From contig NZ_CP086727.1 in NCBI RefSeq assembly GCF_020906275.1, positions 2,604,001-2,668,000 on the forward strand: 64,000 nt of DNA, read 5' to 3'. The stretch is from Parasphingorhabdus litoris DSM 22379 (GTDB lineage Bacteria > Pseudomonadota > Alphaproteobacteria > Sphingomonadales > Sphingomonadaceae). The notes beneath the pieces were generated by a model. It did not search any database. It saw only the letters and a list, made by a program, of their open reading frames with translations, and was not told the DNA's origin. Positions 1-64,000 of this stretch are shown one piece after another. A program made the position numbers and the translations under genes. The first letter of the stretch is position 1. The number at the start of each line of letters is the position of its first letter.

Positions 1-544
1 CGATCCGCGCGGCGGCGGCCAGAATATCATCATTTTCGAGCTGCATCTCGACATCGTCTTTGTCATGCACAAAGCCAGAATAGCGGATGGCAGTTTCACA
101 TATTGTCGACCAACTGGCACTCAAACTAGCTTCGACGGCCCCGCCCAATCGCTCTATCATGCGCAATTCGGAACGGTTCAATGGCCCTGTTGCACAGCTC
201 TCACCATCATATCGTCCGCCAAAGAAGCAATCGACACAGGCGGTTAGAAAGGGACGAGAGATACGAACCCAAATCGGCGGTTCGGAAATCCCAAACTGAT
301 ATTGCAGATAGACGGAATCCGTTTCCTGCGCCCCCAGCCAATCGGTAAATTTCGCCTTGTCACTGCTCGCCAGCTCCAGAGCAAGCTCACATCCAATCAC
401 GTTGATCAAATGGCCCTTCAACTGCCCAGCCAGCCGCTTTTCAACTTTGCCATACATGGCCAAAAGCGTGTCATCAGGGCCGCTTTTTTTCAGCAAGCTA
501 TGCTCTGCAGGCGCGGGCGCAGGAGTGGGAGAAGGATTGGACAT
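1..544 (-). CDS. fliM: FliM-like flagellar motor switch protein, N-terminal part (cut by window edge)
   Basis: About 181 codons are present and the frame is open to the window edge. The ATG at 544 lies 22 bases after the fliL stop, in the place where fliM normally follows fliL. The middle part, with NRSELRMIERLGG and an aromatic ASWSTI segment, resembles the start of the CheC-like middle domain of FliM, which forms the wall of the C-ring and contacts FliG. The C-terminal SpoA domain would lie outside the window. The N-terminus is Pro/Ala-rich and lacks the LSQxEIDALL peptide that binds CheY-P in classical FliM. It could therefore be a divergent FliM or another SpoA-family switch protein; the assignment rests mostly on gene order. 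Confidence 0.6.
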   Translation of the reverse strand, partial: MSNPSPTPAPAPAEHSLLKKSGPDDTLLAMYGKVEKRLAGQLKGHLINVIGCELALELASSDKAKFTDWLGAQETDSVYLQYQFGISEPPIWVRISRPFLTACVDCFFGGRYDGESCATGPLNRSELRMIERLGGAVEASLSASWSTICETAIRYSGFVHDKDDVEMQLENDDILAAAARI

Positions 545-565
545 GGCTCTATGCTTTCTGCCGAC

Positions 566-1141
566 TTACTGAATGACCAGGCTGGTGAAATAGACGTCTT
601 CAATTCCGCCAAAGCCGGCTTTTTCTTTCAGGGTTGCGTTGATCACGTCGCGCAATTTTCCCTTGAGTTTCACTTTGCCAGCCGGCGTCTCAAGCTCGAT
701 CGGATCTTGCTGGCCGAGCTCAAGGAGCACGGCTGAACGCAGCGCGATTTCATGCTCGGTAACATTTTCGAATACGCGCTCATCATAATAGGTCGAGATG
801 GCCAGTGACATTTGTGCGAAGCTTTCGGAATGAGACAAATTCGATGTGAACGGCTGCTCAATCTGATGATAGGTAACCTTGAACTTGTTCTCATTCTCGC
901 TCGGCATCGCGGTTTTTGCTTCTCTTTCGCTAACCTCGGTACCGTCTTTCAAAACAATCTTGGGTTTGTTCGGGTCTTCCGGTTCCACATTCTCGCCGCC
1001 CATGCTGCCCGCAACATAGAAGCCGCCAGCCGCGCCGCCGCCGCCAACAACAGCAACAACCAACAGCCCAATGATGAGCCCCTTCATCTTACCCTTTTTC
1101 TTTTTGGGTTTTTCTTCTTCTTCGGGATTATTATCTGACAT
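566..1141 (-). CDS. fliL: Flagellar basal body-associated protein FliL
   Basis: 191 aa. An acidic then Lys-rich cytoplasmic N-terminus (residues 1-20) is followed by one membrane segment at about 22-47, which is very rich in Gly, Val and Ala, and then by a periplasmic domain. The C-terminus ends with the FliL-typical run of hydrophobic residues (YFTSLVIQ). FliL is a single-pass inner-membrane protein that forms a ring around the stator units and supports torque. It sits between fliK (45 bases upstream) and the fliM-like gene, the usual alphaproteobacterial order. Confidence 0.9.
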   Translation of the reverse strand: MSDNNPEEEEKPKKKKGKMKGLIIGLLVVAVVGGGGAAGGFYVAGSMGGENVEPEDPNKPKIVLKDGTEVSEREAKTAMPSENENKFKVTYHQIEQPFTSNLSHSESFAQMSLAISTYYDERVFENVTEHEIALRSAVLLELGQQDPIELETPAGKVKLKGKLRDVINATLKEKAGFGGIEDVYFTSLVIQ

Positions 1142-1186
1142 TTTTACCTCTGAAATTTTAAGCGTTATGGGCTGTGTGGTTCATGC

Positions 1187-2806
1187 TCAGGCGTAGCGAC
1201 TATTGTCGGTCGGCATCTGTGGATCGACCGGACCTTCTAGGGGTGCGGTTTGTCCGTAATGTTGTGTTGGATTGGAACGTTCTTCCTGGGTGTCGCTGCG
1301 GTCTTGCTGCGCAAAATTCATGCTGTCGTTACCGGATGAAGCGAGCATATTATCCCGAACGTCTACGCGCAGGGTAACATCGGATCGACCTTGCGCTTTC
1401 AACATGTCCTGGATTGCCTGACTATGCTGCATAATCACTTCACGCGCTGCTTCACTTTCAGCTTCAATCTGAAGTATTTCAGCGCCACCTCTTGCCGCAA
1501 AAGACACTTCCAAACGACCCATATTCCTGGGATTAATCTCGAATTTCTTGAGATCGCCTGTGGCTGTCAGATCACTTAGTTCGGAGGCAAAACGCTCGGC
1601 AAATAGCGGCGCATTCCAATCAAAATTCACGACCTTCTGCATGCCATTGGTTGCACCGCTTACCGAGGGTGATTGGACGGGCGCTGATAACTCAATGCTT
1701 CTTTCCAGATGACTGGCTGCGGGGCGGCTGTCCATTTCGGCGAAAGAAGGTTTGGTTTCGAGCTTAATCGGCTTGTCATTAGTGAGAGCCATGTCATCAG
1801 CCTGGGATTTTGAAATCTGCCGAGAAATGACATCTTCAACCTTGGCCTTGCTGGCCGTCGGGAGATCAAGCACTTCTGTAATGGTTTGATCAGGCGCAGT
1901 ACCTGACTGTATTTTCTTACTCAGACCGATGGTTTTGGATTGGTTAGGCACACCGGAATCAAGAACAGACTTTGTAGCGATGGTTTCCACCGAGTTTTGC
2001 TTGGGCAAATTGATATCTGAGTGTGGGCCGCTCGTGGCGTTTGTCGAAGATCGCGCGAGATCAATCTTTGCACTATTATCCGAAACAGCATTGCTGTCTG
2101 CCAGCGGCTTGCCTTCGACTAGAGGTTTAAGAGCAGCCGAGGCTTTGCTCTCGACTGTTGCTTGGTTTTCAACCGACGATGGATTCAGATTTCCCGCAAC
2201 AGTTGAATTTGGCGTCAATGGCGATTGCTTCTCCGCAGACGCGGGCGCTTTATGACCATCAACAGTCTTCGAAACATCACGGTCAGCCAACACACCATCA
2301 ACAAAAGTCAAAGGAATGGAAGCGATGTTCGCAGCATCTGCTGATTTCTGCTTCGGGTTTTCAAGCGCGGTTTCGGCTACATCAATGCTGGCTTCGACCG
2401 GCCCAATATTCGCGAACATATCTGTTTTTGATAATGTAACCGAATGGAAGCGCCCTATCTCTGCAGTCGAAGGCATTGATGTCAGAGGATCAGTGGGCAA
2501 ATTGCTATCGCCTTCACTTTGATCGGCAGCAAAATTCGTTGCCGCCGTCTTGAAGAATTCTCGTTCGTTGGCGCGCAAAACCGGCAGATCGTCGCCGCCA
2601 ACAAGCTGCTCCAAAAACTGTTCGTCGCTTTTGTCTTCCGCAGTCTCTGCATCGGCACCATCAGGCGCCGAACGCACCGGGTCTTCACCTGGCAACAGAA
2701 GGGAGCTGAACTCAAGATTTGCAGTTTTTGTTTCCATGCTCACTGGCTTTGCAGAAAGCATGCCAATTATGGAATGAGCGGCCTCTGACATGATCTTACC
2801 AATCAT
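1187..2806 (-). CDS. fliK: Flagellar hook-length control protein FliK
   Basis: 539 aa. The first ~380 residues are low-complexity, rich in Ser, Ala, Lys and Asp with no fixed structure expected, as in the ruler part of FliK. Residues ~395-480 carry the conserved Flg_hook domain: a KKFEINPRNMGRLEVSF stretch (the LxPxxLGxLxV signature) followed by EAAREVIMQHSQAIQDML and LRVDV. FliK measures hook length and switches FlhB export specificity from hook to filament proteins. Its start overlaps the fliJ end by 11 bases, so the two are probably translationally coupled. Confidence 0.88.
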   Translation of the reverse strand: MIGKIMSEAAHSIIGMLSAKPVSMETKTANLEFSSLLLPGEDPVRSAPDGADAETAEDKSDEQFLEQLVGGDDLPVLRANEREFFKTAATNFAADQSEGDSNLPTDPLTSMPSTAEIGRFHSVTLSKTDMFANIGPVEASIDVAETALENPKQKSADAANIASIPLTFVDGVLADRDVSKTVDGHKAPASAEKQSPLTPNSTVAGNLNPSSVENQATVESKASAALKPLVEGKPLADSNAVSDNSAKIDLARSSTNATSGPHSDINLPKQNSVETIATKSVLDSGVPNQSKTIGLSKKIQSGTAPDQTITEVLDLPTASKAKVEDVISRQISKSQADDMALTNDKPIKLETKPSFAEMDSRPAASHLERSIELSAPVQSPSVSGATNGMQKVVNFDWNAPLFAERFASELSDLTATGDLKKFEINPRNMGRLEVSFAARGGAEILQIEAESEAAREVIMQHSQAIQDMLKAQGRSDVTLRVDVRDNMLASSGNDSMNFAQQDRSDTQEERSNPTQHYGQTAPLEGPVDPQMPTDNSRYA

Positions 2807-3242
2807 CGCGACGATCCTTCTTTTTATTATTACCTATATTATACAATATGTTATGCCGGATATCGTTCTTGAAATTCTCCGATTTCCGGGCTTTTTGCAG
2901 GTTGGAGTTGAGGAGCTTTTCAGTCCCCTCATAGGTCGTCCGGGCGGCAAGGTTTTGCCGCTCTGCATGGGCAAAGTCTTGCCGGGCGGTTTCCATGGAC
3001 GCCTCAATCGATCGCTCCGCATCAACAAGACGTTCTGAAAGCTCCATTCTGGCGGACAACATATCTGCGTCGATCGCCTCGACACCGGATAATGTCTCGT
3101 TCTGCAGATTTCTTATCCGGCTGGCATTCTGTTCGAGGATCGCGCACTGATTGCCAGCCTTTGCAAGCGCGCTTTCCTTCAGTTTCTTCTGGGTATCCCG
3201 CACCTTCAAGATACGCTGCAACCCCTTCACTTTGCGTTTCAT
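2796..3242 (-). CDS. fliJ: Flagellar export protein FliJ
   Basis: 148 aa, almost entirely helical and highly charged, with long heptad-like stretches expected to form the antiparallel coiled coil of FliJ, the stalk that couples the FliI hexamer to the FlhA export gate. The N-terminus (KGLQRILKVRDTQKKLKE) matches the family pattern of a basic segment followed by coiled coil. The start codon overlaps the fliI stop by four bases (ATGA). The call is supported by size, predicted coiled coil and position, more than by a sharp motif. Confidence 0.8.
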   Translation of the reverse strand: MKRKVKGLQRILKVRDTQKKLKESALAKAGNQCAILEQNASRIRNLQNETLSGVEAIDADMLSARMELSERLVDAERSIEASMETARQDFAHAERQNLAARTTYEGTEKLLNSNLQKARKSENFKNDIRHNILYNIGNNKKKDRRDDW

Positions 3243-4597
3243 GACTGAAACAGGCCGGACAGATCACTGATGCTTTGTTGCAGATTGACCAGTTCACGTG
3301 GCTTTTGCTTGAGATACTCGACCATGATCGGCCATTGCGCCAAAGCTTCGTCGATATCGGGATCACTCCCGGCTTGATACGCCCCCATCAGCACCAGATC
3401 GCGATTCTCCTCATAGATGGACCAAAGCCTGCGAAAGTGCGTTTGCGCTATGTGATGATCTTCATCGATAATATCGACCGCGACCCGGCTGATCGATTTA
3501 CCGACATCAATAGCAGGGAATATCCCCTGTTCCGCCAAGGATCTGGACAAAATGATATGACCATCGGCAATGGCACGAGCGTTGTCGACCACGGGATCAT
3601 CAAGATCATCACCATCCGCGAGAACCGTATATATCGCGGTAATCGAGCCACCTGTCTCACTGTCATTGCCTGCCCGTTCAATGAGCCGCGGGATCATGGA
3701 CAAGGCGGAAGGCGGATAGCCTTTCATGGTCGGTGGCTCTCCCGCTGCAAGCCCGATTTCGCGTTGGGCATGGGCAACGCGGGTCAGGCTGTCGATAACC
3801 AGCACAACCGATTTGCCTTCCGAGCGATAATGTTCGGCTATTGCCGTTGCCCGGTGCGCCGCCTTCAAACGGGACGAGGGGGAATGATCAGCAGGCACCG
3901 CAACTGTAATGGTTGGGACTGCGTCCTTTTTCTCATTGCGGCGCGTAACGAAATCATTCACCTCGCGGCCGCGTTCACCAATAAGACCAACGACAACCAC
4001 ATCCGCGACCACGCCATCCAAAATCTGGTTGATCAGCATCGATTTGCCAACCCCGGATCCGGCAATGATCGCAAGGCGCTGACCCCGGCCGATAGTCAAA
4101 AGGCCATTGAGCGCCCTTATCCCCATATCAATGGGTGTCGTAACGCTCGCCCTGCGCATCACATTGCCTTCCATGCCCAACAATGGCACGCTTTCGGTTG
4201 CGAGTATCGGTCCCTTACCGTCAATGGGATCCCCCATTGGGCCGATAATGCGGCCAAATAGTGCATCACCAACAGCCGCCTCATTCGATTTCACGTAGGG
4301 CAATACGCGGCTTCCGCTTTTTAGCGGCGCATCCTGTACCATCGGAATCATCAACGCTCGTGATCCCTTGAAGCCAACGACTTCGGCACTAATTTCCCGG
4401 CCATCAGTGGCAATTACCCTGCCTGAATATCCCAGCGGATAAGCAAAGCCAGTGACTTCCAACATGCCATTATCATGCGCCGACAACTTACCGACTTGAC
4501 GCGGTTCATTGCTGATATGCTCGATCCGCGACAGCAGGCCTTGAATGCCCTTCCCGCTATTGCGATCACTGACAAAGGTTTTCGATGGATCACTCAT
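3239..4597 (-). CDS. fliI: Flagellum-specific ATPase FliI
   Basis: 452 aa from the ATG at 4597, which overlaps the fliH stop (ATGAGTGA), the same arrangement seen at fliG/fliH. A start 8 codons upstream (4621) is possible. The protein is an F1-beta-like ATPase: Walker A GSGVGKS, Walker B VVLVIDSLTR, and the GERGREV and YPPSALSMIPRL segments typical of FliI/type III secretion ATPases. It energises export of rod, hook and filament subunits at the cytoplasmic face of the export gate, together with FliH and FliJ encoded on either side. Confidence 0.95.
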   Translation of the reverse strand: MSDPSKTFVSDRNSGKGIQGLLSRIEHISNEPRQVGKLSAHDNGMLEVTGFAYPLGYSGRVIATDGREISAEVVGFKGSRALMIPMVQDAPLKSGSRVLPYVKSNEAAVGDALFGRIIGPMGDPIDGKGPILATESVPLLGMEGNVMRRASVTTPIDMGIRALNGLLTIGRGQRLAIIAGSGVGKSMLINQILDGVVADVVVVGLIGERGREVNDFVTRRNEKKDAVPTITVAVPADHSPSSRLKAAHRATAIAEHYRSEGKSVVLVIDSLTRVAHAQREIGLAAGEPPTMKGYPPSALSMIPRLIERAGNDSETGGSITAIYTVLADGDDLDDPVVDNARAIADGHIILSRSLAEQGIFPAIDVGKSISRVAVDIIDEDHHIAQTHFRRLWSIYEENRDLVLMGAYQAGSDPDIDEALAQWPIMVEYLKQKPRELVNLQQSISDLSGLFQS

Positions 4598-5273
4598 GGT
4601 TAGCATCCGGTTGCTGGGCACTAAATTCGTCGATTAGCCCACGCAGTTCATCCAGCACAACTTCGGACCCTTTTTCGATCCAGCCTCCTGCATGACTTAG
4701 CTTCAGATTTCCGCGCAACATCGATGCGTCGGCACGCAAGTGGATTTTGCACAAATCTTGATCAATCAATGCCATGTCATCGGGATGCAGGACCAAGCTT
4801 GCGCCTTTCTGATCCTGATCAATTTTATCTGCCAATTGCGTAGCCCAAGCCTGCAACAATACAGGATCGGGAACTGCTAATTCAGAACAGCGGCGAAATA
4901 ATGATTCTATGGCGTTCAAAATTAAAGAGAAACTTCCAGTGGATTGAAGGTCATTCAAATAGCGAATGGCATCTGCCAGATTGGCAGCAGCCTGATCATT
5001 CGCTTCTTTTTCGGCCGTCATCGCAGCCTGACCGTCTTCCCACCCCTTGCGATAGGCAGCTTCAAAAATATCGTCTTCCTGGCTGTCGGAACCGGAAATA
5101 TCGGGAGTGGAATCCGTATTGCCGAGGCCATGAAATTGACCGTCAGCCGCTGCAGAAGTGCCACTTGTCAGCTGGCCAGACCAAGCCGAAAACTCCTTCT
5201 GCTCCATTGGCATACGCCAAAGTGGAACGACATCATCGCCGTGCAGATTATGTTCGGAATGCAGATCAGACAT
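4590..5273 (-). CDS. fliH: Flagellar assembly protein FliH
   Basis: 227 aa from the ATG at 5273 overlapping the fliG stop; an in-frame start at 5309 would lie inside fliG and is less likely. The N-terminal half is poorly conserved. Residues ~80-130 carry helix with Gly/Ala pattern (FEAAYRKGWEDGQAAM), as in the GxxxG region of FliH. The C-terminal part (LVLHPDDMALI, GSEVVLDELRGLID) matches the FliH/YscL C-terminal domain that binds FliI. FliH is the peripheral stalk and negative regulator of the export ATPase. Confidence 0.82.
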   Translation of the reverse strand: MSDLHSEHNLHGDDVVPLWRMPMEQKEFSAWSGQLTSGTSAAADGQFHGLGNTDSTPDISGSDSQEDDIFEAAYRKGWEDGQAAMTAEKEANDQAAANLADAIRYLNDLQSTGSFSLILNAIESLFRRCSELAVPDPVLLQAWATQLADKIDQDQKGASLVLHPDDMALIDQDLCKIHLRADASMLRGNLKLSHAGGWIEKGSEVVLDELRGLIDEFSAQQPDANHE

Positions 5274-6318
5274 AGTCGGCACCACCGCCGGACATGCTGA
5301 TTTCACCATTGTCCAGCATCACTTTGGCAATGGCAATGACGCCTTTCTGGGCATTGATCACAGCTTCCATCGGCTGCGGCGGTGCTTCGTCAATCTCGTC
5401 CTGAATGGTTTCAGCGGCACGCTGTGACATAGCAGCGAACATTTTTTCTTTGAGCTCGGCGGATGCGCCGCGCAGTGCCGGTACCAATATTGCCGTATCG
5501 ACTTTGCGGACCACTGTACCAATATCCTTGCTCGACAGGTTCATCAGATCGGCGAATACGAACATTTCATCTTCGATTTGTTTGCCGATCTTGCGATCCC
5601 GTTTGGTTACGCCTTTAAGAACCGCCTGGCTGAGCTGTTTCGGCAGGCTGTTGATGATCGATGCAGTATCCATCACGCCGCCAATTTCCATGGGCGGTGC
5701 AATCTCTTCGGCCGATGGCCCATTATCTTCCAGCAAAGCGTGGATTTGTGCCAGCGCATGAGCGCTAACCGGTCCCAATGTTGCCACGCGATAAACCAGC
5801 TCTTCTTGCAAGCCCTGCGGTAACAGTTGCAACATTTCTGCCGCCACTTCGGGGGTCATGAAGGATATCAGCACCGCCGAGATCTGCGGCGGTTCATTCG
5901 ACACCAGTTCGGCCAGATCCTTGACCGGGATCCATTTCAAGATTTCAGCGATATTGCTTGGCCTTTTGGGTGCAAAGCGGTTCATCATCGTTTCAGCGCG
6001 CGATGTGCCGAGCGCCTGACGAAATACCCGCCCCACCTTTTCATCAGACTTATAGGCCAGCATCGTCTGGTTCTTGGTGAGTTGCAGGAAGCGCTCCAAT
6101 GAACCGTCAATCTGTATTGCATCGACATCGGCCACGCTGATCATGGCCTCACCAAGCATCTCGACTTCTTGTGGCTCCAGCCGCTCCAGAATCTTTGCCG
6201 CTTCATTATCGTCAAACAGAAGCATCAGGATTGCGGCCGTCTGTCGGCCCGTCACCAGTTCCAGTTGGCCGTCATTCTGATCCGAACCTCCGGCGTTTTT
6301 TGATGCGGCTTCAGCCAT
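5266..6318 (-). CDS. fliG: Flagellar motor switch protein FliG
   Basis: 350 aa, normal length. The N-terminal (AAKILERLEPQEVEMLGEAM), middle (EMLQLLPQGLQEELVYRVATL) and C-terminal (FADLMNLSSKDIGTVVRKVD, then a Glu/Asp-rich helix) domains of FliG follow each other. The C-terminal domain carries the charged helix that contacts MotA and produces torque. It overlaps both fliF (8 bases) and fliH (8 bases), so fliF-G-H are tightly coupled. It forms the upper C-ring on the FliF MS-ring. Confidence 0.95.
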   Translation of the reverse strand: MAEAASKNAGGSDQNDGQLELVTGRQTAAILMLLFDDNEAAKILERLEPQEVEMLGEAMISVADVDAIQIDGSLERFLQLTKNQTMLAYKSDEKVGRVFRQALGTSRAETMMNRFAPKRPSNIAEILKWIPVKDLAELVSNEPPQISAVLISFMTPEVAAEMLQLLPQGLQEELVYRVATLGPVSAHALAQIHALLEDNGPSAEEIAPPMEIGGVMDTASIINSLPKQLSQAVLKGVTKRDRKIGKQIEDEMFVFADLMNLSSKDIGTVVRKVDTAILVPALRGASAELKEKMFAAMSQRAAETIQDEIDEAPPQPMEAVINAQKGVIAIAKVMLDNGEISMSGGGADYV

Positions 6319-8095
6319 CAGCTTCCTCCAACTCGTCCGCTTCCTTCAAAAGTTCTTTGACAACCAGTGCCGCATGATCGGGATTCTGTTTGACAAAATT
6401 CTGGGTGAGAAGGGCACGTTCCTGATAGCTTGGCGCGGCCTGAATCATGTCCACCGTGATGGGCCCGCCAGGAGCTTGCCCAGGAGCCTGCAAGGCGGCT
6501 TCACCAGCACCAACCGCGCTGTTTGCTTGTTGTCCAGCATCGAGTAAACCTGCATTTTGCGCTGTCAGATCCGCACCTATCACTGTGTTATTGGTAGCTG
6601 CGTTGGCCTTCAGCTCTTTCTCCGCATTCAACCACCGCTTCAATATCGGACGGGCGATCACGAAGATGATCAGCAGGGCAACCACAAGAGCTGTCACATT
6701 TCGGGCGATAATTGCGAACCAAGGCGATTCATACCAAGGCTCTTGCGCTTCCTTCTCCGTAACGGGGCGAAACTGACGGGCCGATACCGCAATCTGGTCT
6801 CCGCGCTCGGCATTGAAACCGATCGTGCCTTTCACCAGTTTTTCAATTTCCTGAATCTCTTTCGGTGATTTGGCATCTTTCAAAGCCTTGTCATCAATCG
6901 CGACGGCAACCGAAAGGCGGGACACCTGACCGGTGGCTTGATTGGTTACAGCGATTTCGCGAGCGAGTTCAAAATTGCGCTGATATTCCTCGCTGGTTTT
7001 CATGGGTTCGGTTTCTTCCGCACCCTCTTCCTGTTCGCCATCAGGCTGATCTTCAAACTCGGCAGCAGCCGGGGGACGGTTTGCAAGAGCGCCAGGGATG
7101 CCGCCAAGCTGCGGACCACCAATGGGTTCTTCCGAACGCATGCCTTTTTCTGATCGCAATACAGAACCATCAGCGGGATAGATTTCGCTAGCAGCCTGTT
7201 TTTCATCGAAATTCACATCTGCTGTAACTTCAGCGACAAAGTTTCCAGGCCCGACCATTGGCGTCAAAAGGCTGGCCAAAGACTGACGATAACGATCCTC
7301 GATCGCCGCCTTTATTTTAAGCTGGGCATCATTTTGGTCAGATTCTGGATTTTCGCTGCGAGACAATAATCTGCCATTTTGATCAATTACAGATACGTTG
7401 TCAGCGGAAAGGCCCGGAACGGAACTGGCCACAAGATTCAATATGGCCTGTGTTTGACGTTCGTCGAGTTTGGTCGAACCCGCCAATTGCAATATCACCG
7501 ACGCTGCCGGTTCATTTCTGTCACGCAGAAAAATGCTCGGTTGCTCGACCGCCAGATGAACACGGGCCGACAGGACATTGTCGAGCGCCTCTATTGAACG
7601 CGCGAGATCCATTTCCCTAGCAGTGCGCAATTTTTCTGATTCAACGGCACGGCTGGCGCCCATGGGCATACTCGACATAACGGTATCGCCGCTCGGTGCA
7701 GTGCGGGGCAGGCCCTGCCCTGCCAGTTCGATTTTGGCGGTGTGATAGTCTTCGTTACTGACCATCAAAGCACCAGTGGTATCATCAACCTGATAAGCAA
7801 TATTGGCACTTTGCAACGCCTGCATAACAGCCGCTTTGTCGTTGTCGGGCAGTCCGCGAAAAAGATCCCGCTGCGCTGGTTCGCGTAACATCAGCCATGC
7901 AGACAAGGCTGCCACCAGGACAGCCGATAATATGATGAGCGGCATGGCACGGGCGATTGCTGGTTGCCGCGCGAAATTTTGTATACTGCCCATCATGCCA
8001 CCCGCATTGGCGCTGTTCCCATTCATTGGAAATGCACCGGTACCTGTAGGCGCTACAGGCGTAAGTGTCTGATTAGAGGGTGTTTGCTCAGCCAT
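6311..8095 (-). CDS. fliF: Flagellar M-ring protein FliF
   Basis: 594 aa. The first membrane segment is at about 50-68 (MPLIILSAVLVAALSAWLML). The YscJ/FliF ring-building domains follow, with LFRGLPDNDKAAVMQAL and the SVPGLSADNVSVIDQNGRLLS motif. A less conserved periplasmic part with Glu-rich stretch at ~350-380 comes next, then a second membrane segment at ~470-490 (NVTALVVALLIIFVIARPIL). The acidic C-terminus (LLKEADELEEADG) is the FliG-binding tail. FliF is the first structure of the basal body. The gene lies 3 bases after fliE. Confidence 0.95.
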   Translation of the reverse strand: MAEQTPSNQTLTPVAPTGTGAFPMNGNSANAGGMMGSIQNFARQPAIARAMPLIILSAVLVAALSAWLMLREPAQRDLFRGLPDNDKAAVMQALQSANIAYQVDDTTGALMVSNEDYHTAKIELAGQGLPRTAPSGDTVMSSMPMGASRAVESEKLRTAREMDLARSIEALDNVLSARVHLAVEQPSIFLRDRNEPAASVILQLAGSTKLDERQTQAILNLVASSVPGLSADNVSVIDQNGRLLSRSENPESDQNDAQLKIKAAIEDRYRQSLASLLTPMVGPGNFVAEVTADVNFDEKQAASEIYPADGSVLRSEKGMRSEEPIGGPQLGGIPGALANRPPAAAEFEDQPDGEQEEGAEETEPMKTSEEYQRNFELAREIAVTNQATGQVSRLSVAVAIDDKALKDAKSPKEIQEIEKLVKGTIGFNAERGDQIAVSARQFRPVTEKEAQEPWYESPWFAIIARNVTALVVALLIIFVIARPILKRWLNAEKELKANAATNNTVIGADLTAQNAGLLDAGQQANSAVGAGEAALQAPGQAPGGPITVDMIQAAPSYQERALLTQNFVKQNPDHAALVVKELLKEADELEEADG

Positions 8096-8098
8096 CTA

Positions 8099-8461
8099 TC
8101 ATACCTGCATGTTCATGATGTCTTTGTAGGCAGACAATAGTTTGTTCCGAACCTGCAAGGTGGATTCAAAGCCCAACGAAGCCTTGTGCTTGGAAAGCAT
8201 AACCGCTGCGACGTCATTGGTTTCACCCATTTGATAAGCAGCAGTTGCTTGTTTCGCGGTGGCCTGAAGTTGGTTCACTTCCTGAATGGCATCGGTCAAC
8301 TGTGCTGCAAATCCAGCGGGACCTTCGGCTTTACTCGGCTCCGCCAATTGACCAGGACCAGCCAATCCGGCTGGTTTATTGGCGATATCCTGCAAGGCAT
8401 TGTTGCGGTTCAGGATCGCATTACGAGCGGCCATCAGGCTGTTCATGTTAACGGAAGACAT
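8099..8461 (-). CDS. fliE: Flagellar hook-basal body protein FliE
   Basis: 120 aa. The C-terminal half has the FliE pattern: a helical segment ending in a conserved KHKASLGFESTLQVRNKLLSAYKDIMNMQV-like tail (positions ~90-120), where ASLGF, LQVRNK and Y-DIM-MQ are the family hallmarks. FliE joins the MS-ring to the proximal rod and is the first exported rod protein. It is the second gene of the operon, 14 bases after the sigma-54 activator gene and 3 bases before fliF. Confidence 0.92.
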   Translation of the reverse strand: MSSVNMNSLMAARNAILNRNNALQDIANKPAGLAGPGQLAEPSKAEGPAGFAAQLTDAIQEVNQLQATAKQATAAYQMGETNDVAAVMLSKHKASLGFESTLQVRNKLLSAYKDIMNMQV

Positions 8462-8475
8462 GATCTATCTCCTGC

Positions 8476-9747
8476 TCAAGCCGCTAACGCGCGCATATCG
8501 GCCATCCGATAGCGCAATGTCCGTTCGGAAATGCCAAGCTCTTTGGCAGCTTCGCGGCGGTTGCCATTGGTTTGTTCCAGCGTTTTTGTAATCGCGTCAT
8601 ATTCAACGCTTTTCGAAATCGAATGCAGGTCGCGGCCGCGAACGAACCGCGCGGAGCTGCCAGGCTGGACCGCATCTTGTTTGGGTTGGGAAGACAGGCT
8701 TTCACCAGAGAACATCAAATCCTTGGCTTCAATCCGGTCTCCGTCACACATCACAAGGGCGCGTTGCAGAACGTTGGCCAATTCACGAACGTTACCGGGC
8801 CAATGGTGAGCCTTCAGCCGATCGACGCAGCACTGGGAAAGCGAAACAAATTTTTCACTGCCTTTCTGAAAGTCCATCATCATGAAAGCGGAAATAGCCA
8901 CTATGTCAGCGGGGCGAGCCGCGAGCGGTTTCAGTTCCACTGGCATGACGTTCAAACGCCAGTACAAATCTTCTCTGAATTTTCCTGCTTTGACTTCTTC
9001 TTCAAAATTACGGTTGGCCGCGCAAATGATCCGAACATCAATCTTCTCGTGACGGGTAGCGCCAACAGGTAAAATTTCGCCCTCTTGCAATACACGTAGC
9101 AACTTGGACTGACTTTCCAGCGGCATCTCGGTAATTTCGTCGAGGAAAATCGTACCGCCATCAGCTTCCTTGAACAAACCGACGGCATTGGCATAGGCCC
9201 CAGTAAAGGCACCCTTTTTGTGACCGAACAAAATGGATTCGATCATCGTTTCGGTAATGGCCGCGCAGTTCACGGTGACCAGTTGTTTGTCCGCGCGGGT
9301 GCTATTTTCGTGAATATATCGTGCGACGCCTTCTTTGCCGGTACCGGTTTCGCCGGTGATCATGACATTGGCATCGCTCTTCGCCACACGAGCGGCATAT
9401 TTATATAAGGCAATAGATTTGGGATCCGCAAAGGCCGGCCCTTTGCCCCCACGCATGGATTCAATGATGCATGACAGACCAAATTCTCTGTCAGCATCGC
9501 CAAATTCAATACGTGGAGGCTGGCTGAGGGTAGCCGGAACGAAACGGAATGGGCCATCGCGAAAAATTACGACGGGATCTTTTGCACCACCATTAGCATC
9601 TGATTTTGCTGCGCCATCAATGTGGGGTAGTTGCGTAGCGGCAGATGACAATGTGTGGTTGGAGTGGATATCCTCAACACTCGCAAGCATATCAACAAGC
9701 TCTGGAAATCTAGAGACCAGGCTAGACTTAATTGCATTGTTGATCAT
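8476..9747 (-). CDS. Sigma-54-dependent flagellar activator (FlbD/FleQ type, no receiver domain seen)
   Basis: 423 aa. Residues ~110-350 form an AAA+ sigma-54 activator core: Walker A GETGTGKE, the GAFTGA loop that contacts sigma-54, Walker B GGTIFLDEI, and the R-finger and WPGNVREL regions. The C-terminal end (LEQTNGNRREAAKELGISERTLRYRM) is a Fis-type helix-turn-helix. The N-terminal ~105 residues show no DD...D...K receiver pattern, so control probably does not use a standard phospho-receiver. It is the first gene of the fliEFGHIJKL operon and has a near-consensus sigma-54 promoter of its own plus boxes upstream, which suggests autoregulation. In Caulobacter the equivalent FlbD drives class II/III flagellar genes. 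SD-like GAGGGA precedes the ATG. Confidence 0.85.
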   Translation of the reverse strand: MINNAIKSSLVSRFPELVDMLASVEDIHSNHTLSSAATQLPHIDGAAKSDANGGAKDPVVIFRDGPFRFVPATLSQPPRIEFGDADREFGLSCIIESMRGGKGPAFADPKSIALYKYAARVAKSDANVMITGETGTGKEGVARYIHENSTRADKQLVTVNCAAITETMIESILFGHKKGAFTGAYANAVGLFKEADGGTIFLDEITEMPLESQSKLLRVLQEGEILPVGATRHEKIDVRIICAANRNFEEEVKAGKFREDLYWRLNVMPVELKPLAARPADIVAISAFMMMDFQKGSEKFVSLSQCCVDRLKAHHWPGNVRELANVLQRALVMCDGDRIEAKDLMFSGESLSSQPKQDAVQPGSSARFVRGRDLHSISKSVEYDAITKTLEQTNGNRREAAKELGISERTLRYRMADMRALAA

Positions 9748-9806
9748 AACATTCCCTCACGTTTTACTCTGAGCACGGGATCCTTTGATGTGCTCATCCA
9801 ACACTT

Positions 9807-9821
9807 CGCAATCCGCGTGCC
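9807..9821 (-). promoter_or_regulatory. Sigma-54 promoter of the activator-fliE operon
   Basis: Reading the minus strand, TGGCACG is followed by four bases (CGGA) and TTGC. This is a full match to the TGGCACG-N4-TTGC core of the -24/-12 promoter with correct spacing. Transcription would start near 9796, about 50 bases before the activator ATG at 9747. The site shows that the activator gene itself needs sigma-54. Confidence 0.85.
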
Positions 9822-9867
9822 AGTTTTGGGGAATGGCTGAAAAACGCCGTATTTTTTGTCTGAAACC

Positions 9868-9933
9868 GTCGGTTTTCCGACATTTTTGTCGGAAAGCAGA
9901 CACATTTGAGAGACCCCTGTCGGATATCCGACA
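9868..9933. promoter_or_regulatory. Cluster of GTCGG inverted repeats, putative enhancer for the flagellar activator
   Basis: Three boxes lie between the activator gene and flagellin: GTCGG-TTTT-CCGAC at 9868-9881, a single GTCGGAAA at 9888-9895, and the perfect 16-bp palindrome TGTCGGATATCCGACA at 9918-9933. They lie about 47-112 bases upstream of the -24 element at 9821, the usual distance for an enhancer-binding protein. They could serve both the activator operon and the divergent flagellin gene. The identity of the binding protein is inferred. Confidence 0.55.
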
Positions 9934-9943
9934 AGTTTTTTTC

Positions 9944-9970
9944 ATTAATTTATCCGGTGCCCACCGTTAA
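9944..9970 (+). promoter_or_regulatory. Weak candidate sigma-28 promoter for flagellin
   Basis: ACCGTTAA at 9963-9970 differs from the sigma-28 -10 element GCCGATAA at two positions. Eleven bases upstream is ATTAATTT, a poor match to TAAAGTTT. No GG-N10-GC sigma-54 pair was found in this gap on the plus strand. The presence of fliA and flgM in the same island makes a sigma-28 flagellin promoter plausible. Confidence 0.35.
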
Positions 9971-10047
9971 CTCCTCTGAGGCCGCTTCAGGAGACGAGGT
10001 GACCCACAACATTAATCAAGTATGTTAAGTGTGAAAAGGATGTCACC

Positions 10048-10863
10048 ATGACTGTAATTGGAACTAACGTAACGGCGCTGCGTACCAGCTATGCTTCTAA
10101 CCAAGCTGAAATGGGCCTCGCCAAATCTATCGAGCGTCTTTCAACCGGCCGCCGGATTAACTCCGCATCTGACGATGCCGCTGGTAACGCAATCGCTACC
10201 CGCATGACCTCTGAAGTTCGCGGCCTGAACATGGCAATTCGTAACGCCAATGATGGCATTTCGCTCGCTCAAACCGCAGAAGGCGGCATGAACGAAATTA
10301 CGAGCATGTTGCAACGTATGCGTGAACTGTCTGTTCAATCGGCCAACGGCACGCTTTCTGCTGGCGATCGTACTAACCTTCAAACCGAGGTTACGGCCCT
10401 GATCGCTCAGGTTAACGATGTTGCAACACGTACAACGTTCAACGATGTTGCGCTGCTGGATGGTACCAATGCATCGATCAACATTCAGACCGGCAGTGAC
10501 GCCAGCCAGACCGTTTCTGTTGCATTGACGGACGTGGACGCGACAGCCTTGGCGGTCAACGCTCTGAACATCAGCACCGAAGCTGGTGCAACGGCGGCAT
10601 TGACTGCTCTTGATACAGCTCTCGATACGATTACAACGGCTCAGGCATCTTTGGGTGCTTCGCAGAACCGTTTGCAGACCACCGTAGCGAACCTGTCTGA
10701 TCGGGTTGCCAACATCACGGAATCACGTTCGCGTATTCAGGATGTAGACTTCTCAGCTGAAACCACGGAACTGGCCAAAAACCAGATCCTGAGCCAGGCT
10801 TCAACGGCCATGCTCGCTCAGGCTAACCAGTCTCAGCAGTCGGTTCTGAGCTTGATCCGGTAA
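10048..10863 (+). CDS. fliC: Flagellin
   Basis: 271 aa, a short alphaproteobacterial flagellin consisting of the D0/D1 core only. The conserved N-terminus ([40 protein letters not shown]) and the conserved C-terminus ([20 protein letters not shown], then [13 protein letters not shown] and LSLIR) are joined by a short, Thr/Ala-rich middle (residues ~150-200) with no outer D2/D3 domains. Exported by the flagellar type III system to form the filament. It is monocistronic, divergent from the sigma-54 activator and followed directly by a strong terminator. No fliD, fliS or flaF/flbT lies next to it in this window. Confidence 0.96.
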
Positions 10864-10884
10864 TTAACCGGTTCATAGGAACGG

Positions 10885-10919
10885 AAAAGCCTCTTCCCCA
10901 ACAGGGAGGAGGCTTTTTC
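10885..10919 (+). terminator. Rho-independent terminator after flagellin
   Basis: An 11-bp stem (AGCCTCTTCCC pairing with GGGAGGAGGCT, one mismatch) with a 5-base loop is followed by a T-run (TTTTTCTTTG). It begins 22 bases after the flagellin stop. Confidence 0.9.
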
Positions 10920-10964
10920 TTTGTCTGCAATATATGTCCGTTTGGAACTCAAATAGCTGGCGCC

Positions 10965-11687
10965 TTAATTTTCACTCATAGCAGCCTGAAGCTTTTCCAG
11001 AGCACGCTTCTTAATCTGACAGACCCGAACAGATGAAACATCAAGAACAGCGCCGATTTCATCCAACTGCATCTCCTCGATGAAGTAACAGTTTAGGACT
11101 AGCTGTTCGCGTTCATTGAGTTTCTTCAAATTTGCAGACAAAAGATCAACCATCTGGCTTTTCTCAAGCGTCTGATGCTGATCATCTTCCTGGTTGGAGA
11201 ACCAGTCGCTGGAATCGCAGTAAACCTCATCCAGAGAATCAAGATGAACATCGATTGCGCGGTCGGCATTTTTGCGAAACTCTGCCTGATCCATGCCCAT
11301 AGCTTCGGCCAACTCCACTTCGTTAGGCTCACGACCATTTTCTTGTGCGAGCTGCTCGCTAATACGGCGCAGCTTCTTGTTCCATTCGACCGAGCTTCGT
11401 CTCAAGCTGCATGTTGATCGCAGATAATCGATCATGGCGCCCCGGACGCGCACATAGAGATAGGTACTGAAATTATGGCCCTGATCGACATATTTCGCAG
11501 CGGCCTCAACCATCGCCACCAATCCAATCTGGATCAGGTCTTCGATTTCGATCTGATCGGGCGAAAATGACTTAATCTGCCAGGCGATCTTGGTGACCAG
11601 GCTTTGGTTCTCCTCGACCAACCTGTTTTCATCAATCTGCATAGCGCCATAAGCCAGAGATGCTTTGTTTTTTGGTTGTTGCAACAT
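10965..11687 (-). CDS. fliA: RNA polymerase sigma factor for flagellar genes (sigma-28, FliA)
   Basis: 240 aa. Region 2 contains the DLIQIGLVAMVEAAAKYVDQGHNFSTYLYVRVRGAMID-type core (residues ~50-90; DLIQxG, FSTYxxxRxRGAMxDxLR are sigma-28 hallmarks). Region 3 follows (RRISEQLAQENGREPNEVEL), and region 4 ends with LNEREQLVLNCYFIEEMQL and an HTH (VSSVRVCQIKKRALEKL). It directs late flagellar transcription and is held by FlgM, encoded upstream in the same strand block. It follows flhA with a 17-base gap, so it is probably co-transcribed with flhA. Confidence 0.93.
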   Translation of the reverse strand: MLQQPKNKASLAYGAMQIDENRLVEENQSLVTKIAWQIKSFSPDQIEIEDLIQIGLVAMVEAAAKYVDQGHNFSTYLYVRVRGAMIDYLRSTCSLRRSSVEWNKKLRRISEQLAQENGREPNEVELAEAMGMDQAEFRKNADRAIDVHLDSLDEVYCDSSDWFSNQEDDQHQTLEKSQMVDLLSANLKKLNEREQLVLNCYFIEEMQLDEIGAVLDVSSVRVCQIKKRALEKLQAAMSEN

Positions 11688-11704
11688 ATTATTATTCCAC
11701 TCGA

Positions 11705-13816
11705 TTATAATGTCGGGTTTGCGGCGACCTGGGGTATTTCGCGCGATGATCGCGGAACCCCGATTTTGGCTAGCACTTCAATGGATTTGTCCTCGGGCAG
11801 TTCCTGGTAGGAAAGCACCGTCAGATCCGGGAAACGGTTCTTCAGCAATGCACCCAGAGGTCGCCGCACAATTGGCGAGGTAATCAGCGCGATATTGCGC
11901 GCCTCCATGGGCAGGGTTCGTGCCGTTTCATCCACGGCCTCGACGAGTTGCTGGGCAAGCTGCGGTTCTATGGGATAGCTAGCGTCTTCTCCGACCTTTA
12001 GAGCTTTGACGAGCAGGCCTTCCAATTCTGCATCGAGAGTTACAACTGGCAGAGGGAGGTTTACGGGAACCATTGTCTGCACAATCAGATTGCCAATTTT
12101 CTGCCTGATAGCATCAACCATCTGATCGGTTTCACTGTGGAGGCTTGACGCCTCCAACATTGCCAGGCAAATCTGCTGAAAGTCCTTGACCGGCACCTTC
12201 TCCGCCAAAAGCTCGCGACAAATTGCGGTGATAGAAAATAGCGACAGGGGCTGCGGTGTCAGGCTGTCAACCAATTGCGGCGACGTTTCTTTCAGCAAGT
12301 CGATCAGTTTCTGCGCTTCGTCCATGCTGAACAATTGCGCTGCATTTCGGCGGACGACATCATTGAGATGTGTAGCGACAACAGTCGGGGCATCTACAAC
12401 AGTATAGCCTTCGGCGATGGCTTGCGATTTTTTGTCGGCTCCAATCCACAAGGCGTCCATGCCAAATGTTGGATCCTGACAGGGTCGCCCCTCGATAACC
12501 GTGTCCACATGACCATCATCCAAAGCGAGAAAATCATTGGGCCAGACCGTGTCTTCGCCCAGAACCATACCGCCCATCATGATGCGGTAGCTATTGGGTT
12601 CAAGCTCGAGATCATCCTTGATCCGCACCAGCGGGACAACAAAACCCAGTTCTTTGGAAATCTGGCGACGGATCCCGGTAATCCGCTTCATTAGTGGTGC
12701 GCCCTTGCGATCTTCAACCATCGAAACAAGCCCATAGCCAATTTCAATGCCCAGCCGGGCCTTCTCGGAGACATCTTCCCAATCGATCTGTTCTGGCTGT
12801 TTCTCCTGTACCGGCTCTGGTGCGGCTTCAACCGGCTTTGGTTTGCGGATCAGATAGAAAGCAAAACCACCGGCAGCCGCTGCTGCAGAGAGGATGATCA
12901 AATGTGGCATGCCAGGCAAAATGCCCAAAATGGTCAATATCACTGCGACCGGAACCCAGGCTGCGCCGGATCCAAATTGCGATGTAATCTGATCCGGCAG
13001 GTTTTTGCTGGATGAAACGCGGGTGACAATGGCTGCCGCTGCAATAGACAGGATCAGTGCCGGCACCTGCGCAACCAAGGCATCACCGATGGCAAGCATA
13101 GAATATGTACTGGCCGCTTCCGCGAAAGGCAGATCGTGCATTGTGGTGCCCAACACAATCCCGCCAATAATATTGACCGCCAGGATCAGTATCCCGGCCA
13201 CGGCATCACCTTTTACAAATTTCGAGGCACCATCCATTGATCCATAGAAATCAGCTTCGGTTGCCACCTCGGAACGCCGGGCCTTTGCTTCTTCGGGCGC
13301 GATTAGTCCGGCATTCAAATCTGCATCAATCGCCATCTGTTTACCCGGCAAGGCATCCAGAGTGAAACGGGCAGATACCTCAGACACTCGGCCAGCGCCT
13401 TTGGTTATGACGATCAGGTTGATGATCATCAGGATCGAGAACACGAATATACCGACAACATAATTGCCACCGAGCAAGAGACTGCCGAAGGCTTCGATAA
13501 TCTGTCCGGCTGAATCCCCGCCTTCATGCCCCTGCACCAACACTACCCGTGTCGATGCCACATTAAGGCCGAGCCGCATCAGCGTCGCGAACAGCAGCAC
13601 CGTGGGGAAGCTCGAAAAATCAAGTGGCTTGCTGGCGTTCAAGGCGACCATCAGTATCGCCAGCGAGATCATAATATTGGTAATGAAACCCATATCCAGG
13701 AGGATCGTGGGTAGCGGCAATACCATGAAGATCACCAGCAACAGGGTCGCCAATGGGAGCAGGCCTGATTTGAGGCGACCGGCGATCTGGTCTGTCGAAA
13801 AAATTTGTCGGTTCAT
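11705..13816 (-). CDS. flhA: Flagellar type III export gate protein FlhA
   Basis: 703 aa, full length. The N-terminal ~330 residues hold the expected eight membrane segments with the FHIPEP region (LMRLGLNVASTRVVL, GDAVAGILILAVNIIGG, FVKGDA). The cytoplasmic C-terminal domain (residues ~360-700) follows, with LGFVVPLVRIKDDLELEPNSY and TVVDAPTVVATHL, which docks chaperone-substrate complexes. It is the largest export gate subunit and works with FliI/H/J encoded elsewhere in the island. It starts 6 bases after the lytic transglycosylase stop. Confidence 0.97.
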   Translation of the reverse strand: MNRQIFSTDQIAGRLKSGLLPLATLLLVIFMVLPLPTILLDMGFITNIMISLAILMVALNASKPLDFSSFPTVLLFATLMRLGLNVASTRVVLVQGHEGGDSAGQIIEAFGSLLLGGNYVVGIFVFSILMIINLIVITKGAGRVSEVSARFTLDALPGKQMAIDADLNAGLIAPEEAKARRSEVATEADFYGSMDGASKFVKGDAVAGILILAVNIIGGIVLGTTMHDLPFAEAASTYSMLAIGDALVAQVPALILSIAAAAIVTRVSSSKNLPDQITSQFGSGAAWVPVAVILTILGILPGMPHLIILSAAAAAGGFAFYLIRKPKPVEAAPEPVQEKQPEQIDWEDVSEKARLGIEIGYGLVSMVEDRKGAPLMKRITGIRRQISKELGFVVPLVRIKDDLELEPNSYRIMMGGMVLGEDTVWPNDFLALDDGHVDTVIEGRPCQDPTFGMDALWIGADKKSQAIAEGYTVVDAPTVVATHLNDVVRRNAAQLFSMDEAQKLIDLLKETSPQLVDSLTPQPLSLFSITAICRELLAEKVPVKDFQQICLAMLEASSLHSETDQMVDAIRQKIGNLIVQTMVPVNLPLPVVTLDAELEGLLVKALKVGEDASYPIEPQLAQQLVEAVDETARTLPMEARNIALITSPIVRRPLGALLKNRFPDLTVLSYQELPEDKSIEVLAKIGVPRSSREIPQVAANPTL

Positions 13817-13822
13817 TATATG

Positions 13823-14650
13823 TTACATCCCCAGGGAGGCGAGCATCAGATAGGCAGCACGCGCCGGCTCGCTAAATGGCTTCGGTTTATTTGAGTGGCT
13901 TTGGTCTTTGATATGAGCTTGAGCTATCTTCAGATAATCTTCCGGTTGCACCGTTCGCGCAGGACTATCGGACTGCGGCAAAACACTGCCGCGTGCCGGC
14001 AAGCGATTGCCGCCACCAACCAGTTCGGCGGCATCGGCCAGTTTGCGTTCAAAGCGATTACGAATGGCCTCAAAGCTGCGTGCCTGGCCAGCCCGATCGA
14101 AGAATATATTGTGGTTTGCCCGCGCCGCTTGTGGAAATTGCGATGCAGCGGACGTATCCGGATTGGCAGCCATGCTATTCAGGAATTTTGCGGCACCATT
14201 AGGTCCGAGAAAATGCGCGAGATAGAGATCAACGGACTCTGGCTTGCGTCCCGTTTTCTGTTCGAGATACTGACTATTATCCTTTGCGAATTCACCAGCC
14301 AAGTTAGCAGAGAGTGCAGGATTGTTTCTAAGCGCCAAAATGTTGGATTTCTGGGCTTTATCGGCAATAGTGAAATGCCCGCCACTGCTTTGAGAAATAG
14401 CGCCTTGCGCCCATCCCAAACCATATTTACCGCCTTTTTCCTTTACCAGTCCCAGCCATGTCTGTTCGATAAACTGATAAAGACCGGTGGCCGATGACGT
14501 CGATGCCTTGGCATCGGGACGCATTCCGCTTTCAATCTGCGCTTGCGCAACAAGATACTGAAAATCAACGCCTGTCCGCTGTGCAGATTGTGCGATAACG
14601 CCCGGTAAATCACGGCGCTGATTAGAATTAATGACTGATATGTTCGACAT
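13823..14650 (-). CDS. Flagellar-locus lytic transglycosylase (SLT-like)
   Basis: 275 aa from the ATG at 14650. A longer reading frame to 14800 would run through a 13-bp stem-loop and is unlikely. Residues ~15-120 form a goose-lysozyme/SLT-like fold with a catalytic Glu at ~40 (AQAQIESGM), then ATGLYQFIEQTWL and a long helical region. There is no clear signal peptide, as is usual for flagellar muramidases exported by the flagellar or an unknown route. FlgJ in this island (23308) lacks its muramidase domain, so this enzyme probably opens peptidoglycan for the rod. An SD-like GGAG lies about 15 bases upstream. Confidence 0.82.
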   Translation of the reverse strand: MSNISVINSNQRRDLPGVIAQSAQRTGVDFQYLVAQAQIESGMRPDAKASTSSATGLYQFIEQTWLGLVKEKGGKYGLGWAQGAISQSSGGHFTIADKAQKSNILALRNNPALSANLAGEFAKDNSQYLEQKTGRKPESVDLYLAHFLGPNGAAKFLNSMAANPDTSAASQFPQAARANHNIFFDRAGQARSFEAIRNRFERKLADAAELVGGGNRLPARGSVLPQSDSPARTVQPEDYLKIAQAHIKDQSHSNKPKPFSEPARAAYLMLASLGM

Positions 14651-14750
14651 GATGATATCAAAAATCTCCTGCTGTGGAGATAAGCAATCATCATGCCAGA
14701 AATCGAATGGGGTGCTTATGGTGATATTGTTATGGAGCAGACATGTTTTT

Positions 14751-14786
14751 ACCTGCGCAAGCCGAGGGTAACTGGCTTGCGCAGGT
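14751..14786. repeat. Stem-loop upstream of the lytic transglycosylase gene
   Basis: A perfect 13-bp inverted repeat (ACCTGCGCAAGCC / GGCTTGCGCAGGT) with a 10-base loop lies in the 174-base gap between the flgN-like stop (14825) and the transglycosylase start (14650). No T-run follows on either strand, so it is either a processing/attenuation hairpin or a weak terminator of flgM-flgN. Confidence 0.6.
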
Positions 14787-14824
14787 GTACTGAAAAACAA
14801 TAATTCTGATTTAGACGACTGCCC

Positions 14825-15136
14825 CTATCGGCTGCGCGCAGAGCCGGAATAAGTATTGGCTTGGTTCTCACGGAACCCGGCCAAAAGCTGCAAGCGCGTT
14901 GAACTATGATCGCGTAAGAAACGCAGACGATAGATAGATGCCTGCATCAATTCATCCGCTTCCGAAATCATGGGCTGAAGGCTTTGATCAATATCGTCGG
15001 CATCAATAGTACCAAGCTGCGCCGCAGCCTGACCCAATTTTTGGCTAGCCTGGAAAATCGCATCGCTGTCATGCCCTTCAAGGGCAGAAAACAACATGTC
15101 CTGAGAAATGCGAAAAGTTTCCACTATCTGTTTCAT
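14825..15136 (-). CDS. FlgN-like flagellar export chaperone (by position)
   Basis: 103 aa, all helical, with Gln/Ala/Ser-rich amphipathic segments (LEGHDSDAIFQASQKLGQAA, MQASIYRLRFLRDHS). FlgN chaperones FlgK and FlgL and is commonly encoded next to flgM. This gene overlaps the flgM stop by four bases. FlgN proteins diverge strongly in sequence, so the call rests on size, helical nature and gene order. An alternative is an unrelated small flagellar assembly protein. Confidence 0.55.
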   Translation of the reverse strand: MKQIVETFRISQDMLFSALEGHDSDAIFQASQKLGQAAAQLGTIDADDIDQSLQPMISEADELMQASIYRLRFLRDHSSTRLQLLAGFRENQANTYSGSARSR

Positions 15137-15423
15137 TTATCCGATTCCACTCCAAAGACACCGGTGTCGAGCATCTTTTGCGCCAGAGCAGCAGTATCGA
15201 CGCTGTAAACACCAGATGCAATTTTTTGCCGGATTTCCGATACTTTCTGCTCGTCAAACGGGGGTGTTTGAGCAGCTAGTATAGAAGCTGTTGTCATAAT
15301 CGACGGAGCTTTGTCGGCTCCACCAGCATCCTTACCGGTATCAAGTTTCTTAGGTGCGCCCTCTTGCAATACAGGACGATCCAGCCGCGTATTAATGGCA
15401 GAGTAGCTTTCTACGGGTTTCAT
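15133..15423 (-). CDS. flgM: Anti-sigma-28 factor FlgM
   Basis: 96 aa. The C-terminal third has the FlgM signature: KVSEIRQKIASGVYSVDTAA followed by LAQKML, the helices that wrap around sigma-28. The N-terminal half is disordered (Gly, Lys, Asp-rich), as expected for a protein exported unfolded through the hook-basal body. It holds FliA (10965-11687) inactive until the hook is complete. Confidence 0.9.
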   Translation of the reverse strand: MKPVESYSAINTRLDRPVLQEGAPKKLDTGKDAGGADKAPSIMTTASILAAQTPPFDEQKVSEIRQKIASGVYSVDTAALAQKMLDTGVFGVESDK

Positions 15424-15546
15424 TTCATTCCATCCTTAACAGGTTCAACCTATTGACTTTTTGTTCCTGAATTAAAACGCTCACAACTTCTTTCATAACA
15501 ATTTACGGCGCGTTGTGAAAAAATTAATATCTTCATCGAAAATAAA

Positions 15547-16044
15547 TTATTGGGCCAATTCAACTTCGCCGGTGTTCGATACGCGAGCCATAAGCAGTTT
15601 TGATTTGCGGCTTGATCGGACAGGAATAAAATCCCCGACCCGCCCGTTTTTTTGGGCTATCACTCGATAGCTGATGCTGAAATTCGGACGTCTGACAACA
15701 AGTGTCAGTGGCTGATTTCTTAGCACGACAAATTCTTTGGCACGATCAGACTGGCTCGAAGCCGCCGCCTGACTGCGCCGTACCGGTACAAATATACGCC
15801 ACCCCAGATCCGGACAACTAACCAGCACTGCATTGTTGTTTGTATCCGATAATCGCACGGAGCGGGGGCAACGTTTCAATCGCAATTTCGTATCGATCGG
15901 CGCGCGTGCACCACCAGCATCGCCGATATTGGCGCCAAGATGCACGGCCACCTGTCGATCGAGATCAGTTGTATCTTCAAAGGCAGGTGTGGCGCCCATG
16001 GCAAAAATGGACAATATCGGAATGGCGAAGCGATAATTGGGCAT
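15547..16044 (-). CDS. flgA: P-ring assembly chaperone FlgA
   Basis: 165 aa, with an N-terminal hydrophobic segment (residues ~5-22), a plausible Sec signal. The C-terminal SAF-like domain shows the FlgA pattern: LVVRRPNFSISYRVIAQKNG, then VGDFIPVRSSRKSKLLMARV and a short terminal VxLAQ-like end. FlgA is a periplasmic chaperone for FlgI. In this island it is placed between the second stator-like pair and flgM, and has its own candidate sigma-54 promoter upstream. Confidence 0.85.
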   Translation of the reverse strand: MPNYRFAIPILSIFAMGATPAFEDTTDLDRQVAVHLGANIGDAGGARAPIDTKLRLKRCPRSVRLSDTNNNAVLVSCPDLGWRIFVPVRRSQAAASSQSDRAKEFVVLRNQPLTLVVRRPNFSISYRVIAQKNGRVGDFIPVRSSRKSKLLMARVSNTGEVELAQ

Positions 16045-16083
16045 GATAAATTCCTGTGCGCTTTTTGTTTCGAGAAAAACAAA

Positions 16084-16098
16084 GCAGGTTTCATGCCA
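16084..16098 (-). promoter_or_regulatory. Candidate sigma-54 promoter upstream of flgA
   Basis: On the minus strand TGGCATG-AAAC-CTGC matches the TGGCACG-N4-TTGC core with two differences and keeps the GG-N10-GC spacing. Transcription would start about 30 bases before the flgA ATG at 16044, just after the end of the MotB-like gene. Confidence 0.5.
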
Positions 16099-16119
16099 AT
16101 TTCTAATATAATTGCTTCA

Positions 16120-16605
16120 TCAATCTGATTGATCATTTTTCAGGGGACGAAAGGTCAGTTTGATCTTCTGCCCCTCTTGTGTCTGGGAAACCAGCTTGTC
16201 AGGCATTTTCAATGCAATCATCTTCCCATCTTGCCCGGCTTTTTCAAAAGCATCGGCTATCGCTGCCGATCTGGCTGCTGTTTTCTCCCATTGCCGCAAA
16301 CGCTGACTATCAGCTGTTTCAGTCACCGCGGGCACATATATAGCGAGCGATTGATCTTGCTGTACGGCCAGTATCTCCGCAATTTCCTCGCGCGCAAATG
16401 TCGTCAACATGGCATTACTGTTGCTGAAGAAATCAGTGACCTCATATTCATATGTACCCAAAACCGCCGACTTCTGTTCGATTGCTTCGGCCAGTTTCTT
16501 GCGTGCTTCAGGATCGGCAATGTTTACAAAATGTGCATAGGCAAAGGCGCTGAGCAACATTAGCGCGAGATCGAGAAAGGACAAAGTGGTGCGACCAGCA
16601 TTCAT
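16120..16605 (-). CDS. Short MotB/ExbD-like protein of a second stator-like pair
   Basis: 161 aa. One membrane segment at about 8-27 (SFLDLALMLLSAFAYAHF) has an Asp at 12, at the place of the ion-binding Asp of MotB/PomB and TolR. The remaining ~130 residues are periplasmic. They resemble a shortened OmpA-like domain, with FSNSNAMLTTFAREEIAEIL, a helix of RLRQWEKTAARSAAIADAF type and a last strand IKLTFRP, but the usual peptidoglycan-binding NxxLSxxRA motif is not intact. It is 3 bases after the MotA-like gene. Possible roles are an accessory stator, a stator regulator or a proton/sodium channel unrelated to torque. Confidence 0.65.
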   Translation of the reverse strand: MNAGRTTLSFLDLALMLLSAFAYAHFVNIADPEARKKLAEAIEQKSAVLGTYEYEVTDFFSNSNAMLTTFAREEIAEILAVQQDQSLAIYVPAVTETADSQRLRQWEKTAARSAAIADAFEKAGQDGKMIALKMPDKLVSQTQEGQKIKLTFRPLKNDQSD

Positions 16606-16608
16606 AGA

Positions 16609-17304
16609 TTAGCCCGTTGCTTTTAAAGGCTTTGCCGGGGAAAAATGGACCGGACCAAGAACAAGCAATTCCCGTTTTGCAATGGCAATAGCGTGCTGAA
16701 CAACAGCAGCGCGATAAGCTTCCAATATATCCGCGCGGGCCTGCAGGCGCACGTAGATGGGAAATGCAATGATATGCGAGACAAACAAACCGTAAAGACT
16801 GGTCAACAGCGTGATACTCATGGCTGGGCCCATTTTGAGAGGGTCTATACCAGTTGCAAAGAGCTGGATCAGGCCGATGATCGTTCCGATCAAGCCGATG
16901 GCAGGCGCTATTTCAGAAGCAGAATTCCAATAGGTCGCGGTTACGGTCTGCTTTTTATGAACCGCATGTTCTTCAAGGCGCGCCCATTCTTCAAAGTCTT
17001 TCGCATCCTTGGAATTAAGCAATCGCGCGATCACCCGGGTTACGAAACTGTCTTCGCTCCGTACCCGCTCCAATCCCACAAACCCTTTCTCCCGCAAGAC
17101 AAAATCAATGCGGCGGCACATGAAAGTGGCATTCTCTCCGCTCTCCGCAAAGGGATCTCTGCTGCTATTCAAAAGCGCTGCAAAAGCCAGCAAGAATGAA
17201 TCCCGACCATTTTGAATCCAGGCCAAGATCAGAACGCTGCCAAGCACCAGAACAAACAAAAGAGGGTCAAAAAAGCGGCCCAGACTGGTGAGAATGATCT
17301 CCAT
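16609..17304 (-). CDS. MotA/PomA/ExbB-family channel protein, second stator-like pair
   Basis: 231 aa from the ATG at 17304; the in-frame ATG at 17346 would place the start inside the CGGCAA box cluster. Membrane segments are at about 9-28, 34-45, 135-160 (SEIAPAIGLIGTIIGLIQLF) and 175-200 (MSITLLTSLYGLFVSHIIAF). The last two match the PomA/MotA core more closely than TolQ. The cytoplasmic loop between them is short and has no clear long charged torque helix. The gene is encoded divergently from flgB and probably co-transcribed with the MotB-like gene and perhaps flgA. A full-size motAB pair exists at 25966-27699, so this is a second, smaller pair. Confidence 0.72.
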   Translation of the reverse strand: MEIILTSLGRFFDPLLFVLVLGSVLILAWIQNGRDSFLLAFAALLNSSRDPFAESGENATFMCRRIDFVLREKGFVGLERVRSEDSFVTRVIARLLNSKDAKDFEEWARLEEHAVHKKQTVTATYWNSASEIAPAIGLIGTIIGLIQLFATGIDPLKMGPAMSITLLTSLYGLFVSHIIAFPIYVRLQARADILEAYRAAVVQHAIAIAKRELLVLGPVHFSPAKPLKATG

Positions 17305-17318
17305 CAGTTCGCTACCCG

Positions 17319-17363
17319 CGGCAAAGCGGCAAAATTTTTCCGGCAACCGGCAAAACTTTGCCG
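17319..17363. promoter_or_regulatory. Cluster of CGGCAAA boxes, putative flagellar enhancer
   Basis: Four direct CGGCAA(A/C) boxes lie at 17319, 17327, 17341 and 17348, and one inverted box TTTGCCG at 17357-17363. The last two form an 18-bp palindrome at 17347-17364. The cluster is ~85-130 bases upstream of the -24 element of the flgB promoter and just upstream of the divergent MotA-like start, a fitting place for an enhancer bound by the sigma-54 activator. Similarity to Caulobacter ftr elements is from memory. Confidence 0.6.
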
Positions 17364-17448
17364 GTCTCGTCCGGGACCGCGTTGATTTTTCGTTATTGCC
17401 GACATGAAACCCCCAAAAACAGCCAGTTTTTCGTCATCGCTACAAAAC

Positions 17449-17463
17449 TGGCACGCCCTTTGC
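17449..17463 (+). promoter_or_regulatory. Sigma-54 promoter of the flgBCDEFGHIJKL operon
   Basis: TGGCACG-CCCT-TTGC is a full match to the -24/-12 core with correct spacing. Transcription would start near 17475, giving a leader of about 78 bases before the flgB ATG at 17553. It is the only strong promoter seen for the rod-hook operon. Confidence 0.88.
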
Positions 17464-17552
17464 GATGAATTGCTCGAGATTACCGATCCCGGTGTTTCTC
17501 ATGCCAAAGTTACGGTCGATTGGCCGGACAGTTAAGACAGGAATGAATTTCG

Positions 17553-17906
17553 ATGCCTAGTTTGGATCAAGTACTTGCATTAAACGGTGGAGCGCTAAAA
17601 CTGCGTTCGCAGCGTTTGAACATGCTTGCGTCAAATATCGCAAACGCTTCGACGCCTGGATATAAGGCGAAGGATCTCGATTTCGATCGCGCGATGCAGC
17701 AAGCCCAAAATGGCAGCTCTGTTGAGAAAGCCGCAAGCGATCACACCGGGTTTCGCGTGCCACTGCAACCATCGCTTGATGGCAACACCGTTGAACTTGC
17801 GGTGGAACAAACGCTCTTCGCCGAGAACGCCATTCAATATCGCACCACCCTTTCCTTCCTGAATGGGCAAGTGTCGTCAATCAAACGCGCCTTGAAAGGA
17901 GAATAA
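17553..17906 (+). CDS. flgB: Flagellar proximal rod protein FlgB
   Basis: 117 aa, normal length. It has the rod-protein N-terminal motif (LRSQRLNMLASNIANASTPGYKAKDLDF, residues ~18-45; the SNIANxxTPGYK pattern) and a C-terminal helical end. FlgB is the most proximal rod subunit, contacting FliE, and is exported without cleavage. First gene of the operon, 2 bases before flgC. Confidence 0.95.
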   Translation: MPSLDQVLALNGGALKLRSQRLNMLASNIANASTPGYKAKDLDFDRAMQQAQNGSSVEKAASDHTGFRVPLQPSLDGNTVELAVEQTLFAENAIQYRTTLSFLNGQVSSIKRALKGE

Positions 17907-17908
17907 GG

Positions 17909-18307
17909 ATGAGCGGAAGTATGAATGTTTTTGATGTCGCCAGCCGGGCCATGTCGGCCCAGATGGTGCGGCTCAACACCACCGCCTCCAATCTCGCCAG
18001 TGCCCGCACGGACTATGCGAGCAAGGACGAAGCCTATCGCGCAATGCGCCCGGTTTTTCGCGCGGTCATGGAAGACAATATGGCGACCGTTGATGTGGAG
18101 CGCGTAGTGCAAACCGACGCGGAACCGCAAAAAAGGTACGACCCCACCAATCCGATAGCCGACAAGGAAGGTTATGTCTGGGAAGCGGCTGTCGATGAGA
18201 CAGCAGAGCTGATCGACATGCTCGAGACGGCTCGAAACTATCAGAACAACGTCCAAGTTTTACAAACAGCAAAATCACTCATTCTAGAAACGGTAAGGAA
18301 CCAATAA
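17909..18307 (+). CDS. flgC: Flagellar proximal rod protein FlgC
   Basis: 132 aa. N-terminal rod motif (ASRAMSAQMVRLNTTASNLA) and the C-terminal FlgC motif with DMLETARNYQNNVQVLQTAK and a final LILETVRNQ. It forms the rod with FlgB, FlgF and FlgG. The stop shares one base with the flgD ATG (TAATG-like overlap). Confidence 0.95.
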   Translation: MSGSMNVFDVASRAMSAQMVRLNTTASNLASARTDYASKDEAYRAMRPVFRAVMEDNMATVDVERVVQTDAEPQKRYDPTNPIADKEGYVWEAAVDETAELIDMLETARNYQNNVQVLQTAKSLILETVRNQ

Positions 18308-18975
18308 TGGAAATTGCACCACAAGTTTTTGAAAATAAAACGTCGAATATCGCCGGCCTCGCTGCTGCGCAGCCCGCAAATGCGACGGGTGACAATAATT
18401 TGGGTCAGGATTCCTTTCTGCGTCTCATGACAACGCAGCTTAAATTTCAGGATCCTTTTGATCCCTTGGACAACCAGGCAATGGTTGCCCAACTGGCGCA
18501 GTTTTCGAGCGTAGCAGGCATTTCCGAGATGAACCAATCGCTGACCGAAATCGCCTCTATGCTGGGCGATAATCGCCTGTCCGATGCTAAGGAATGGATC
18601 GGTCATTCCATCTTGGTTCCGGGTAACTTTGCTGTAGCGAACAAAAACGGCGAATATACCGGCGAATTTGAGTTAACGCAGGCCACCGAGAATCTCTCCG
18701 TTGATCTGCTCAACGAAGCCGGTGAAATCGTTATGTTCGCAGAGCTCGGCGCTCAAGAGGCCGGGCCCATTCAGTTCAATTTTGACAGCAAAACCGCAAA
18801 CGGTGAACCGCAGGACCTTGGAAGACTGCGCGTGCGCGTAAATGGTGGTGCCATATCTGATCTCGCAACTTGGGTACCCGTGGCTTCGGTCCAAACATCC
18901 GAGGCCAGCGGACCACCCATTCTTGTGACCCCCATTGGCAATGTATTGCCCGCAGAAGCTCTGCGTATCGGATAG
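18307..18975 (+). CDS. flgD: Flagellar hook cap protein FlgD
   Basis: 222 aa. The N-terminal FlgD signature (LGQDSFLRLMTTQLKFQDP, then PLDNQAMVAQLAQFSSV) is intact. The C-terminal part has the FlgD Tudor/Ig-like region, including GEIVMFAELGAQEAGPIQFNFD. FlgD is the scaffold at the tip of the growing hook and is lost from the finished flagellum. Confidence 0.94.
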   Translation: MEIAPQVFENKTSNIAGLAAAQPANATGDNNLGQDSFLRLMTTQLKFQDPFDPLDNQAMVAQLAQFSSVAGISEMNQSLTEIASMLGDNRLSDAKEWIGHSILVPGNFAVANKNGEYTGEFELTQATENLSVDLLNEAGEIVMFAELGAQEAGPIQFNFDSKTANGEPQDLGRLRVRVNGGAISDLATWVPVASVQTSEASGPPILVTPIGNVLPAEALRIG

Positions 18976-19016
18976 AACCATCCGCCCCCGACAGATTTAA
19001 AACAGGAGAAGAATTA

Positions 19017-19847
19017 ATGTCTTTCTTTACGTCCCTCAGTGGCTTGAAAGCTGCGCAAACCGACTTGAATGTTATTTCAAACAATGTCGCCAATACCAAC
19101 TCAACCGGCTTCAAGAAAAGCCGAGCAAACTTCGGCGATCTGTTTGCTGCTGCACCAACACAGACAACCAAAACCGTTGCTGGCCAAGGTGTAAGGCTGA
19201 CCGGCATCACACAACAATTTACGCAAGGCACCTTGCAGGCGACCGAAAAGACGCTTGATTTGGCAATTGCTGGTGACGGGTTTTTCTCCGTCCGCGGACA
19301 ACCCCCACGTCAGGATTTGACCTTTACCCGTAATGGCGCCTTTTCCGTCAACGTTGATCGCGAAGTTGTCGACACTACAGGTGCGAAAGCCCAGCTATTG
19401 CCAGTCGATGCCAATGGCGTGGCAACATCAAATAACATCGCCGACATGTTCGACTTTATTTTGCCTGAATTCGATCCGGGTGATCCAACGGCCTTGCTGA
19501 CCAATATTGGCATAAATGGCGAAGGCGTGGTTAGCGCGACCTTCTCAAACGGCAACCAGATCAATATCGGTGCCATGGCTATGGCAAGTTTCACTGCCAT
19601 TGAAGGTCTGCGCCCGGTTGGTGACGCGCACTGGCAATCAACTGGTGATTCCGGTCCGCCCCAGATCAACCAAGCTGCTAATGGTCCATTGGGTCAGGTG
19701 CGTTCTGGTTCTCTGGAACTTGCCAATGTGGATATCACTGAAGAGCTGGTGTCGCTCATCGCAGCACAGCGTAACTTTCAGGCCAATGCCCAGGCGATAG
19801 AAACGGCCAATACGCTCAGCCAGACGGTTATCAACCTTCAGGTCTAG
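19017..19847 (+). CDS. flgE: Flagellar hook protein FlgE (short form)
   Basis: 276 aa from the ATG at 19017, which follows AGGAGAA; an open frame upstream overlaps flgD and is not used. The N-terminus (FTSLSGLKAAQTDLNVISNN) has the hook/rod SNNVAN-type motif. The C-terminus has the typical LANVDITEELVSLIAAQRNF and the NTLSQTVINLQV end. Many hook proteins are 400 aa or longer because of surface domains D2/D3; here those inserts are almost absent, leaving a hook of core domains only. It is distinguished from flgF/flgG by its order after flgD and its LxxAxxxL start. Confidence 0.9.
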   Translation: MSFFTSLSGLKAAQTDLNVISNNVANTNSTGFKKSRANFGDLFAAAPTQTTKTVAGQGVRLTGITQQFTQGTLQATEKTLDLAIAGDGFFSVRGQPPRQDLTFTRNGAFSVNVDREVVDTTGAKAQLLPVDANGVATSNNIADMFDFILPEFDPGDPTALLTNIGINGEGVVSATFSNGNQINIGAMAMASFTAIEGLRPVGDAHWQSTGDSGPPQINQAANGPLGQVRSGSLELANVDITEELVSLIAAQRNFQANAQAIETANTLSQTVINLQV

Positions 19848-19880
19848 AACCTGACGGCCTTATCAACCCGGGAATAGTCC

Positions 19881-20624
19881 ATGGATAAGCTTGCATATAC
19901 CAGTGTCAACGCGATGAAATCGCTGATGAACCGCCAGACGGCCATTGCTAACAATATGGCGAATTCAAATACTGTGGGTTTCAAAGCCGATATGGTGTCG
20001 GCGAAATCCCAGTATCTGAATGGTCCGGGTCATGACAGCCGCGCAATGGCCGTTGAGCGGCCGATGCAGGCCGATATGAACAGCGGTTCCGTTACGCAAA
20101 CGGGCCGCTCCATGGATATTGCTTTGGAGGGCGATGCCATGATTGCGGTGCAAGCCGCCGATGGCAAAGAAGCCTATTCGCGGCGCGGCGACCTTCGCAT
20201 CGCCGCGTCCGGGGCCATGGTCACCGGCGATGGTTTTCCGGTCATGGGCGCTGGAGGCCCGATCACCATGCCACCCGCCGAACGGGTTGATATAGGGGCC
20301 GACGGCACCGTCTTTTTTGTCCCTCAAGGCGGTGACCCGACGCAGCCGCAGGAACTCGACAGGATCAAGCTGGTCAGCATGACCGGTAGCGCCATTTCAA
20401 AAGGGCCGGACGCCTTGTTCCGCGCTGCCAATGACGGCGTTCTTCCGGTTGATGACAATGCAAGAGTCATTTCTGGCGCACTGGAGGAATCCAACGTCAA
20501 CATGACCGCGGCGCTGGTCGACATGATTGAAACCAGTCGTGCCTGGGAAACCCAGGCAAAGCTGCTGCGCACCGCGCAAGAGCTGGATGAGAGCAGCGCC
20601 GGCGTGATGAGCATGCCGCAATGA
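19881..20624 (+). CDS. flgF: Flagellar rod protein FlgF
   Basis: 247 aa. Rod N-terminal motif (MKSLMNRQTAIANNMANSNT), a central RRGDLRIAASGAMVTGDGFPVMG segment (the GdF/L-xxxxxG-LVT-GxPVlG motif), and a C-terminal ALEESNVNMTAALVDMIETS. Position between flgE and flgG and length match FlgF of the proximal rod. Confidence 0.94.
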   Translation: MDKLAYTSVNAMKSLMNRQTAIANNMANSNTVGFKADMVSAKSQYLNGPGHDSRAMAVERPMQADMNSGSVTQTGRSMDIALEGDAMIAVQAADGKEAYSRRGDLRIAASGAMVTGDGFPVMGAGGPITMPPAERVDIGADGTVFFVPQGGDPTQPQELDRIKLVSMTGSAISKGPDALFRAANDGVLPVDDNARVISGALEESNVNMTAALVDMIETSRAWETQAKLLRTAQELDESSAGVMSMPQ

Positions 20625-20660
20625 TAACGGGTGCGATGATCGCACAAAGGAGATGATGAA

Positions 20661-21449
20661 ATGAGCAACTCTGCCCTACAAGTCGCGCGCACCGGTCTGG
20701 ATGCGCAGAACACCAAGATGCGCGTTATCGCCAACAATCTGGCGAACGTGAATACAACGGGATTCAAACGCGATCGTGCGGATTTTGAAACACTCGCCTA
20801 CCAGAATGTTGTCACACCCGGCGCGCCCTCGGACGCGCAAAACCGCTTCGCCAGTGGTTTACAACTGGGCACTGGCGTCAAGCTATCGGGCGTTGGCAAG
20901 ATCAGCACACAGGGCACCTTGCAGAACAGTGAAAATGCCCTCGATATGGCCATTGAAGGGGGCGGTTTTTTCCAGGTGGAAAGACCAGATGGCAGTACCG
21001 GCTATTCACGCGCAGGTAATTTCAGCCTGACCGCCGAAGGTAATCTTGTAACCAGTGACGGCCTGCCCCTGATACCCGCGATTCAGGTTCCACAAGGGGC
21101 CACTGCCCTTACCATCGGTAATAATGGAACGGTCACGGCCACGCTGGCCGGTCAAAATGAACCTAGTGAACTGGGTCAGATTGAACTCGCTAATTTCACC
21201 AATCCGGCCGGTTTGCTTTCAGTAGGCAATAATATCCTCACCGAAACGGCGGCCAGCGGTCCACCACAGGTGGGTGAAGCTGGCACCGAAGGTCTGGGGA
21301 ACATCCGTCAGGGTGCGCTGGAACAATCCAACGTAAATATAGTCGAAGAACTGGTGAACATGATCGAGACGCAGCGCGCCTATGAGGTCAATTCCAAAAT
21401 GATCTCGGCCACCGATGAAATGCTGCAATTCGTGAACCAGCAAATCTGA
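20661..21449 (+). CDS. flgG: Flagellar distal rod protein FlgG
   Basis: 262 aa, the standard length. It has ALQVARTGLDAQNTKMRVIA with NNLANVNTTGFKRDRADFE, the YSRAGNFSLTAEGNLVTSDG motif and a C-terminal ALEQSNVNIVEELVNMIETQ followed by RAYEVNSK, all closely matching FlgG. The protein forms the distal rod that passes through the P and L rings encoded next. AGGAGATGATGAA precedes the ATG. Confidence 0.97.
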   Translation: MSNSALQVARTGLDAQNTKMRVIANNLANVNTTGFKRDRADFETLAYQNVVTPGAPSDAQNRFASGLQLGTGVKLSGVGKISTQGTLQNSENALDMAIEGGGFFQVERPDGSTGYSRAGNFSLTAEGNLVTSDGLPLIPAIQVPQGATALTIGNNGTVTATLAGQNEPSELGQIELANFTNPAGLLSVGNNILTETAASGPPQVGEAGTEGLGNIRQGALEQSNVNIVEELVNMIETQRAYEVNSKMISATDEMLQFVNQQI

Positions 21450-21478
21450 TCGTAATTTGAGTGAGAGGCATTAGGACC

Positions 21479-22165
21479 ATGCGTATATCATCTGTTTCAA
21501 AAGCGGTCGTTTCCGTTTCGATTGCTCCCTTCTTCCTGATCGGTTGCATGGGATCGGGCAGCAACATGGCTTCGGCCGGTTTTGCGCCGGTGGTTGCTGA
21601 ACCGCTGCCTGCCACTGCACCCGCCGCTGCCAATGGTGCGATTTTTCAGCAGGCATCTGGCTATGCAGCGCTAACCAGCGGCATGCGGGCTAGTCGGAAG
21701 GGCGATATCATCACTATCCTGCTTGTCGAAAACACGCAGGCAGCTAAGTCAAACAGCGCGTCCAAAGACCGCGATGGCGGCTTTTCCTTAACACCGCCGA
21801 CCACTGGCCTTTTCTCTCTGTTTTCACCGAGTGATGTTGCCAGCAGCGGATCGCAGAATTTCAGTGGTAGCGGCAACGCTGCCCAATCGAATTCCCTACA
21901 GGGGCAGATCAGCGTGACCGTTGTCGAAAGCTACGCAAATGGAACAATGCTAGTACGCGGTCAGAAACTGACCTCCCTCAATCGCGGCGATGAACACACG
22001 CAGTTCAGCGGCCTTATTCGAGCGATTGACGTGTCTTCCGAAAATACAATTCCGTCCACCAAAGTCGCCAATGCACGTATCATTTACGGCGGCACCGGTG
22101 AAATTGCATCCGCCAGCAAACAGGGCTGGTTGCAGAAATTCTTTTCTTTCATTTCCCCTTTTTAG
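21479..22165 (+). CDS. flgH: Flagellar L-ring lipoprotein FlgH
   Basis: 228 aa from the ATG at 21479; a GTG 6 codons upstream is possible. The N-terminus is a lipoprotein signal with lipobox LIGC (Cys about residue 22). Family motifs include DIITILLVENTQAAKSNSAS, TVVESYANGTMLVRGQK and GLIRAIDVSSENTIPSTKVA. FlgH forms the L-ring in the outer membrane. It is followed by flgI with a 21-base gap. Confidence 0.95.
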   Translation: MRISSVSKAVVSVSIAPFFLIGCMGSGSNMASAGFAPVVAEPLPATAPAAANGAIFQQASGYAALTSGMRASRKGDIITILLVENTQAAKSNSASKDRDGGFSLTPPTTGLFSLFSPSDVASSGSQNFSGSGNAAQSNSLQGQISVTVVESYANGTMLVRGQKLTSLNRGDEHTQFSGLIRAIDVSSENTIPSTKVANARIIYGGTGEIASASKQGWLQKFFSFISPF

Positions 22166-22186
22166 TCCCCGATCAGGCGAGACATT

Positions 22187-23311
22187 ATGACCCTATCATC
22201 TAGAATAACCCGTATCGTTCATTGGTTTGCCGCGCTGGCAATCGCACTGTTTATCGCAGCGCAGCCAGCACAAGCCGAACGGATTAAGGACCTTGGCCAT
22301 TTTGCTGGCCTGCGAACCAATCAGTTGGTTGGCTATGGTGTGGTCGTTGGGCTTGCCGGAACAGGCGATGATAGTCTCGAATATGCCACTTTGGGGGTCA
22401 AAGGTATGACCAGCCGATTTGGTCTCGCCCTGCCCCCAGGTGTCAATCCGGCCACGAAGAACGCTGCTGCGGTCATGGTTACCGCAGAAATGCCAGCATT
22501 TGCCAAGCCTGGCCAACGGATGGACGTCACCGTTTCTGCTTTAGGCAAAGCCAAATCGCTACGCGGTGGTACATTGATTTTAATGCCGCTCTATGGCGCT
22601 GATCAACAGATCTATGCGATGGCACAGGGTAATCTAGCTGTAGGCGGCTTAGGCATTTCTGCTGCCGATGGATCCAGCGTGACTGTAAATATCCCGTCAG
22701 TGGGACGTATCTCAGGTGGTGCGACGATCGAACGGACCGTTGCTACCGGCTTTGAAAGTCAACCGTTCCTCAGCTTTAACCTAACCGATGCAGATCTCAC
22801 AACCTCTCTGCGGGTCGCGGATGCGATCAATCAAGCGTTGGGGAGTGAACAAGCAATCGCAGCCGATGCTGTAACTGTTCGCATTTCGGCTCCCATGGGA
22901 ACACAAGAACGTGTCGCATTGATGGGCAAGATTGAAAATCTAATCGTGAAACCAGCCGAAGCGCGGGCACGCATTATCGTCAACGCAAGAACCGGCACAG
23001 TTGTGATTAATGGTGCCGTTCGATTGGGTCCAGCAGCGGTCAGTCACGGAAAATTGACTGTCCGAGTGGAAGAAAATCCAACCGTTATACAACCAGCTCC
23101 GTTTAGCCGTGGCCGGACCGAAACCGAACAAAATAGTGATATCGCGTTGGAGGATAATGGAGCCCCCGCGTTTGAAATCGGACGCCGCGCTTCATTATCA
23201 GAAATTGTCGAAACTATTAATTCCATCGGAGTTTCACCGTCTGATTTAACAGCGATCCTTGAAGGATTGAAACAGGCCGGTGCCCTGAAAGCGGAGTTGA
23301 TCATCATATGA
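22187..23311 (+). CDS. flgI: Flagellar P-ring protein FlgI
   Basis: 374 aa with a Sec signal peptide (LAIALFIAAQPAQA, cleavage after ~30). FlgI hallmarks include RIKDLGHFAGLRTNQLVGYG, VVGLAGTGD, NAAAVMVTAEMPAFAKPGQR and the C-terminal SPSDLTAILEGLKQAGALKA. It forms the P-ring in the peptidoglycan layer around the rod, helped by FlgA. The flgJ start overlaps its stop by four bases. Confidence 0.96.
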   Translation: MTLSSRITRIVHWFAALAIALFIAAQPAQAERIKDLGHFAGLRTNQLVGYGVVVGLAGTGDDSLEYATLGVKGMTSRFGLALPPGVNPATKNAAAVMVTAEMPAFAKPGQRMDVTVSALGKAKSLRGGTLILMPLYGADQQIYAMAQGNLAVGGLGISAADGSSVTVNIPSVGRISGGATIERTVATGFESQPFLSFNLTDADLTTSLRVADAINQALGSEQAIAADAVTVRISAPMGTQERVALMGKIENLIVKPAEARARIIVNARTGTVVINGAVRLGPAAVSHGKLTVRVEENPTVIQPAPFSRGRTETEQNSDIALEDNGAPAFEIGRRASLSEIVETINSIGVSPSDLTAILEGLKQAGALKAELIII

Positions 23312-23640
23312 CCATCATTAATTCTCACGGGAACCTTTTGGCTGCATCATCCGGTGGTGCAGCCAAACCTGCTGTGCAAGGTCAGAAAAACGAAGCGGAA
23401 GCCATGGCGGCCGATTTCGAGGCAATTTTTGTTCGACAAATGCTGTCAACAATGCGCACGGCGTCTTTGGGCGACGGCCTTTTCGATGGCAAAGGCACAG
23501 AGCAGTTTCGCGATATGCAAGACGCCATGCTGGCCGAAAATATGGCGGATAAAGGCGTTTTTGGTATTGCGGATCTGCTTACACGGCATGTTGACAAAGG
23601 CTCCAATGACAAAAACGGTGGAGTGAGCAACAATGTCTGA
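23308..23640 (+). CDS. flgJ: Rod-binding protein FlgJ, single-domain form
   Basis: 110 aa. Only the N-terminal rod-cap domain is present (AADFEAIFVRQMLSTMRTAS, GTEQFRDMQDAMLAENMAD, GIADLLT). The C-terminal muramidase domain of enterobacterial FlgJ is absent, as in many alphaproteobacteria. The separate lytic transglycosylase at 13823-14650 probably replaces it. Overlaps flgI by 4 and flgK by 8 bases. Confidence 0.92.
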   Translation: MTIINSHGNLLAASSGGAAKPAVQGQKNEAEAMAADFEAIFVRQMLSTMRTASLGDGLFDGKGTEQFRDMQDAMLAENMADKGVFGIADLLTRHVDKGSNDKNGGVSNNV

Positions 23641-24964
23641 CCTGTTGTCCATTGGACGCGCCGCACTGCGCGTTAACAGCCGGGCACTCGAAGTTGTTGG
23701 GACCAACGTCGCCAATGCTGAAAATCCCAACTATGTCCGCCGCTCGCTGAATATCGGCGACACAACGATTTATGGCACGACCAACCCGCTATACGGAAAT
23801 TATATCGGCACTGGCAGTGTTGCTGTGAATGGCATTGTCCGGTCCAGCGACCAGTTTCTCGAAGCGGCCACCAGGCAAACCGGCGCCAGCAGGGTGAAAA
23901 CCGAGATCGCGGTTCAATGGCTTGATCAAGGTGAAATTGCACTCGCCAATAACCAATCAGACATCGGTAGCCAGCTGACAGAACTTTTCGGTAGTGCCGA
24001 AGAGCTCTCAGCGGTTCCCTTTGAACCGGCTCTGAGAGGTCAGTTTCTTGGTGATATTGAAGATACTGTCGCACGGTTTAATCAAACGGCATCCAACCTA
24101 TCATCCACTATCAGCCTAATGGATGGCGCAGCTTCACAGGAGGCCGCAGAGTTAAATAGCGCGCTGGCCGAGCTTGCTGAAGTCAATGAAAAATTGCGCC
24201 CTACTCGCCCCGGTACATCGCAACATATCGCTTTGCTGGACCAACGTGACGCGGCACTCACCGTCATTACCGAAAAACTCGATGTCGAGATCAGTTTTGG
24301 TGACAATGGTGTGGTTGACATATCCAGAGCCGGAACCAATCTGGTTGCCTTCGATACCGTCAGCCCAGTCACATTTGTTGCCAATGCCGGGGCAGCCTTT
24401 GACATAGAAATTGGCGGCGCGGTCCAACCGCCACCAACCGATGGTACGTTGGGCGGATTGAACCGCGCGCAGTCAGATATTGCCGCTGTTGCGACAAATC
24501 TCGATAGCCTGGCAGTTCAGTTTGCAAATGAACTAAACGGTTGGCAGGCCAATGGTCGCACCGATGGCGGAGCCGTGGGTGCGCCTGTCGTCTCGCATAG
24601 CGGAACGGCTGCCAGCCTTTCTGCCACAGGTCTAACCGCAGATGATCTGGCACTGGCTTCACCGACTGGCGTTGCCAATGGCAATATACTGGCATTTGTT
24701 GATCTACGTACGCCAGGCGGGACCGAACAACAATATGAAGGCCTCGTGCTTGGGCAAGCCCAAAACCTGCTTTCGACACGCAGTGAAAGCGAGGCCGCAA
24801 CGGCGTTTGATCTGGCCACGCGTGAAGCGCGCGATCGGGTGTCGGTCGTTGATCTTGATCGCGAGGCGGCCGACTTAATTCGCCTGCAACAATCCTATGA
24901 AGCATCTGCCCGGATCGTTCAGGTCGCCCGCGAAACCATCCAATCCGTTTTGGCAATCTTTTGA
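23633..24964 (+). CDS. flgK: Hook-filament junction protein FlgK (HAP1)
   Basis: 443 aa. The N-terminal axial motif is RAALRVNSRALEVVGTNVAN. The FlgK/FlgE-like C-terminus has VSVVDLDREAADLIRLQQSY and EASARIVQVARETIQSVLAIF. The middle holds the FlgK RPTRPGTSQHIALLDQRDAA (residues ~190-210), which marks HAP1 (LLDQRDxAL). FlgK joins hook and filament; FlgN-type chaperones deliver it. Confidence 0.94.
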   Translation: MSDLLSIGRAALRVNSRALEVVGTNVANAENPNYVRRSLNIGDTTIYGTTNPLYGNYIGTGSVAVNGIVRSSDQFLEAATRQTGASRVKTEIAVQWLDQGEIALANNQSDIGSQLTELFGSAEELSAVPFEPALRGQFLGDIEDTVARFNQTASNLSSTISLMDGAASQEAAELNSALAELAEVNEKLRPTRPGTSQHIALLDQRDAALTVITEKLDVEISFGDNGVVDISRAGTNLVAFDTVSPVTFVANAGAAFDIEIGGAVQPPPTDGTLGGLNRAQSDIAAVATNLDSLAVQFANELNGWQANGRTDGGAVGAPVVSHSGTAASLSATGLTADDLALASPTGVANGNILAFVDLRTPGGTEQQYEGLVLGQAQNLLSTRSESEAATAFDLATREARDRVSVVDLDREAADLIRLQQSYEASARIVQVARETIQSVLAIF

Positions 24965-24983
24965 TGGCGCATGAAGGAATGAC

Positions 24984-25835
24984 ATGATGGAATCGATCAA
25001 TCGCACAAGGCCAGCAGACGCCATTCAAAAGCAAAATGAGCTTTCCAAGCTGATTGCCCGGACACAGGAATCGATAGCGACCGGGGTCAGCTTCAACCGA
25101 CCATCAGAAGCCCCGTCAAGCTGGCTGGAAATATCCAGTATCAGCCGACAATCGACCATTGAAGATAGTTGGTCGAACAATATCGGCCGAGCGCGCATAT
25201 TGGCGCAGCAAGCGGAATCGACCATAGATACAATGTCAAATGGAGTCGCTCGCATCCGTGAGTTGATGGTGCTTGCCAACAACGAGACTTTGGCGCCTCA
25301 AGATCGTGAAGTGATCGCGCTGGAGCTGGAAAGCTTTCAGCAACAGTTTAATCAGCTGACACAAGTGAAGGACAATTATGGCGGCCAGCTTTTCCATGCC
25401 GGTGATCCCATAGAAATGCGCATTGATACGGATGTCCTGGTCACACCCGCGCCAACGCAGCAGGAAGTCTCCGGCGATATCGATATCGGTGGCGGAGCAA
25501 GCCAAAGCCTGGATGCGATCATGACAAACATGATCCAAGCTGTTCGCACCGGCACGCCGACTGAACGCGCCGATCAATTGGATCGGGCCAAGTCTTTAAC
25601 CGATCACTTCTCGACACTTCTCGGGCGCCAGGGCGTATTGGTCAATCGACTTGATGAGCAGGACCTAAGGCTGCAGGATTCACGCCTGAACACCACAGAG
25701 CGGCGCGTCGCTCTGGAAAACACGGATGTTGCGCAGGCAATTTCTCAATTCCAATCTTTATTGGTCAATTTGGAAGCTGCGCAACGGCTTTATGCCCAAA
25801 CGGCTAGTAATTCCCTAATCCAGCTGATTGGCTAA
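24984..25835 (+). CDS. flgL: Hook-filament junction protein FlgL (HAP3)
   Basis: 283 aa. Flagellin-like ends: an N-terminal ARTQESIATGVSFNRPSEAP and a C-terminal ALENTDVAQAISQFQSLLVN with AAQRLYAQTASNSLIQLIG. Order after flgK and length identify it as FlgL, not a second flagellin. A second in-frame ATG directly after the first (24987) is equally possible. Last gene of the rod-hook operon; no terminator seen in the 130 bases after it. Confidence 0.9.
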   Translation: MMESINRTRPADAIQKQNELSKLIARTQESIATGVSFNRPSEAPSSWLEISSISRQSTIEDSWSNNIGRARILAQQAESTIDTMSNGVARIRELMVLANNETLAPQDREVIALELESFQQQFNQLTQVKDNYGGQLFHAGDPIEMRIDTDVLVTPAPTQQEVSGDIDIGGGASQSLDAIMTNMIQAVRTGTPTERADQLDRAKSLTDHFSTLLGRQGVLVNRLDEQDLRLQDSRLNTTERRVALENTDVAQAISQFQSLLVNLEAAQRLYAQTASNSLIQLIG

Positions 25836-25878
25836 GCGCCAAATATCATCGCTATCGCGCCCTTAACCATAATGATTT

Positions 25879-25930
25879 TTGTCCGTTCACAACTGTGAAG
25901 ATTGTCCGTTCGTGACCTGATCACCGGACA
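25879..25930. repeat. Direct repeat TTGTCCGTTC upstream of motA
   Basis: TTGTCCGTTC occurs at 25879-25888 and 25902-25911, a 23-base step (about two helix turns), followed by an inverted partial copy CCGGACAA at 25923-25930. It lies 36-87 bases before the motA ATG, in the only gap between flgL and motA. It is a likely operator or activator site; the regulator is unknown. Confidence 0.45.
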
Positions 25931-25965
25931 AAGTAAAAACGGACCTGTGGATTGGAATTGAGCTT

Positions 25966-26829
25966 ATGTTCGCTGGAATTGGTATAGTTGTCTTGCTCGT
26001 CATGGTATTTGGCGTGTTCCTGGTATCCGGCGGTGATTTGGGTGTGGTTGTCGCTGCTTTGCCAGTTGAGATGGGCATCATTGGCGGGGCGGCAGTAGGC
26101 GCACTTATCATCGGCAATAGTGGTGCTCAGCTAAAAGCACTGATGGGCGGCTTTGGTAAAGTCTTCAAAGGTCCAACCTATGTTAAACAGGATTTCATGG
26201 ACTGCATATTGCTGGTGTCCAAGCTTACCAAGATTTTAAAAAGCGAGGGGCCGGTTGCTTTGGAACCACATATCGAGGATCCAAAATCATCGCCAATATT
26301 CAGTGAATATCCCAAGCTTTTGAAAGACGATACGTTGATCCACCTGATCGCTGATAGCCTCAGGCTTGTCGTCGTTTCATCCGGCACGCTTGATCCACAT
26401 GCCGTCGAAGATGTCATGGATCAGGCCATCAAAACACATCACCATGAAGCCATTGCACCGGCCGACAACCTGCAAGGGCTTGCAGATGCCTTGCCCGCTT
26501 TGGGTATTGTCGCTGCTGTTTTGGGCATCATCAAGGTCATGGGCTCAATCGACAAGCCGCCGACTATATTGGGCGGCATGATCGGTTCTGCTCTCGTCGG
26601 AACCTTCCTTGGTGTTTTGCTCGCTTATGGTCTGGTTGGTCCCATGGCCAATCGTGCCCGCTCAGTGATCGAAAGCGATGCCAGCATCTATCATGTCGCA
26701 AAGCAGTTGATCATCGCCAGCCTGCATGGCCACCCACAGCCGCTTATTATCGAGGCGGCCCGTACCAGCCTGCAGCATGATAACCAGCCGAGCTTCTCTG
26801 ATGTATTTGATGCCATAAGGGCAAAATAA
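25966..26829 (+). CDS. motA: Flagellar stator protein MotA
   Basis: 287 aa, the long MotA form. Four membrane segments are at about 3-20, 28-48, 165-188 (ALPALGIVAAVLGIIKVMGS) and 200-225 (MIGSALVGTFLGVLLAYGLV). A large cytoplasmic loop lies between 2 and 3 (~residues 70-160), with the charged helices that touch FliG. Conserved Pro residues next to TM3 are present. With MotB, 3 bases downstream, it forms the ion-driven stator. The AAVLGIIKVMG signature is of the proton-type MotA. Confidence 0.95.
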   Translation: MFAGIGIVVLLVMVFGVFLVSGGDLGVVVAALPVEMGIIGGAAVGALIIGNSGAQLKALMGGFGKVFKGPTYVKQDFMDCILLVSKLTKILKSEGPVALEPHIEDPKSSPIFSEYPKLLKDDTLIHLIADSLRLVVVSSGTLDPHAVEDVMDQAIKTHHHEAIAPADNLQGLADALPALGIVAAVLGIIKVMGSIDKPPTILGGMIGSALVGTFLGVLLAYGLVGPMANRARSVIESDASIYHVAKQLIIASLHGHPQPLIIEAARTSLQHDNQPSFSDVFDAIRAK

Positions 26830-26832
26830 ACC

Positions 26833-27699
26833 ATGGCCAAAAAAGCAGCCCCGGAACCGGTTCAACCAATAATTGTCAAAAAGGTCATTATGGAGGACCA
26901 TGGCGGCCATCATGGCGGCGCATGGAAAGTGGCCTATGCTGACTTCGTGACGGCGATGATGGCGTTTTTTCTGCTAATGTGGCTGCTTGGTGCAACGGAA
27001 GAGAAACAGCGCAAGGGAATAGCGGACTATTTTGCGCCAACATTGACACAAGTAAAACGTGACAGTGCCGGCGGCAAAGATATGTTCGGCGGTTCATCCG
27101 TTATGGATCCGGACAAATATCCGCACAAAGCCAAAAATGTGGGGGATCAAGCCATGGCAATGCCGCGCCCTGGCGATGGCGGTAACAAGGATTACAGCCA
27201 TAAAGCGGAAGATCGCGAAGCGGCCGGTAAATCGATCACGGCTAAGGAATTTGAAAGGCGCATTCGTGCTGAACTAGCCAATAAGCCGGAAACGGCGAAG
27301 CTCCTGTCCAATGTCCGCTTTACCGATACTAAAGAAGGCCTTCGGATAGATATTATTGATGAAGCAGATTTCAGTATGTTTGCGCTGGCCACAGATAGTT
27401 TGAAGCCAAGAGCTATCGAACTTATTGCGCAAGTTGCGAAGATCATCGACACCGTGGACAACGAACTTGTCATACGTGGACATACCGACAGCTTACCTTA
27501 TGCGAGCGGGAAAAGCATGAATAACTGGCTGTTGTCGTCGGCAAGAGCCGAAGCGACCAGGCAGGCGCTCGTGAAACAAGGCGTCTCTACGGCGCGTATG
27601 ACACGGATTGAAGGCGTTGCCGACACCGAGCCTTATAATCCCCAAGAACCGACAGATGATCGGAACCGGCGTATCTCGATTACGATGAAGCCACAATAG
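26833..27699 (+). CDS. motB: Flagellar stator protein MotB
   Basis: 288 aa. Short cytoplasmic N-terminus, one membrane segment at about 28-50 (WKVAYADFVTAMMAFFLLMW) with the proton-binding Asp of the YADFxTAMMAFF motif, a linker, and a C-terminal OmpA-like peptidoglycan-binding domain (ELVIRGHTDSLPY, NNWLLSSARAEATRQALVKQ, RRISITM). It anchors the stator to the wall. Unlike the short MotB-like protein at 16120, it keeps the complete wall-binding domain. Confidence 0.96.
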   Translation: MAKKAAPEPVQPIIVKKVIMEDHGGHHGGAWKVAYADFVTAMMAFFLLMWLLGATEEKQRKGIADYFAPTLTQVKRDSAGGKDMFGGSSVMDPDKYPHKAKNVGDQAMAMPRPGDGGNKDYSHKAEDREAAGKSITAKEFERRIRAELANKPETAKLLSNVRFTDTKEGLRIDIIDEADFSMFALATDSLKPRAIELIAQVAKIIDTVDNELVIRGHTDSLPYASGKSMNNWLLSSARAEATRQALVKQGVSTARMTRIEGVADTEPYNPQEPTDDRNRRISITMKPQ

Positions 27700-27974
27700 A
27701 GTGATTTTTTATTCATTATTATACAGTTTTGTAAAATAAATTTACGATGGCAACTTAATGAATGCCATCCTTTACCAGGAAAATTATGTCGGTTATTCCC
27801 AATTTGGAAATAAAATCCCAAAGCCTTCTCAATTTGGGCTGAAAATGAATTGCCATTCATGTTTGAGATTCAGATACACGTGTCAGAAAGTGTAAAAACT
27901 TTCCTTCAAGGCCATTCCAGCCCCCGCAGGCTAGGTCTTGGGGTACGTAGCGCACCTGGTCTGCGTTATTACCG

Positions 27975-28008
27975 ATTGGGTAGAGTGGCCGATACCACTC
28001 TACCCAAT
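27975..28008. terminator. Perfect 14-bp stem-loop after motB
   Basis: ATTGGGTAGAGTGG pairs fully with CCACTCTACCCAAT around a 6-base loop (CCGATA), followed by TGCTTTTG. It is in the 577-base gap between motB and the convergent GGDEF gene; I found no credible gene in that gap (27700-28276). It may be a terminator or another structured intergenic element. Confidence 0.55.
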
Positions 28009-28166
28009 TGCTTTTGTACGGTACCAGAACCTTGTCATGATATTCAGACAATCACGGCCGTCTCCGTTAGTTGACGCTAAGAACGCCCCATAGCTCGCCG
28101 GGCGGTGTCAAATAAAGAACAAGAAGAAGTGCAAACTGAGACGAATTAATCAGTCGCCATAACACA

Positions 28167-28211
28167 AAAGCCCTTTGGCGAAGGAATATGGTTCCATCAC
28201 CAAAGGGCTTT
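28167..28211. terminator. Bidirectional terminator-like stem-loop
   Basis: AAAGCCCTTTGG pairs fully with CCAAAGGGCTTT (12 bp) with a 21-base loop. An A-run stands before and T-rich sequence is within the stem ends on both strands. It lies 66 bases beyond the stop of the convergent GGDEF gene and probably ends that transcript. Confidence 0.6.
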
Positions 28212-28276
28212 GCGTTTAGTAAGCATCAACCTCGAAAGGCCAACAAATCAAAAGCTCTCATACTTAGGCGGTCGGC

Positions 28277-29362
28277 TCAAAGGTCATTGGAATAGGTGAG
28301 CACTTGGTTACGACCTTGGGATTTTGCCTCATACAGCGCCAGATCTGCCTTGCGAAGGATTGAGCGCTTCGTGTCAGATTCCAGACATTCCGCAACGCCA
28401 ACAGAGAAGGTTACCGTCCCAAGAGCCTTACCGGACTCTACGTCAACAAGTGAGCGCGATGCCAAGGCTTCCCGGCATTTATTGATCCGGTCACAGACGT
28501 CCTTAATGTCTTCATCCTCAAAAATAACAGCAAACTCTTCACCACCATAACGAGACGTGTGACAGCGACTGTTGGACAGAGTCTCCAATTCTTCCGCAAC
28601 AAGCCGAAGAACGCGATCCCCGCATTCATGGCCAAATGTGTCATTGATCTTCTTGAAATGGTCAATATCGATAAACGCCAGCACCAGAGGCTGCCCCTTA
28701 TCAACAAGCTTTTGCAGAACCTCATCCAGAGTTCGTTCAAATTTTCGTCTGTTTGCCAGCTTCGTCAGCTGGTCGAAATCTGCTTCGTTCCTCGCCTGCT
28801 CCAATTCATTTTGCAGGTTTGCCAATTTCTTGTTGGTTTCATTAATCTGTTCACGATTTTCACGCGTCGATTCAACCATCAACTGAGAAAGATCGAGCAA
28901 TTTTTGAATGGCAGCATCGATATCGCCCGAACGCGATCGAATAGTGTCCGCCTGCTCCATCAGATTGGTTTCGCATTCGATGGTATTTTTATTGCCATCG
29001 TCGATAATTTGAGTGGTGGCGCGAATATGTTCAATCGCCTCCATCAAAATCTTGTCAATCTGGACTCCAATGTCCGAACGCAAATATTTCTCATGCAGTT
29101 CCTGGGCCGAAGCATTATTCAAGCGCCCTGCCGAAGACAGGCCTACAATCTCATTTTTCAGGCTAGTCTTGCCACCACAGATATATTCCCACGCCAATTC
29201 TAGATTGCATGAGGACAAAGCAAGATTATGCTGACGAATAAAGCTGGCTATTGCGTAGATGGGAGTGCGCTTCCCATCATCCTCAATACATACAGGGCAT
29301 GATTCATCACCGTCATTTTCGCGGAAATAGCTTTCCAGTATATTTTTGATATCGATTTTCAT
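28277..29362 (-). CDS. GGDEF diguanylate cyclase
   Basis: 361 aa. Residues 1-130 form an unassigned, Cys-containing N-terminal region (CPVC at 22-25, which may be a metal or redox site). A long coiled coil follows (~130-195, LMEQADTIRSRSGDIDAAIQ onwards). The GGDEF domain spans ~196-355 with the intact active site GGEEF at 273-277, DIDHFKKINDTFGH and the D at 232. The RxxD inhibitory site five residues before GGEEF is not present (RCHT), so product feedback at the I-site is unlikely. It should make c-di-GMP, which usually lowers motility. The start is one base after the sthA stop, so the two are coupled. Confidence 0.92.
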   Translation of the reverse strand: MKIDIKNILESYFRENDGDESCPVCIEDDGKRTPIYAIASFIRQHNLALSSCNLELAWEYICGGKTSLKNEIVGLSSAGRLNNASAQELHEKYLRSDIGVQIDKILMEAIEHIRATTQIIDDGNKNTIECETNLMEQADTIRSRSGDIDAAIQKLLDLSQLMVESTRENREQINETNKKLANLQNELEQARNEADFDQLTKLANRRKFERTLDEVLQKLVDKGQPLVLAFIDIDHFKKINDTFGHECGDRVLRLVAEELETLSNSRCHTSRYGGEEFAVIFEDEDIKDVCDRINKCREALASRSLVDVESGKALGTVTFSVGVAECLESDTKRSILRKADLALYEAKSQGRNQVLTYSNDL

Positions 29363-29363
29363 T

Positions 29364-30785
29364 TTACGCTCGCAGTCTGGTTTGAGGCATACGGTTATAT
29401 GCGTCTAGCGCAGCGACCTTGTATGCTTCGGCTAATGTTGGAAAATTGAATACTGTTCCGGACAAATAGTCGATCCCGCCGTTCAGGTTCAGAACGGCCT
29501 GACCTATATGGATGAGTTCTGTTGCCCCCTCACCAACGATATGGACGCCCAGTAGTTTTCGATCGTTCAGGTCAAAAATGCATTTAAGCAACCCTTTGCA
29601 ATTGCCCAATATATGACCGCGTGATGTTTCCTGAAAACGGGCGATGCCGATTTCAACCTGCATTCCTTTACTCCGTGCTTCATCTTCCGACATGCCAATG
29701 CTGGCAATTTCTGGTATCGAATAGATACCCAGCGGAAAACTATGTTCAGAAGATTTGATCGGGTGGCCAAAGGCATGGCATGCGGCAAGTCGCCCCTGTT
29801 CCATGGATGTTGATGCAAGTGCCGGGAAGCCAATAATGTCGCCGGCCGCATAAATATGGGACTGCGACGTTTGCAGCGTTTCCGGATCTACGGTCAAACG
29901 CCCCCGACTGTCTGGCTCTATGCCGATTTTTTCAAGGCCCAGCTTGTCGACTGCACCGACACGGCCTGCCGTAAAGAGCAACATCTCTGATCTGAGTTGG
30001 CGGCCGTCATCCAGTTCGACTTGTGGGTTACCATTCTTGTCCACATCGATTGTCTTGATTGATCGCCCAAGACGAAGGCTGATCCCGCGTTCAGAGAGTT
30101 GATGCGTAAAATTGGCTATAATATCACGATCAATAAATTCGAGAATATTTTCCCGCGCTTCTACGACCGTAACCGGGATCTCGAGCGTCGAAAATATTGT
30201 AGCATATTCTAATCCGATAACGCCGCCACCAACGACGACAATGGATTTTGGCATCGGCATATTGGCAGCGATTGAATCACTATCGACAATTGTGGAACCG
30301 TTAAATGGAATATGCTTTGGTCGATAAGGCTTTGTTCCGACCGCAATAAGGAACTTTTCAGCAGTAACAGTGTAGGTTGTTGTCTTTCCTTGAACCGATT
30401 GCGATACTGATAATTTATTGGGTCCTGCAAATTTCGCGCGCCCCTTCAGTGTTTCGATATTATTGCGAGACAGTTGACTGTCGATAACTTCAACCTCATC
30501 ACCCAACGTTGTCGAAAGTCTGGAAGAAATTGAGTCCCGGGTTACATCCGGGCCGCTGCGCTGACGCCCAGATTTGAAATATTGATCACGCCACCCTGTA
30601 ACCGACAGCACAGATTCTCGGATCGTTTTGGATGGCAAGGTGCCAGTATGTACCGACACGCCTCCAATTTTCTTTTGATCATCGACAATCGCAACGGTCT
30701 TGCCGAGTTTCGATGCCTGTATTGCTGCTCTTCGGCCTGCTGGACCGCCCCCAATTACCACGAAATCATAGTCAAAATCAGTCAT
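29364..30785 (-). CDS. sthA: Soluble pyridine nucleotide transhydrogenase SthA-like flavoprotein
   Basis: 473 aa from the ATG at 30785, which follows AAAGGGGACGAC; an upstream in-frame ATG at 30830 is less likely. FAD-binding GGGPAGRRAAIQASKLGK at the N-terminus, the second Rossmann motif VVGGGVIGLEYA, and the C-terminal dimerisation domain (FPTLAEAYKVAALDAYNR). The redox-centre region reads HTGTLPSKTIRE with no cysteine pair, as in SthA and unlike dihydrolipoamide dehydrogenase or mercuric reductase. It balances NADPH and NADH in the cytoplasm. Confidence 0.88.
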   Translation of the reverse strand: MTDFDYDFVVIGGGPAGRRAAIQASKLGKTVAIVDDQKKIGGVSVHTGTLPSKTIRESVLSVTGWRDQYFKSGRQRSGPDVTRDSISSRLSTTLGDEVEVIDSQLSRNNIETLKGRAKFAGPNKLSVSQSVQGKTTTYTVTAEKFLIAVGTKPYRPKHIPFNGSTIVDSDSIAANMPMPKSIVVVGGGVIGLEYATIFSTLEIPVTVVEARENILEFIDRDIIANFTHQLSERGISLRLGRSIKTIDVDKNGNPQVELDDGRQLRSEMLLFTAGRVGAVDKLGLEKIGIEPDSRGRLTVDPETLQTSQSHIYAAGDIIGFPALASTSMEQGRLAACHAFGHPIKSSEHSFPLGIYSIPEIASIGMSEDEARSKGMQVEIGIARFQETSRGHILGNCKGLLKCIFDLNDRKLLGVHIVGEGATELIHIGQAVLNLNGGIDYLSGTVFNFPTLAEAYKVAALDAYNRMPQTRLRA

Positions 30786-30984
30786 GTCGTCCCCTTTCGT
30801 GCTATGGTTAACGGCGACAAAGAGAAACATTAAATGCCAAGCTGCAGCGGCAACGCAATTTAGTGAAATTCCCGACGTTTCGAAAAGAGGATTTGATGAA
30901 CGGATAGTTCAGTGTTCATGTCCGTTTTTGGGATTCAATTCGACGTTTACTTCATCTGACAATTGCGCGGGTATTTTTTGTTGA

Positions 30985-31004
30985 AATTGCAACGAGTTGC
31001 AATT
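30985..31004. promoter_or_regulatory. 20-bp perfect palindrome, likely operator
   Basis: AATTGCAAC-GA-GTTGCAATT has 9-bp arms and a 2-base spacer. It lies about 200 bases upstream of sthA (minus) and 98 bases upstream of the small gene at 31103 (plus). It has the form of a site for a dimeric regulator; I do not recognise the regulator. Confidence 0.5.
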
Positions 31005-31102
31005 AATGCCTGTCGCCATAACAGAGACATCAGTCCGTACAACTACTTGAAACATGGTCGAAATTAGACTTGTTGCCCCGAGGAAAGGCACCGTCGATAC
31101 AT

Positions 31103-31261
31103 ATGAGTAACAGTAATAAAATCGACATTCTCAAATTGATTGAAGAGCTCGGAGATATCCTCGCGTTATTGGACAAAACTGATCATTCAATCGCGGCCAT
31201 AAAGGTTGAGGAAGCCATTGATGCACTAAAACAAGTTGCTGACGACAACAGAGGCGATTGA
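31103..31261 (+). CDS. Small helical protein of unknown function
   Basis: 52 aa from the ATG at 31103; an upstream start at 31070 would add 11 residues. The sequence is acidic and wholly helical, with a heptad-like Leu/Ile pattern (KIDILKLIEELGDILALLDK, then AAIKVEEAIDALKQVADD). I do not recognise a family. The intergenic palindrome at 30985 lies upstream. A short SD-like GAGGAAAGG is 12 or more bases before the ATG. It is probably real, but size makes it uncertain. Confidence 0.5.
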   Translation: MSNSNKIDILKLIEELGDILALLDKTDHSIAAIKVEEAIDALKQVADDNRGD

Positions 31262-31283
31262 GAACAATATTCATTCTTTGCCA

Positions 31284-31595
31284 TCACTGCATCTCGTAGA
31301 TCATCAAGACACAATTTTTGATCATCTTTCGAACTTCAGGATCACAATCCTGCTGACTAACATCCAACAGATTTTGATCCATCTGCTTTTCCGTCTTTGA
31401 AAAATTTTCTGGCCGGATCTCAATCCGCTTATAAATTTGAGCTCTTACATAGACTGTCGCGGATGATGCTTTTTTCCGTGTATCGCTTTTTTCTGCCTTT
31501 GCCGGTGTCAAAGCAACAATTGCCAACAATCCGGCCAGGGTGAAACTGATACCCGCCGAGCGAGACAATATCCGGCTTTGCGGAAGGTGGTGCAT
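31284..31595 (-). CDS. Small secreted protein of unknown function
   Basis: 103 aa. Signal peptide at about 10-34 (ISFTLAGLLAIVALTPAKA, cleavage after AKA). The mature part is basic, then contains TVYVRAQIYKRIEI and two cysteines near the end (QQDCDP and KNCVL), which could form one disulfide in the periplasm. It is slightly like the short UrcA-type secreted proteins common in sphingomonads, but I cannot place it with confidence. It is convergent with the small gene at 31103. Confidence 0.6.
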   Translation of the reverse strand: MHHLPQSRILSRSAGISFTLAGLLAIVALTPAKAEKSDTRKKASSATVYVRAQIYKRIEIRPENFSKTEKQMDQNLLDVSQQDCDPEVRKMIKNCVLMIYEMQ

Positions 31596-31865
31596 GTCGC
31601 CGTTTCCTGATGCTAAAATGGATCAGGATTATCAACGGCATTTATCGCAGATTTTTAAGTGATGGGAGCGTGGTCATTCTCTCATGCGGTGGCATTACTG
31701 ATACCGCGATTGCTCTTAGTATCGGGCACCTTCAAAGAAATTTTTGGGCGGGGGTTAATTGCCGTCTGGAAGGCCCGTAAATTGATTTGGGCACCTTAGG
31801 CGCCTCGACTGTTAAATCCTGCGTTAATCATCCCCACAATGAGCGGGAATTTTAGCATCAACTTG

Positions 31866-31905
31866 AAGGGAGCGATCCTGCTGGTCCTTATTGGATCGCT
31901 CCCTT
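31866..31905. terminator. 13-bp perfect stem-loop in a 338-base gap
   Basis: AAGGGAGCGATCC pairs fully with GGATCGCTCCCTT around a 14-base loop. It lies 28 bases beyond the stop of the minus-strand gene 31934-32539 and probably ends that transcript. I see no gene in the rest of 31596-31933. Confidence 0.65.
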
Positions 31906-31933
31906 CTAAAGTTCGTTCTAAATCGACTTATAT

Positions 31934-32539
31934 TCAGGCAGCGTGCGCAGCATCAGAATCTAATTTCTCCGTCGCCCATAGCTTCAAATCCCGGATGATA
32001 TTCTTCTTCGAACCGGACACGTTCGCGAAAATGGCATTCAGAGTGGCCGCCAAAAACTGTCGCAGATCGATGAGTGCATAAGGTGACTGATGTGCATCCA
32101 GACCTTCGCTTGACAGAATCTGCATCATGTCCTGATGAGACAATAGTTTCACAGTCTGGCTCCAATCATCTTCTGCCTTGAGCGACATCAGGTTGGACAG
32201 CTCGACAATCAAAAAGCATTTAAACTCTGAGCTTTCTTCGTTCTGGTCACCCAATGCAACACTGGCCACAGTTGACATAAACACATCTTCAAATTTGGTG
32301 ATTTCATTCACGCTTCGATCAGGCGTGGAGCCAATTTCCAGGCAATCCAGCGCAAGGCCGATCAAGAAAAGATCCCGCCATGAATAGGCAACCATATTGC
32401 CTTTACCAGTGTTGGCACCAGCCGGGAAACCAAGACGCTGAAAATGCTGCAACCGACCACGAAACGCATTTTTCTTGTCGGGAATGATTTTGTGCTTTTC
32501 AGAAAAAATCTCTAAAATTTCAGCATATGAAAATTGCAT
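31934..32539 (-). CDS. Putative MerR-like HTH protein of unknown function
   Basis: 201 aa from the ATG at 32539, with an AGGA 12 bases upstream; starts at 32560 or 32617 are possible. The N-terminal ~80 residues (FSYAEILEIFSEKHKIIP, RGRLQHFQRLGFPAGANTGK, MVAYSWRDLFLIGLALDC) look like a winged helix of the MerR type, with the Y-S-W-R-D segment at the place of the usual wing and second helix. The C-terminal half is helical with no known effector motif. I infer a transcription regulator. A Fur-like box lies ~170 bases upstream. Confidence 0.6.
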   Translation of the reverse strand: MQFSYAEILEIFSEKHKIIPDKKNAFRGRLQHFQRLGFPAGANTGKGNMVAYSWRDLFLIGLALDCLEIGSTPDRSVNEITKFEDVFMSTVASVALGDQNEESSEFKCFLIVELSNLMSLKAEDDWSQTVKLLSHQDMMQILSSEGLDAHQSPYALIDLRQFLAATLNAIFANVSGSKKNIIRDLKLWATEKLDSDAAHAA

Positions 32540-32711
32540 AGAACGCCCATTTCCTGACATTTTTGACCATGATCGAAAATATGCTGAATAATAATGTTCT
32601 TGTTTGCAATTTAGCAAATGATGTTGCGCCCAAAATGGTTTTATTTAGCGCTATCTTGATCAGCCAGCTAGTTCAGAGATTACTCTCTCTTTCCTGCTTA
32701 TTCACACGTTT

Positions 32712-32730
32712 AACAATGATAATTATTTTC
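32712..32730. promoter_or_regulatory. Candidate Fur-type iron box
   Basis: AACAATGATAATTATTTTC matches 15 of 19 positions of the classical Fur box (GATAATGATAATCATTATC). It is in the 228-base gap upstream of the HTH protein gene (start 32539). In alphaproteobacteria the box could equally be read by Fur/Mur. Matches of this AT-rich type can arise by chance. Confidence 0.4.
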
Positions 32731-32767
32731 TCCGACCCACTCAGCATGTTGTGAGCCAGTGGCGAAG

Positions 32768-33172
32768 CTACTGACCAGCCTGACGCCGCTCATCAAACCA
32801 TTGCCGCAGCAGCGCAGCCCGACATCCGGACCAGCCATTGGTGCCAACAACCGAGCAACTATTGGGGCGCTCGGTGCGAGCCGCGTCTTCATGAGATGCA
32901 ACGGTCGAGGACCAGCTTTGTTCGCCTGCTTTTTCCTCTTCCGCTTGCCTCAACTCCTTGGGGATCCGGTAACGCTCAGATTCCGGCCGTTTGGCGCAAA
33001 CGACGATCTCATCGGGCTGCCCTTCGGGGCAAATATCATCGCCATAGGTTACGAGAACGGAAATCCGCTCCGGCGTATCTTCCGATTTCGCATCTTCGGC
33101 AGCGGCATTCGCGCTCCACAATAGGCCTGCCATCAGGATGAAACCGGTTTTCGAAATATGCACAAGGGACAT
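32768..33172 (-). CDS. Conserved secreted protein of unknown function
   Basis: 134 aa with a signal peptide (FILMAGLLWSANAAA, cleavage near residue 25). The segment VLVTYGDDICPEGQPDEIVV followed by CAKRPESERYRIP is of a type I recognise from small hypothetical proteins common in sphingomonads; four cysteines in the mature part (two in this motif, two in SCSVVG...SGCR) could form two disulfides in the periplasm. No function is known to me. It stands alone, in a gap of 125 bases from the carboxylase gene. Confidence 0.72.
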   Translation of the reverse strand: MSLVHISKTGFILMAGLLWSANAAAEDAKSEDTPERISVLVTYGDDICPEGQPDEIVVCAKRPESERYRIPKELRQAEEEKAGEQSWSSTVASHEDAARTERPNSCSVVGTNGWSGCRAALLRQWFDERRQAGQ

Positions 33173-33297
33173 GATATTACCTTTCAGCCTTTCGGCTTTT
33201 AGACGAACGTCCCAGTAACAGACACGAAATGTGATAATATTATGGATGTTGCGGCAGGCTGAATGAGCCGGATTATTTCATCACAACCGCAATCTGA

Positions 33298-34821
33298 TCA
33301 TTCCCCTGCCAGTTTCCGCCACGCCAGATCGGCAAATTCGCACAATAATGGCCGGGTTTCGCGCGGATCGATGATATCCTCAACGCTGAATTGCTCTGCC
33401 GTACGGAAAGGTGAGGTGACTTGATTGAGCTTGGCTTTGATCTCTTCCAGTCGCGCGGCTGGATCTTCGGATGCTTCGATATCCGCCTTATAGGCGACCT
33501 CCAACCCGCCAGCGATAGGCAGTGACCCCCAGTCTCCGCTAGGCCAGGCAAAGCGATATTGGAAATTCTCCGCATTGGACATCGCGCTGCCCGCAATTCC
33601 ATAGGCGCGCCGCACAATGATGCTCGCCCACGGCACGGTCGCCTTATAAACCGCATTCATCGCCTGCACGCCATAGCGGATAGTGCCGGTCCGCTCGGCA
33701 TCTTCACCGATCATAAAGCCGGGATTGTCGACCAGATGCACCACCGGCAGGCGAAACTGGTCCGCAAGCTTGGCAAAACGCTCAACCTTTTCCGATGACT
33801 TGGCTTCCCAGCTACCGCCCAAAAAACTGGGATCATTGGCCAGCACCGCGACCGGATAGCCATCCAGCCGCGCAAAAGCGGTGATCGCAGCCCTGCCCCA
33901 ACGCTTGCCCATTTCGAAAACCGAACCTTTATCGAAAACGGAATCCATGATCTTGCGCATGGAATAAACTTGCTTGTCGCCGCGCGGAACGGTCGAGAGC
34001 AAGGCTTCGTCGCGGCGACTGGCGGGGTCGCCAGTAACCACCCGCTCGGCGCGCTGGTTGATATTGCTCGGCAGGTAGGAGAGGAATTTGCGCGCCGTGG
34101 CAAAGGCTTCCGCCTCGCTGCCGACCTCTTCATCGACCACACCGTTGCGGGCATGAATCTCGCTGCCGCCCAGTTCTTCCTTAGTCAGATTATCGCCAAT
34201 GGCCGCCGCTACAGCGGGACCAGCGGCAAATAGCTGCGATAATCCGCGCACCATGATCGAATAGTGGCTGGCCACCGTGCGCGCCGCGCCCATGCCCGCT
34301 GTAGGCCCGAGCGCCAGTGCTACCACCGGCACAGTTTCCTGGTTTTTGATGATATCTTCCCAGCCAGGAACCGCAGGTACATAGGTAAAGCCCATATCCT
34401 CCAGCGATTTAACCGATCCACCGCCGCCCGTACCATCAATCATCCGAATCATTGGTATGCCCAGCGTATGGGCCATTTTTTCGCATTGCGTAAATTTGCG
34501 GTGGAGCGCGGCATCAGCGGCACCACCGCGGACGGTAAAATCATCGGCGCTGGCGACCACCGGTCGTCCTTCGATATTCGCCCGGCCAAAGATCAGGTTG
34601 CTCGGCGCAAAATCCTCGAACTCGGCCTTGTCATTATAAGTCCCACGTCCGGCAATCTTGCCGATCTCGCGAAAGCTGCCATCATCGACAATCCCGGCAA
34701 TCCTCGCTCGCGCGTCAAGCTTACCCCGCCCATGCTGGCGAGAGACCTTTTCTTCCCCGCCCATTTTTTCCGCAAGGCGCTGCCGCTCGTGCAGCTCTTC
34801 AATTTCCGGTTTCCATGTCAT
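33298..34821 (-). CDS. Acyl-CoA carboxylase beta (carboxyltransferase) subunit
   Basis: 507 aa, full length for the propionyl-/methylcrotonyl-type beta subunit. N-terminal carboxyltransferase domain with RQHGRGKLDARARIAGIVDD, GRANIEGRPVVASADDFTVR and GGAADAALHRK; oxyanion-hole glycines in DGTGGGGSVK and AGMGAARTVASHY; C-terminal half with VLANDPSFLGGSWEAKSSEK and HLVDNPGFMIGEDAERTG. It transfers carboxyl from biotin to an acyl-CoA. No biotin-carrying alpha subunit is next to it in this window, so its partner is encoded elsewhere. Substrate (propionyl-, methylcrotonyl- or geranyl-CoA) cannot be settled by eye. Confidence 0.9.
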   Translation of the reverse strand: MTWKPEIEELHERQRLAEKMGGEEKVSRQHGRGKLDARARIAGIVDDGSFREIGKIAGRGTYNDKAEFEDFAPSNLIFGRANIEGRPVVASADDFTVRGGAADAALHRKFTQCEKMAHTLGIPMIRMIDGTGGGGSVKSLEDMGFTYVPAVPGWEDIIKNQETVPVVALALGPTAGMGAARTVASHYSIMVRGLSQLFAAGPAVAAAIGDNLTKEELGGSEIHARNGVVDEEVGSEAEAFATARKFLSYLPSNINQRAERVVTGDPASRRDEALLSTVPRGDKQVYSMRKIMDSVFDKGSVFEMGKRWGRAAITAFARLDGYPVAVLANDPSFLGGSWEAKSSEKVERFAKLADQFRLPVVHLVDNPGFMIGEDAERTGTIRYGVQAMNAVYKATVPWASIIVRRAYGIAGSAMSNAENFQYRFAWPSGDWGSLPIAGGLEVAYKADIEASEDPAARLEEIKAKLNQVTSPFRTAEQFSVEDIIDPRETRPLLCEFADLAWRKLAGE

Positions 34822-34944
34822 TCTCCGGGTTTAACCGAGTGATTAAGCGAGGGGAAGCGGGAAATTGCGACCGCTCTTAAAGATGGATTTACAATAACTG
34901 TATTAGTGTTATAAATCACCAAATCAATATGCAGGAGGCAAGAT

Positions 34945-36180
34945 ATGCGGAGATTTTTTGCGGTACTATCCGGAATAGGCGCGCTGGCACTCACGACGCC
35001 AGTGGCCGCGCAAGATACGCCACCGACAGAGCCGGAAATCCCGGTCTGGGAAATTTCCTTCGGGCCGGATGGCTTGTCCGGTCCCGGCGCTGATGTCCTG
35101 CGCGAAGAGATAGCAAGATCGCAATTTGTCGCGCTGGGTGAGGATCATGGATTTGCCGACACCCCTCAACTGGGCCGCGGTCTGGCCGCCGAAATGAAGA
35201 AACATGGTCGCACTTATCATGCCGTCGAAATCGGCCCTTGGTCGAACAAGGCCGTGCAGCAAGCCCTGCGGACCGATGGCGTAACCGGTGTCGCTACGTT
35301 AGTCGCGGGCAAGCCGATTGCCATCCCCTTTGTCAGCAGTCGCGAAGATGCTCTGCTCGCCAATGATTTTGCCGAACCGGAGGGCACCGTGGATCTATGG
35401 GGTATTGATCAGGAATTTATCGGCGCACCAACGATCCTGCTGGAGGAGTTAAAAGCCATGGCCCCCAATGCCGTCGCCCGTGAGGCCGCGGATAGCTTGC
35501 TACAGAAAGATCTCGCAGCCGTGGCAGCCGCTGATCAGGGAAACCTGCTGATGTTGTCAGCACCGCCCGCGACCTTTACCGAGCTGCGTGCCAAATTTAC
35601 AGGCTCGCCGGAAGCACAAGCGATTATCGACTCTCTAGCGGAAAGCGCTGTCATTTATCAGCACAATAATGCCCGCCGCTATTTCGCCAATAATGCCGAC
35701 CGCATCACCCTGATGCACCGCTTGTTTTTGCAGCAATATCACGAAGCAGAAGAGCCTGCGCCGCGTGTACTGCTAAAAATGGGTGCCTATCACCTCGGGC
35801 GCGGGACGACACCGACCAAGATGTTCGATATCGGATCGCTACTCCCGGGACTTGCCGCCGCTAACCGAATGCAATCACTGCACATCGCTTTCAGCGGTCT
35901 GAGCGGTGAGCAACTGACGATGCGGCCTTCACCGGAAGGCTATACGCAAGTGAAAGCGGTGGATGACAAGATCATAACGCCCATCCTCGAAGCGGTGCAG
36001 ATTGACAGCGCCCGGATCGGCGATACGGGCCATTATCTCATTCCGCTCGAGCCGATCCGGCGCAAGCTGGAAAGCAAGGGGATTAACGAACTGTCGACCT
36101 TCGGTAAATTTGTGGTGCTAGGCTTTGACTATATCGTCACGACCAAAGCGGCAAAGGCAGCGACGCCGATGGGGGAGTAG
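34945..36180 (+). CDS. Secreted protein resembling the erythromycin-esterase/ChaN fold
   Basis: 411 aa with a Sec signal peptide (ending about AAQ at 22-24). Motifs are spaced as in the EreA/ChaN superfamily: FVALGEDHGFAD (~65-77), YHAVEIGPWS (~92-101), WGIDQEFIG (~152-160) and LLKMGAYHLGR (~272-282). The conserved Glu and His residues suggest a metal- or acid/base-based hydrolase in the periplasm. The substrate is not known; erythromycin esterase activity should not be assumed. GGAGG precedes the ATG by 7 bases. Convergent with the isoaspartyl peptidase gene (8 bases between the stops). Confidence 0.6.
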   Translation: MRRFFAVLSGIGALALTTPVAAQDTPPTEPEIPVWEISFGPDGLSGPGADVLREEIARSQFVALGEDHGFADTPQLGRGLAAEMKKHGRTYHAVEIGPWSNKAVQQALRTDGVTGVATLVAGKPIAIPFVSSREDALLANDFAEPEGTVDLWGIDQEFIGAPTILLEELKAMAPNAVAREAADSLLQKDLAAVAAADQGNLLMLSAPPATFTELRAKFTGSPEAQAIIDSLAESAVIYQHNNARRYFANNADRITLMHRLFLQQYHEAEEPAPRVLLKMGAYHLGRGTTPTKMFDIGSLLPGLAAANRMQSLHIAFSGLSGEQLTMRPSPEGYTQVKAVDDKIITPILEAVQIDSARIGDTGHYLIPLEPIRRKLESKGINELSTFGKFVVLGFDYIVTTKAAKAATPMGE

Positions 36181-36188
36181 TTAGCCCC

Positions 36189-37292
36189 TTATTCCTCGTC
36201 CCCGTAGATCGACACGCTCATCGTGCCATCGCTGGTCGCCCGGCCGCGATACATGCCGGGGGTATTGAAACTGTAACCGGCCTGGCCCCATGGCGTGGCG
36301 AAGATAATCCCTCCGGTGCCGCCAATCTGGCCGAGTTCCGCGATAACGTCGTCGGCAATTTTCTGGACCTCTGTGGGGGGCAGAGCAAATTCGCTGGCGT
36401 GGACATAATATTCGGGCACGCCGTCTTTATCCGTGGGAACGGTCGCTTGAACTTCATCTCTTGCCGCAAGAAAACGCGTCCAGATACGGCTACATATTTC
36501 GTGAGCGACACCCAACCGGATAAAATATTCGCCAGCGCCAGTAGCTGATATCGCGCAACTGCGATTTCGCGCATAGGTTCCCGCTCCGATAACCGGACTG
36601 TCGCCGATCCGGCCCCAGCGTTTACCAGTCATACCGCCGGTGCTGGTTCCTGCTGCCATATTGCCTTTGCTGTCCATTGCCACGGCGCCCACGGTGCCGA
36701 ATTTGTAATCAACATCAGTTGCGCTGACTTCCTTTGCGAGCACATCTTCAATCTGTTTGAGACGGCGCGGCGTGGCGTAATAGTCAGGTGTCGCCTGCTC
36801 CAACCCCTGTTCGCGGCTGAACTGATCCGCTCCTTTACCAGACAGCATGACATGCGGGCTATTGTCTTTGACCGCGCGGGCCAGCAAAATCGGGTTTTTC
36901 GTGGCTGTGACTCCAGCCACAGCGCCGGCAGTCAGGTCACTCCCGTCCATGATGCTGGCGTCCAGCTCGTTGGTCTTGTCCCACGTGAATACGGCGCCCT
37001 TGCCCGCGTTGAAATTCGGGTCATTTTCCAAGAGCACGATCGTGGCGGTAATCGCCTCCATCGCGCTGCCGCCGGCTTTCAGGATTTTGGACCCTTCGGC
37101 CAAAGCTGCGTTAAGAGCCGCACGAATTTCAGCGTCTTTCTCCGGTGTAATATTTTCGCGTTCGATTGTTCCCGCACCGCCGTGAATGGCGATTGACCAG
37201 CTTGCTTCTTCATCAGATTGCGCGGCTGCCGTGCTGCTGAAGGCCAATGCGGCCATAGCTAAAACCGGCGCGATGATTGCGAATTTGGACAT
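36189..37292 (-). CDS. Secreted isoaspartyl peptidase/L-asparaginase (Ntn hydrolase)
   Basis: 367 aa with a signal peptide (MAALAFSSTAAAQ, cleavage near 25). N-terminal IAIHGGAGTIERENITPEK and GKGAVFTWDKTNELDASIMD are alpha-subunit motifs of the family. The self-cleavage and catalytic Thr is Thr200 in FGTVGAVAMDSKGN, with the downstream GTSTGGMTGKRWGRIGDSP and GAGTYARN substrate-binding loop. It should cleave itself before Thr200 into two chains and remove isoaspartyl residues from peptides, in the periplasm in this case. Confidence 0.92.
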   Translation of the reverse strand: MSKFAIIAPVLAMAALAFSSTAAAQSDEEASWSIAIHGGAGTIERENITPEKDAEIRAALNAALAEGSKILKAGGSAMEAITATIVLLENDPNFNAGKGAVFTWDKTNELDASIMDGSDLTAGAVAGVTATKNPILLARAVKDNSPHVMLSGKGADQFSREQGLEQATPDYYATPRRLKQIEDVLAKEVSATDVDYKFGTVGAVAMDSKGNMAAGTSTGGMTGKRWGRIGDSPVIGAGTYARNRSCAISATGAGEYFIRLGVAHEICSRIWTRFLAARDEVQATVPTDKDGVPEYYVHASEFALPPTEVQKIADDVIAELGQIGGTGGIIFATPWGQAGYSFNTPGMYRGRATSDGTMSVSIYGDEE

Positions 37293-37372
37293 GATGCGGC
37301 TCCTTTTCGCAAAGGTTTAGCACCAATCGCCAGAGCCGCAACCATTGTCCTGTGTCCGCGCACCATGAAGAA

Positions 37373-38038
37373 TTACCAAGGGATTTCGCGGCCGCTATAG
37401 TCATGGAAAGCCCCGGTCTGCGAATGATCCAGATTGTCGATAACCTGCCGCATGCCGTTCACGCTTTCCTGCGGCGTCAGGTCGGCATTAGGACCGCCCA
37501 TATCGGTCTGGACCCAACCAGGATGCATCATGGTTAGCGTCAGGCCTTCATCCTTCCACTGGTTCGACAGGGATTTCCAAGCCTGGTTCACGGCTGCCTT
37601 GCTTGAGCGATAATACATCATTTCGCCGCTTTCATTCTCGGCAATGCTGCCAACCTGGCTGGAGATCACGACCATTTTCTTGTCGTTCGACTGGGCAACA
37701 TTGTTTTTCAGGATATTGGCAAGCTTCACTGGCGCAACGACATTAATGTTCATCAGCTCCAGCCAGCCATCGCGGTCGAACTCATGGGGACCGAAAATAC
37801 CAGCATTATTGACATAGAGATCGATCGGCTGGTCGCCCAATTCCTGAGCAAAGCTCTCGATACTGGCATCATCTGTTGCATCAAGCTGCATGGTCTTCAC
37901 ATTGTCGATCGCGTTCAGCTCGGTCGCCTTTTCCGGTTCCCGTGCGGTGCCGATGACTTCCCAGCCATTATCCGCATATTGTTTGGCCATTTCCAGCCCG
38001 ATGCCGCGATTGGCACCGGCGATCAAAACAGTTCCCAT
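37373..38038 (-). CDS. Short-chain dehydrogenase/reductase (SDR)
   Basis: 221 aa. Rossmann NAD(P) motif TVLIAGANRGIGLEMAKQYA (residues ~3-22), an Asp-containing DATDDASIES after strand 3, the NNAG motif (LYVNNAGIFGPHEF), a catalytic Ser in VVISSQVGS and a YRSSK motif giving Tyr and Lys of YxxxK. The C-terminus is short, as in the C-factor/CsgA-like SDR subgroup. The substrate is unknown. It is divergent from ispG, 117 bases apart. Confidence 0.88.
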   Translation of the reverse strand: MGTVLIAGANRGIGLEMAKQYADNGWEVIGTAREPEKATELNAIDNVKTMQLDATDDASIESFAQELGDQPIDLYVNNAGIFGPHEFDRDGWLELMNINVVAPVKLANILKNNVAQSNDKKMVVISSQVGSIAENESGEMMYYRSSKAAVNQAWKSLSNQWKDEGLTLTMMHPGWVQTDMGGPNADLTPQESVNGMRQVIDNLDHSQTGAFHDYSGREIPW

Positions 38039-38155
38039 GATGTTTTCCTTTCCAATATTGTGCTTTTTTGGGTACCAGACGCAATCGCCACTCGCACCCG
38101 CGCTATGAAACCGCTATATAGCATGGTACGAGCAATATTGTGACAGGTTCCCATC

Positions 38156-39292
38156 ATGACAGCCGACAATCCTTCCTTGCGTCCCTGGCGCGACATAGAG
38201 CGCCGCAAGAGCCGCCAGATCATGGTCGGCGACGTACCGGTGGGCGGGGATGCGCCGATTACCGTGCAGACGATGACCAATACGCTGACCAGCGATCCCA
38301 AGGCGACAATTGACCAGATCCGCCGTTGTGAAGAAGCCGGTGTCGATATCATCCGGGTGTCCTGCCCCGATGTCGAGAGTACGACCGCGCTCAAGCAAAT
38401 CGTCCGCGCCAGCCGTGTGCCGATCGTGGCGGATATTCACTTTCATTATAAGCGCGGCATCGAAGCCGCCGAGGCGGGCGCGGCCTGCTTGCGGATCAAT
38501 CCCGGCAATATTGGCAGCGCAGAGCGGGTCAAGGAAGTGGTCGATGCGGCCAAGGCCAATGGCTGCGCCATCCGTATCGGGGTGAATGCCGGCAGTCTGG
38601 ACAAAAACCTGCTCGAAAAATATGGCGAGCCCTGTCCCGAGGCGCTGGTCGAAAGCGCGCTCGATCACATCAAGATTCTGCAGGATCATGATTTTCACGA
38701 ATATAAGGTTGCGGTCAAAGCGTCTGACGTGTTTCTGGCGGTGGCGGCTTACTCGCAGCTGGCCGATGCGGTGGATTGCCCACTGCATCTCGGCATTACC
38801 GAAGCAGGTGGCCTGATCGGCGGTACGGTCAAAAGTTCCATCGGCATGGGTAATCTGCTCTGGGCCGGTATTGGCGACACGATCCGAGTCAGCCTGTCGG
38901 CTGAACCGGAAGAGGAAGTCCGCGTTGGCTATGAAATGCTCAAAGCGCTAGGTCTGCGCACTCGCGGTGTGCGTGTGGTGAGTTGTCCCAGCTGTGCGCG
39001 GCAGGGCTTTGACGTGATCCGCACCGTGCAGACCTTGGAAGAACGCCTGCAGCATATCCGCACGCCCTTGTCACTCTCAGTCCTCGGCTGTGTTGTTAAC
39101 GGTCCGGGCGAAGCGCGCGAAACCGACATCGGCATTACCGGCGGCGGCGCGGGCAAACATATGGTGTACCTGTCCGGCGTGACCGACCATCATGTCGCTG
39201 ATGGCGATATGGTCGACCATATCGTGAAGCTGGTCGAAGACAAGGCGGCCGAGATTGAAGCGGCGACGGAACAGGTGGAAGCGGCAGAGTAA
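38156..39292 (+). CDS. ispG: 4-hydroxy-3-methylbut-2-en-1-yl diphosphate synthase (flavodoxin) IspG
   Basis: 378 aa. The N-terminal TIM-barrel part has [35 protein letters not shown] and [11 protein letters not shown]. The C-terminal [4Fe-4S] domain has [10 protein letters not shown] (two Cys), [11 protein letters not shown] (third Cys and Glu ligand) and [14 protein letters not shown]. Catalyses the penultimate step of the MEP isoprenoid pathway in the cytoplasm. Length is typical of proteobacterial IspG. Confidence 0.97.
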
Positions 39293-39319
39293 GCGCCCAC
39301 TTTTCAACATCCAGACCAT

Positions 39320-39395
39320 CGTCATCCTGAACTTGTTTCAGGATCTCCTCGAGGTGCGTGTGCAAGTCAGATCCTGAAACAAGTTCAGGATGACG
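39320..39395. repeat. 26-bp perfect inverted repeat between convergent genes
   Basis: The left arm (39320-39345, CGTCATCCTGAACTTGTTTC and six more bases) and the right arm (39370-39395) are exact reverse complements, separated by 24 bases. It sits between the convergent ispG and methyltransferase genes and may act as a terminator in both directions. Repeats of this CCTGAAC-TTTCAGG kind are frequent between genes in sphingomonads as far as I recall; it should be present in many copies in the genome. Confidence 0.85.
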
Positions 39396-39403
39396 GATGT
39401 ATC

Positions 39404-40162
39404 TCACTGACGCCTTTTCCCGCTGATCAGATAGGCCATATCCCAGGCAATCGGACTGGCTAGCTGACGCTCCTCAACAAGACGCTGTGCCAGACTATCG
39501 GGCTGGATCGTTTCCCGGTCTGCAACCCCCGCATCGATCACCCTGTCCACCATGTAACTGGCGATATCTTCAATCCCCTGTCCATCACCGGAACCCAGCA
39601 TGATCGCCTCTGCCCGATAATCATCGATCCCCAGCCCAGCCTGCTTGAACAGTTTCGGAAGATCGAGACCCATGGTGATGGTGCCTTGCTCTGCCGCAAT
39701 GGTGCGCCACATCCAGTCATGGGCTTGCCGATGTTGCGGTATCGGCTGCGCTGCAAAGGGCATACCGATCGCGCTATGTTCCTGAAAGATCATCAGGCCA
39801 TCCGGCTTGAGCAAAGCGGCCAATCGCCGCACCGTTTCCCCTGCGTCCGGCAGGTACATTAAGATGCGGCGACCAACGATGGCATCGAACGGCTCCCAAT
39901 CCGGCAGGCGTCTAGCCAGATCAACATTCTCATAAGTGATGCCAGCTTGACGCGGGTCAGCAGTCTGATCCCTAGCTTCGGCAAGCCGGTCATCACTGCT
40001 ATCAACGCCATGGATATGGCCCTTCTTCCCGACCAGCTCAGCCAACTCGCGCGTTAAATGGCCGTTCGCACAGCCGATGTCCAAAACCCGAATACCTGGC
40101 TTCAAACCAGCATCGCGCAAAAATCGAGATGTTGGAACGTTGCTTGGATTGATCATAGACAC
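39404..40162 (-). CDS. Class I SAM-dependent methyltransferase
   Basis: 252 aa. SAM-binding motif I VLDIGCANGHLTRELAELVG (residues ~25-44), motif II GVDSSDDRLAEARDQ, a DLARRLPDWEPFDAIVGRRI acidic loop and the post-motif LKPDGLMIFQEHS. No specific substrate motif seen; similar proteins are annotated only as methyltransferase domain proteins. A palindrome lies 11 bases upstream of the ATG. It is divergent from the monooxygenase-like gene at 40297. Confidence 0.85.
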   Translation of the reverse strand: MSMINPSNVPTSRFLRDAGLKPGIRVLDIGCANGHLTRELAELVGKKGHIHGVDSSDDRLAEARDQTADPRQAGITYENVDLARRLPDWEPFDAIVGRRILMYLPDAGETVRRLAALLKPDGLMIFQEHSAIGMPFAAQPIPQHRQAHDWMWRTIAAEQGTITMGLDLPKLFKQAGLGIDDYRAEAIMLGSGDGQGIEDIASYMVDRVIDAGVADRETIQPDSLAQRLVEERQLASPIAWDMAYLISGKRRQ

Positions 40163-40172
40163 CTTATCCCAA

Positions 40173-40191
40173 TATGATATGTTATATCATA
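40173..40191. promoter_or_regulatory. Palindrome in the methyltransferase/ABM divergent gap
   Basis: TATGATAT-GTT-ATATCATA has perfect 8-bp arms and a 3-base spacer. It begins 11 bases upstream of the methyltransferase start and lies in the 134-base gap before the ABM-domain gene. It has the form of a regulator site; overlap with the AT-rich promoter is likely. Confidence 0.45.
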
Positions 40192-40296
40192 CTATCAACG
40201 TATTTCTATTCAAGTGATTTTTGGCTTGCCACGGTACGGGAAGGCGTTGAAAATGACCGGCATAGGGGGGCCAATCAAACATCAAGTCTGGAACCT

Positions 40297-40590
40297 ATGA
40301 CAAACACCTTATTCGGCTTCGCCAAAATTACCCCAAAATCCGAACACCATGCCGATGCGCAGAACGCCATCCTTGCCATCGTCGAAGAAACCCGCGCGGA
40401 GCCTGGCTGCATCCAATTTACCGTCTTGGCTGATTCGGATCAGGGTCACATTTTCCTTTATGAAGAGTGGCAGGATGAAGCTGCCCTAAAAGAGCATCAT
40501 GGCAAGCCCTATACCAAAGCGGTGATGGACAATTATGACAATTGGCTGGCCGAACCCTTGCGGTTCGAGACAATGGCCAAGCTTATATAA
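40297..40590 (+). CDS. Antibiotic biosynthesis monooxygenase (ABM)-domain protein
   Basis: 97 aa from the ATG at 40297; an open frame upstream to 40174 shows no coding character. One ABM ferredoxin-like domain of the YgiN type: FAKITPKSEHHADAQNAILA, EETRAEPGCIQFTVLADSDQ, IFLYEEWQDEAALKEHHGKP. Such small dimeric enzymes act as quinol or heme-related monooxygenases or as stress enzymes. The gene is convergent with the Rrf2 regulator (4 bases between the stops). Confidence 0.85.
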   Translation: MTNTLFGFAKITPKSEHHADAQNAILAIVEETRAEPGCIQFTVLADSDQGHIFLYEEWQDEAALKEHHGKPYTKAVMDNYDNWLAEPLRFETMAKLI

Positions 40591-40594
40591 TCGG

Positions 40595-41104
40595 TCAGGC
40601 GCTTTTCTCGCTCAGCGGTTCAGCCTCTGCATTGAGCCAGTTCATCATGGCAAGCAGATGATCCGGCTCTGAATCTTTGACAACCTGGCCTGCCAGGTCA
40701 GCCAGAGAAACTGCGGTAAGACTGTCTCGAAAGGCTTGCTCCGCTGAAGCAAAAGCGGCGGCAATCTGGCAGGGCCGTTTGCAGTCTTCGGGTTTCAGAC
40801 CGCATGGTCCATTTTGGCGAATTTCGGTGCACCTAAATGCTGGTCCTTTGCCATCAACCGCCGCGGTAATATCCCATAAAGTAATCTCGTCCGCCGGTTT
40901 GGCGAGACGATATCCACCATGCGCGCCGCGTGAGGTTTTCGCGATCCCTGCCTTGCTGAGCGCTTGCAGCTGTTTCGCCATGTAGGCGGCCGGAACATCA
41001 TGAAAGCGCGCCAAAGCTTCCGCTTTCAGGCCGCGACCGGGCGGCAAGCCGTTCAGCAACGCGGCGGCATGGGCCGCCCATTCAACACCCTTGGAAATCT
41101 GCAT
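40595..41104 (-). CDS. Rrf2-family regulator with four-cysteine cluster
   Basis: 169 aa. N-terminal winged helix of the Rrf2 type (LPPGRGLKAEALARFHDVPA, MAKQLQALSKAGIAKTSRGA, HGGYRLAKPADEITLWDI). Cys92, Cys101, Cys108 and Cys112 form a cluster at the place of the Fe-S ligands in NsrR/IscR/RsrR, so it may sense NO, redox or Fe-S status. It is longer than the usual ~150 aa, with a C-terminal tail. It diverges from the membrane-AhpD fusion gene and has two near-palindromic sites in between. Confidence 0.88.
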   Translation of the reverse strand: MQISKGVEWAAHAAALLNGLPPGRGLKAEALARFHDVPAAYMAKQLQALSKAGIAKTSRGAHGGYRLAKPADEITLWDITAAVDGKGPAFRCTEIRQNGPCGLKPEDCKRPCQIAAAFASAEQAFRDSLTAVSLADLAGQVVKDSEPDHLLAMMNWLNAEAEPLSEKSA

Positions 41105-41125
41105 AGCTTACCTGTTTTCTCATCA

Positions 41126-41150
41126 TATTCCGATATTTTATATCCGAATA
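41126..41150. promoter_or_regulatory. Rrf2-type operator 1
   Basis: TATTCCGATA-TTTTA-TATCCGAATA: 10-bp arms with one mismatch and a 5-base spacer, 22 bases upstream of the Rrf2 start codon. It shares the ATTCGGATA half-site with operator 2, so both are probably bound by the same protein. Confidence 0.6.
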
Positions 41151-41194
41151 AAGCCAGAGCGGCAATTTTCGAGCGCCCGATTGACAAAATATTT

Positions 41195-41219
41195 AATTCG
41201 GATATTTGTTGTCTGAATT
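41195..41219. promoter_or_regulatory. Rrf2-type operator 2 and promoter of the fusion gene
   Basis: AATTCGGATA-TTTGT-TGTCTGAATT is an imperfect palindrome of the same 25-bp geometry as operator 1, and the outer AATTC/GAATT arms extend to ATTTAATTC/GAATTAAAT. A -35-like TTGACA at 41181-41186 stands 8 bases before it, so the operator covers the -10 region and repression of the fusion gene (start 41244) is likely. Confidence 0.6.
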
Positions 41220-41243
41220 AAATATACTGATGGAGAAACGCAC

Positions 41244-42170
41244 ATGTTGACGGGAAAACCGGATTTTCTGGATCGTCTGGCACAAGGACTTGTCCTGCTG
41301 GTCGGTATATTCGCGCTGCTGTTCGGGCTGTTCATGATCATTGCGCCACTTGATTGGTATACCGCCATTCCAACGGTGATCACGACCGGACCTCCAAACA
41401 AGCATTTCATTCGCGACATAGGAATTGCCTATGCGGCCTGTGGGATCATCTTGCTTTATGCTGGTGCCAGCCTGCATATGCGCTGGCTAGGCGCACTTGC
41501 CGGTGCGCTATGGCTGTCGCTGCATGGCGTATTGCATATCTACGAGGTGGCCGTTGGCATCTGTTCGCCGGATATTTTCTGGGCGGATGCGCCCGGTGTC
41601 CTGGGCCCGCCGCTTTTGGTACTGGCCGCCCTCACCATCTTGTTTGTCCGCCAGCGCATAGCGCCAGCTGGTATTCCCAATCGGCTGTTCCTGAACGCGG
41701 TTGATCGTATGACGCCCGGCGAAAGCGCCTATATACACGAGATAGCAAGCGCGCCCGGGCACATGCTCGAAAAATTCAAACATTTCATGCCCGCCAGCAA
41801 TCATCGCCATGAAGCGGATGCTGGTCTGTTGTCCGCCGCGCGTATTGGTGCAGTGCTGGTTGAAGACTGCGGCCCCTGTGCAATTACAGCAGCACAAGGC
41901 GCATTGGCGGAAGGATTGCCGCGAGATGAGGTCAACACCATGCTCACAGGCAATCTGAACGGCGATAACAAGCTGGCTTTTGATTTTGGTCAAGCCATTG
42001 CCCGGCAGTCGGCCGAGGCGGATGATCTGGGGCTAAGCATTGAGCAGCGGTTCGGACGCGGCGTCCGGCGGGAACTGGCGATGGCCGCAGCGATGGTGAG
42101 AGCCTATCCTGCCATGAAACGCGGACTGGGGATGACAACCGCCTGCTCTCTCACCCCACTGGAAGTTTGA
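41244..42170 (+). CDS. Membrane domain fused to AhpD-like (CxxC) domain
   Basis: 308 aa. The first ~140 residues hold four membrane segments (about 14-34, 57-75, 80-100, 118-137), with a DoxX/DUF4345-like look. The second half is an AhpD/carboxymuconolactone-decarboxylase-like helical domain with the redox motif EDCGPC (Cys209, Cys212) and downstream ITAAQGALAEGLPRDEV. This pairing suggests a membrane-bound peroxide or NO-stress reductase. It is controlled, by inference, by the divergent Rrf2 protein. I do not know a named family with this fusion. Confidence 0.75.
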   Translation: MLTGKPDFLDRLAQGLVLLVGIFALLFGLFMIIAPLDWYTAIPTVITTGPPNKHFIRDIGIAYAACGIILLYAGASLHMRWLGALAGALWLSLHGVLHIYEVAVGICSPDIFWADAPGVLGPPLLVLAALTILFVRQRIAPAGIPNRLFLNAVDRMTPGESAYIHEIASAPGHMLEKFKHFMPASNHRHEADAGLLSAARIGAVLVEDCGPCAITAAQGALAEGLPRDEVNTMLTGNLNGDNKLAFDFGQAIARQSAEADDLGLSIEQRFGRGVRRELAMAAAMVRAYPAMKRGLGMTTACSLTPLEV

Positions 42171-42228
42171 TTGCCCTCTAGCATATAAGTCCCTAAGAAA
42201 TCGGATAATCGATTGAAGGGACTTTTCT

Positions 42229-43650
42229 ATGGCGACTGCCGAAACGGATTATCTGATTGTCGGCAGCGGTGCCGTCGGCATGGCTTTTGCTGACACGCTG
42301 CTCGAGGAAAGCGATGCGCATATCACAATTGTTGACCGGCATGGCAAACCCGGTGGGCACTGGAACGATGCCTATCCCTTTGTCGCCCTGCACCAGCCAT
42401 CCGCCTTTTATGGCGTGAACTCGACCGAACTGGGCAGCGGAGAGATCGATACGACTGGCTTGAACAAAGGCTATTATGAACTTTCTACCGGAGCCGAGGT
42501 CAACAGCTATTTCGAGAAAGTGATGCACCAGCGCTTCATACCGAGCGGCCGGGTCAGCTATCACCCGATGTGTGATTATATCGGTTCCGAAAATGGTTGC
42601 GGTAAATTTGTGTCGCTACTTTCGGGTCAGGAAAGCGAAGTTAAAATCCGCAAGAAAACCGTCGATGCCACTTATTATGGCACCACGGTGCCATCGACCC
42701 ACACGCCCAAATTTGAAGTCGGTGAAGGCGTCAAAATGATTCCGCCCAACGGCTTGCCGCAACTTTGGCAAGGCACCGGACCGCGGCCAAAGAAATTCGT
42801 CATCCTTGGTGCAGGCAAGACCGCGATGGATGTCGGCGTCTGGTTGCTGCGCTCGGGCGCTGACCCGGATGATATCGTCTGGATCTGCCCGCGCGACAGC
42901 TGGCTGCTCAACCGGAATCATACCCAGCCCGGTCAGGAATTTTTTCACGAAACCATCGGTGGCCAAAGAGATTTGATGGCGGCGATTGCAGCGGCGGAAA
43001 CTGCCGATGATCTGTTCCTGCGCCTCGAGGCGTGCGGCGTCATGCTGCGCATCGATCCCGAAGCAACACCCAGCATGTTCCACTATGCCACCATCTCCCA
43101 GGGCGAAGTCGATATCCTGCGGCGGATTAAAAACGTCGTGCGCATGGGTCATGTCGAAACCATTAATCAGGGCGGTATGCTTCTGAAAGACGGCGACTAT
43201 CCGATGCCGGCGGAGACGCTCTATATCAACTGTACCGCCACCGCTGTTGAACGCCGTCCGGTGGTGCCGCAATTTCAGGATGGTTTGATCACATTGCAGA
43301 TGATCCGTGTTCCGCAGCCGGCTTTCAGCGCAGCACTCAGCGCTTTTCTTGAGGTCACTTATGATGATGACGAGGCCAAGAACCGGCTCGGCCAACCGGT
43401 GCCTTTGCCCGATGGTATCGAAACATATCCGGGCGCAACGATGGTGAATATGATGAACCAGTTTCAGTGGTCACAGGACAAGATCGTCAACAAATGGATC
43501 ACCAAAAGCCGGCTCGATGGATTTGGCAAAATGATCACGGGCGTTGGCGCAGATGACAAAGAGAAAATAGCCATACTCGAAGAATTTCGCGCCAACGCAA
43601 TGGCAGCTATGGGCAATCTACCCAAATTGATCGCGCAGGCGGGTGGCTGA
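42229..43650 (+). CDS. FAD/NAD(P)-dependent monooxygenase-like protein
   Basis: 473 aa. FAD-binding YLIVGSGAVGMAFADTLLEE at the N-terminus, with RHGKPGGHWNDAYPFVALHQ matching the flavin monooxygenase (FMO/BVMO-like) GG-W pattern. The second Rossmann motif is FVILGAGKTAMDVGVWLL (residues ~186-203). The C-terminal part (NMMNQFQWSQDKIVNKWITK) is not assigned. A BVMO fingerprint (FxGxxxHTxxW) was not seen, so substrate and reaction remain open. It is followed directly, after one base, by the thioredoxin-like gene. Confidence 0.78.
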   Translation: MATAETDYLIVGSGAVGMAFADTLLEESDAHITIVDRHGKPGGHWNDAYPFVALHQPSAFYGVNSTELGSGEIDTTGLNKGYYELSTGAEVNSYFEKVMHQRFIPSGRVSYHPMCDYIGSENGCGKFVSLLSGQESEVKIRKKTVDATYYGTTVPSTHTPKFEVGEGVKMIPPNGLPQLWQGTGPRPKKFVILGAGKTAMDVGVWLLRSGADPDDIVWICPRDSWLLNRNHTQPGQEFFHETIGGQRDLMAAIAAAETADDLFLRLEACGVMLRIDPEATPSMFHYATISQGEVDILRRIKNVVRMGHVETINQGGMLLKDGDYPMPAETLYINCTATAVERRPVVPQFQDGLITLQMIRVPQPAFSAALSAFLEVTYDDDEAKNRLGQPVPLPDGIETYPGATMVNMMNQFQWSQDKIVNKWITKSRLDGFGKMITGVGADDKEKIAILEEFRANAMAAMGNLPKLIAQAGG

Positions 43651-43651
43651 A

Positions 43652-44143
43652 ATGATGAAATATATCTTCTTCGCGGCTGGCTTGGCATTGGCAGCTCCAG
43701 CACTCTCGGCGCCTGATACCGACGGTTCTGCGGCAGAACATCCCGAAGCCAGGCCCTATGAAAAGGATGCCAATGCATCGCAAAATGTCGATGCTGCCCT
43801 CACCCGCGCTGTGGCAGCAGACAAGCGCGTCCTGCTCGTCATGGGGGCCAACTGGTGCCATGATAGCCGAGGGCTTGCTGGCTGGTTTGAAAAGCCACGC
43901 TTTGCCGCAATGCTGAAGTCCAAATATGAAGTCGTTTATGTCGATGTCGGGCAACGCGATCGCAATATCGATATTGCACAGCGGTTCGGCATTGAAAAGA
44001 TTGTCGGCACGCCAACCGTGCTCGTACTCTCCCCGCGTGGCGCCCTGCTCAATCCGAAGTCCGCACCCACATGGCGCAATGCAGCCAGCCGAGATGAAGC
44101 AGATATTTTTGCTTATTTTGATCAGTTTACGCCTGAGCTGTAA
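43652..44143 (+). CDS. Thioredoxin-fold periplasmic protein with single active-site Cys
   Basis: 163 aa with a signal peptide (FFAAGLALAAPALSA, cleavage near 20). The fold is DUF255/thioredoxin-like: RVLLVMGANWCHDSRGLAGW has Cys69 but Asp in place of the second Cys (WCHD instead of WCxxC). The cis-Pro loop is present in GTPTVLVLSPRG. It therefore cannot form the usual disulfide and may be a reductase working with glutathione, or a chaperone-like partner. Start chosen at the first of two adjacent ATGs. Confidence 0.8.
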   Translation: MMKYIFFAAGLALAAPALSAPDTDGSAAEHPEARPYEKDANASQNVDAALTRAVAADKRVLLVMGANWCHDSRGLAGWFEKPRFAAMLKSKYEVVYVDVGQRDRNIDIAQRFGIEKIVGTPTVLVLSPRGALLNPKSAPTWRNAASRDEADIFAYFDQFTPEL

Positions 44144-44160
44144 TAGGGAATCTGAAATAG

Positions 44161-44898
44161 ATGGGAAAGCAGGTACCGCGCGCGTTGATCTATATTTTGA
44201 TTATAATCGGCCTGATCATATTGGCTCTGATCTTCATGCCACTGAAGCTCGCGGTCAGTATGGCGGGATTGGAAGATTCGAAATTTTCTGCACGCGAGAT
44301 TAGCGGTAGCATCTGGAGCGGCCGGATTGAACAGGCACAGATCGGCCCCCTCGCACTGGGTGATCTCAATGCGGGCGTTCAGTTTTTTCCCTTGCTAACC
44401 GGCAAAGTGAAGATGGATCTGGAGCGCCCTGCTGCCCCTGGCGACAATGGCCTGACCGCTACAATCGGGAAACAAGGCAATAGCCTTCTGGTGGAAAATG
44501 CAACCAGCACTTTAAGCGTTGGCGGACAACTGGCGCCGCTGCCCGCCTCGAATATTGAATTGGATAATGTCAGTGTCGCCTTTGCCGGTGGCCGCTGCCA
44601 GTCGGCCAGCGGAAAAGTACGCTTGTCGCTTGATGCGAATATCCCAGGACTTGATCTCAAACAGGGTCTGCTCGGCAATGCCATGTGTGAAGATGGTGTG
44701 CTTGTTCTGCCGTTGGCTAGCGGGTCGGGTATGGAAGAATTAACCATGAAACTGGAAGGCAATGGCTTTTATACTGCGCGTCTCTTCCTAAATGGGAATG
44801 ATCGCGCGTGGACGCTGCTGCTACCAACGCTGGGATTTCGCAAAGTTCCAAGCGGCTATGCGATCAAGGTGGCCGGGCAGCTAGGACAAAAGAGGTAG
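44161..44898 (+). CDS. GspN-like type II secretion system protein N
   Basis: 245 aa. Membrane anchor at about 8-28 (ALIYILIIIGLIILALIFMP), then the GspN-type beta-rich periplasmic domain with SAREISGSIWSGRIEQAQIG, FFPLLTGKVKMDL and an ending of repeated beta-strands. GspN proteins belong to the inner-membrane platform of type II secretion. No other gsp gene is near, so it works with genes elsewhere or has another envelope role. Confidence 0.68.
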   Translation: MGKQVPRALIYILIIIGLIILALIFMPLKLAVSMAGLEDSKFSAREISGSIWSGRIEQAQIGPLALGDLNAGVQFFPLLTGKVKMDLERPAAPGDNGLTATIGKQGNSLLVENATSTLSVGGQLAPLPASNIELDNVSVAFAGGRCQSASGKVRLSLDANIPGLDLKQGLLGNAMCEDGVLVLPLASGSGMEELTMKLEGNGFYTARLFLNGNDRAWTLLLPTLGFRKVPSGYAIKVAGQLGQKR

Positions 44899-44901
44899 AT
44901 T

Positions 44902-45903
44902 ATGAGCAAGCCTGTGAAATTTTCCATTCTGGACCTGTCGCCGGTACCGCAAGGCTCTGATGTCAAAACCGCTTTGGACCGTTCGCTCGCCCTGGCGCAG
45001 CATGGTGAGGCATTGGGTTTTGAACGGTTCTGGATGGCGGAGCATCATGGCATGGCGGGTATTGCCAGTGCCGCGACATCTGTCGCGCTTGCTCATATTG
45101 GTGCGGGCACGCAAACCATCCGCATCGGGGCTGGCGGCGTGATGCTGCCCAATCATGCGCCGATGGTGATTGCCGAGCAATTCGGGACGCTGGAAGCGCT
45201 GTTTCCCGGCCGGATTGATCTGGGCCTTGGCCGTGCGCCAGGTTCCGACCAGCGGGTGGCACAGGCGCTAAGGCGAAATCTTGATACGGATCCAAACCAG
45301 TTCCCGCGCGATGTGGTCGAGCTGCAGGCGCTGCTCGAAGGCGATGAGCGTCTTGGTATTCAGGCGACGCCGGGCGCCGGCGCGAAAATCCCGCTCTATA
45401 TATTGGGTAGCAGCCTGTTCGGTGCGCAGCTCGCCGCGGCTCTCGGCCTGCCCTATGCCTTTGCCTCGCATTTCGCACCGCAAGCGCTCGACGAAGCGCT
45501 GGCCATTTATCGCCGCGATTTCAAACCGTCAGCGCAACTGGCGGAGCCTTATGCCATGTGCGGGTTCAATATTTTCGCAGCCGATACGGATGACGAAGCC
45601 GAGCATCTTGCCACATCAATGATGCAAAGCTTTGTGGCGCTGCGCACCGGCAATCCCGGCAAACTGCCGCCTCCGGTGGAGGGCTATCGTGAGAGCCTGC
45701 CGCCGCAGGCCCAATCCATGCTTGCACAGATCATGCAGGGCAGCGCCGTTGGTGCTCCCGATGCTGTGCTAAGCAGCGTCCGGGCCTTTCTCGACCGCAC
45801 ACAGGCCGACGAGCTGATCGTCTCCGGTTCGATCTTTGATCAAGCCGCGCGTGAGAAATCCTATGGTCTAGCCGCCGAAGTCCGCGACCTGATCGCCGCC
45901 TAA
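44902..45903 (+). CDS. LLM-class flavin-dependent oxidoreductase (luciferase-like)
   Basis: 333 aa. TIM barrel with family motifs: SILDLSPVPQGSDVKTALDR, GFERFWMAEHHGMAGIASAA, IRIGAGGVMLPNHAPMVIAE, LFPGRIDLGLGRAPGSDQRV, and a C-terminal DELIVSGSIFD. The pattern matches the MsnO8/alkanal monooxygenase-alpha-like subgroup. It uses reduced FMN or F420; the substrate cannot be told. It is 3 bases after the GspN-like gene, a probable co-transcript, and convergent with the acyl-CoA dehydrogenase. Confidence 0.9.
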   Translation: MSKPVKFSILDLSPVPQGSDVKTALDRSLALAQHGEALGFERFWMAEHHGMAGIASAATSVALAHIGAGTQTIRIGAGGVMLPNHAPMVIAEQFGTLEALFPGRIDLGLGRAPGSDQRVAQALRRNLDTDPNQFPRDVVELQALLEGDERLGIQATPGAGAKIPLYILGSSLFGAQLAAALGLPYAFASHFAPQALDEALAIYRRDFKPSAQLAEPYAMCGFNIFAADTDDEAEHLATSMMQSFVALRTGNPGKLPPPVEGYRESLPPQAQSMLAQIMQGSAVGAPDAVLSSVRAFLDRTQADELIVSGSIFDQAAREKSYGLAAEVRDLIAA

Positions 45904-45909
45904 GGCCGA

Positions 45910-47103
45910 CTAGAAAGCCGAGAAGGGTTTATCCTTATCGACCCGCACATCCTGCGGCAGACCCAGCACACGTTCCGCGATGATATTCTTGAGAATTTCG
46001 TCGGTGCCGCCAGCGATCCGCAGACCCGGCGCCCACATGAAGCTTTCCTGAAAAATCGCGTCGGCCGGCGCCTTGTCCTTATCGGAAATAATCCCGTAAT
46101 GATCCTGCATCTCGATCGCGCTATTGCAGATATCCTGCAGGTGGTTCGCCGTGATAACCTTACCGATGGAATTTTCCGGACCCGGCGTCTCTCCTTTGGA
46201 CAAAGCGGTCTGGGTACGGAATTTAGTCAATTTATATCCCTGCGCCGCGACATACCAATCGGCCAGTTTCGCACGAAACGCCTGATCACTCATCGATCCG
46301 GAGGAACGCGCATAGTCCATGATCTCGGCCCAGTCCGGTCCGGGTGAACCACCTACAGCCAGCCGCTCGTTCATCAGCGTCACCAACGCCACTTTCCAGC
46401 CCATGCCAGGTTCGCCGAGCCTGTCGCTGTCCGGAATACGGACGTCGGTGAAATAAACCTCGTTAAACTCGCTGCCACCCGATGCCTGATGGATCGGGCG
46501 CACATCAACACCTTCCTGTTTCATGTCGACGATGAACATGGTCAGGCCTTTATGCTTGGGCACATCCGGATCGGTGCGGACCAGCAAGATGCCATAGTCG
46601 GAATAATGCGCGCCAGATGTCCAGACTTTCTGGCCATTAATTACCCAGTCATCGCCATCCTTGACCGCTTTGGTCTTCAAGCCAGCGACGTCGGACCCGG
46701 CCGCTGGTTCAGAGAAAAGCTGGCACCAGATTTCCTCGCCGAACAACGCCTTTTGGACATAGCGCTTCTTATGGTCATCAGAGCCGAAGGCAATAACCGT
46801 GGGCACGCACATGCCAAGGCCAATGGCAAAGGGCCCAATCGGCGCATCAAATTTCGATTCTTCCTGATTCCAGATGACCTGCTGCATCGGCGATCCGCCG
46901 CGCCCGCCAATTTCCTTGGGCCAGGTGATCTGCGCGAACCGGTTTTCGGCTTTAACCTTCTGCCAATCCTTCGCGCGTTGCAGATAATCTTCGCGCCGGC
47001 CGGAACGGATTGCAGCCGCTTTTTTGGGCTCGAGATGCTGGCTTAAAAAAGCATTGGCTTCGGCACGAAACGCTGCTTCTTCTGTTGTATCTGTAAAATC
47101 CAT
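45910..47103 (-). CDS. Acyl-CoA dehydrogenase (first of pair)
   Basis: 397 aa. FAD and substrate motifs of the family: EEIWCQLFSEPAAGSDVAGL, DDWVINGQKVWTSGAHYSDY, MKQEGVDVRPI, FTDVRIPDSDRLG, and a C-terminal RIAGGTDEILKNIIAERVLG. It oxidises an acyl-CoA to the enoyl-CoA and passes electrons to ETF. It probably forms a heteromeric enzyme with the next gene (27-base gap), as is seen in sterol- and long-chain-degrading actinobacterial FadE pairs, but the substrate is not known. Confidence 0.92.
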   Translation of the reverse strand: MDFTDTTEEAAFRAEANAFLSQHLEPKKAAAIRSGRREDYLQRAKDWQKVKAENRFAQITWPKEIGGRGGSPMQQVIWNQEESKFDAPIGPFAIGLGMCVPTVIAFGSDDHKKRYVQKALFGEEIWCQLFSEPAAGSDVAGLKTKAVKDGDDWVINGQKVWTSGAHYSDYGILLVRTDPDVPKHKGLTMFIVDMKQEGVDVRPIHQASGGSEFNEVYFTDVRIPDSDRLGEPGMGWKVALVTLMNERLAVGGSPGPDWAEIMDYARSSGSMSDQAFRAKLADWYVAAQGYKLTKFRTQTALSKGETPGPENSIGKVITANHLQDICNSAIEMQDHYGIISDKDKAPADAIFQESFMWAPGLRIAGGTDEILKNIIAERVLGLPQDVRVDKDKPFSAF

Positions 47104-47130
47104 TTTTTCGTCCTTCTCGGCTTTTGTCTT

Positions 47131-48273
47131 CTAAGCTGCGTTCTTGGTTTCTAGCGCGGAAACCAGTTTTTCTTTCCAAACGGCCGGGCTGCCCGCCTGC
47201 ACCGCCAGCAATTTCGCGCGGCGATAGTAAAGGTGGCAATCCACTTCCCAGGTAAAGCCCATTCCGCCATGCGTCTGGATATTTTCCTTGCTGGCAAACC
47301 AGAAGGCTTCCGAGGCCGCAACCCTTGCTGCCGCTGCAGCTTCTGGCAGTTCGGCCGCATCGGTCGACAGTGCCCATGCGCCATAATAAGCGTTGGAACG
47401 TGCCACTTCATTCTTCACATAAATATCGGCAAGCTTATGCTTGATCGCCTGGTTACCACCAATCGGGCGGCCAAAGGCGTGGCGTTCTTTGGCATAGTCC
47501 GTCGCCATTTCCAGACAGCGAGATGCCCCGCCCAGCTGTTCGAACGCCAGCAGCACCGCGGCACGATCCATAATCTGCTCGAGCAAAACCATACCGTTAC
47601 CCTCATATGGTTTTAAACCATTACCTTCCTGAGGGACCAGCCGCGTGGCGGATGCGTTGTTAAAAGTAATTTCGGCATGGCTGCGCGTCGGCTCAATGGT
47701 TTTGAGCGACGTACGCGATACCCCGTCCTGATCAAGAGCGACAACATATAGACCAGCGCCACTGCCTTCTTTGGCCAGCACAACCGCATGGGTCGCGATA
47801 TCGCCATCGGTCACCGGCACTTTGGTTCCGGAAAGCACACCATCCTTGGCCGTGGTGTGTACATTAGAAGCAGATAGCGCACCTGGGCCTTCGGTTGTTG
47901 CCAAACATCCGACAATGCTGCCATCGGCCACTTTCGGCAGCCACTCTGCTTTCTGTTCGTCGGAACCGGCCAGCTTGATCGTCTCCGCAAAGAAATAGGC
48001 CGATGATCCAAACGGAACCGGGGCAAGTACTCTGCCCAATTCCTCTGCAATCACGCACAGTTCCAGCATGCCCAGGCCAAGCCCGCCATATTCTTCTGGA
48101 ATGGCCGCACCCAACCAACCCATTTCGACGATCTTCTGCCAGACCTCATCATTGTGGCTCATGCCGTCATCATCCAGCACTGCGCGTACATGAGCGCTTG
48201 TGCATTGGGCTTCCAGAAATTTGCGTGCTTCGTCACGCAGGAATTTCTGATCATCGGAGAAATCAAAGTTCAA
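47131..48273 (-). CDS. Acyl-CoA dehydrogenase (second of pair)
   Basis: 380 aa. N-terminal helical domain (LRDEARKFLEAQC, EMGWLGAAIPEEYGGLGLGM), FAD-contact region CLATTEGPGALSASNVH and C-terminal domain with HAFGRPIGGNQAIKHKLADI and KENIQTHGGMGFTWEVDCHL. Upstream of and on the same strand as the other dehydrogenase. Shares only distant similarity with it, in keeping with unequal subunits of a heterotetramer. The ends of these proteins are in the normal places. Confidence 0.92.
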   Translation of the reverse strand: MNFDFSDDQKFLRDEARKFLEAQCTSAHVRAVLDDDGMSHNDEVWQKIVEMGWLGAAIPEEYGGLGLGMLELCVIAEELGRVLAPVPFGSSAYFFAETIKLAGSDEQKAEWLPKVADGSIVGCLATTEGPGALSASNVHTTAKDGVLSGTKVPVTDGDIATHAVVLAKEGSGAGLYVVALDQDGVSRTSLKTIEPTRSHAEITFNNASATRLVPQEGNGLKPYEGNGMVLLEQIMDRAAVLLAFEQLGGASRCLEMATDYAKERHAFGRPIGGNQAIKHKLADIYVKNEVARSNAYYGAWALSTDAAELPEAAAAARVAASEAFWFASKENIQTHGGMGFTWEVDCHLYYRRAKLLAVQAGSPAVWKEKLVSALETKNAA

Positions 48274-48464
48274 TCTACCAGCTCCTAATCATCATTTTTG
48301 CAGAACGATTCATCCAACGAATCGCTTGTTCAACGTTGGGTAGGAATAGGCCCGAATGAAGTTAATCAGTCAATTAAATTCCTCGATACCGATATCGCGC
48401 TTTCCTACATATAACCAAATAGGTTATTTGTTGCCTCTCCCTCACAAATAGAAAGGTAGCGATA

Positions 48465-49004
48465 ATGAATTTCGACAAGCTGATTGATGATGTGATCGCC
48501 ATAGAAGGCGACTATTCGAACCATCCGGAAGATCGCGGCGGCCCTACCCGCTGGGGCGTCACCGAAACAGTTGCCCGGCGCAATGGTTATAAGGGTGACA
48601 TGCGGCATTTCCCCTATGAGGAAGCTGTTGCCATATATAAGCGCAACTATTGGCTCCGTCCGGGCTTTGACAAAATCGCCACTCACGCACCGCGGCTGGC
48701 GGAAGAACTATTCGATACCGGCATCAATATGGGCCCAGCCATCGCTGTTGGCTTTTTGCAACGTTCACTCAACGCACTGAATCGCAACGGCCGGGATTTT
48801 GCCGATATTCAAGCAGACGGAAAAATCGGACCGCGAACGATCAACGCATTGGAACGGTTTTTAGCGAAGCGCGGATCAGGTGGCGAAACTGTTTTGCTGA
48901 AAGCCGTCGAAGCACTCCAAGGCGCGAGATATATAAAATTGGCCGAACAGCGGCCAGCCAATGAAGCTTTTCTCTATGGCTGGCTGGCCAATCGGATCGG
49001 ATAA
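48465..49004 (+). CDS. GH108 N-acetylmuramidase endolysin (GTA/phage type)
   Basis: 179 aa. The GH108 motif IEGDYSNHPEDRGGPTRWGV is at residues 13-32 with catalytic Glu14. The C-terminal ~90 residues are the PG-binding_3 domain (LFDTGINMGPAIAVGFLQRS, IQADGKIGPRTINAL). There is no signal peptide, so release needs the holin encoded next. A TAACC-AAATA-GGTTA palindrome lies about 40 bases upstream (48412-48426). No capsid or tail gene is nearby; this looks like an isolated lysis pair. Confidence 0.92.
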   Translation: MNFDKLIDDVIAIEGDYSNHPEDRGGPTRWGVTETVARRNGYKGDMRHFPYEEAVAIYKRNYWLRPGFDKIATHAPRLAEELFDTGINMGPAIAVGFLQRSLNALNRNGRDFADIQADGKIGPRTINALERFLAKRGSGGETVLLKAVEALQGARYIKLAEQRPANEAFLYGWLANRIG

Positions 49005-49123
49005 AATTGGACGAAAATTTCCCCGCAATGAACCCTGTGAATTTTGTGAACTTCGTATCCAAGCAAGATGCGCGATCGGTCATTGCAATGCCCCCTTCCC
49101 TCTCTTTTAAAAGGAACCCATTC

Positions 49124-49537
49124 ATGTCTTTGCTTTCCACCCTCATCGGCCCCATTTCAAAAATCATCGACAAGATCATTCCTGACAAGCAGGCTCGTGA
49201 TCTTGCCAAGCTGGAACTTCTGAAACTCGAAGGCAGCCAGGAATTGGAGCAAGTCCGGGTCCAAATGTCAGCAATATTGGCCGAAGCGCAGTCAGCTGAT
49301 CCCTGGACCAGCCGCGCGCGCCCCAGCTTTCTCTATGTCATGTATCTTTTACTGCTCTGGTCGATACCCATGGGTTTAATTGCCGCTATCAGACCTGAGA
49401 CGGCCCAGAATATCGCCAGTGGCATGAACGCTTATCTGGCTGGCATTCCCGAACCGCTCTATGCCTTATTTGGAACGGGCTATCTCGGCTATACGGTTGC
49501 ACGACAGTGGGGAAAAATTCGCGGTGCGGAAAAATAG
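49124..49537 (+). CDS. Three-TM holin of the GTA type
   Basis: 137 aa from the ATG at 49124 preceded by AAAAGGAACC; the open frame upstream to 49007 is not expected to be translated. An amphipathic N-terminus (TLIGPISKIIDKIIPDKQAR) and a long Lys/Glu helix are followed by SARPSFLYVMYLLLLWSIPM-like and YALFGTGYLGYTVARQWGK segments (R-P-x-x-Y pattern), which match the GTA_holin_3TM family. It should make inner-membrane holes that let the endolysin out. Confidence 0.85.
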   Translation: MSLLSTLIGPISKIIDKIIPDKQARDLAKLELLKLEGSQELEQVRVQMSAILAEAQSADPWTSRARPSFLYVMYLLLLWSIPMGLIAAIRPETAQNIASGMNAYLAGIPEPLYALFGTGYLGYTVARQWGKIRGAEK

Positions 49538-49570
49538 GTGGAAAATCAACAGAGAATCAGGGTGATTCAC

Positions 49571-49587
49571 TGCCCAAATCTTGGGCA
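49571..49587 (+). terminator. Short terminator-like hairpin after the holin gene
   Basis: TGCCCAA-ATC-TTGGGCA (7-bp stem, 3-base loop) followed by ATTAACTATTTT, 33 bases after the holin stop. A weak rho-independent terminator or a small structured element. Confidence 0.4.
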
Positions 49588-49718
49588 ATTAACTATTTTA
49601 CTGCCTAAGAAATCCACAATTTCAGCCATTTTTTGCAATAACACACAAATAGGCTTGCCATGGCTATATCTTTGAAGATAGAGGGGAAAGTCTAGTTCAT
49701 TCCAAAGGGGATATTTTA

Positions 49719-50027
49719 ATGTCTAACGAAACAAGTTTCCGCAAAATGCTGGCAGTAGCCGGTGGTCTTGCTCTGGCTGTTCCTGCTCTTTCAGCATGTG
49801 CTGAGCAAGCTGAAGATGCCGCTGCTGCTGCAGAATGTGCCGCTGAATGTGCTGCATGTGCTGCTGGCGAAGCTGCATGTGCTGCTGGTTGCGCTGCTGA
49901 CGCTGCTGGTTGTGCTGCTGCATGTGCCGCTGGTTGTGCTGCTGACGCTGCTGGTTGTGCCGCTGACGCTGCTGCATGTGCTGCTGGCGATGCCGCTTGT
50001 GCTGCTGCAGATGCAGTTACCGAGTAA
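49719..50027 (+). CDS. Ala/Cys-rich lipoprotein with cysteines on one helix face
   Basis: 102 aa. Signal peptide with lipobox LSAC; lipidation predicted at Cys27. The +2 residue is Ala, which suggests the outer membrane. The mature part is mostly Ala, Gly, Asp and Glu with 11 further Cys at 40, 44, 47, 54, 58, 65, 69, 73, 80, 87 and 94. All spacings are 3, 4 or 7, and at 100 degrees per residue these cysteines fall within about 100 degrees of one another on an ideal alpha helix, with most of the acidic residues on or near the same face. I know no family with this pattern. Metal or thiol-reactive compound binding is the leading guess. AAGGGG lies 12 bases before the ATG. The coding DNA is a degenerate GCT/TGT repeat. 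Confidence 0.72.
   Translation: MSNETSFRKMLAVAGGLALAVPALSACAEQAEDAAAAAECAAECAACAAGEAACAAGCAADAAGCAAACAAGCAADAAGCAADAAACAAGDAACAAADAVTE
49836..50000 (+). repeat. In-frame codon repeat in the Ala/Cys-rich gene
   Basis: The segment between the codons of Cys40 and Cys94 is built from near-copies of GCTGCTGGTTGT/GCTGCTGACGCT and GCATGTGCTGCTGGC units, giving periods of 7 and 11 codons. Synonymous changes (GCT/GCC, TGT/TGC) show the repeat is not just recent slippage. Length may vary between strains. Confidence 0.7.
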
Positions 50028-50045
50028 GCTTAAGCTTATTCAGCA

Positions 50046-50672
50046 TTGGAAAATGCATTAGAAAAGCTGTTTGAGCTTACAGGCCAGATAGCTAAAGAGG
50101 GCGTCTCGCTAGTACCCAGAGTGGTACCGGCAGACGCCCCTTTCGTTCAATATCAACATTATCCAAAAGGCGACTGTGTTGCACCCGGCAACAAGTCTCG
50201 CTGGTTTTACCATGCGCACAAGCCTGAGGAGAGGGAAGAGGGCGAGCACGGCCATTTCCACATGTTCCTGCCGCTCGACATGTTCAAAGGCGTCGATGCG
50301 CTTTATGAACCGCCTAAGAAATTGCCCAATGGCAAACCGACCCAAGGCGTCGTCCATTTTGGCGCGCTCAGCTTTGGTCTGGACGGCATGCCGCTTAGCT
50401 GGTTCACGACCAACTATTGGGTCACCTATGAATATTTCATGCCCGCCGATGCGATTGCATCGCGGCTCAAGCTCTTTTCCATGAAAAAAGCACCGGGCGA
50501 TCCCCTGGTCAACGACTGGCTCACCGCCGCTGTTGCCGTTTTCCATGATCCGATTATCGAGATGCTCGAAGATCGCGACAAGCTGCTAGCCGAGAAAAAA
50601 GCAGAATTGGGCGACGCCGTTTTCGAAAATAAATCGGTTGAGATCATGTCACGCAAAGCCTTCGACTTATAG
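50046..50672 (+). CDS. His-rich protein of unknown function, partner of the Cys lipoprotein
   Basis: 208 aa from a TTG start at 50046; the upstream stop in frame is at 50031 and no better start exists until well inside. No signal peptide, so cytoplasmic. Residues 54-72 contain YHAHKP and EHGHFHMF, giving His56, 58, 68, 70 and 72, a likely metal site, and HFGALSFGLDGMPLSWFTTN further on. I think it belongs to a recently named domain of unknown function (DUF6969), but I cannot confirm this. It starts 19 bases after the Cys-rich gene and overlaps the UdgX-type gene end by 6 bases (convergent). No SD is seen. Confidence 0.7.
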   Translation: MENALEKLFELTGQIAKEGVSLVPRVVPADAPFVQYQHYPKGDCVAPGNKSRWFYHAHKPEEREEGEHGHFHMFLPLDMFKGVDALYEPPKKLPNGKPTQGVVHFGALSFGLDGMPLSWFTTNYWVTYEYFMPADAIASRLKLFSMKKAPGDPLVNDWLTAAVAVFHDPIIEMLEDRDKLLAEKKAELGDAVFENKSVEIMSRKAFDL

Positions 50673-52187
50673 GTCAAACGCCAAGCATTTTAGCCATTGC
50701 TCCGCCATTATACCGTTGATATCCGGCGTAGCCGCAAACGCAGCCGCTTTTCTGAGATCACGCACCAACTTATCATATTCAATATCCTGACCGGCCGCAT
50801 CCGGGATTCTCAGAATATAAGAGGGATGAACGGTAACAAGCAGATGTCGGTTCGCTGCAAGCGGTAAAATAGCACCTCGCGTCCGGGAGATGGAAAGCGA
50901 GCGCCCGGTAAGGGCTCTTACCGCCGTTGCTCCCAACGCCAGTATGATTCTGGGCTTTATCAGCTTAGTCTCCTGCTCCAACCACCACCGATAATATTTA
51001 ATATCGGCCGGTGACGGGGTCTGATGAATTCGTCGCTTTCCGTGCTGTACATATTTGAAACGCTTTACGGCATTTGTAAGATACAGATGCTTCCGATCGA
51101 TAGCCGCATCACCAAGCGCACGATCCAGCAATTCTCCGGCCGGGCCAATAAAGGGGCGCCCTCGCCTATCTTCCTGATCGCCTGGCTGCTCTCCGACAAC
51201 AACGATGCCACAGTCAGCTCGCCCCTCACCCAATACCGCTTGCACGGAGAAATTATCACCATAATCGGCTGTGCGAACCGCCATTTCTTTGTTCAACTCG
51301 CTCAGCGAATCCGGTGTCCAATGCCCTTCCTCAACGGCTTGGCCTGTCAAGGCGCTGATATCCGTTTCTCGATCCAGCATTTTTTGAACCTGACTGCCGG
51401 ATTGTCGCACCAAAGACGGAATCAGCTCAGCTTCCGGTAAGTTATGCCAGTATTTCATAGGCATTTCTGATTTCATGGCCTGTGTTTTCAACCGCGCCGG
51501 GTTGAATATATTGCGATAATAGGACCGCCATTCTTCTTCGATCACATCTTCCTGCGCAAAATCCTGTTTGCAACCACCGGCACCGGAGATAAGATTTTCT
51601 CCGTCCCAGGCAATGCTGGCATCCGGCGAAGCGATGATCCAGTCCATCCCGGTAAAACGATTGCGAAAAAAGGGACCAACCGCTTCCACAATATGATGTT
51701 CAGGTTCAAACCATGCGATAAATTGCTCCCGGTTTCCTCGTGTTCCTACTTTACGAAACCGAACAAAGGCATGCATCTTGTGGATATCCCGCCGCACGGA
51801 TTTCTCGTAACTCTGGAGCTTCCGAACATCGGCGTCCGCAGGATTGCGATAAAGCTTCGGTGTCTTTTGCATTCGAAAAAGCAATCGATAAGCGAGCGCG
51901 AACCGGTCTTCGTTCTTATGCAATAGCGCGGTATTGATAAGCTGCAAGAAAGCCCTATCAATCCTGATTTCCGAAGATGGGCGGTTGGCTGGCCGCGCTT
52001 GTTGATGCGTTACCTCTCCAAAGTCGAGTTCACCCATTCCAGCGCGATTCCTCACTGACCAAACCAGCTGACCGGGTTCTGTTCCGCGTTGAATCATCGC
52101 ACGCGCTTGATCGCGCCAACCTTGGATATCGGTCTCGCTTTCCAAAACGATGCGATGCGTATCAGTCAGTGGCTGCATATTCCGCAT
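50667..52187 (-). CDS. TIGR03915/DUF4130-UdgX fusion, DNA repair protein
   Basis: 506 aa from the ATG at 52187, one base after the upstream stop; a TTG at 52199 is possible. Residues 1-240 match the DUF4130-type partner domain found with SAM DNA-repair proteins (AYRLLFRMQKTPKLYRNPAD, RNREQFIAWFEPEHHIVE). Residues ~310-495 are a family-4-like uracil-DNA glycosylase with GEQPGDQEDRRGRPFIGPAG and the UdgX-specific KRRIHQ loop, whose His (~388) can bond covalently to the uracil-derived abasic sugar in known UdgX. HPSYILRIPD is the C-terminal DNA-contact motif. Co-transcribed with the radical SAM gene. Confidence 0.9.
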   Translation of the reverse strand: MRNMQPLTDTHRIVLESETDIQGWRDQARAMIQRGTEPGQLVWSVRNRAGMGELDFGEVTHQQARPANRPSSEIRIDRAFLQLINTALLHKNEDRFALAYRLLFRMQKTPKLYRNPADADVRKLQSYEKSVRRDIHKMHAFVRFRKVGTRGNREQFIAWFEPEHHIVEAVGPFFRNRFTGMDWIIASPDASIAWDGENLISGAGGCKQDFAQEDVIEEEWRSYYRNIFNPARLKTQAMKSEMPMKYWHNLPEAELIPSLVRQSGSQVQKMLDRETDISALTGQAVEEGHWTPDSLSELNKEMAVRTADYGDNFSVQAVLGEGRADCGIVVVGEQPGDQEDRRGRPFIGPAGELLDRALGDAAIDRKHLYLTNAVKRFKYVQHGKRRIHQTPSPADIKYYRWWLEQETKLIKPRIILALGATAVRALTGRSLSISRTRGAILPLAANRHLLVTVHPSYILRIPDAAGQDIEYDKLVRDLRKAAAFAATPDINGIMAEQWLKCLAFDL

Positions 52188-52188
52188 A

Positions 52189-53430
52189 TCAGACGGCAAA
52201 CAGATTCAGTTGCTCTGCCGGCGGTTTCAAACGATCATATAAATTGAGCGAGTCCAATTGTTTGCCCGGATGCCAGTCCGTCGCCACGACAAATGGCAGG
52301 ATTTTCTTCACAGACTGACAGATGCGTTCCAAATCCTGCAACCGCAGTGCAGAGAACCGCCGCGCGCGCAAAATCTTGCCCACCCCCGTGGTACCAAGCC
52401 CAGGGACCCGCAACAGGCTCTCCTTATCTGCCAAGTTGACATTGACCGGAAATTTATCGCGATTTTGTAGAGCCCAGGCCAGTTTGGGATCTATTGTAAG
52501 ATCCAGATGTCCGTGGTTCGCTCCGGTCATAATATCGGCAACCGAAAAGCCGTAGAAACGCAACAGCCAGTCCGCCTGATAGAGCCGGTGCTCACGCAGC
52601 AATGGCGGCGACTTTAGGGGCAGTCCACCGCTTGCATCGGGTATCGGGCTGAATGCAGAATAATAGACCCGCTTCAGACCGTAACGACCATAGAGACCGC
52701 TGCTTGTCGTCAATATCTTCCCATCATCAGAAGGGTCCGCGCCAATGATCATCTGTGTGCTGTGCCCGCCAGGCGAAAAAACAGGCGCCTTTCGAGACGT
52801 CTTACGCTCTGCCTTCGCTTCGCCTATCCGCTTGCCCAATCCGGCCATGGTTTTGCGGATCAATGTTCCGCTTTTTTCCGGAGCCAATCGCGCGATGGAT
52901 TTGTCATCCGGCAATTCGATATTGATTGATAGCCGATCTGCATAGCGACCAGCCTCTTTCAGCAGTTCAGAATCCGCTTCCGGAATTGTCTTGAGATGTA
53001 TATAGCCGCCAAAACGATGCACCTTGCGCAGGCGCCGCGCCACCTCGACCAATTGCTCCATCGTGTAGTCAGGGCTGCGAATAATCCCCGATGATAGGAA
53101 CAAGCCTTCAATATAATTGCGCTTGTAAAAATCGAGTGTCAGATCGACCACGTCCTGAACGGTGAAAGCAGCCCTTCGAACGTTGCTGGATGACCTGTTG
53201 ACGCAATAGAGGCAATCAAACATGCAATAGTTGGTCAACAATATTTTGAGCAAGGATATGCAGCGGCCATCTGGCGCATAGCTGTGACAGATGCCCATAC
53301 CGCCCGTAGAACCGATACCTCCCGTTTTTCGTGAATTACGCTTGGTGGATCCACTGGATGCGCAAGAGGCATCATATTTCGCGGCGTCGGCCAATATGGC
53401 GAGTTTTTGCGTTCTAGAGAGCTTTGACAT
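52189..53430 (-). CDS. Radical SAM protein, putative DNA modification/repair (TIGR03916 type)
   Basis: 413 aa. Radical SAM cluster-binding TNYCMFDCLYCVNR (Cys69, 73, 76, the CxxxCxxC form), preceded by GICHSYAPDGRC. The barrel follows, and a C-terminal helix-hairpin-helix DNA-binding motif (LLRVPGLGTTGVGKILRARR). This family is known to be next to UdgX/DUF4130 genes and is thought to act on damaged DNA, though the reaction is not shown. An SOS box lies 19 bases upstream of the ATG. Confidence 0.9.
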   Translation of the reverse strand: MSKLSRTQKLAILADAAKYDASCASSGSTKRNSRKTGGIGSTGGMGICHSYAPDGRCISLLKILLTNYCMFDCLYCVNRSSSNVRRAAFTVQDVVDLTLDFYKRNYIEGLFLSSGIIRSPDYTMEQLVEVARRLRKVHRFGGYIHLKTIPEADSELLKEAGRYADRLSINIELPDDKSIARLAPEKSGTLIRKTMAGLGKRIGEAKAERKTSRKAPVFSPGGHSTQMIIGADPSDDGKILTTSSGLYGRYGLKRVYYSAFSPIPDASGGLPLKSPPLLREHRLYQADWLLRFYGFSVADIMTGANHGHLDLTIDPKLAWALQNRDKFPVNVNLADKESLLRVPGLGTTGVGKILRARRFSALRLQDLERICQSVKKILPFVVATDWHPGKQLDSLNLYDRLKPPAEQLNLFAV

Positions 53431-53448
53431 GATCTACTCATATCAAAT

Positions 53449-53463
53449 GTTCTATTTTTGTTC
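53449..53463. promoter_or_regulatory. SOS (LexA) box of the alphaproteobacterial type
   Basis: GTTC-TATTTTT-GTTC on the plus strand is an exact match to the direct repeat GTTC-N7-GTTC recognised by alphaproteobacterial LexA. It lies 19-33 bases upstream of the radical SAM start codon (53430, minus), in the 101-base gap before it, so the repair operon is probably DNA-damage-inducible. Confidence 0.72.
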
Positions 53464-53531
53464 TATATTAATTTGCAATCATTTGCACATTTTGTGGCCG
53501 ATACCCTCGCTCAAACCGGTTAACAACGCAG

Positions 53532-55001
53532 CTATTCCGCCTCGGTGCTGAGGCCCAGCTGCGGAATACCAATTGACCGTCTTCCGCCAAAGTCTGCACG
53601 GACCACGACAGCACCTTGCTTTTCCATATATTCGATCAACCTGCGGACGCGGCCTGGAGAACGCGTACCATACGCTCGGCCTAGCGCTTCGTCATCTGGA
53701 CAAGGACTGCCTTCCATGGCAGCGCGCGCGATTTGCAAGAATGGCGCGGCCATATCCTCGGGCAAATGTTCAGCGGCTTTCAGGATTTCAGCCCAACGTG
53801 GTTCGGTAGGATCGACTATTCCTCCTTTTGCCAGAGCAAAGCGACGCCGAAACTCAGCCAGTTCCAATGGCACTTTGGCAAGCTGTTGCATGCGGCATCG
53901 AACCGAGAAATCCTGATAAAGCAAAGCATCGGGCTGATAGGCGCTGTTAGTATCAGCCAGCATTTCCTGCAAAACATCAGCAATAATTGCTTCAACATCA
54001 GGTCTGTCAGACGCTTCTACATCACCCTCATCATCTATTGCCGTTGCGGCTTCGATGGCGGGCTCAGGCGAAGCAATCTGGCGCATCAACTCCTCTGCGG
54101 CCACTGGCTCCGGCTCCGGTTCATACTGCACGGGTGCCGGATCCGTTTCCATTTCTGCAAAAAGCATGGACCGCAAATTCTCCGGCTCAGCCTCGGGCAT
54201 CGGCAAAAGACTGTGCGTTCCCATACGCGCACTCGTTTTCGTTGGGCCGATTTTCATGGAAATTGGCCGCCGCGATATGGCAGGACCGAGGCCTAGAAAA
54301 CATCCGCGCTCCAAATCCCTGATCCGCTCGGCTTGCCGGCGTTCCATACCCAATAAATCAGCGGCACGGGCCATATCGATATCCAGAAACGTGCGTCCCA
54401 TCAGGAAGTTGCTGGCCTCTGCGGCGACATTTTTTGCTAATTTCGCAAGTCTTTGAGTCGCGATGGCACCGGCAAGACCCCGTTTACGTCCGCGGCACAT
54501 TAAATTGGTCATGGCGCCAAGACTGGCTCGGCGCACGGCATCCGGCACATCACCGGACACCGCAGGAGCAAACATTTGCGCTTCATCGACCACAACCAAC
54601 GCAGGATACCAATGGTCGCGCGGCGCATCGAACATCGCATTTAAGAAAGTCGCTGCGCAAGTCATTTGCGCCTCAAGCTCCAGGACCTCCAAATTCAATA
54701 TGATCGAAGCACGATGCTCTCTTATGCGCGCGCCCATTGTTTCAATTTCGCGTTCATTATAGTCTCCGGCATCGATAACGACATGATTATAGGCATCAGC
54801 CAAAGTGGCGAAATCACCTTCGGGATCGATGATGACCTGCTGAACAAGATGCGCGCTTTCTTCAAGCAAACGGCGTAGAAGGTGGGATTTTCCGGACCCC
54901 GAATTGCCTTGCACCAGAAGCCGCGTCGCCAGCAGCTCTTCGATGTTAATATGCACGGATTGCCCCGTGTCATCTCTTCCAATTTCTATACCGGCGTTCA
55001 C
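53532..55001 (-). CDS. HerA-like ATPase/helicase (DUF87)
   Basis: 489 aa. HerA/FtsK-type P-loop ATPase: Walker A VQGNSGSGKSHLLRRLLEES (residues ~30-49), Walker B YPALVVVDEAQMF and a GRKRGLAGAIATQRLAKLAK sensor region. The acidic linker at ~285-345 and the C-terminal helical region ending in a winged-helix-like YGTRSPGRVRRLIEYMEKQG set it apart from short HerA. It may act in DNA-end processing or chromosome transactions. It is the same strand as the repair operon but has its own start region; divergent from the small gene at 55111. Confidence 0.85.
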   Translation of the reverse strand: MNAGIEIGRDDTGQSVHINIEELLATRLLVQGNSGSGKSHLLRRLLEESAHLVQQVIIDPEGDFATLADAYNHVVIDAGDYNEREIETMGARIREHRASIILNLEVLELEAQMTCAATFLNAMFDAPRDHWYPALVVVDEAQMFAPAVSGDVPDAVRRASLGAMTNLMCRGRKRGLAGAIATQRLAKLAKNVAAEASNFLMGRTFLDIDMARAADLLGMERRQAERIRDLERGCFLGLGPAISRRPISMKIGPTKTSARMGTHSLLPMPEAEPENLRSMLFAEMETDPAPVQYEPEPEPVAAEELMRQIASPEPAIEAATAIDDEGDVEASDRPDVEAIIADVLQEMLADTNSAYQPDALLYQDFSVRCRMQQLAKVPLELAEFRRRFALAKGGIVDPTEPRWAEILKAAEHLPEDMAAPFLQIARAAMEGSPCPDDEALGRAYGTRSPGRVRRLIEYMEKQGAVVVRADFGGRRSIGIPQLGLSTEAE

Positions 55002-55110
55002 GTGCTCGCCCTACCGAGAAGGGTCTGGCCTTGCAACCGATGGAACAGACCCAGCCAAATAAATTGCGACTTTGTTGCGAATAAACTGGGGATAGATTAG
55101 GGCAAGCCCG

Positions 55111-55371
55111 ATGGACTTTGATGATCAATTGCAGCGCTATTTCGGCACCACAGACCTCTCCACCGTACAAGCAGAGGCCTTGAATGCCGGGCTTGAACGG
55201 ATGCGCGTTGATTTGGGATTGGAAACCGACCGTGGTCGGCGCTTCGCTTTATGGGCTGTCCTGTACATGCTTGGATCTGCACCAGATCTCGACAGCAGTT
55301 TCGAGGACGAGGCCGATCGCAACACGGCGCGTGACTTCATGGATTTAATGGACCGCGCCCAGGAAAACTGA
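55111..55371 (+). CDS. Small conserved protein of unknown function
   Basis: 86 aa, acidic (many Asp, Glu), helical, no signal peptide or membrane segment. Contains RYFGTTDLSTVQAEALNAGL and RRFALWAVLYMLGSAPDLDS. I recognise no domain. The start is chosen at the only ATG in a good place. Divergent from the HerA-like gene with 109 bases between starts, so the two may share regulation; codon use fits the genome. Confidence 0.68.
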   Translation: MDFDDQLQRYFGTTDLSTVQAEALNAGLERMRVDLGLETDRGRRFALWAVLYMLGSAPDLDSSFEDEADRNTARDFMDLMDRAQEN

Positions 55372-55511
55372 TTGCCCCGGTGCCAGTAGACACAGTCAGA
55401 CCGATCAACTTCGACATAAATAGGGATCATTACGGATAACCGAACTGAGTGCCAGGGACCATATTTGCGGGATCACTCCTTCCCCACAACTTGATCCAGA
55501 GGAAATCCGCT

Positions 55512-56099
55512 ATGTCAGTTTCGATAAAAGACGCAACAACAACACATTATGATGGAAGCCATGATCTAATCCTGAGCGAAAATGTCCCGCTTACCACCAA
55601 TAGCGGCTTTGAATTTCATGTGCGCCCGGTTCATCCTGACGACAAAGAAGCCCTGAAGGAATTTTTCGCCAAGGTTTCCAAGGAAGACCTACGCTTTCGC
55701 TTTTTGTCAGCAATGCCAAAAGTCAGTGATTCAATTCTCGACGATATGATCAATGTCGATCATGATCATAAGGAGGACTATATCGCCCTCGACATTGATG
55801 ACAAAACCATCATCGCCAGTGCCATGATTGGAGCCAATACCGATCGCTCAGAGGCAGAAGTCGCGATTGTCACACGCTCTGATTATAAACATCGCGGTAT
55901 GAGTTGGACGTTCCTGGAATATGTTACCAACGAAGCAAGGCGAAGCGGTATCAAGAAGCTGCAATCTATAGAAAGCCGGGATAATCACGAGGCCATCGAA
56001 CTGGAACGCGAAATGGGCTTTACGGCCAAAAGCTATCCTGGTGATGCGACGCTGATGTTGCTGGAATTCGATCTTACCACCAGCAAGACGGACGCCTGA
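55512..56099 (+). CDS. GNAT-family N-acetyltransferase
   Basis: 195 aa from the ATG at 55512, preceded by GAGGAAA; an in-frame upstream start at 55449 is not supported. GNAT fold with FHVRPVHPDDKEALKEFFAK, an acetyl-CoA pyrophosphate loop RSDYKHRGMSWTFLEYVTNE (the Q/RxxGxG/A-like part is weak), and SIESRDNHEAIELEREMGFT. It resembles the acetyltransferase domain next to Pat-type protein lysine acetylases. The substrate is unknown. A hairpin follows. Confidence 0.85.
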   Translation: MSVSIKDATTTHYDGSHDLILSENVPLTTNSGFEFHVRPVHPDDKEALKEFFAKVSKEDLRFRFLSAMPKVSDSILDDMINVDHDHKEDYIALDIDDKTIIASAMIGANTDRSEAEVAIVTRSDYKHRGMSWTFLEYVTNEARRSGIKKLQSIESRDNHEAIELEREMGFTAKSYPGDATLMLLEFDLTTSKTDA

Positions 56100-56120
56100 A
56101 CACAGGCAATCACCGACAAT

Positions 56121-56156
56121 GCCATCGGGGCTTGTCCAAAAGCACGTCCCGATGGC
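56121..56156 (+). terminator. Terminator-like stem-loop between convergent genes
   Basis: GCCATCGGG pairs with CCCGATGGC (9 bp) around an 18-base loop, followed by TTCTATT. It is 22 bases after the acetyltransferase stop and can end transcripts of that gene and perhaps the convergent one. Confidence 0.55.
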
Positions 56157-56171
56157 TTCTATTCAAGCATG

Positions 56172-56615
56172 TTATGCGTCGTGCTTTTCTAGCATCTTGG
56201 CCAAGGGTTCTGCCTCATGTGGGCCAAAAGCTTTGGCAATTTCGGCGAGTAACTTCTTGCTGGTATCGGATCGAAGATTTTGACGGATCACCCCCAACGC
56301 TCGTGGCGCGGCAACCAGCACAAGACCCACTTTGGAATCCCGCGCAATCTGGTCGATGCGCTCAGCAGCCTCCCGCGAGAAACGATCTTCGGCCTGTTGA
56401 TGCAGATCGGTCTGTTCATAAGCCCCTTTGCGCGGACTGGTACTTTGTGAGCTCCGACCAGGTCGGTCCGTGCCTAATTCGGACGATCGAGGTGATGGGT
56501 TTTGCTGCTCTTCAACAAGTTCCAGCACCGGTTTAAATGCTTCTCCAACATTGCGAAAAATAGACATTCTTGATCCATCGACAGCGACGATCAAACTACC
56601 ATTGCGTATTAGCAC
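56172..56615 (-). CDS. Host attachment (baeRF-like) protein
   Basis: 147 aa. Matches the small host-attachment family (AtsE-like) related to the eRF1 N-terminal fold: an N-terminal LIVAVDGSRMSIFRNVGEAF strand-helix, a Ser/Arg/Lys-rich low-complexity linker at ~40-75, and a C-terminal VGLVLVAAPRALGVIRQNL with a final LAKMLEKHDA. The name comes from a plant-attachment mutant in Agrobacterium; the biochemical role is unknown. In stress clusters it often lies near usp and hsp20 genes. 302 bases of non-coding sequence separate it from fixJ. Confidence 0.72.
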   Translation of the reverse strand: MLIRNGSLIVAVDGSRMSIFRNVGEAFKPVLELVEEQQNPSPRSSELGTDRPGRSSQSTSPRKGAYEQTDLHQQAEDRFSREAAERIDQIARDSKVGLVLVAAPRALGVIRQNLRSDTSKKLLAEIAKAFGPHEAEPLAKMLEKHDA

Positions 56616-56905
56616 ATTTTATTCCTGTATTTGGGTTCGGCTATATTTGCGTTTGTAAGCTTTACCATCAAATTCTACACACAGATACAGCCTGTTACAA
56701 ATTCTATTGCTATCACATCAAATTACGATGACTGGGGTCGTTGCTGCGATAGGTATTGTTACGGATAATGAACTAAATGTGCCCGATATCGAGGCCAAAC
56801 AGACCCAAAAGCCGTCCTCTCCGAACAAATACGTAAGGACACTGTGCATCGGTCATGGAAATGAGATTGTCTGGTTTTGGCCGGTTTTCAAACTCGCCAT
56901 CCGCA

Positions 56906-56919
56906 GACTTACGTAAGTC
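56906..56919. promoter_or_regulatory. TACGTA palindrome at the fixJ end, with a second copy upstream of the attachment gene
   Basis: GACTTACGTAAGTC (14-bp perfect palindrome) overlaps the fixJ stop. A second TACGTA is at 56830-56835, and the otherwise gene-free 302-base gap (56616-56917) holds no further strong signal. Both carry the TACGTA core also present at 59188 and 59198, so they are likely FixJ-type regulator sites for the minus-strand gene at 56172-56615. Confidence 0.45.
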
Positions 56920-57559
56920 AGTGCTGCACAGGCTTGGCAATGGCTGTTTCGCCAGCTTCGGCGGCAAATCCGATCCGTAGGGCTTCGGCGAGACTGCGGA
57001 CCCGCAATTTTTCCATCATGTTGGCACGATATATTTCCACGGTGCGCGGCGAAATACCGAGATCATAAGCAATCGTCTTGTTGGGATAGCCAGTCATCAA
57101 GCCGTCCAGTACATCACGCTCCCGCCCCGTCAGGCATGCGAGACGAACCTTTGCTTCAGACGAGGCCATTTCTTTAAGTTCGCTATTTTCGATACGCTCA
57201 AACGCTTCGTCCATCGCCGCTAGCAATGCTTCTTTTTCATATGGTTTTTCGAGGAAATTGATCGCCCCGGCGCGCATCGCCTGTACAGCGATTTCCACAT
57301 CGCCATGGCCCGTCAGGATGACCACTGGCATATCAATGCCTTCAGCAACCATGCGCTGCTGCACCTCAAGCCCATTCATTTCCGGCATGCGCACATCCAG
57401 CAATACACAGCCACGTTCAGCATTTTTCGCAAGCTTCAGGAAGGCAACGCCGGATTCCACCGGACGAACCTGAAATCCGGCATGGCGCAACATGAAAGCA
57501 GCAGAGCGGCGCACAGCGTCGTCGTCATCAACAATATAAACCAGGCGTTCTTCAAGCAT
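56918..57559 (-). CDS. fixJ: FixJ-type response regulator
   Basis: 213 aa. N-terminal receiver with DDDDAVRRSA, phospho-acceptor Asp55 in CVLLDVRMPEMNGLEVQQRM, and a Lys in FLEKPYEKEALLAAMDE. The C-terminal LuxR-type HTH has LACLTGRERDVLDGLMTGYP and IAYDLGISPRTVEIYRANMM, the FixJ/NarL DNA-binding helix. Overlaps the FixL stop by 8 bases. It should bind the TACGTA palindromes near its target promoters when phosphorylated under low oxygen. Confidence 0.92.
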   Translation of the reverse strand: MLEERLVYIVDDDDAVRRSAAFMLRHAGFQVRPVESGVAFLKLAKNAERGCVLLDVRMPEMNGLEVQQRMVAEGIDMPVVILTGHGDVEIAVQAMRAGAINFLEKPYEKEALLAAMDEAFERIENSELKEMASSEAKVRLACLTGRERDVLDGLMTGYPNKTIAYDLGISPRTVEIYRANMMEKLRVRSLAEALRIGFAAEAGETAIAKPVQH

Positions 57560-59108
57560 CTGGTTGCTCCTCTTTCGCTTTTAACAAAGTGATCCGAAAA
57601 ATGGTGCCGCCCAAGGGATTGGGCTCAGCGGTTATTGTACCTTCATGCGCTTCGATAATAGTGCGGCAGATGGAAAGACCGAGACCCATTCCGGTGCCTT
57701 TGGTACTCGTGAAGGGATCAAAAATCTTGCCGGCAATTTCAGGATCAATGCCATTACCTGTATCGGATATAGAAATCTCAACCATATCATCCGGAATGGA
57801 ATGAACCGAGATATTGAGATGCTTGACCGGACTATCGACCATGGCTTCAATGGCATTGCGCATCAGGTTAATCATCACCTGCTGGATCTGCACACGGTCG
57901 GCAAGAATATGGTTGGTATCCGGATCGCAGTTGATCGAGCATTCCACACCCTTGTCATAAGCGCCGACCAGACCCAGAGTTGTGGCATCTTCAACCAGCT
58001 GCGCGATGGACAGAATCTCGCGCTTCATTTCACCCTTAGCAACAAACTCTCTGAGCCGCCGGACAATGGTCCCCGCGCGCAAACATTCCGAAACGCTTTC
58101 TTGTAAGGCTTCGTAGAGCTGTTCTTTACTATCCTCGAGGTCACTATCGAGCATGTCACGGGCTGCCGACAAGTAGTTGGTAACAGCAGAAAGCGGCTGG
58201 TTAATCTCATGGGCCAAAGCCGACGCCAATGTTCCAACGGCACTCAGGCGCGAAGCATGGGCCAGATCTGTCTGCAGCGCCTGCAACTCCGCTTCGGTCT
58301 CATGGGCTTCAGTCAGGTCTATTATAAAGCCGGTAAATAGATGATCATCACCCGCCTTGGCCTCGCCAATGGCAAGGCGAATTGGAAACACCGTGCCGTC
58401 GCGCTTTTTCCCTTCAACGGTTCGACTAAGACCGATGATCCGTTTCTCCCCGGTTCGAAGATAGCGCTCGACAAAACTATCATGTTTCTCGTGATAAGGG
58501 GCTGGCATTAGAATGTTGACATTCTGGCCCAACACTTCGCTTTCTTTATAGCCGAAGAGATTTTCTGCCGCTGTACTGAAAGATGTTATCCGACATTTTT
58601 CATCCACAACGACCATGGGATCGGGGATGGTCGCCAAAATGGATTCCAGCACAGCGCTTGATTTCTCTACTGCGGTTAGTGTGTTGCGCAGCTCAGAGAT
58701 ATCGCGCGCGGTAATTACTACCGCACTGATCTCCTCCTCTGGCGTGCGCATCGGTGCGAACCGCAGCTCCTGAAGATGCAGCCTGCCATCGAGTGACCGT
58801 ACCTCAACCTGAATCGAGTTTTCAACCGAAGGATCCTTACCGTGCATGACGGCATTGAAGGCTTTGGTAAACCCGGCACGATAGGGCTCGGAAATCAGCG
58901 CCAAGGGATCAGTGCTCGGCAGATCTTGAAGTTGCTTTACGCCAAGCAGGTCAAGACCAGCCTGATTGACATCCATCATTTGCATATCGGGACCAATAAC
59001 CACGATATATTCCGGCAGCGTGGATAGCACGGCTTCCAGATATGCTGACCGCTCTAGCCGATCCAATCCTAATGCGCGCAACAAAAGCTCCTCCGATCTT
59101 TGGAGCAT
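57552..59108 (-). CDS. fixL: FixL-type heme-PAS oxygen-sensing histidine kinase
   Basis: 518 aa. PAS1 at ~25-135; PAS2 at ~150-270, closely similar to Bradyrhizobium FixL (LMPAPYHEKHDSF, IIGLSRTVEGKKRDGT, FTGFIIDLTEAHE). His209 of KHDSF matches the proximal heme ligand His200; Arg215 and Arg229 match Arg206 and Arg220, which contact the heme and bound oxygen. The phospho-acceptor is His300 in ALAHEINQPLSAV, followed by a HATPase_c domain with GMGLGLSICRTII. It should be active when oxygen is low. Cytoplasmic: no membrane segments are seen, unlike FixL of Sinorhizobium. Confidence 0.93.
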   Translation of the reverse strand: MLQRSEELLLRALGLDRLERSAYLEAVLSTLPEYIVVIGPDMQMMDVNQAGLDLLGVKQLQDLPSTDPLALISEPYRAGFTKAFNAVMHGKDPSVENSIQVEVRSLDGRLHLQELRFAPMRTPEEEISAVVITARDISELRNTLTAVEKSSAVLESILATIPDPMVVVDEKCRITSFSTAAENLFGYKESEVLGQNVNILMPAPYHEKHDSFVERYLRTGEKRIIGLSRTVEGKKRDGTVFPIRLAIGEAKAGDDHLFTGFIIDLTEAHETEAELQALQTDLAHASRLSAVGTLASALAHEINQPLSAVTNYLSAARDMLDSDLEDSKEQLYEALQESVSECLRAGTIVRRLREFVAKGEMKREILSIAQLVEDATTLGLVGAYDKGVECSINCDPDTNHILADRVQIQQVMINLMRNAIEAMVDSPVKHLNISVHSIPDDMVEISISDTGNGIDPEIAGKIFDPFTSTKGTGMGLGLSICRTIIEAHEGTITAEPNPLGGTIFRITLLKAKEEQPDA

Positions 59109-59180
59109 CAGATATAATATGAAAGTCGCGTCATATCAAAATGCACACCCCGCAATCTTAAAGCATGAAGACGGCAAAAG

Positions 59181-59203
59181 TACGAAATACGTAAAACTAC
59201 GTA
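59181..59203. promoter_or_regulatory. TACGTA box cluster between fixLJ and hsp20
   Basis: TACGTA occurs at 59188-59193 and 59198-59203, a 10-base step (one helix turn), preceded by TACGAA at 59181. It lies in the 187-base gap between the divergent fixL (start 59108) and hsp20 (start 59296). It is a probable FixJ site controlling hsp20 and perhaps fixLJ itself. Confidence 0.55.
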
Positions 59204-59295
59204 GGGAACACCACTGATTTAGCCCAGTGCTCAAAAATAATAATTCATCTCTTCAAGGGGAGAGGAAATTCTCCAGACTGAACGAGGAATTGAGC

Positions 59296-59811
59296 ATGAC
59301 CAAGAAAAAAGCCAAATTACCGGCCGAAACCGGAAGCTCCCGGCGCCTGAACGTTCCGGTCCAGGCAGCCAGTGTTTGGGAACCGCTGAACCGATTGCGC
59401 GACGAGTTTGATCGCATGTTCGATGAAACGCCTGGCAATGCTTTTGGCTCCAGAATGCTGCAGAAATTCTATGACAATGCCGATCCGGCGGTCGAAATGC
59501 GCGACAAGAAGGATGAATATGAGCTAGTCGCCGAAGTACCGGGTATGAGCAGTGAAGATATTGACATCAAGCTGTCCGACGGGATGCTTCGTCTATCCGG
59601 CGAAAAATCAGAAAGCCATGAGGAGAAAGGCGAAAGCTTCCTCTTTTCCGAGCGGCATTATGGAATGTTTGAGCGGGCGATAAAACTGCCCACCGGTATT
59701 GATCACCAAAAAATTAGCGCCGAAGCCAAGGATGGTTTGCTGACAATCCGTCTTCCCAAAAGTGCAGAGGCACTTGAAAAAGAACGAAAGATCCCGATCA
59801 GCGCCGCTTAG
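59296..59811 (+). CDS. Small heat-shock protein (Hsp20 family)
   Basis: 171 aa from the ATG at 59296 with GAGGAATTGAG before it; an upstream in-frame ATG at 59227 is less likely. The N-terminus has a LNRLRDEFDRMF segment. The alpha-crystallin domain at ~70-160 starts with VEMRDKKDEYELVAEVPGMS and has the family IKLPTGID and final DGLLTIRLPKS. An ATP-independent holdase that keeps proteins soluble under stress. The box cluster upstream suggests FixJ control, as hsp20 genes are in other oxygen-stress regulons. Confidence 0.93.
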   Translation: MTKKKAKLPAETGSSRRLNVPVQAASVWEPLNRLRDEFDRMFDETPGNAFGSRMLQKFYDNADPAVEMRDKKDEYELVAEVPGMSSEDIDIKLSDGMLRLSGEKSESHEEKGESFLFSERHYGMFERAIKLPTGIDHQKISAEAKDGLLTIRLPKSAEALEKERKIPISAA

Positions 59812-59865
59812 CTAGCGGGCTGAGGAGGTACGCAGGTCGTCTTCCCATCTGACCTAACGCCCCTT

Positions 59866-59880
59866 CCCCCCCACCCCCCC
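59866..59880 (+). repeat. C7-A-C7 homopolymer tract
   Basis: Two runs of seven C separated by A, in the 144-base gap between hsp20 and the tandem universal-stress gene. It is the longest homopolymer tract I noticed here; it may vary in length or affect sequencing accuracy. No coding frame crosses it. Confidence 0.6.
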
Positions 59881-59955
59881 TGCGGGCGTAATTGGAAGGA
59901 TGGAAGGCGGCCTGCACCATTTTGAGTTCTAGATAGAGGGGATCAGTTTCCACCA

Positions 59956-60798
59956 ATGACCGACATGAAGATGACAAATAAGCCTATCCTGCTTGCAACG
60001 GATATGACGGCGCGCTGCGATCGCGCTTTTGACCGCGCATTAATGCTTGCAAAAACGTGGGATACACGCCTGATCGTAGTTCATGTGCTCGACCCAAAGC
60101 AGGCGAAGAAAAAGGGGTTGGTGCCGAAAGAGGCACGTGTCCAACTGGAGGACGAACTACCGGAGACCGATGTGGATGTGCAGTTCATCATCGAAATGGG
60201 CAATGTCGGCGAGTTGGTAATTGAGACCGCCAAACGAGAGCGCTGCGGACTGATTGTCACGGGCGTGGCCCATTATGATGGGTTTAGCGATATCTTCCTT
60301 GGGTCGCCCGTTGACCATATCGTCCGCCACGCGGATGTCCCGGTATTGATCATCAAGCGCAAACCGGTGAAACCCTATCGCAGCATAATGATTGCAACGG
60401 ATTTTTCGGATTGCTCAATGACTGCGTTGAACACAGCGGCAGACATGTTCCCCGAAGTCCCGCTCCACCTCGTTCATGCTTACAACGTACCCTATAGCGG
60501 CTGGCTCAAATCTGATCAGGTGGCGCAAGATATCGGCTCGGAAGAAGCCAAGTCGATGGAACGGTTTTTAGCCCAGACAACCATCGACAATGCTACCTTC
60601 AAAAGGCTGGAGGCTTCCAATGAAAAGGGCGAGCTTGGTGTCGTCCTGTTCAAGAAGATCAAAGAAGTAAGCTCGGATTTGGTTGTGCTTGGTACCCATG
60701 GCAAAAGTGGCTTCATGCGCGCCAGCATGGGCAATAATGCCCGTGTGTTATTGGGTTGGCTCAAGCAGGATGTAATGATGGTGCGAGATCCACAGTGA
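59956..60798 (+). CDS. Tandem universal stress protein (two UspA domains)
   Basis: 280 aa. Two UspA domains: residues ~8-140 (ILLATDMTARCDRAFDRALM; C-terminal ATP-loop-like GSPVDHIVRHADVPVLIIKR, which matches G-2x-G-9x-G(S/T) in part) and ~145-280 (IMIATDFSDCSMTALNTAAD; VVLGTHGKSGFMRASMGNNA). The second domain has GTHGKSGF, the ATP-binding-type loop. Tandem Usp proteins support survival under stress such as starvation or low oxygen. Convergent with the beta-CASP gene (17 bases). Confidence 0.92.
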   Translation: MTDMKMTNKPILLATDMTARCDRAFDRALMLAKTWDTRLIVVHVLDPKQAKKKGLVPKEARVQLEDELPETDVDVQFIIEMGNVGELVIETAKRERCGLIVTGVAHYDGFSDIFLGSPVDHIVRHADVPVLIIKRKPVKPYRSIMIATDFSDCSMTALNTAADMFPEVPLHLVHAYNVPYSGWLKSDQVAQDIGSEEAKSMERFLAQTTIDNATFKRLEASNEKGELGVVLFKKIKEVSSDLVVLGTHGKSGFMRASMGNNARVLLGWLKQDVMMVRDPQ

Positions 60799-60815
60799 TC
60801 AGTTCAAGATATTCA

Positions 60816-62384
60816 TCATTGTAATTTTTCATGCTGGTAGCTTTCCAGCGCTCTTTCCAATGCCTTGAGCATTTTATCGCGATCCTGATCCGATGGCAGA
60901 GCACGGACCTTTTGTTGTACCGAAGCGCGCAAGGCAGCCAGTCGCGATGTCCAGTCCTCGGCTGCAACCAGCTGATCGACATCACTGCGAGCGGCAACTT
61001 GCAATAGGGCTGGCCCACCCGGTGATAGTTGCCATTGCTGCCCAAGTGACGGGATGATCGGATCATTATATCGCTTGGTCGCTACCAGATCATCGGCCAG
61101 AATATGCAGTCCTTGTTGCTCCCCATGAACGAGAAATATTGATCCGGAAACCGGGCTATGATCTGCTAGCCACTGCGCCAGCTCTTTGCGATCAGCATGG
61201 TTGGAATAGCCGTCTAATATGGCGATATCCGCATTGACGATGACGTCATTGCCTGAGATGCGGACCAATGTGGCTCCGCCGGTCAGGACCGATCCCAATG
61301 TCCCGGCAACCTGGAAGCCGGTAAACAAGACGCGGGACTTGCGCTTTGGCAGGTTGCGGATCAGATGGTGCCGAATTCGTCCGCCTTCACACATGCCCGA
61401 GCCAGCGATTATCACAGCACCGGTGATGTGATTCAGCTTTTTCGATTCAGCAACCGATTGGGTAAAGCGGATATTCGCTCTTTTGAGCAGATCCGCCCCA
61501 TTATTCCGGTATTTCAACATTGCCAGTGTGATTTTTTGGGCAAGCGGAGCGTCGAGAAATATATTGACCAGCGGCAGTCTGCCAGCATCAAACAGAGCGA
61601 CAAAATCTTCCAATATGACTTGCGTTCGTTCCACAGCGAAAGCGGGAATAAGCAAATTTCCTCCGGCTTTGAGCGTATCCTCAACATATTGGGCCAACGC
61701 TTCGCGGCGATCGCTGATCAACCTATCTTCCCTGTCTCTCCCCCCATAGGTGGTCTCGCAAATGATATGATCATAACCACCCATTTCCAGGCCAGCGCAT
61801 TGTATCGCTGTGCCGGAACCAACATCGCCGGATATCATCAATCGTTGACCAGCAATGTTAATTTCAACGGAGGCAGAACCAACAATGTGCCGCGCATTCC
61901 ACAAACGAAAGGAGACACCATTGCCCAAGTCGACTTGTTCACAATAGTCAGCAGTGGTGATGTTCTGAATAAGCTTTGTGACATCGGGCCCCGAATAAAG
62001 CGGAACAAATGGTGCCAAACCCGCACGATCGGCACGGCGGTTTCGGCGCTCTGCGGATGCCGCTTGCAGTTTTGCGGAATCAAGTAACAACGGCCGCAAT
62101 ATGTCGGCGGTGGGGGCTGTACAAAAGGTTTTGGCCCTACATCCGTTTGTATAAAGACAGGGCAACCGACCGCTATGATCAAGATGGGCATGAGTCAGGA
62201 TGACCGCGTCAATGGCTCCAGGGTCGAAAGGAAGGCTCTCATAATTCAGCCGCTCAAGCGATCTGGTACCTTGAAAAAGCCCACAATCGACAAGGATCGT
62301 CTTTCCGGCACCGCTGATTTCAAAGCAGGAACCGGTTACCGTGCCGGCCGCTCCGTGAAATTTGATGATTGTGGTTTCGGCCAT
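60816..62384 (-). CDS. Beta-CASP metallo-beta-lactamase RNase
   Basis: 522 aa. Metallo-beta-lactamase motif LTHAHLDHSGRLPCL (His65, His67, Asp69, His70), further metal ligands in the SGDVGSG and HADR regions, and a beta-CASP domain with LIPAFAVERTQVILEDFVAL and MCEGGRIRHHLIRNLPKRKS. The C-terminal RMMBL-type part has SNHADRKELAQWLADH and FLVHGEQQGL. The family includes CPSF73-like RNases; it probably degrades or matures RNA in the cytoplasm. In several bacteria homologues lie in Usp/hypoxia clusters, as here. The stop is 18 bases from the tandem usp stop. Confidence 0.9.
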   Translation of the reverse strand: MAETTIIKFHGAAGTVTGSCFEISGAGKTILVDCGLFQGTRSLERLNYESLPFDPGAIDAVILTHAHLDHSGRLPCLYTNGCRAKTFCTAPTADILRPLLLDSAKLQAASAERRNRRADRAGLAPFVPLYSGPDVTKLIQNITTADYCEQVDLGNGVSFRLWNARHIVGSASVEINIAGQRLMISGDVGSGTAIQCAGLEMGGYDHIICETTYGGRDREDRLISDRREALAQYVEDTLKAGGNLLIPAFAVERTQVILEDFVALFDAGRLPLVNIFLDAPLAQKITLAMLKYRNNGADLLKRANIRFTQSVAESKKLNHITGAVIIAGSGMCEGGRIRHHLIRNLPKRKSRVLFTGFQVAGTLGSVLTGGATLVRISGNDVIVNADIAILDGYSNHADRKELAQWLADHSPVSGSIFLVHGEQQGLHILADDLVATKRYNDPIIPSLGQQWQLSPGGPALLQVAARSDVDQLVAAEDWTSRLAALRASVQQKVRALPSDQDRDKMLKALERALESYQHEKLQ

Positions 62385-62402
62385 TACGCAACTCCCGAAA
62401 AC

Positions 62403-63215
62403 CTAGCGAGCAACAATAAGCGGTATGGAGCATTCCCTGAAAAGACTTCGCGTAACACCGCCAAATAGAAATTCGCGCGCTCGGCTATGACCATAGGCGC
62501 CCATCACCATATAGCTGGCATGGAGGGCTTTGGCCGAAGATTCGAGCACAGCTTCAACCGAAGGCTTTTTCGCTGACATGCTATGGATTTCGGAGGTAAT
62601 CCCGTGACGTGAAAGATATTCCGATGCGCTCAGCGGAGGGAGATCGTGATCCTTATCTTCATCAACCGTGAGGATGTGAACAGCACTGGCCAGATGCAGC
62701 ATGGGAACAGCGGCGCGCAGAGCATTGCCGGCCTCAAAGCTGCCGTTCCAAGCAACCACCGCAGCACCGGTGGCATCAAATTTTTTGGTATCGTCAGGCT
62801 GGACCAGCGCCGGAACATGGGTGTTGAAAAGGACGTCGCCCAATATGCCCATTGGTAGAACATTGTCCTTGTCACCACTGGCAGAGCTTAAAACCATGAT
62901 GTCGGCCAGAGCCGAGTTGCGGGCAAGCCCTCGGGCCGGACTGGCATTGACCTCTTCATAATGCCACGGCACATCTTCATCCGCCAATCGGCTTTCAATC
63001 TCGTTGCGTAGCCTTTGATCAGCCTCCCGTGTGAGCTTTGCGACATCATAGACCACTGACATGCCTGTTACCCCATCAAAGGCCATTTGGGGATTATAGG
63101 GATTGGCGCGCAGACAATGGAGGTGACCATTTGTTGCGCGGGTTACATCCAGCGCTGCCTGCAGCCTCGCCTCCAAACCAGTGTCATCATTGACGTAGAG
63201 CAGCACGGATTTCAT
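62403..63215 (-). CDS. Universal stress protein (UspA family), two-domain type
   Basis: 270 aa from the ATG at 63215, which has GGAG 7 bases upstream; an in-frame ATG at 63260 adds 15 basic residues and is less likely. The first half is a divergent Usp-like domain (SVLLYVNDDTGLEARLQAAL); the second half ends in YMVMGAYGHSRAREFLFGGV, the ATP-loop variant of UspA (G-2x-G-9x). It forms a tail-to-head group with the beta-CASP gene 18 bases downstream, so the two may be co-transcribed. Confidence 0.88.
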   Translation of the reverse strand: MKSVLLYVNDDTGLEARLQAALDVTRATNGHLHCLRANPYNPQMAFDGVTGMSVVYDVAKLTREADQRLRNEIESRLADEDVPWHYEEVNASPARGLARNSALADIMVLSSASGDKDNVLPMGILGDVLFNTHVPALVQPDDTKKFDATGAAVVAWNGSFEAGNALRAAVPMLHLASAVHILTVDEDKDHDLPPLSASEYLSRHGITSEIHSMSAKKPSVEAVLESSAKALHASYMVMGAYGHSRAREFLFGGVTRSLFRECSIPLIVAR

Positions 63216-63328
63216 GAATTTTCTCCTATTTTTGATGAACTTCCGTATCGAAAGCATCACTAGGAGAAGTCTACGCCCATCACTTTTGGCTCTGTATAAG
63301 GGATGTTACGGAGTCACATTCGTCTGGT

Positions 63329-63910
63329 TCAATCACCATTGGCGCCATGGTCGCTTATCTTTTGCAGCCAGCGCTTGCGATGTTTAGGGCTGCCATCGAC
63401 ATTGCCGACAAGCGAAGTTGCAACTGGATCAATTCCGGACAATGCCAATATGTTTCGCTTAAAACTGCGCACGCTATGTGCGGCAAAATAGGCGCGATAA
63501 AATAGGGCAGGCATCCCCATGGTTACAATCAAACGTGCCGTGCGGCCACCGAGCAACTTCTTGGGCGCGCGCTTGCCTTCTTCGTAGCTTAGCGCAAACC
63601 CAGGACGGAACGCGTGCTCGATAAAGGCTTTTAAAAGAGCCGGCATGTCACCCATCCATAGAGGATAGAGAATGACGACATGCTGCGCCCATTTTATTGC
63701 TTCCTGCCCTGGCTTAACGTCGTCCGGTACAGGATGCTCCATCCATTGAGTCCGACTTTCCAATATCGGAATGTCTTTCCCTGCCAGTCGAATTTCTCGG
63801 ACTTCATGACCAGCTTTTTTGGCGGCCTCAGCATAAGCGGAAACCAAGGCGTGTCCGAAACGTGCGGGATCCGGATCAGGATGTGCATCAATAATCGCGA
63901 TACGTTTCAT
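63329..63910 (-). CDS. NAD(P)H-dependent flavin oxidoreductase (KefF/NQO-like)
   Basis: 193 aa. Flavodoxin-like fold with RIAIIDAHPDPDPARFGHAL at the N-terminus (the AHPxx pattern of the MdaB/KefF group), a VVILYPLWMGDMPALLKAFI FMN-contact loop and FEH-like IEHAFRPGFALSY. It reduces quinones or electrophiles with two electrons, protecting against redox stress. The C-terminus is basic and slightly longer than usual. It is 12 bases downstream of the partial gene at the right edge. Confidence 0.88.
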   Translation of the reverse strand: MKRIAIIDAHPDPDPARFGHALVSAYAEAAKKAGHEVREIRLAGKDIPILESRTQWMEHPVPDDVKPGQEAIKWAQHVVILYPLWMGDMPALLKAFIEHAFRPGFALSYEEGKRAPKKLLGGRTARLIVTMGMPALFYRAYFAAHSVRSFKRNILALSGIDPVATSLVGNVDGSPKHRKRWLQKISDHGANGD

Positions 63911-63922
63911 CTTGTCATCCTG

Positions 63923-64000
63923 TCATTCTTGGTTCCCGTCGTTGTTTGATTCTGGGCTTTGCCATTGGAAAGCAGCGACCAACTCCATCAGGGCCTCTTG
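63923..64000 (-). CDS. C-terminal fragment of a gene cut by the window edge
   Basis: An open minus-strand frame of 25 codons ends with a TGA at 63925-63923 (C-terminus QWQSPESNNDGNQE). Its spacing (12 bases before the oxidoreductase start) fits an operon partner. Too little is present to name the product. Confidence 0.4.
   Translation of the reverse strand, partial: QEALMELVAAFQWQSPESNNDGNQE

Follow-up and report, generated by a model that had tools for sequence, protein, structure and literature searches.

Metallothioneins pack cysteines at high density into short proteins, and the Csp proteins, which store Cu(I), carry many cysteines on helices that form a Cys-lined four-helix bundle. Closer to the locus described here are signal-peptide-bearing, Cys-modified and copper-linked RiPPs that are made by MNIO enzymes (PMC12452194, PMC12636315). 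The account of the bufferins describes the signal peptide as a suspected part of enzyme recognition (PMC12452194), and that of the DAG-RiPPs, in which NedA is a predicted copper-binding oxazolin, allows that RiPP-lipoproteins beyond MNIOs may exist (PMC12636315). Here we describe a lipoprotein gene and its DUF6969 neighbour in Parasphingorhabdus litoris, a pair that makes a strong candidate for a RiPP-lipoprotein system of that kind.

The pair lies in a window of 64,000 nucleotides (contig NZ_CP086727.1, positions 2,604,001 to 2,668,000), where the two genes run in the same direction, are separated by 18 bases and comprise the following features, given in window coordinates:

49704..49711, + strand: putative ribosome-binding-like AAAGGGGA, read from the sequence 5' of the lipoprotein gene
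49719..50027, + strand: Cys-array lipoprotein precursor (ORF), 102 aa, 12 Cys
49719..49796, + strand: conserved leader/signal peptide, residues 1-26, from homologue comparison
49788..49799, + strand: lipobox L24-S-A-C27, motif identified by eye, lipidation predicted from the motif
49836..50000, + strand: Cys array, residues 40-94, with 11 Cys in a single helix-phase stripe together with Ala/Gly/Asp/Glu
50046..50672, + strand: DUF6969 (PF22308) partner, 208 aa, TTG start, Pfam E 4e-57
50208..50219, + strand: YHAH, residues 55-58 of DUF6969; H56 invariant and H58 conserved in at least 90% of 58 sequences
50244..50261, + strand: EHGHFH, residues 67-72 of DUF6969; H70 and H72 invariant in 58 sequences

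The precursor carries the clean lipobox that the original prediction had placed at Cys27 (LSA-C, residues 24-27, by eye), which marks it as a predicted bacterial lipoprotein. Its frame, for which a lack of synonymous bias would have counted against that prediction, is coding, with a pN/pS of ~0.16-0.37 in the mature part and of 0 to 0.18 in the leader relative to eight equal-length homologues. The protein was detected by search in 30 of 32 genus genomes, has no Pfam match at E 0.1, and is modelled by AF2 as a monomer with one helix spanning residues 3-101 (mean pLDDT 75.8, pTM 0.34). Directly 5' of the gene lie a GH108 muramidase (48465-49004, +) and a GTA-type 3TM holin (49124-49537, +), a lysis-type module whose order relative to the lipoprotein is kept in G009, G014, G017, G031 and G054, a steady association. 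On the 3' side of DUF6969 and on the minus strand, 50667-52199 and 52189-53430 encode a fusion of a UdgX-type uracil-DNA binding protein with TIGR03915 and a radical SAM protein of TIGR03916, respectively, which constitute a putative linked DNA-repair pair.

The 11 further cysteines follow one another at spacings of 4, 3, 7, 4, 7, 4, 4, 7, 7 and 7 residues, which bears out the initial claim that only 3, 4 or 7 residues separate them, and a hand calculation at 100 degrees per residue places them all in the range from -40 to +60 degrees, in agreement with the arc of roughly 100 degrees anticipated for an ideal alpha helix. Across 27 unique family proteins (26 from the genus and one from outside, G054, including G014, which has no mature Cys, and excluding G017 (L060)), spacings of 3, 4, 7 or 11 account for 98% of 210 Cys-Cys spacings, compared with a mean of 29% and a maximum of 40% in 500 residue shuffles. 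A scan from 2 to 8 residues gives a best Cys period of 3.60 residues, at which phase coherence reaches 0.878 versus 0.758 +- 0.025 in spacing-order shuffles, the observed value being attained by 0 of 1000 shuffles; this test used the 18 proteins that have seven or more mature Cys and ignored their relatedness. At 3.5 residues, the periodicity of a coiled coil or of the Lpp alanine zipper, coherence (R 0.554) is no better than in the shuffled set (0.583). The array is therefore a straight helix stripe with a 3.60-residue period rather than the 11-residue repeat suggested at the outset; the accompanying analogy to type I antifreeze proteins, which show an 11-residue Thr periodicity, is likewise not borne out, as Thr occurs only at residues 5 and 101 of the lipoprotein. 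Cys number is not conserved: the mature part has 2 to 16 Cys where genus genomes possess DUF6969, four genus members having only 2, and 19 Cys in G054, which belongs to another genus. The predicted retention of the 3/4/7 spacing thus holds within the genus, where the 98% includes spacings of 11, and mostly fails in other genera, where 33% of spacings are 3, 4, 7 or 11 (36 precursors) and mean R at 3.6 is 0.18 (34 proteins), so that the stripe is a clade-specific form rather than the essence of the system.

The downstream protein belongs to DUF6969 with 193.5 bits against a gathering cut-off of 27 over residues 3-204, and no signal peptide was seen in it. The YHAH and EHGHFH motifs on which the original prediction had built are present at residues 55-58 and 67-72. 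Among 58 diverse DUF6969 sequences, P40, H56, H70, F71, H72, F74, H104, F120, N123, T127, R177 and D178 show no variation, and conservation of at least 90% is seen at further positions that include H38, D43, H58 and E67, so that six His are conserved at this level along with Asp, Glu, Arg, Asn and Thr. The AF2 model is an alpha/beta domain of high confidence (pLDDT 95.5, pTM 0.91), in which the conserved His lie, by sequence position, on strands or at most 2 residues from them. Rather than free metal-trafficking motifs, as first envisaged, the His motifs are the conserved core of PF22308, a confidently modelled domain, and would more fittingly be taken for an active site or a metal site. Foldseek and VIA searches with DUF6969 returned no good solved or viral structure match and no relative of known reaction, and we found no mention of the family in the papers searched; it has at least 4169 homologues, and the 120 matches listed are unnamed, 'hypothetical' or 'DUF6969'. 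Two copies, at L065 and L068, are without YHAH and EHGHFH (SCHAL, KHAHFH) and are possible pseudo-enzymes; the genomes in which they lie, G077 and G086, also hold intact copies.

Within the genus, the lipoprotein gene lies just upstream of DUF6969 in 28 of the 28 genomes with an orthologous DUF6969, as scored by a DUF6969 signature at most 1.2 kb downstream of the lipoprotein, and two further genomes (67% and 80% complete) have neither gene. DUF6969 is found in 90 of 385 genomes of a class-wide sample. At 118 hits drawn from this sample, from relatives and from three loci of the Parasphingorhabdus litoris group, with flanks mostly of ~5 kb, a Cys-array ORF occurs within 2 kb in 58 versus 2 farther out, with none detected near the remaining 60; the arrays were composition-filtered, Cys-dense ORFs, of which at least L130 looks by eye like a shadow frame, and those close to DUF6969 come from 31 families by a hand count from family labels. 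A comparable picture emerges from 80 named loci in which DUF6969 was found by HMM (the best 80 of 575, leaning to sphingomonads and covering Sphingomonadales, Rhodospirillales, Marinobacter, Coxiellaceae and others): an ORF that combines Cys repeats with an N-terminus resembling a signal peptide lies within 2 kb in 60 and farther away in 2, and 20 of the 80 have none within 2 kb. Some named loci are apparently the same contigs as other handles (e.g., L219, L029), and the 118-, 80- and 192-locus counts used here are consequently not fully independent. The adjacency that the original prediction had proposed to follow across genomes is thus complete among genus genomes with DUF6969 and widespread outside the genus. 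In a phylum-wide sample, DUF6969 is present in 20 of 398 genomes, and arrays were found at 8 of 16 new loci, 4 of them among the 8 loci that lie outside the class (1.5-kb flanks; 9 flagged by script, L341 dropped by eye). Co-occurrence at the genome level points the same way: the DNA pattern for PCNPCAA is found in 37 of the 385 genomes, 34 of which have DUF6969 versus 56 of the other 348 (Fisher p 5e-21; the exceptions are G221, G392 and G432), and the reversed control pattern gave 0 matches.

The pair displays genetic hallmarks of a candidate RiPP system, namely a conserved leader, a variable core and a linked dedicated gene. Mean identity among 36 precursors from Sphingomonadales is 72% over 18 residues around [ML]LAVxGGL, a figure inflated by a sample rich in Erythrobacter relatives, and 45% in the cores (35% versus shuffled cores). 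The order is reversed in the BamD control, with 25% identity in the signal peptide and 74% in the mature part (23 genera, same family; parsed in 23 of 30 loci). Leaders taken without the leader motif again give 72%, versus 35% for BamD signal peptides, and the 10th percentile of the motif-based leaders (56%) exceeds the BamD signal peptide 90th percentile (39%); motif-based extraction covered 36 of 41 loci and the motif-free one 37 of 41, with a wrong ORF left in for L227 and L231. The corresponding DNA pattern, sought in 98 relatives, is found between 0 and 3 times in each genus genome, and 30 of its 43 places were inspected, of which 19 are arrays adjoining DUF6969, 6 are arrays near YHS genes and 5 are unrelated. 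Among 239 genomes of the sphingomonad family, DUF6969 is found in 28, the leader pattern in 29 and both in 19 (p 1.5e-14), whereby a leader-plus-array gene is present in 18 of the 19 genomes with both (the exception is G905) and in 0 of the 10 with the pattern and no DUF6969; the strict pattern is absent from 9 of the 28 with DUF6969. From these comparisons, the leader behaves like a recognition sequence.

Two genus genomes, G014 and G017 (87% and 97% complete), retain the lipoprotein and lack DUF6969 in a whole-genome search. In both, GH108, the GTA-type holin and the lipoprotein lie on contiguous DNA that then continues into other genes. Their lipoproteins have 0 Cys after the lipobox and keep an Ala/Asp/Glu-rich mature part, and the leader Gly-Gly, present as Gly15-Gly16 in 28 of 28 genus genomes with DUF6969, reads Gly-Ser in one of them and lacks a Gly in the other. 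A tree built on 1.1 kb of the DNA upstream puts G014 within a well supported 11-row clade (100/99) and G017 elsewhere, in a separate group (88/98). Although resolution is poor at 12 of the 28 inner branches and long branches occur in some rows, two losses are the simplest reading. Loss is also favoured over gain by G054, a member of another genus with both a Cys-rich lipoprotein and DUF6969 at the same place. G014 and G017 thereby reveal which precursor features go with DUF6969, namely the mature Cys and the leader Gly-Gly.

What the cores have in common is dense exported Cys, and the helix stripe is one solution among several. CAA stripes occur in the genus Parasphingorhabdus and in L219, L234 and L335; CCAAEG occurs in Erythrobacter and NPCSAK in Sphingomonas cores, CNPCNPCAAK is found in Rhodospirillales and others, and further DUF6969-linked cores are built on CAAAGC, CEATE, NPCAAK, CKGCGG and CGACGA. 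Pontixanthobacter (L258) combines DUF6969 and the leader, yet has a core with one Cys. The L227 and L231 precursors have fewer Cys and feature Met-Asp/Glu repeats (DAMADDAMADDAM, MEGDAMEGD); should a metal role be correct, such repeats would be well suited to Cu(I). NPC-type arrays adjoin DUF6969 in Marinobacter (L269), in a gammaproteobacterial MAG (L272) and in Hyphomicrobium (L283), and by eye all three have CxxCH-containing cytochrome-like stretches behind the array.

Several gene associations speak to what the arrays may do. A second precursor (e.g., L081) lies between two exported-looking YHS-domain proteins, and L395 (G1025) joins the leader and a CGAC array to a YHS domain in one fusion (PF04945, E 6e-13). 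YHS domains are proposed transition-metal binders, one of them a probable copper sensor (PMC4626032). Precursors with leader and Cys array stand beside YHS-domain proteins in L081, L084, L299, L303, L312 and L318-L320, the further neighbours of L081 look by eye like leuA and ilvC, and in Pontixanthobacter L258 DUF6969 itself lies between genes similar to those of the second-precursor loci. As the YHS-locus precursors are not adjacent to DUF6969, any action of the latter on them would be in trans. BLAST clustering of DUF6969 neighbours further identified an FGE-sulfatase-like cluster at 21 loci, a median of 14 bases from DUF6969 (Pfam on representatives), and a cytochrome c cluster at 23 loci, a median of 96 bases away (one representative scanned), and cytochrome P460 is found on 3 of 5 long NPC proteins scanned. 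FGEs are described as cuproenzymes, and both FGE-sulfatase and cytochrome c are reported as fused to bufferins (PMC12452194). The metal or thiol role originally proposed is supported indirectly, and the evidence for metal is by association.

The lipoprotein and DUF6969 genes are linked, co-occur across genomes and go missing jointly in two of them, and their conserved leaders precede variable cores; that the two make up one functional system is very probable. We also consider it likely that DUF6969 acts on the precursor via the leader, and on balance we favour the view that the genes are a precursor-partner pair for leader-guided maturation of envelope Cys arrays. The lipoprotein would be made with a signal peptide that doubles as a recognition leader, by analogy to bufferins and DAG-RiPPs, and DUF6969, a cytoplasmic protein with a conserved His/Asp/Glu site, would bind this leader before export. 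DUF6969 would then act on the core Cys, most likely by covalent (oxidative) modification, a suggestion that we make with some reserve, and the matured array would undergo Sec export and lipidation and be held in the envelope, where it would act as a buffer for soft metals, probably copper, and/or as a thiol buffer. Direct DUF6969-leader binding, the covalent chemistry and the identity of the metal are elements that we infer, and soft-metal or copper buffering is, in our estimate, the somewhat probable purpose of the system.

The linkage, leader and joint-absence data would equally fit a DUF6969 without chemistry, which as a leader-binding chaperone or metallochaperone would keep the poly-Cys protein reduced, unfolded or metal-loaded and leave plain thiols to bind metal outside, and Cys-rich Sec substrates may plausibly need such cytoplasmic protection. 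The conserved residue set is, however, polar and catalytic-looking (six His together with Asp, Glu, Arg, Asn and Thr), unlike the hydrophobic surface of a holdase, and since this polar invariant set would favour chemistry, we regard the chaperone role as rather unlikely. Less likely still is a reading in which metal is not the purpose, DUF6969 is a thiol-redox helper and the arrays serve in the envelope to buffer redox state or disulphides or to take part in electron transfer. The P460 domains on NPC-array proteins, the CxxCH motifs behind the arrays of L269, L272 and L283 and the cytochrome c cluster all agree with such a redox function, whereas the YHS fusion and the YHS and FGE neighbours point to copper (PMC4626032, PMC12452194), and DUF6969 has conserved His and no conserved Cys, which would set it apart from thioredoxin-type enzymes.

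A structural Ala-rich lipoprotein, either an Lpp-like coiled coil or an antifreeze-like helix with incidental Cys, would account for the one long helix of the AF2 model and for the Cys-free, Ala/Asp/Glu-rich mature parts of G014 and G017. The Cys period of 3.60 nevertheless differs from that of a coiled coil (3.5), the lipoprotein has mature Cys in all 28 genus genomes with DUF6969 and in neither of the 2 without it, and the arrays of other genera are mostly not helix-phased, so that we see very little room for this explanation. The 21- and 33-base repeats that TRF reports across the lipoprotein region could in principle reflect the expansion of a functionless repeat that is non-coding or of low complexity, an idea of negligible probability that the coding constraint, the conserved leader and the conserved linkage rule out.

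If leader-guided maturation is the correct reading, the DUF6969 family, with its at least 4169 homologues, gains a concrete and testable role. Going further, and tentatively, DUF6969 may represent a new class of (metallo)enzyme that modifies Cys under the direction of a leader and independently of MNIO. Its substrates would form a large Sec-exported poly-Cys group, spanning CAA stripes, CCAAEG and NPCAAK arrays and P460 and YHS fusions, and would provide a second bacterial answer to the bufferin problem. We found no published description of such a protein group.

Compared with known systems, the lipoprotein resembles metallothioneins in having a high Cys density in a short protein and differs in being exported and repeat-built, with a conserved leader, a dedicated partner and no Pfam match. 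With Csp it shares many Cys on helices; unlike Csp, it is without a Pfam family at E 0.1, predicted to be lipid-anchored and tied to DUF6969, and it is predicted as a single long Ala-rich helix by AF2 as a monomer (pTM 0.34). The DAG-RiPPs or lipidated oxazolins (DybA, NedA) are, like the product proposed here, RiPP-lipoprotein hybrids with cytoplasmic modification followed by SPII lipidation; they differ in that they depend on MNIO enzymes and that DybH reads a C-terminal motif, whereas here the N-terminal leader is conserved (PMC12636315).

The bufferins (Buf1/Buf2, with MNIO of PF05114 and DUF2063) share with this locus a Sec-exported Cys-rich precursor adjoining a cytoplasmic protein that handles its Cys, as is proposed here for DUF6969, and in their described form some are predicted lipoproteins and FGE and cytochrome c domains recur (PMC12452194). 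They differ in that DUF6969 precursors are long tandem Cys arrays and that, of 192 DUF6969 loci, only 1 has an MNIO nearby and only 1 a DUF2063. A phmmer search with the Parasphingorhabdus litoris MNIO as query gave no MNIO near DUF6969 in 191 of the 192, the single match being an MNIO-like gene in the DUF6969 flanks of L194, a possible hybrid cluster. The same Parasphingorhabdus litoris genome encodes a Buf1-type cluster of its own (L323, G000:C1:216869-217666) with a DUF2282 precursor, MNIO (PF05114) and DUF2063, as well as a further small downstream ORF that is DoxX-like by eye; its MNIO, the sole one of the genome, lies 2.4 Mb away by contig coordinates. The DUF6969 profile is unrelated to the MNIO and DUF2063 of this genome (hhalign probability 1.6% and 0.05%, respectively), and the lipoprotein shows no bufferin signature (DUF2282) among Pfam matches at E 0.1, a signature that PF10048 does detect in the same-genome Buf1 precursor. 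Given the separate Buf1/MNIO/DUF2063 cluster, the lack of relation of DUF6969 to its enzymes and the occurrence of MNIO at 1 of 192 loci, the lipoprotein-DUF6969 pair would be bufferin-like in its working but is not a member of the bufferins.
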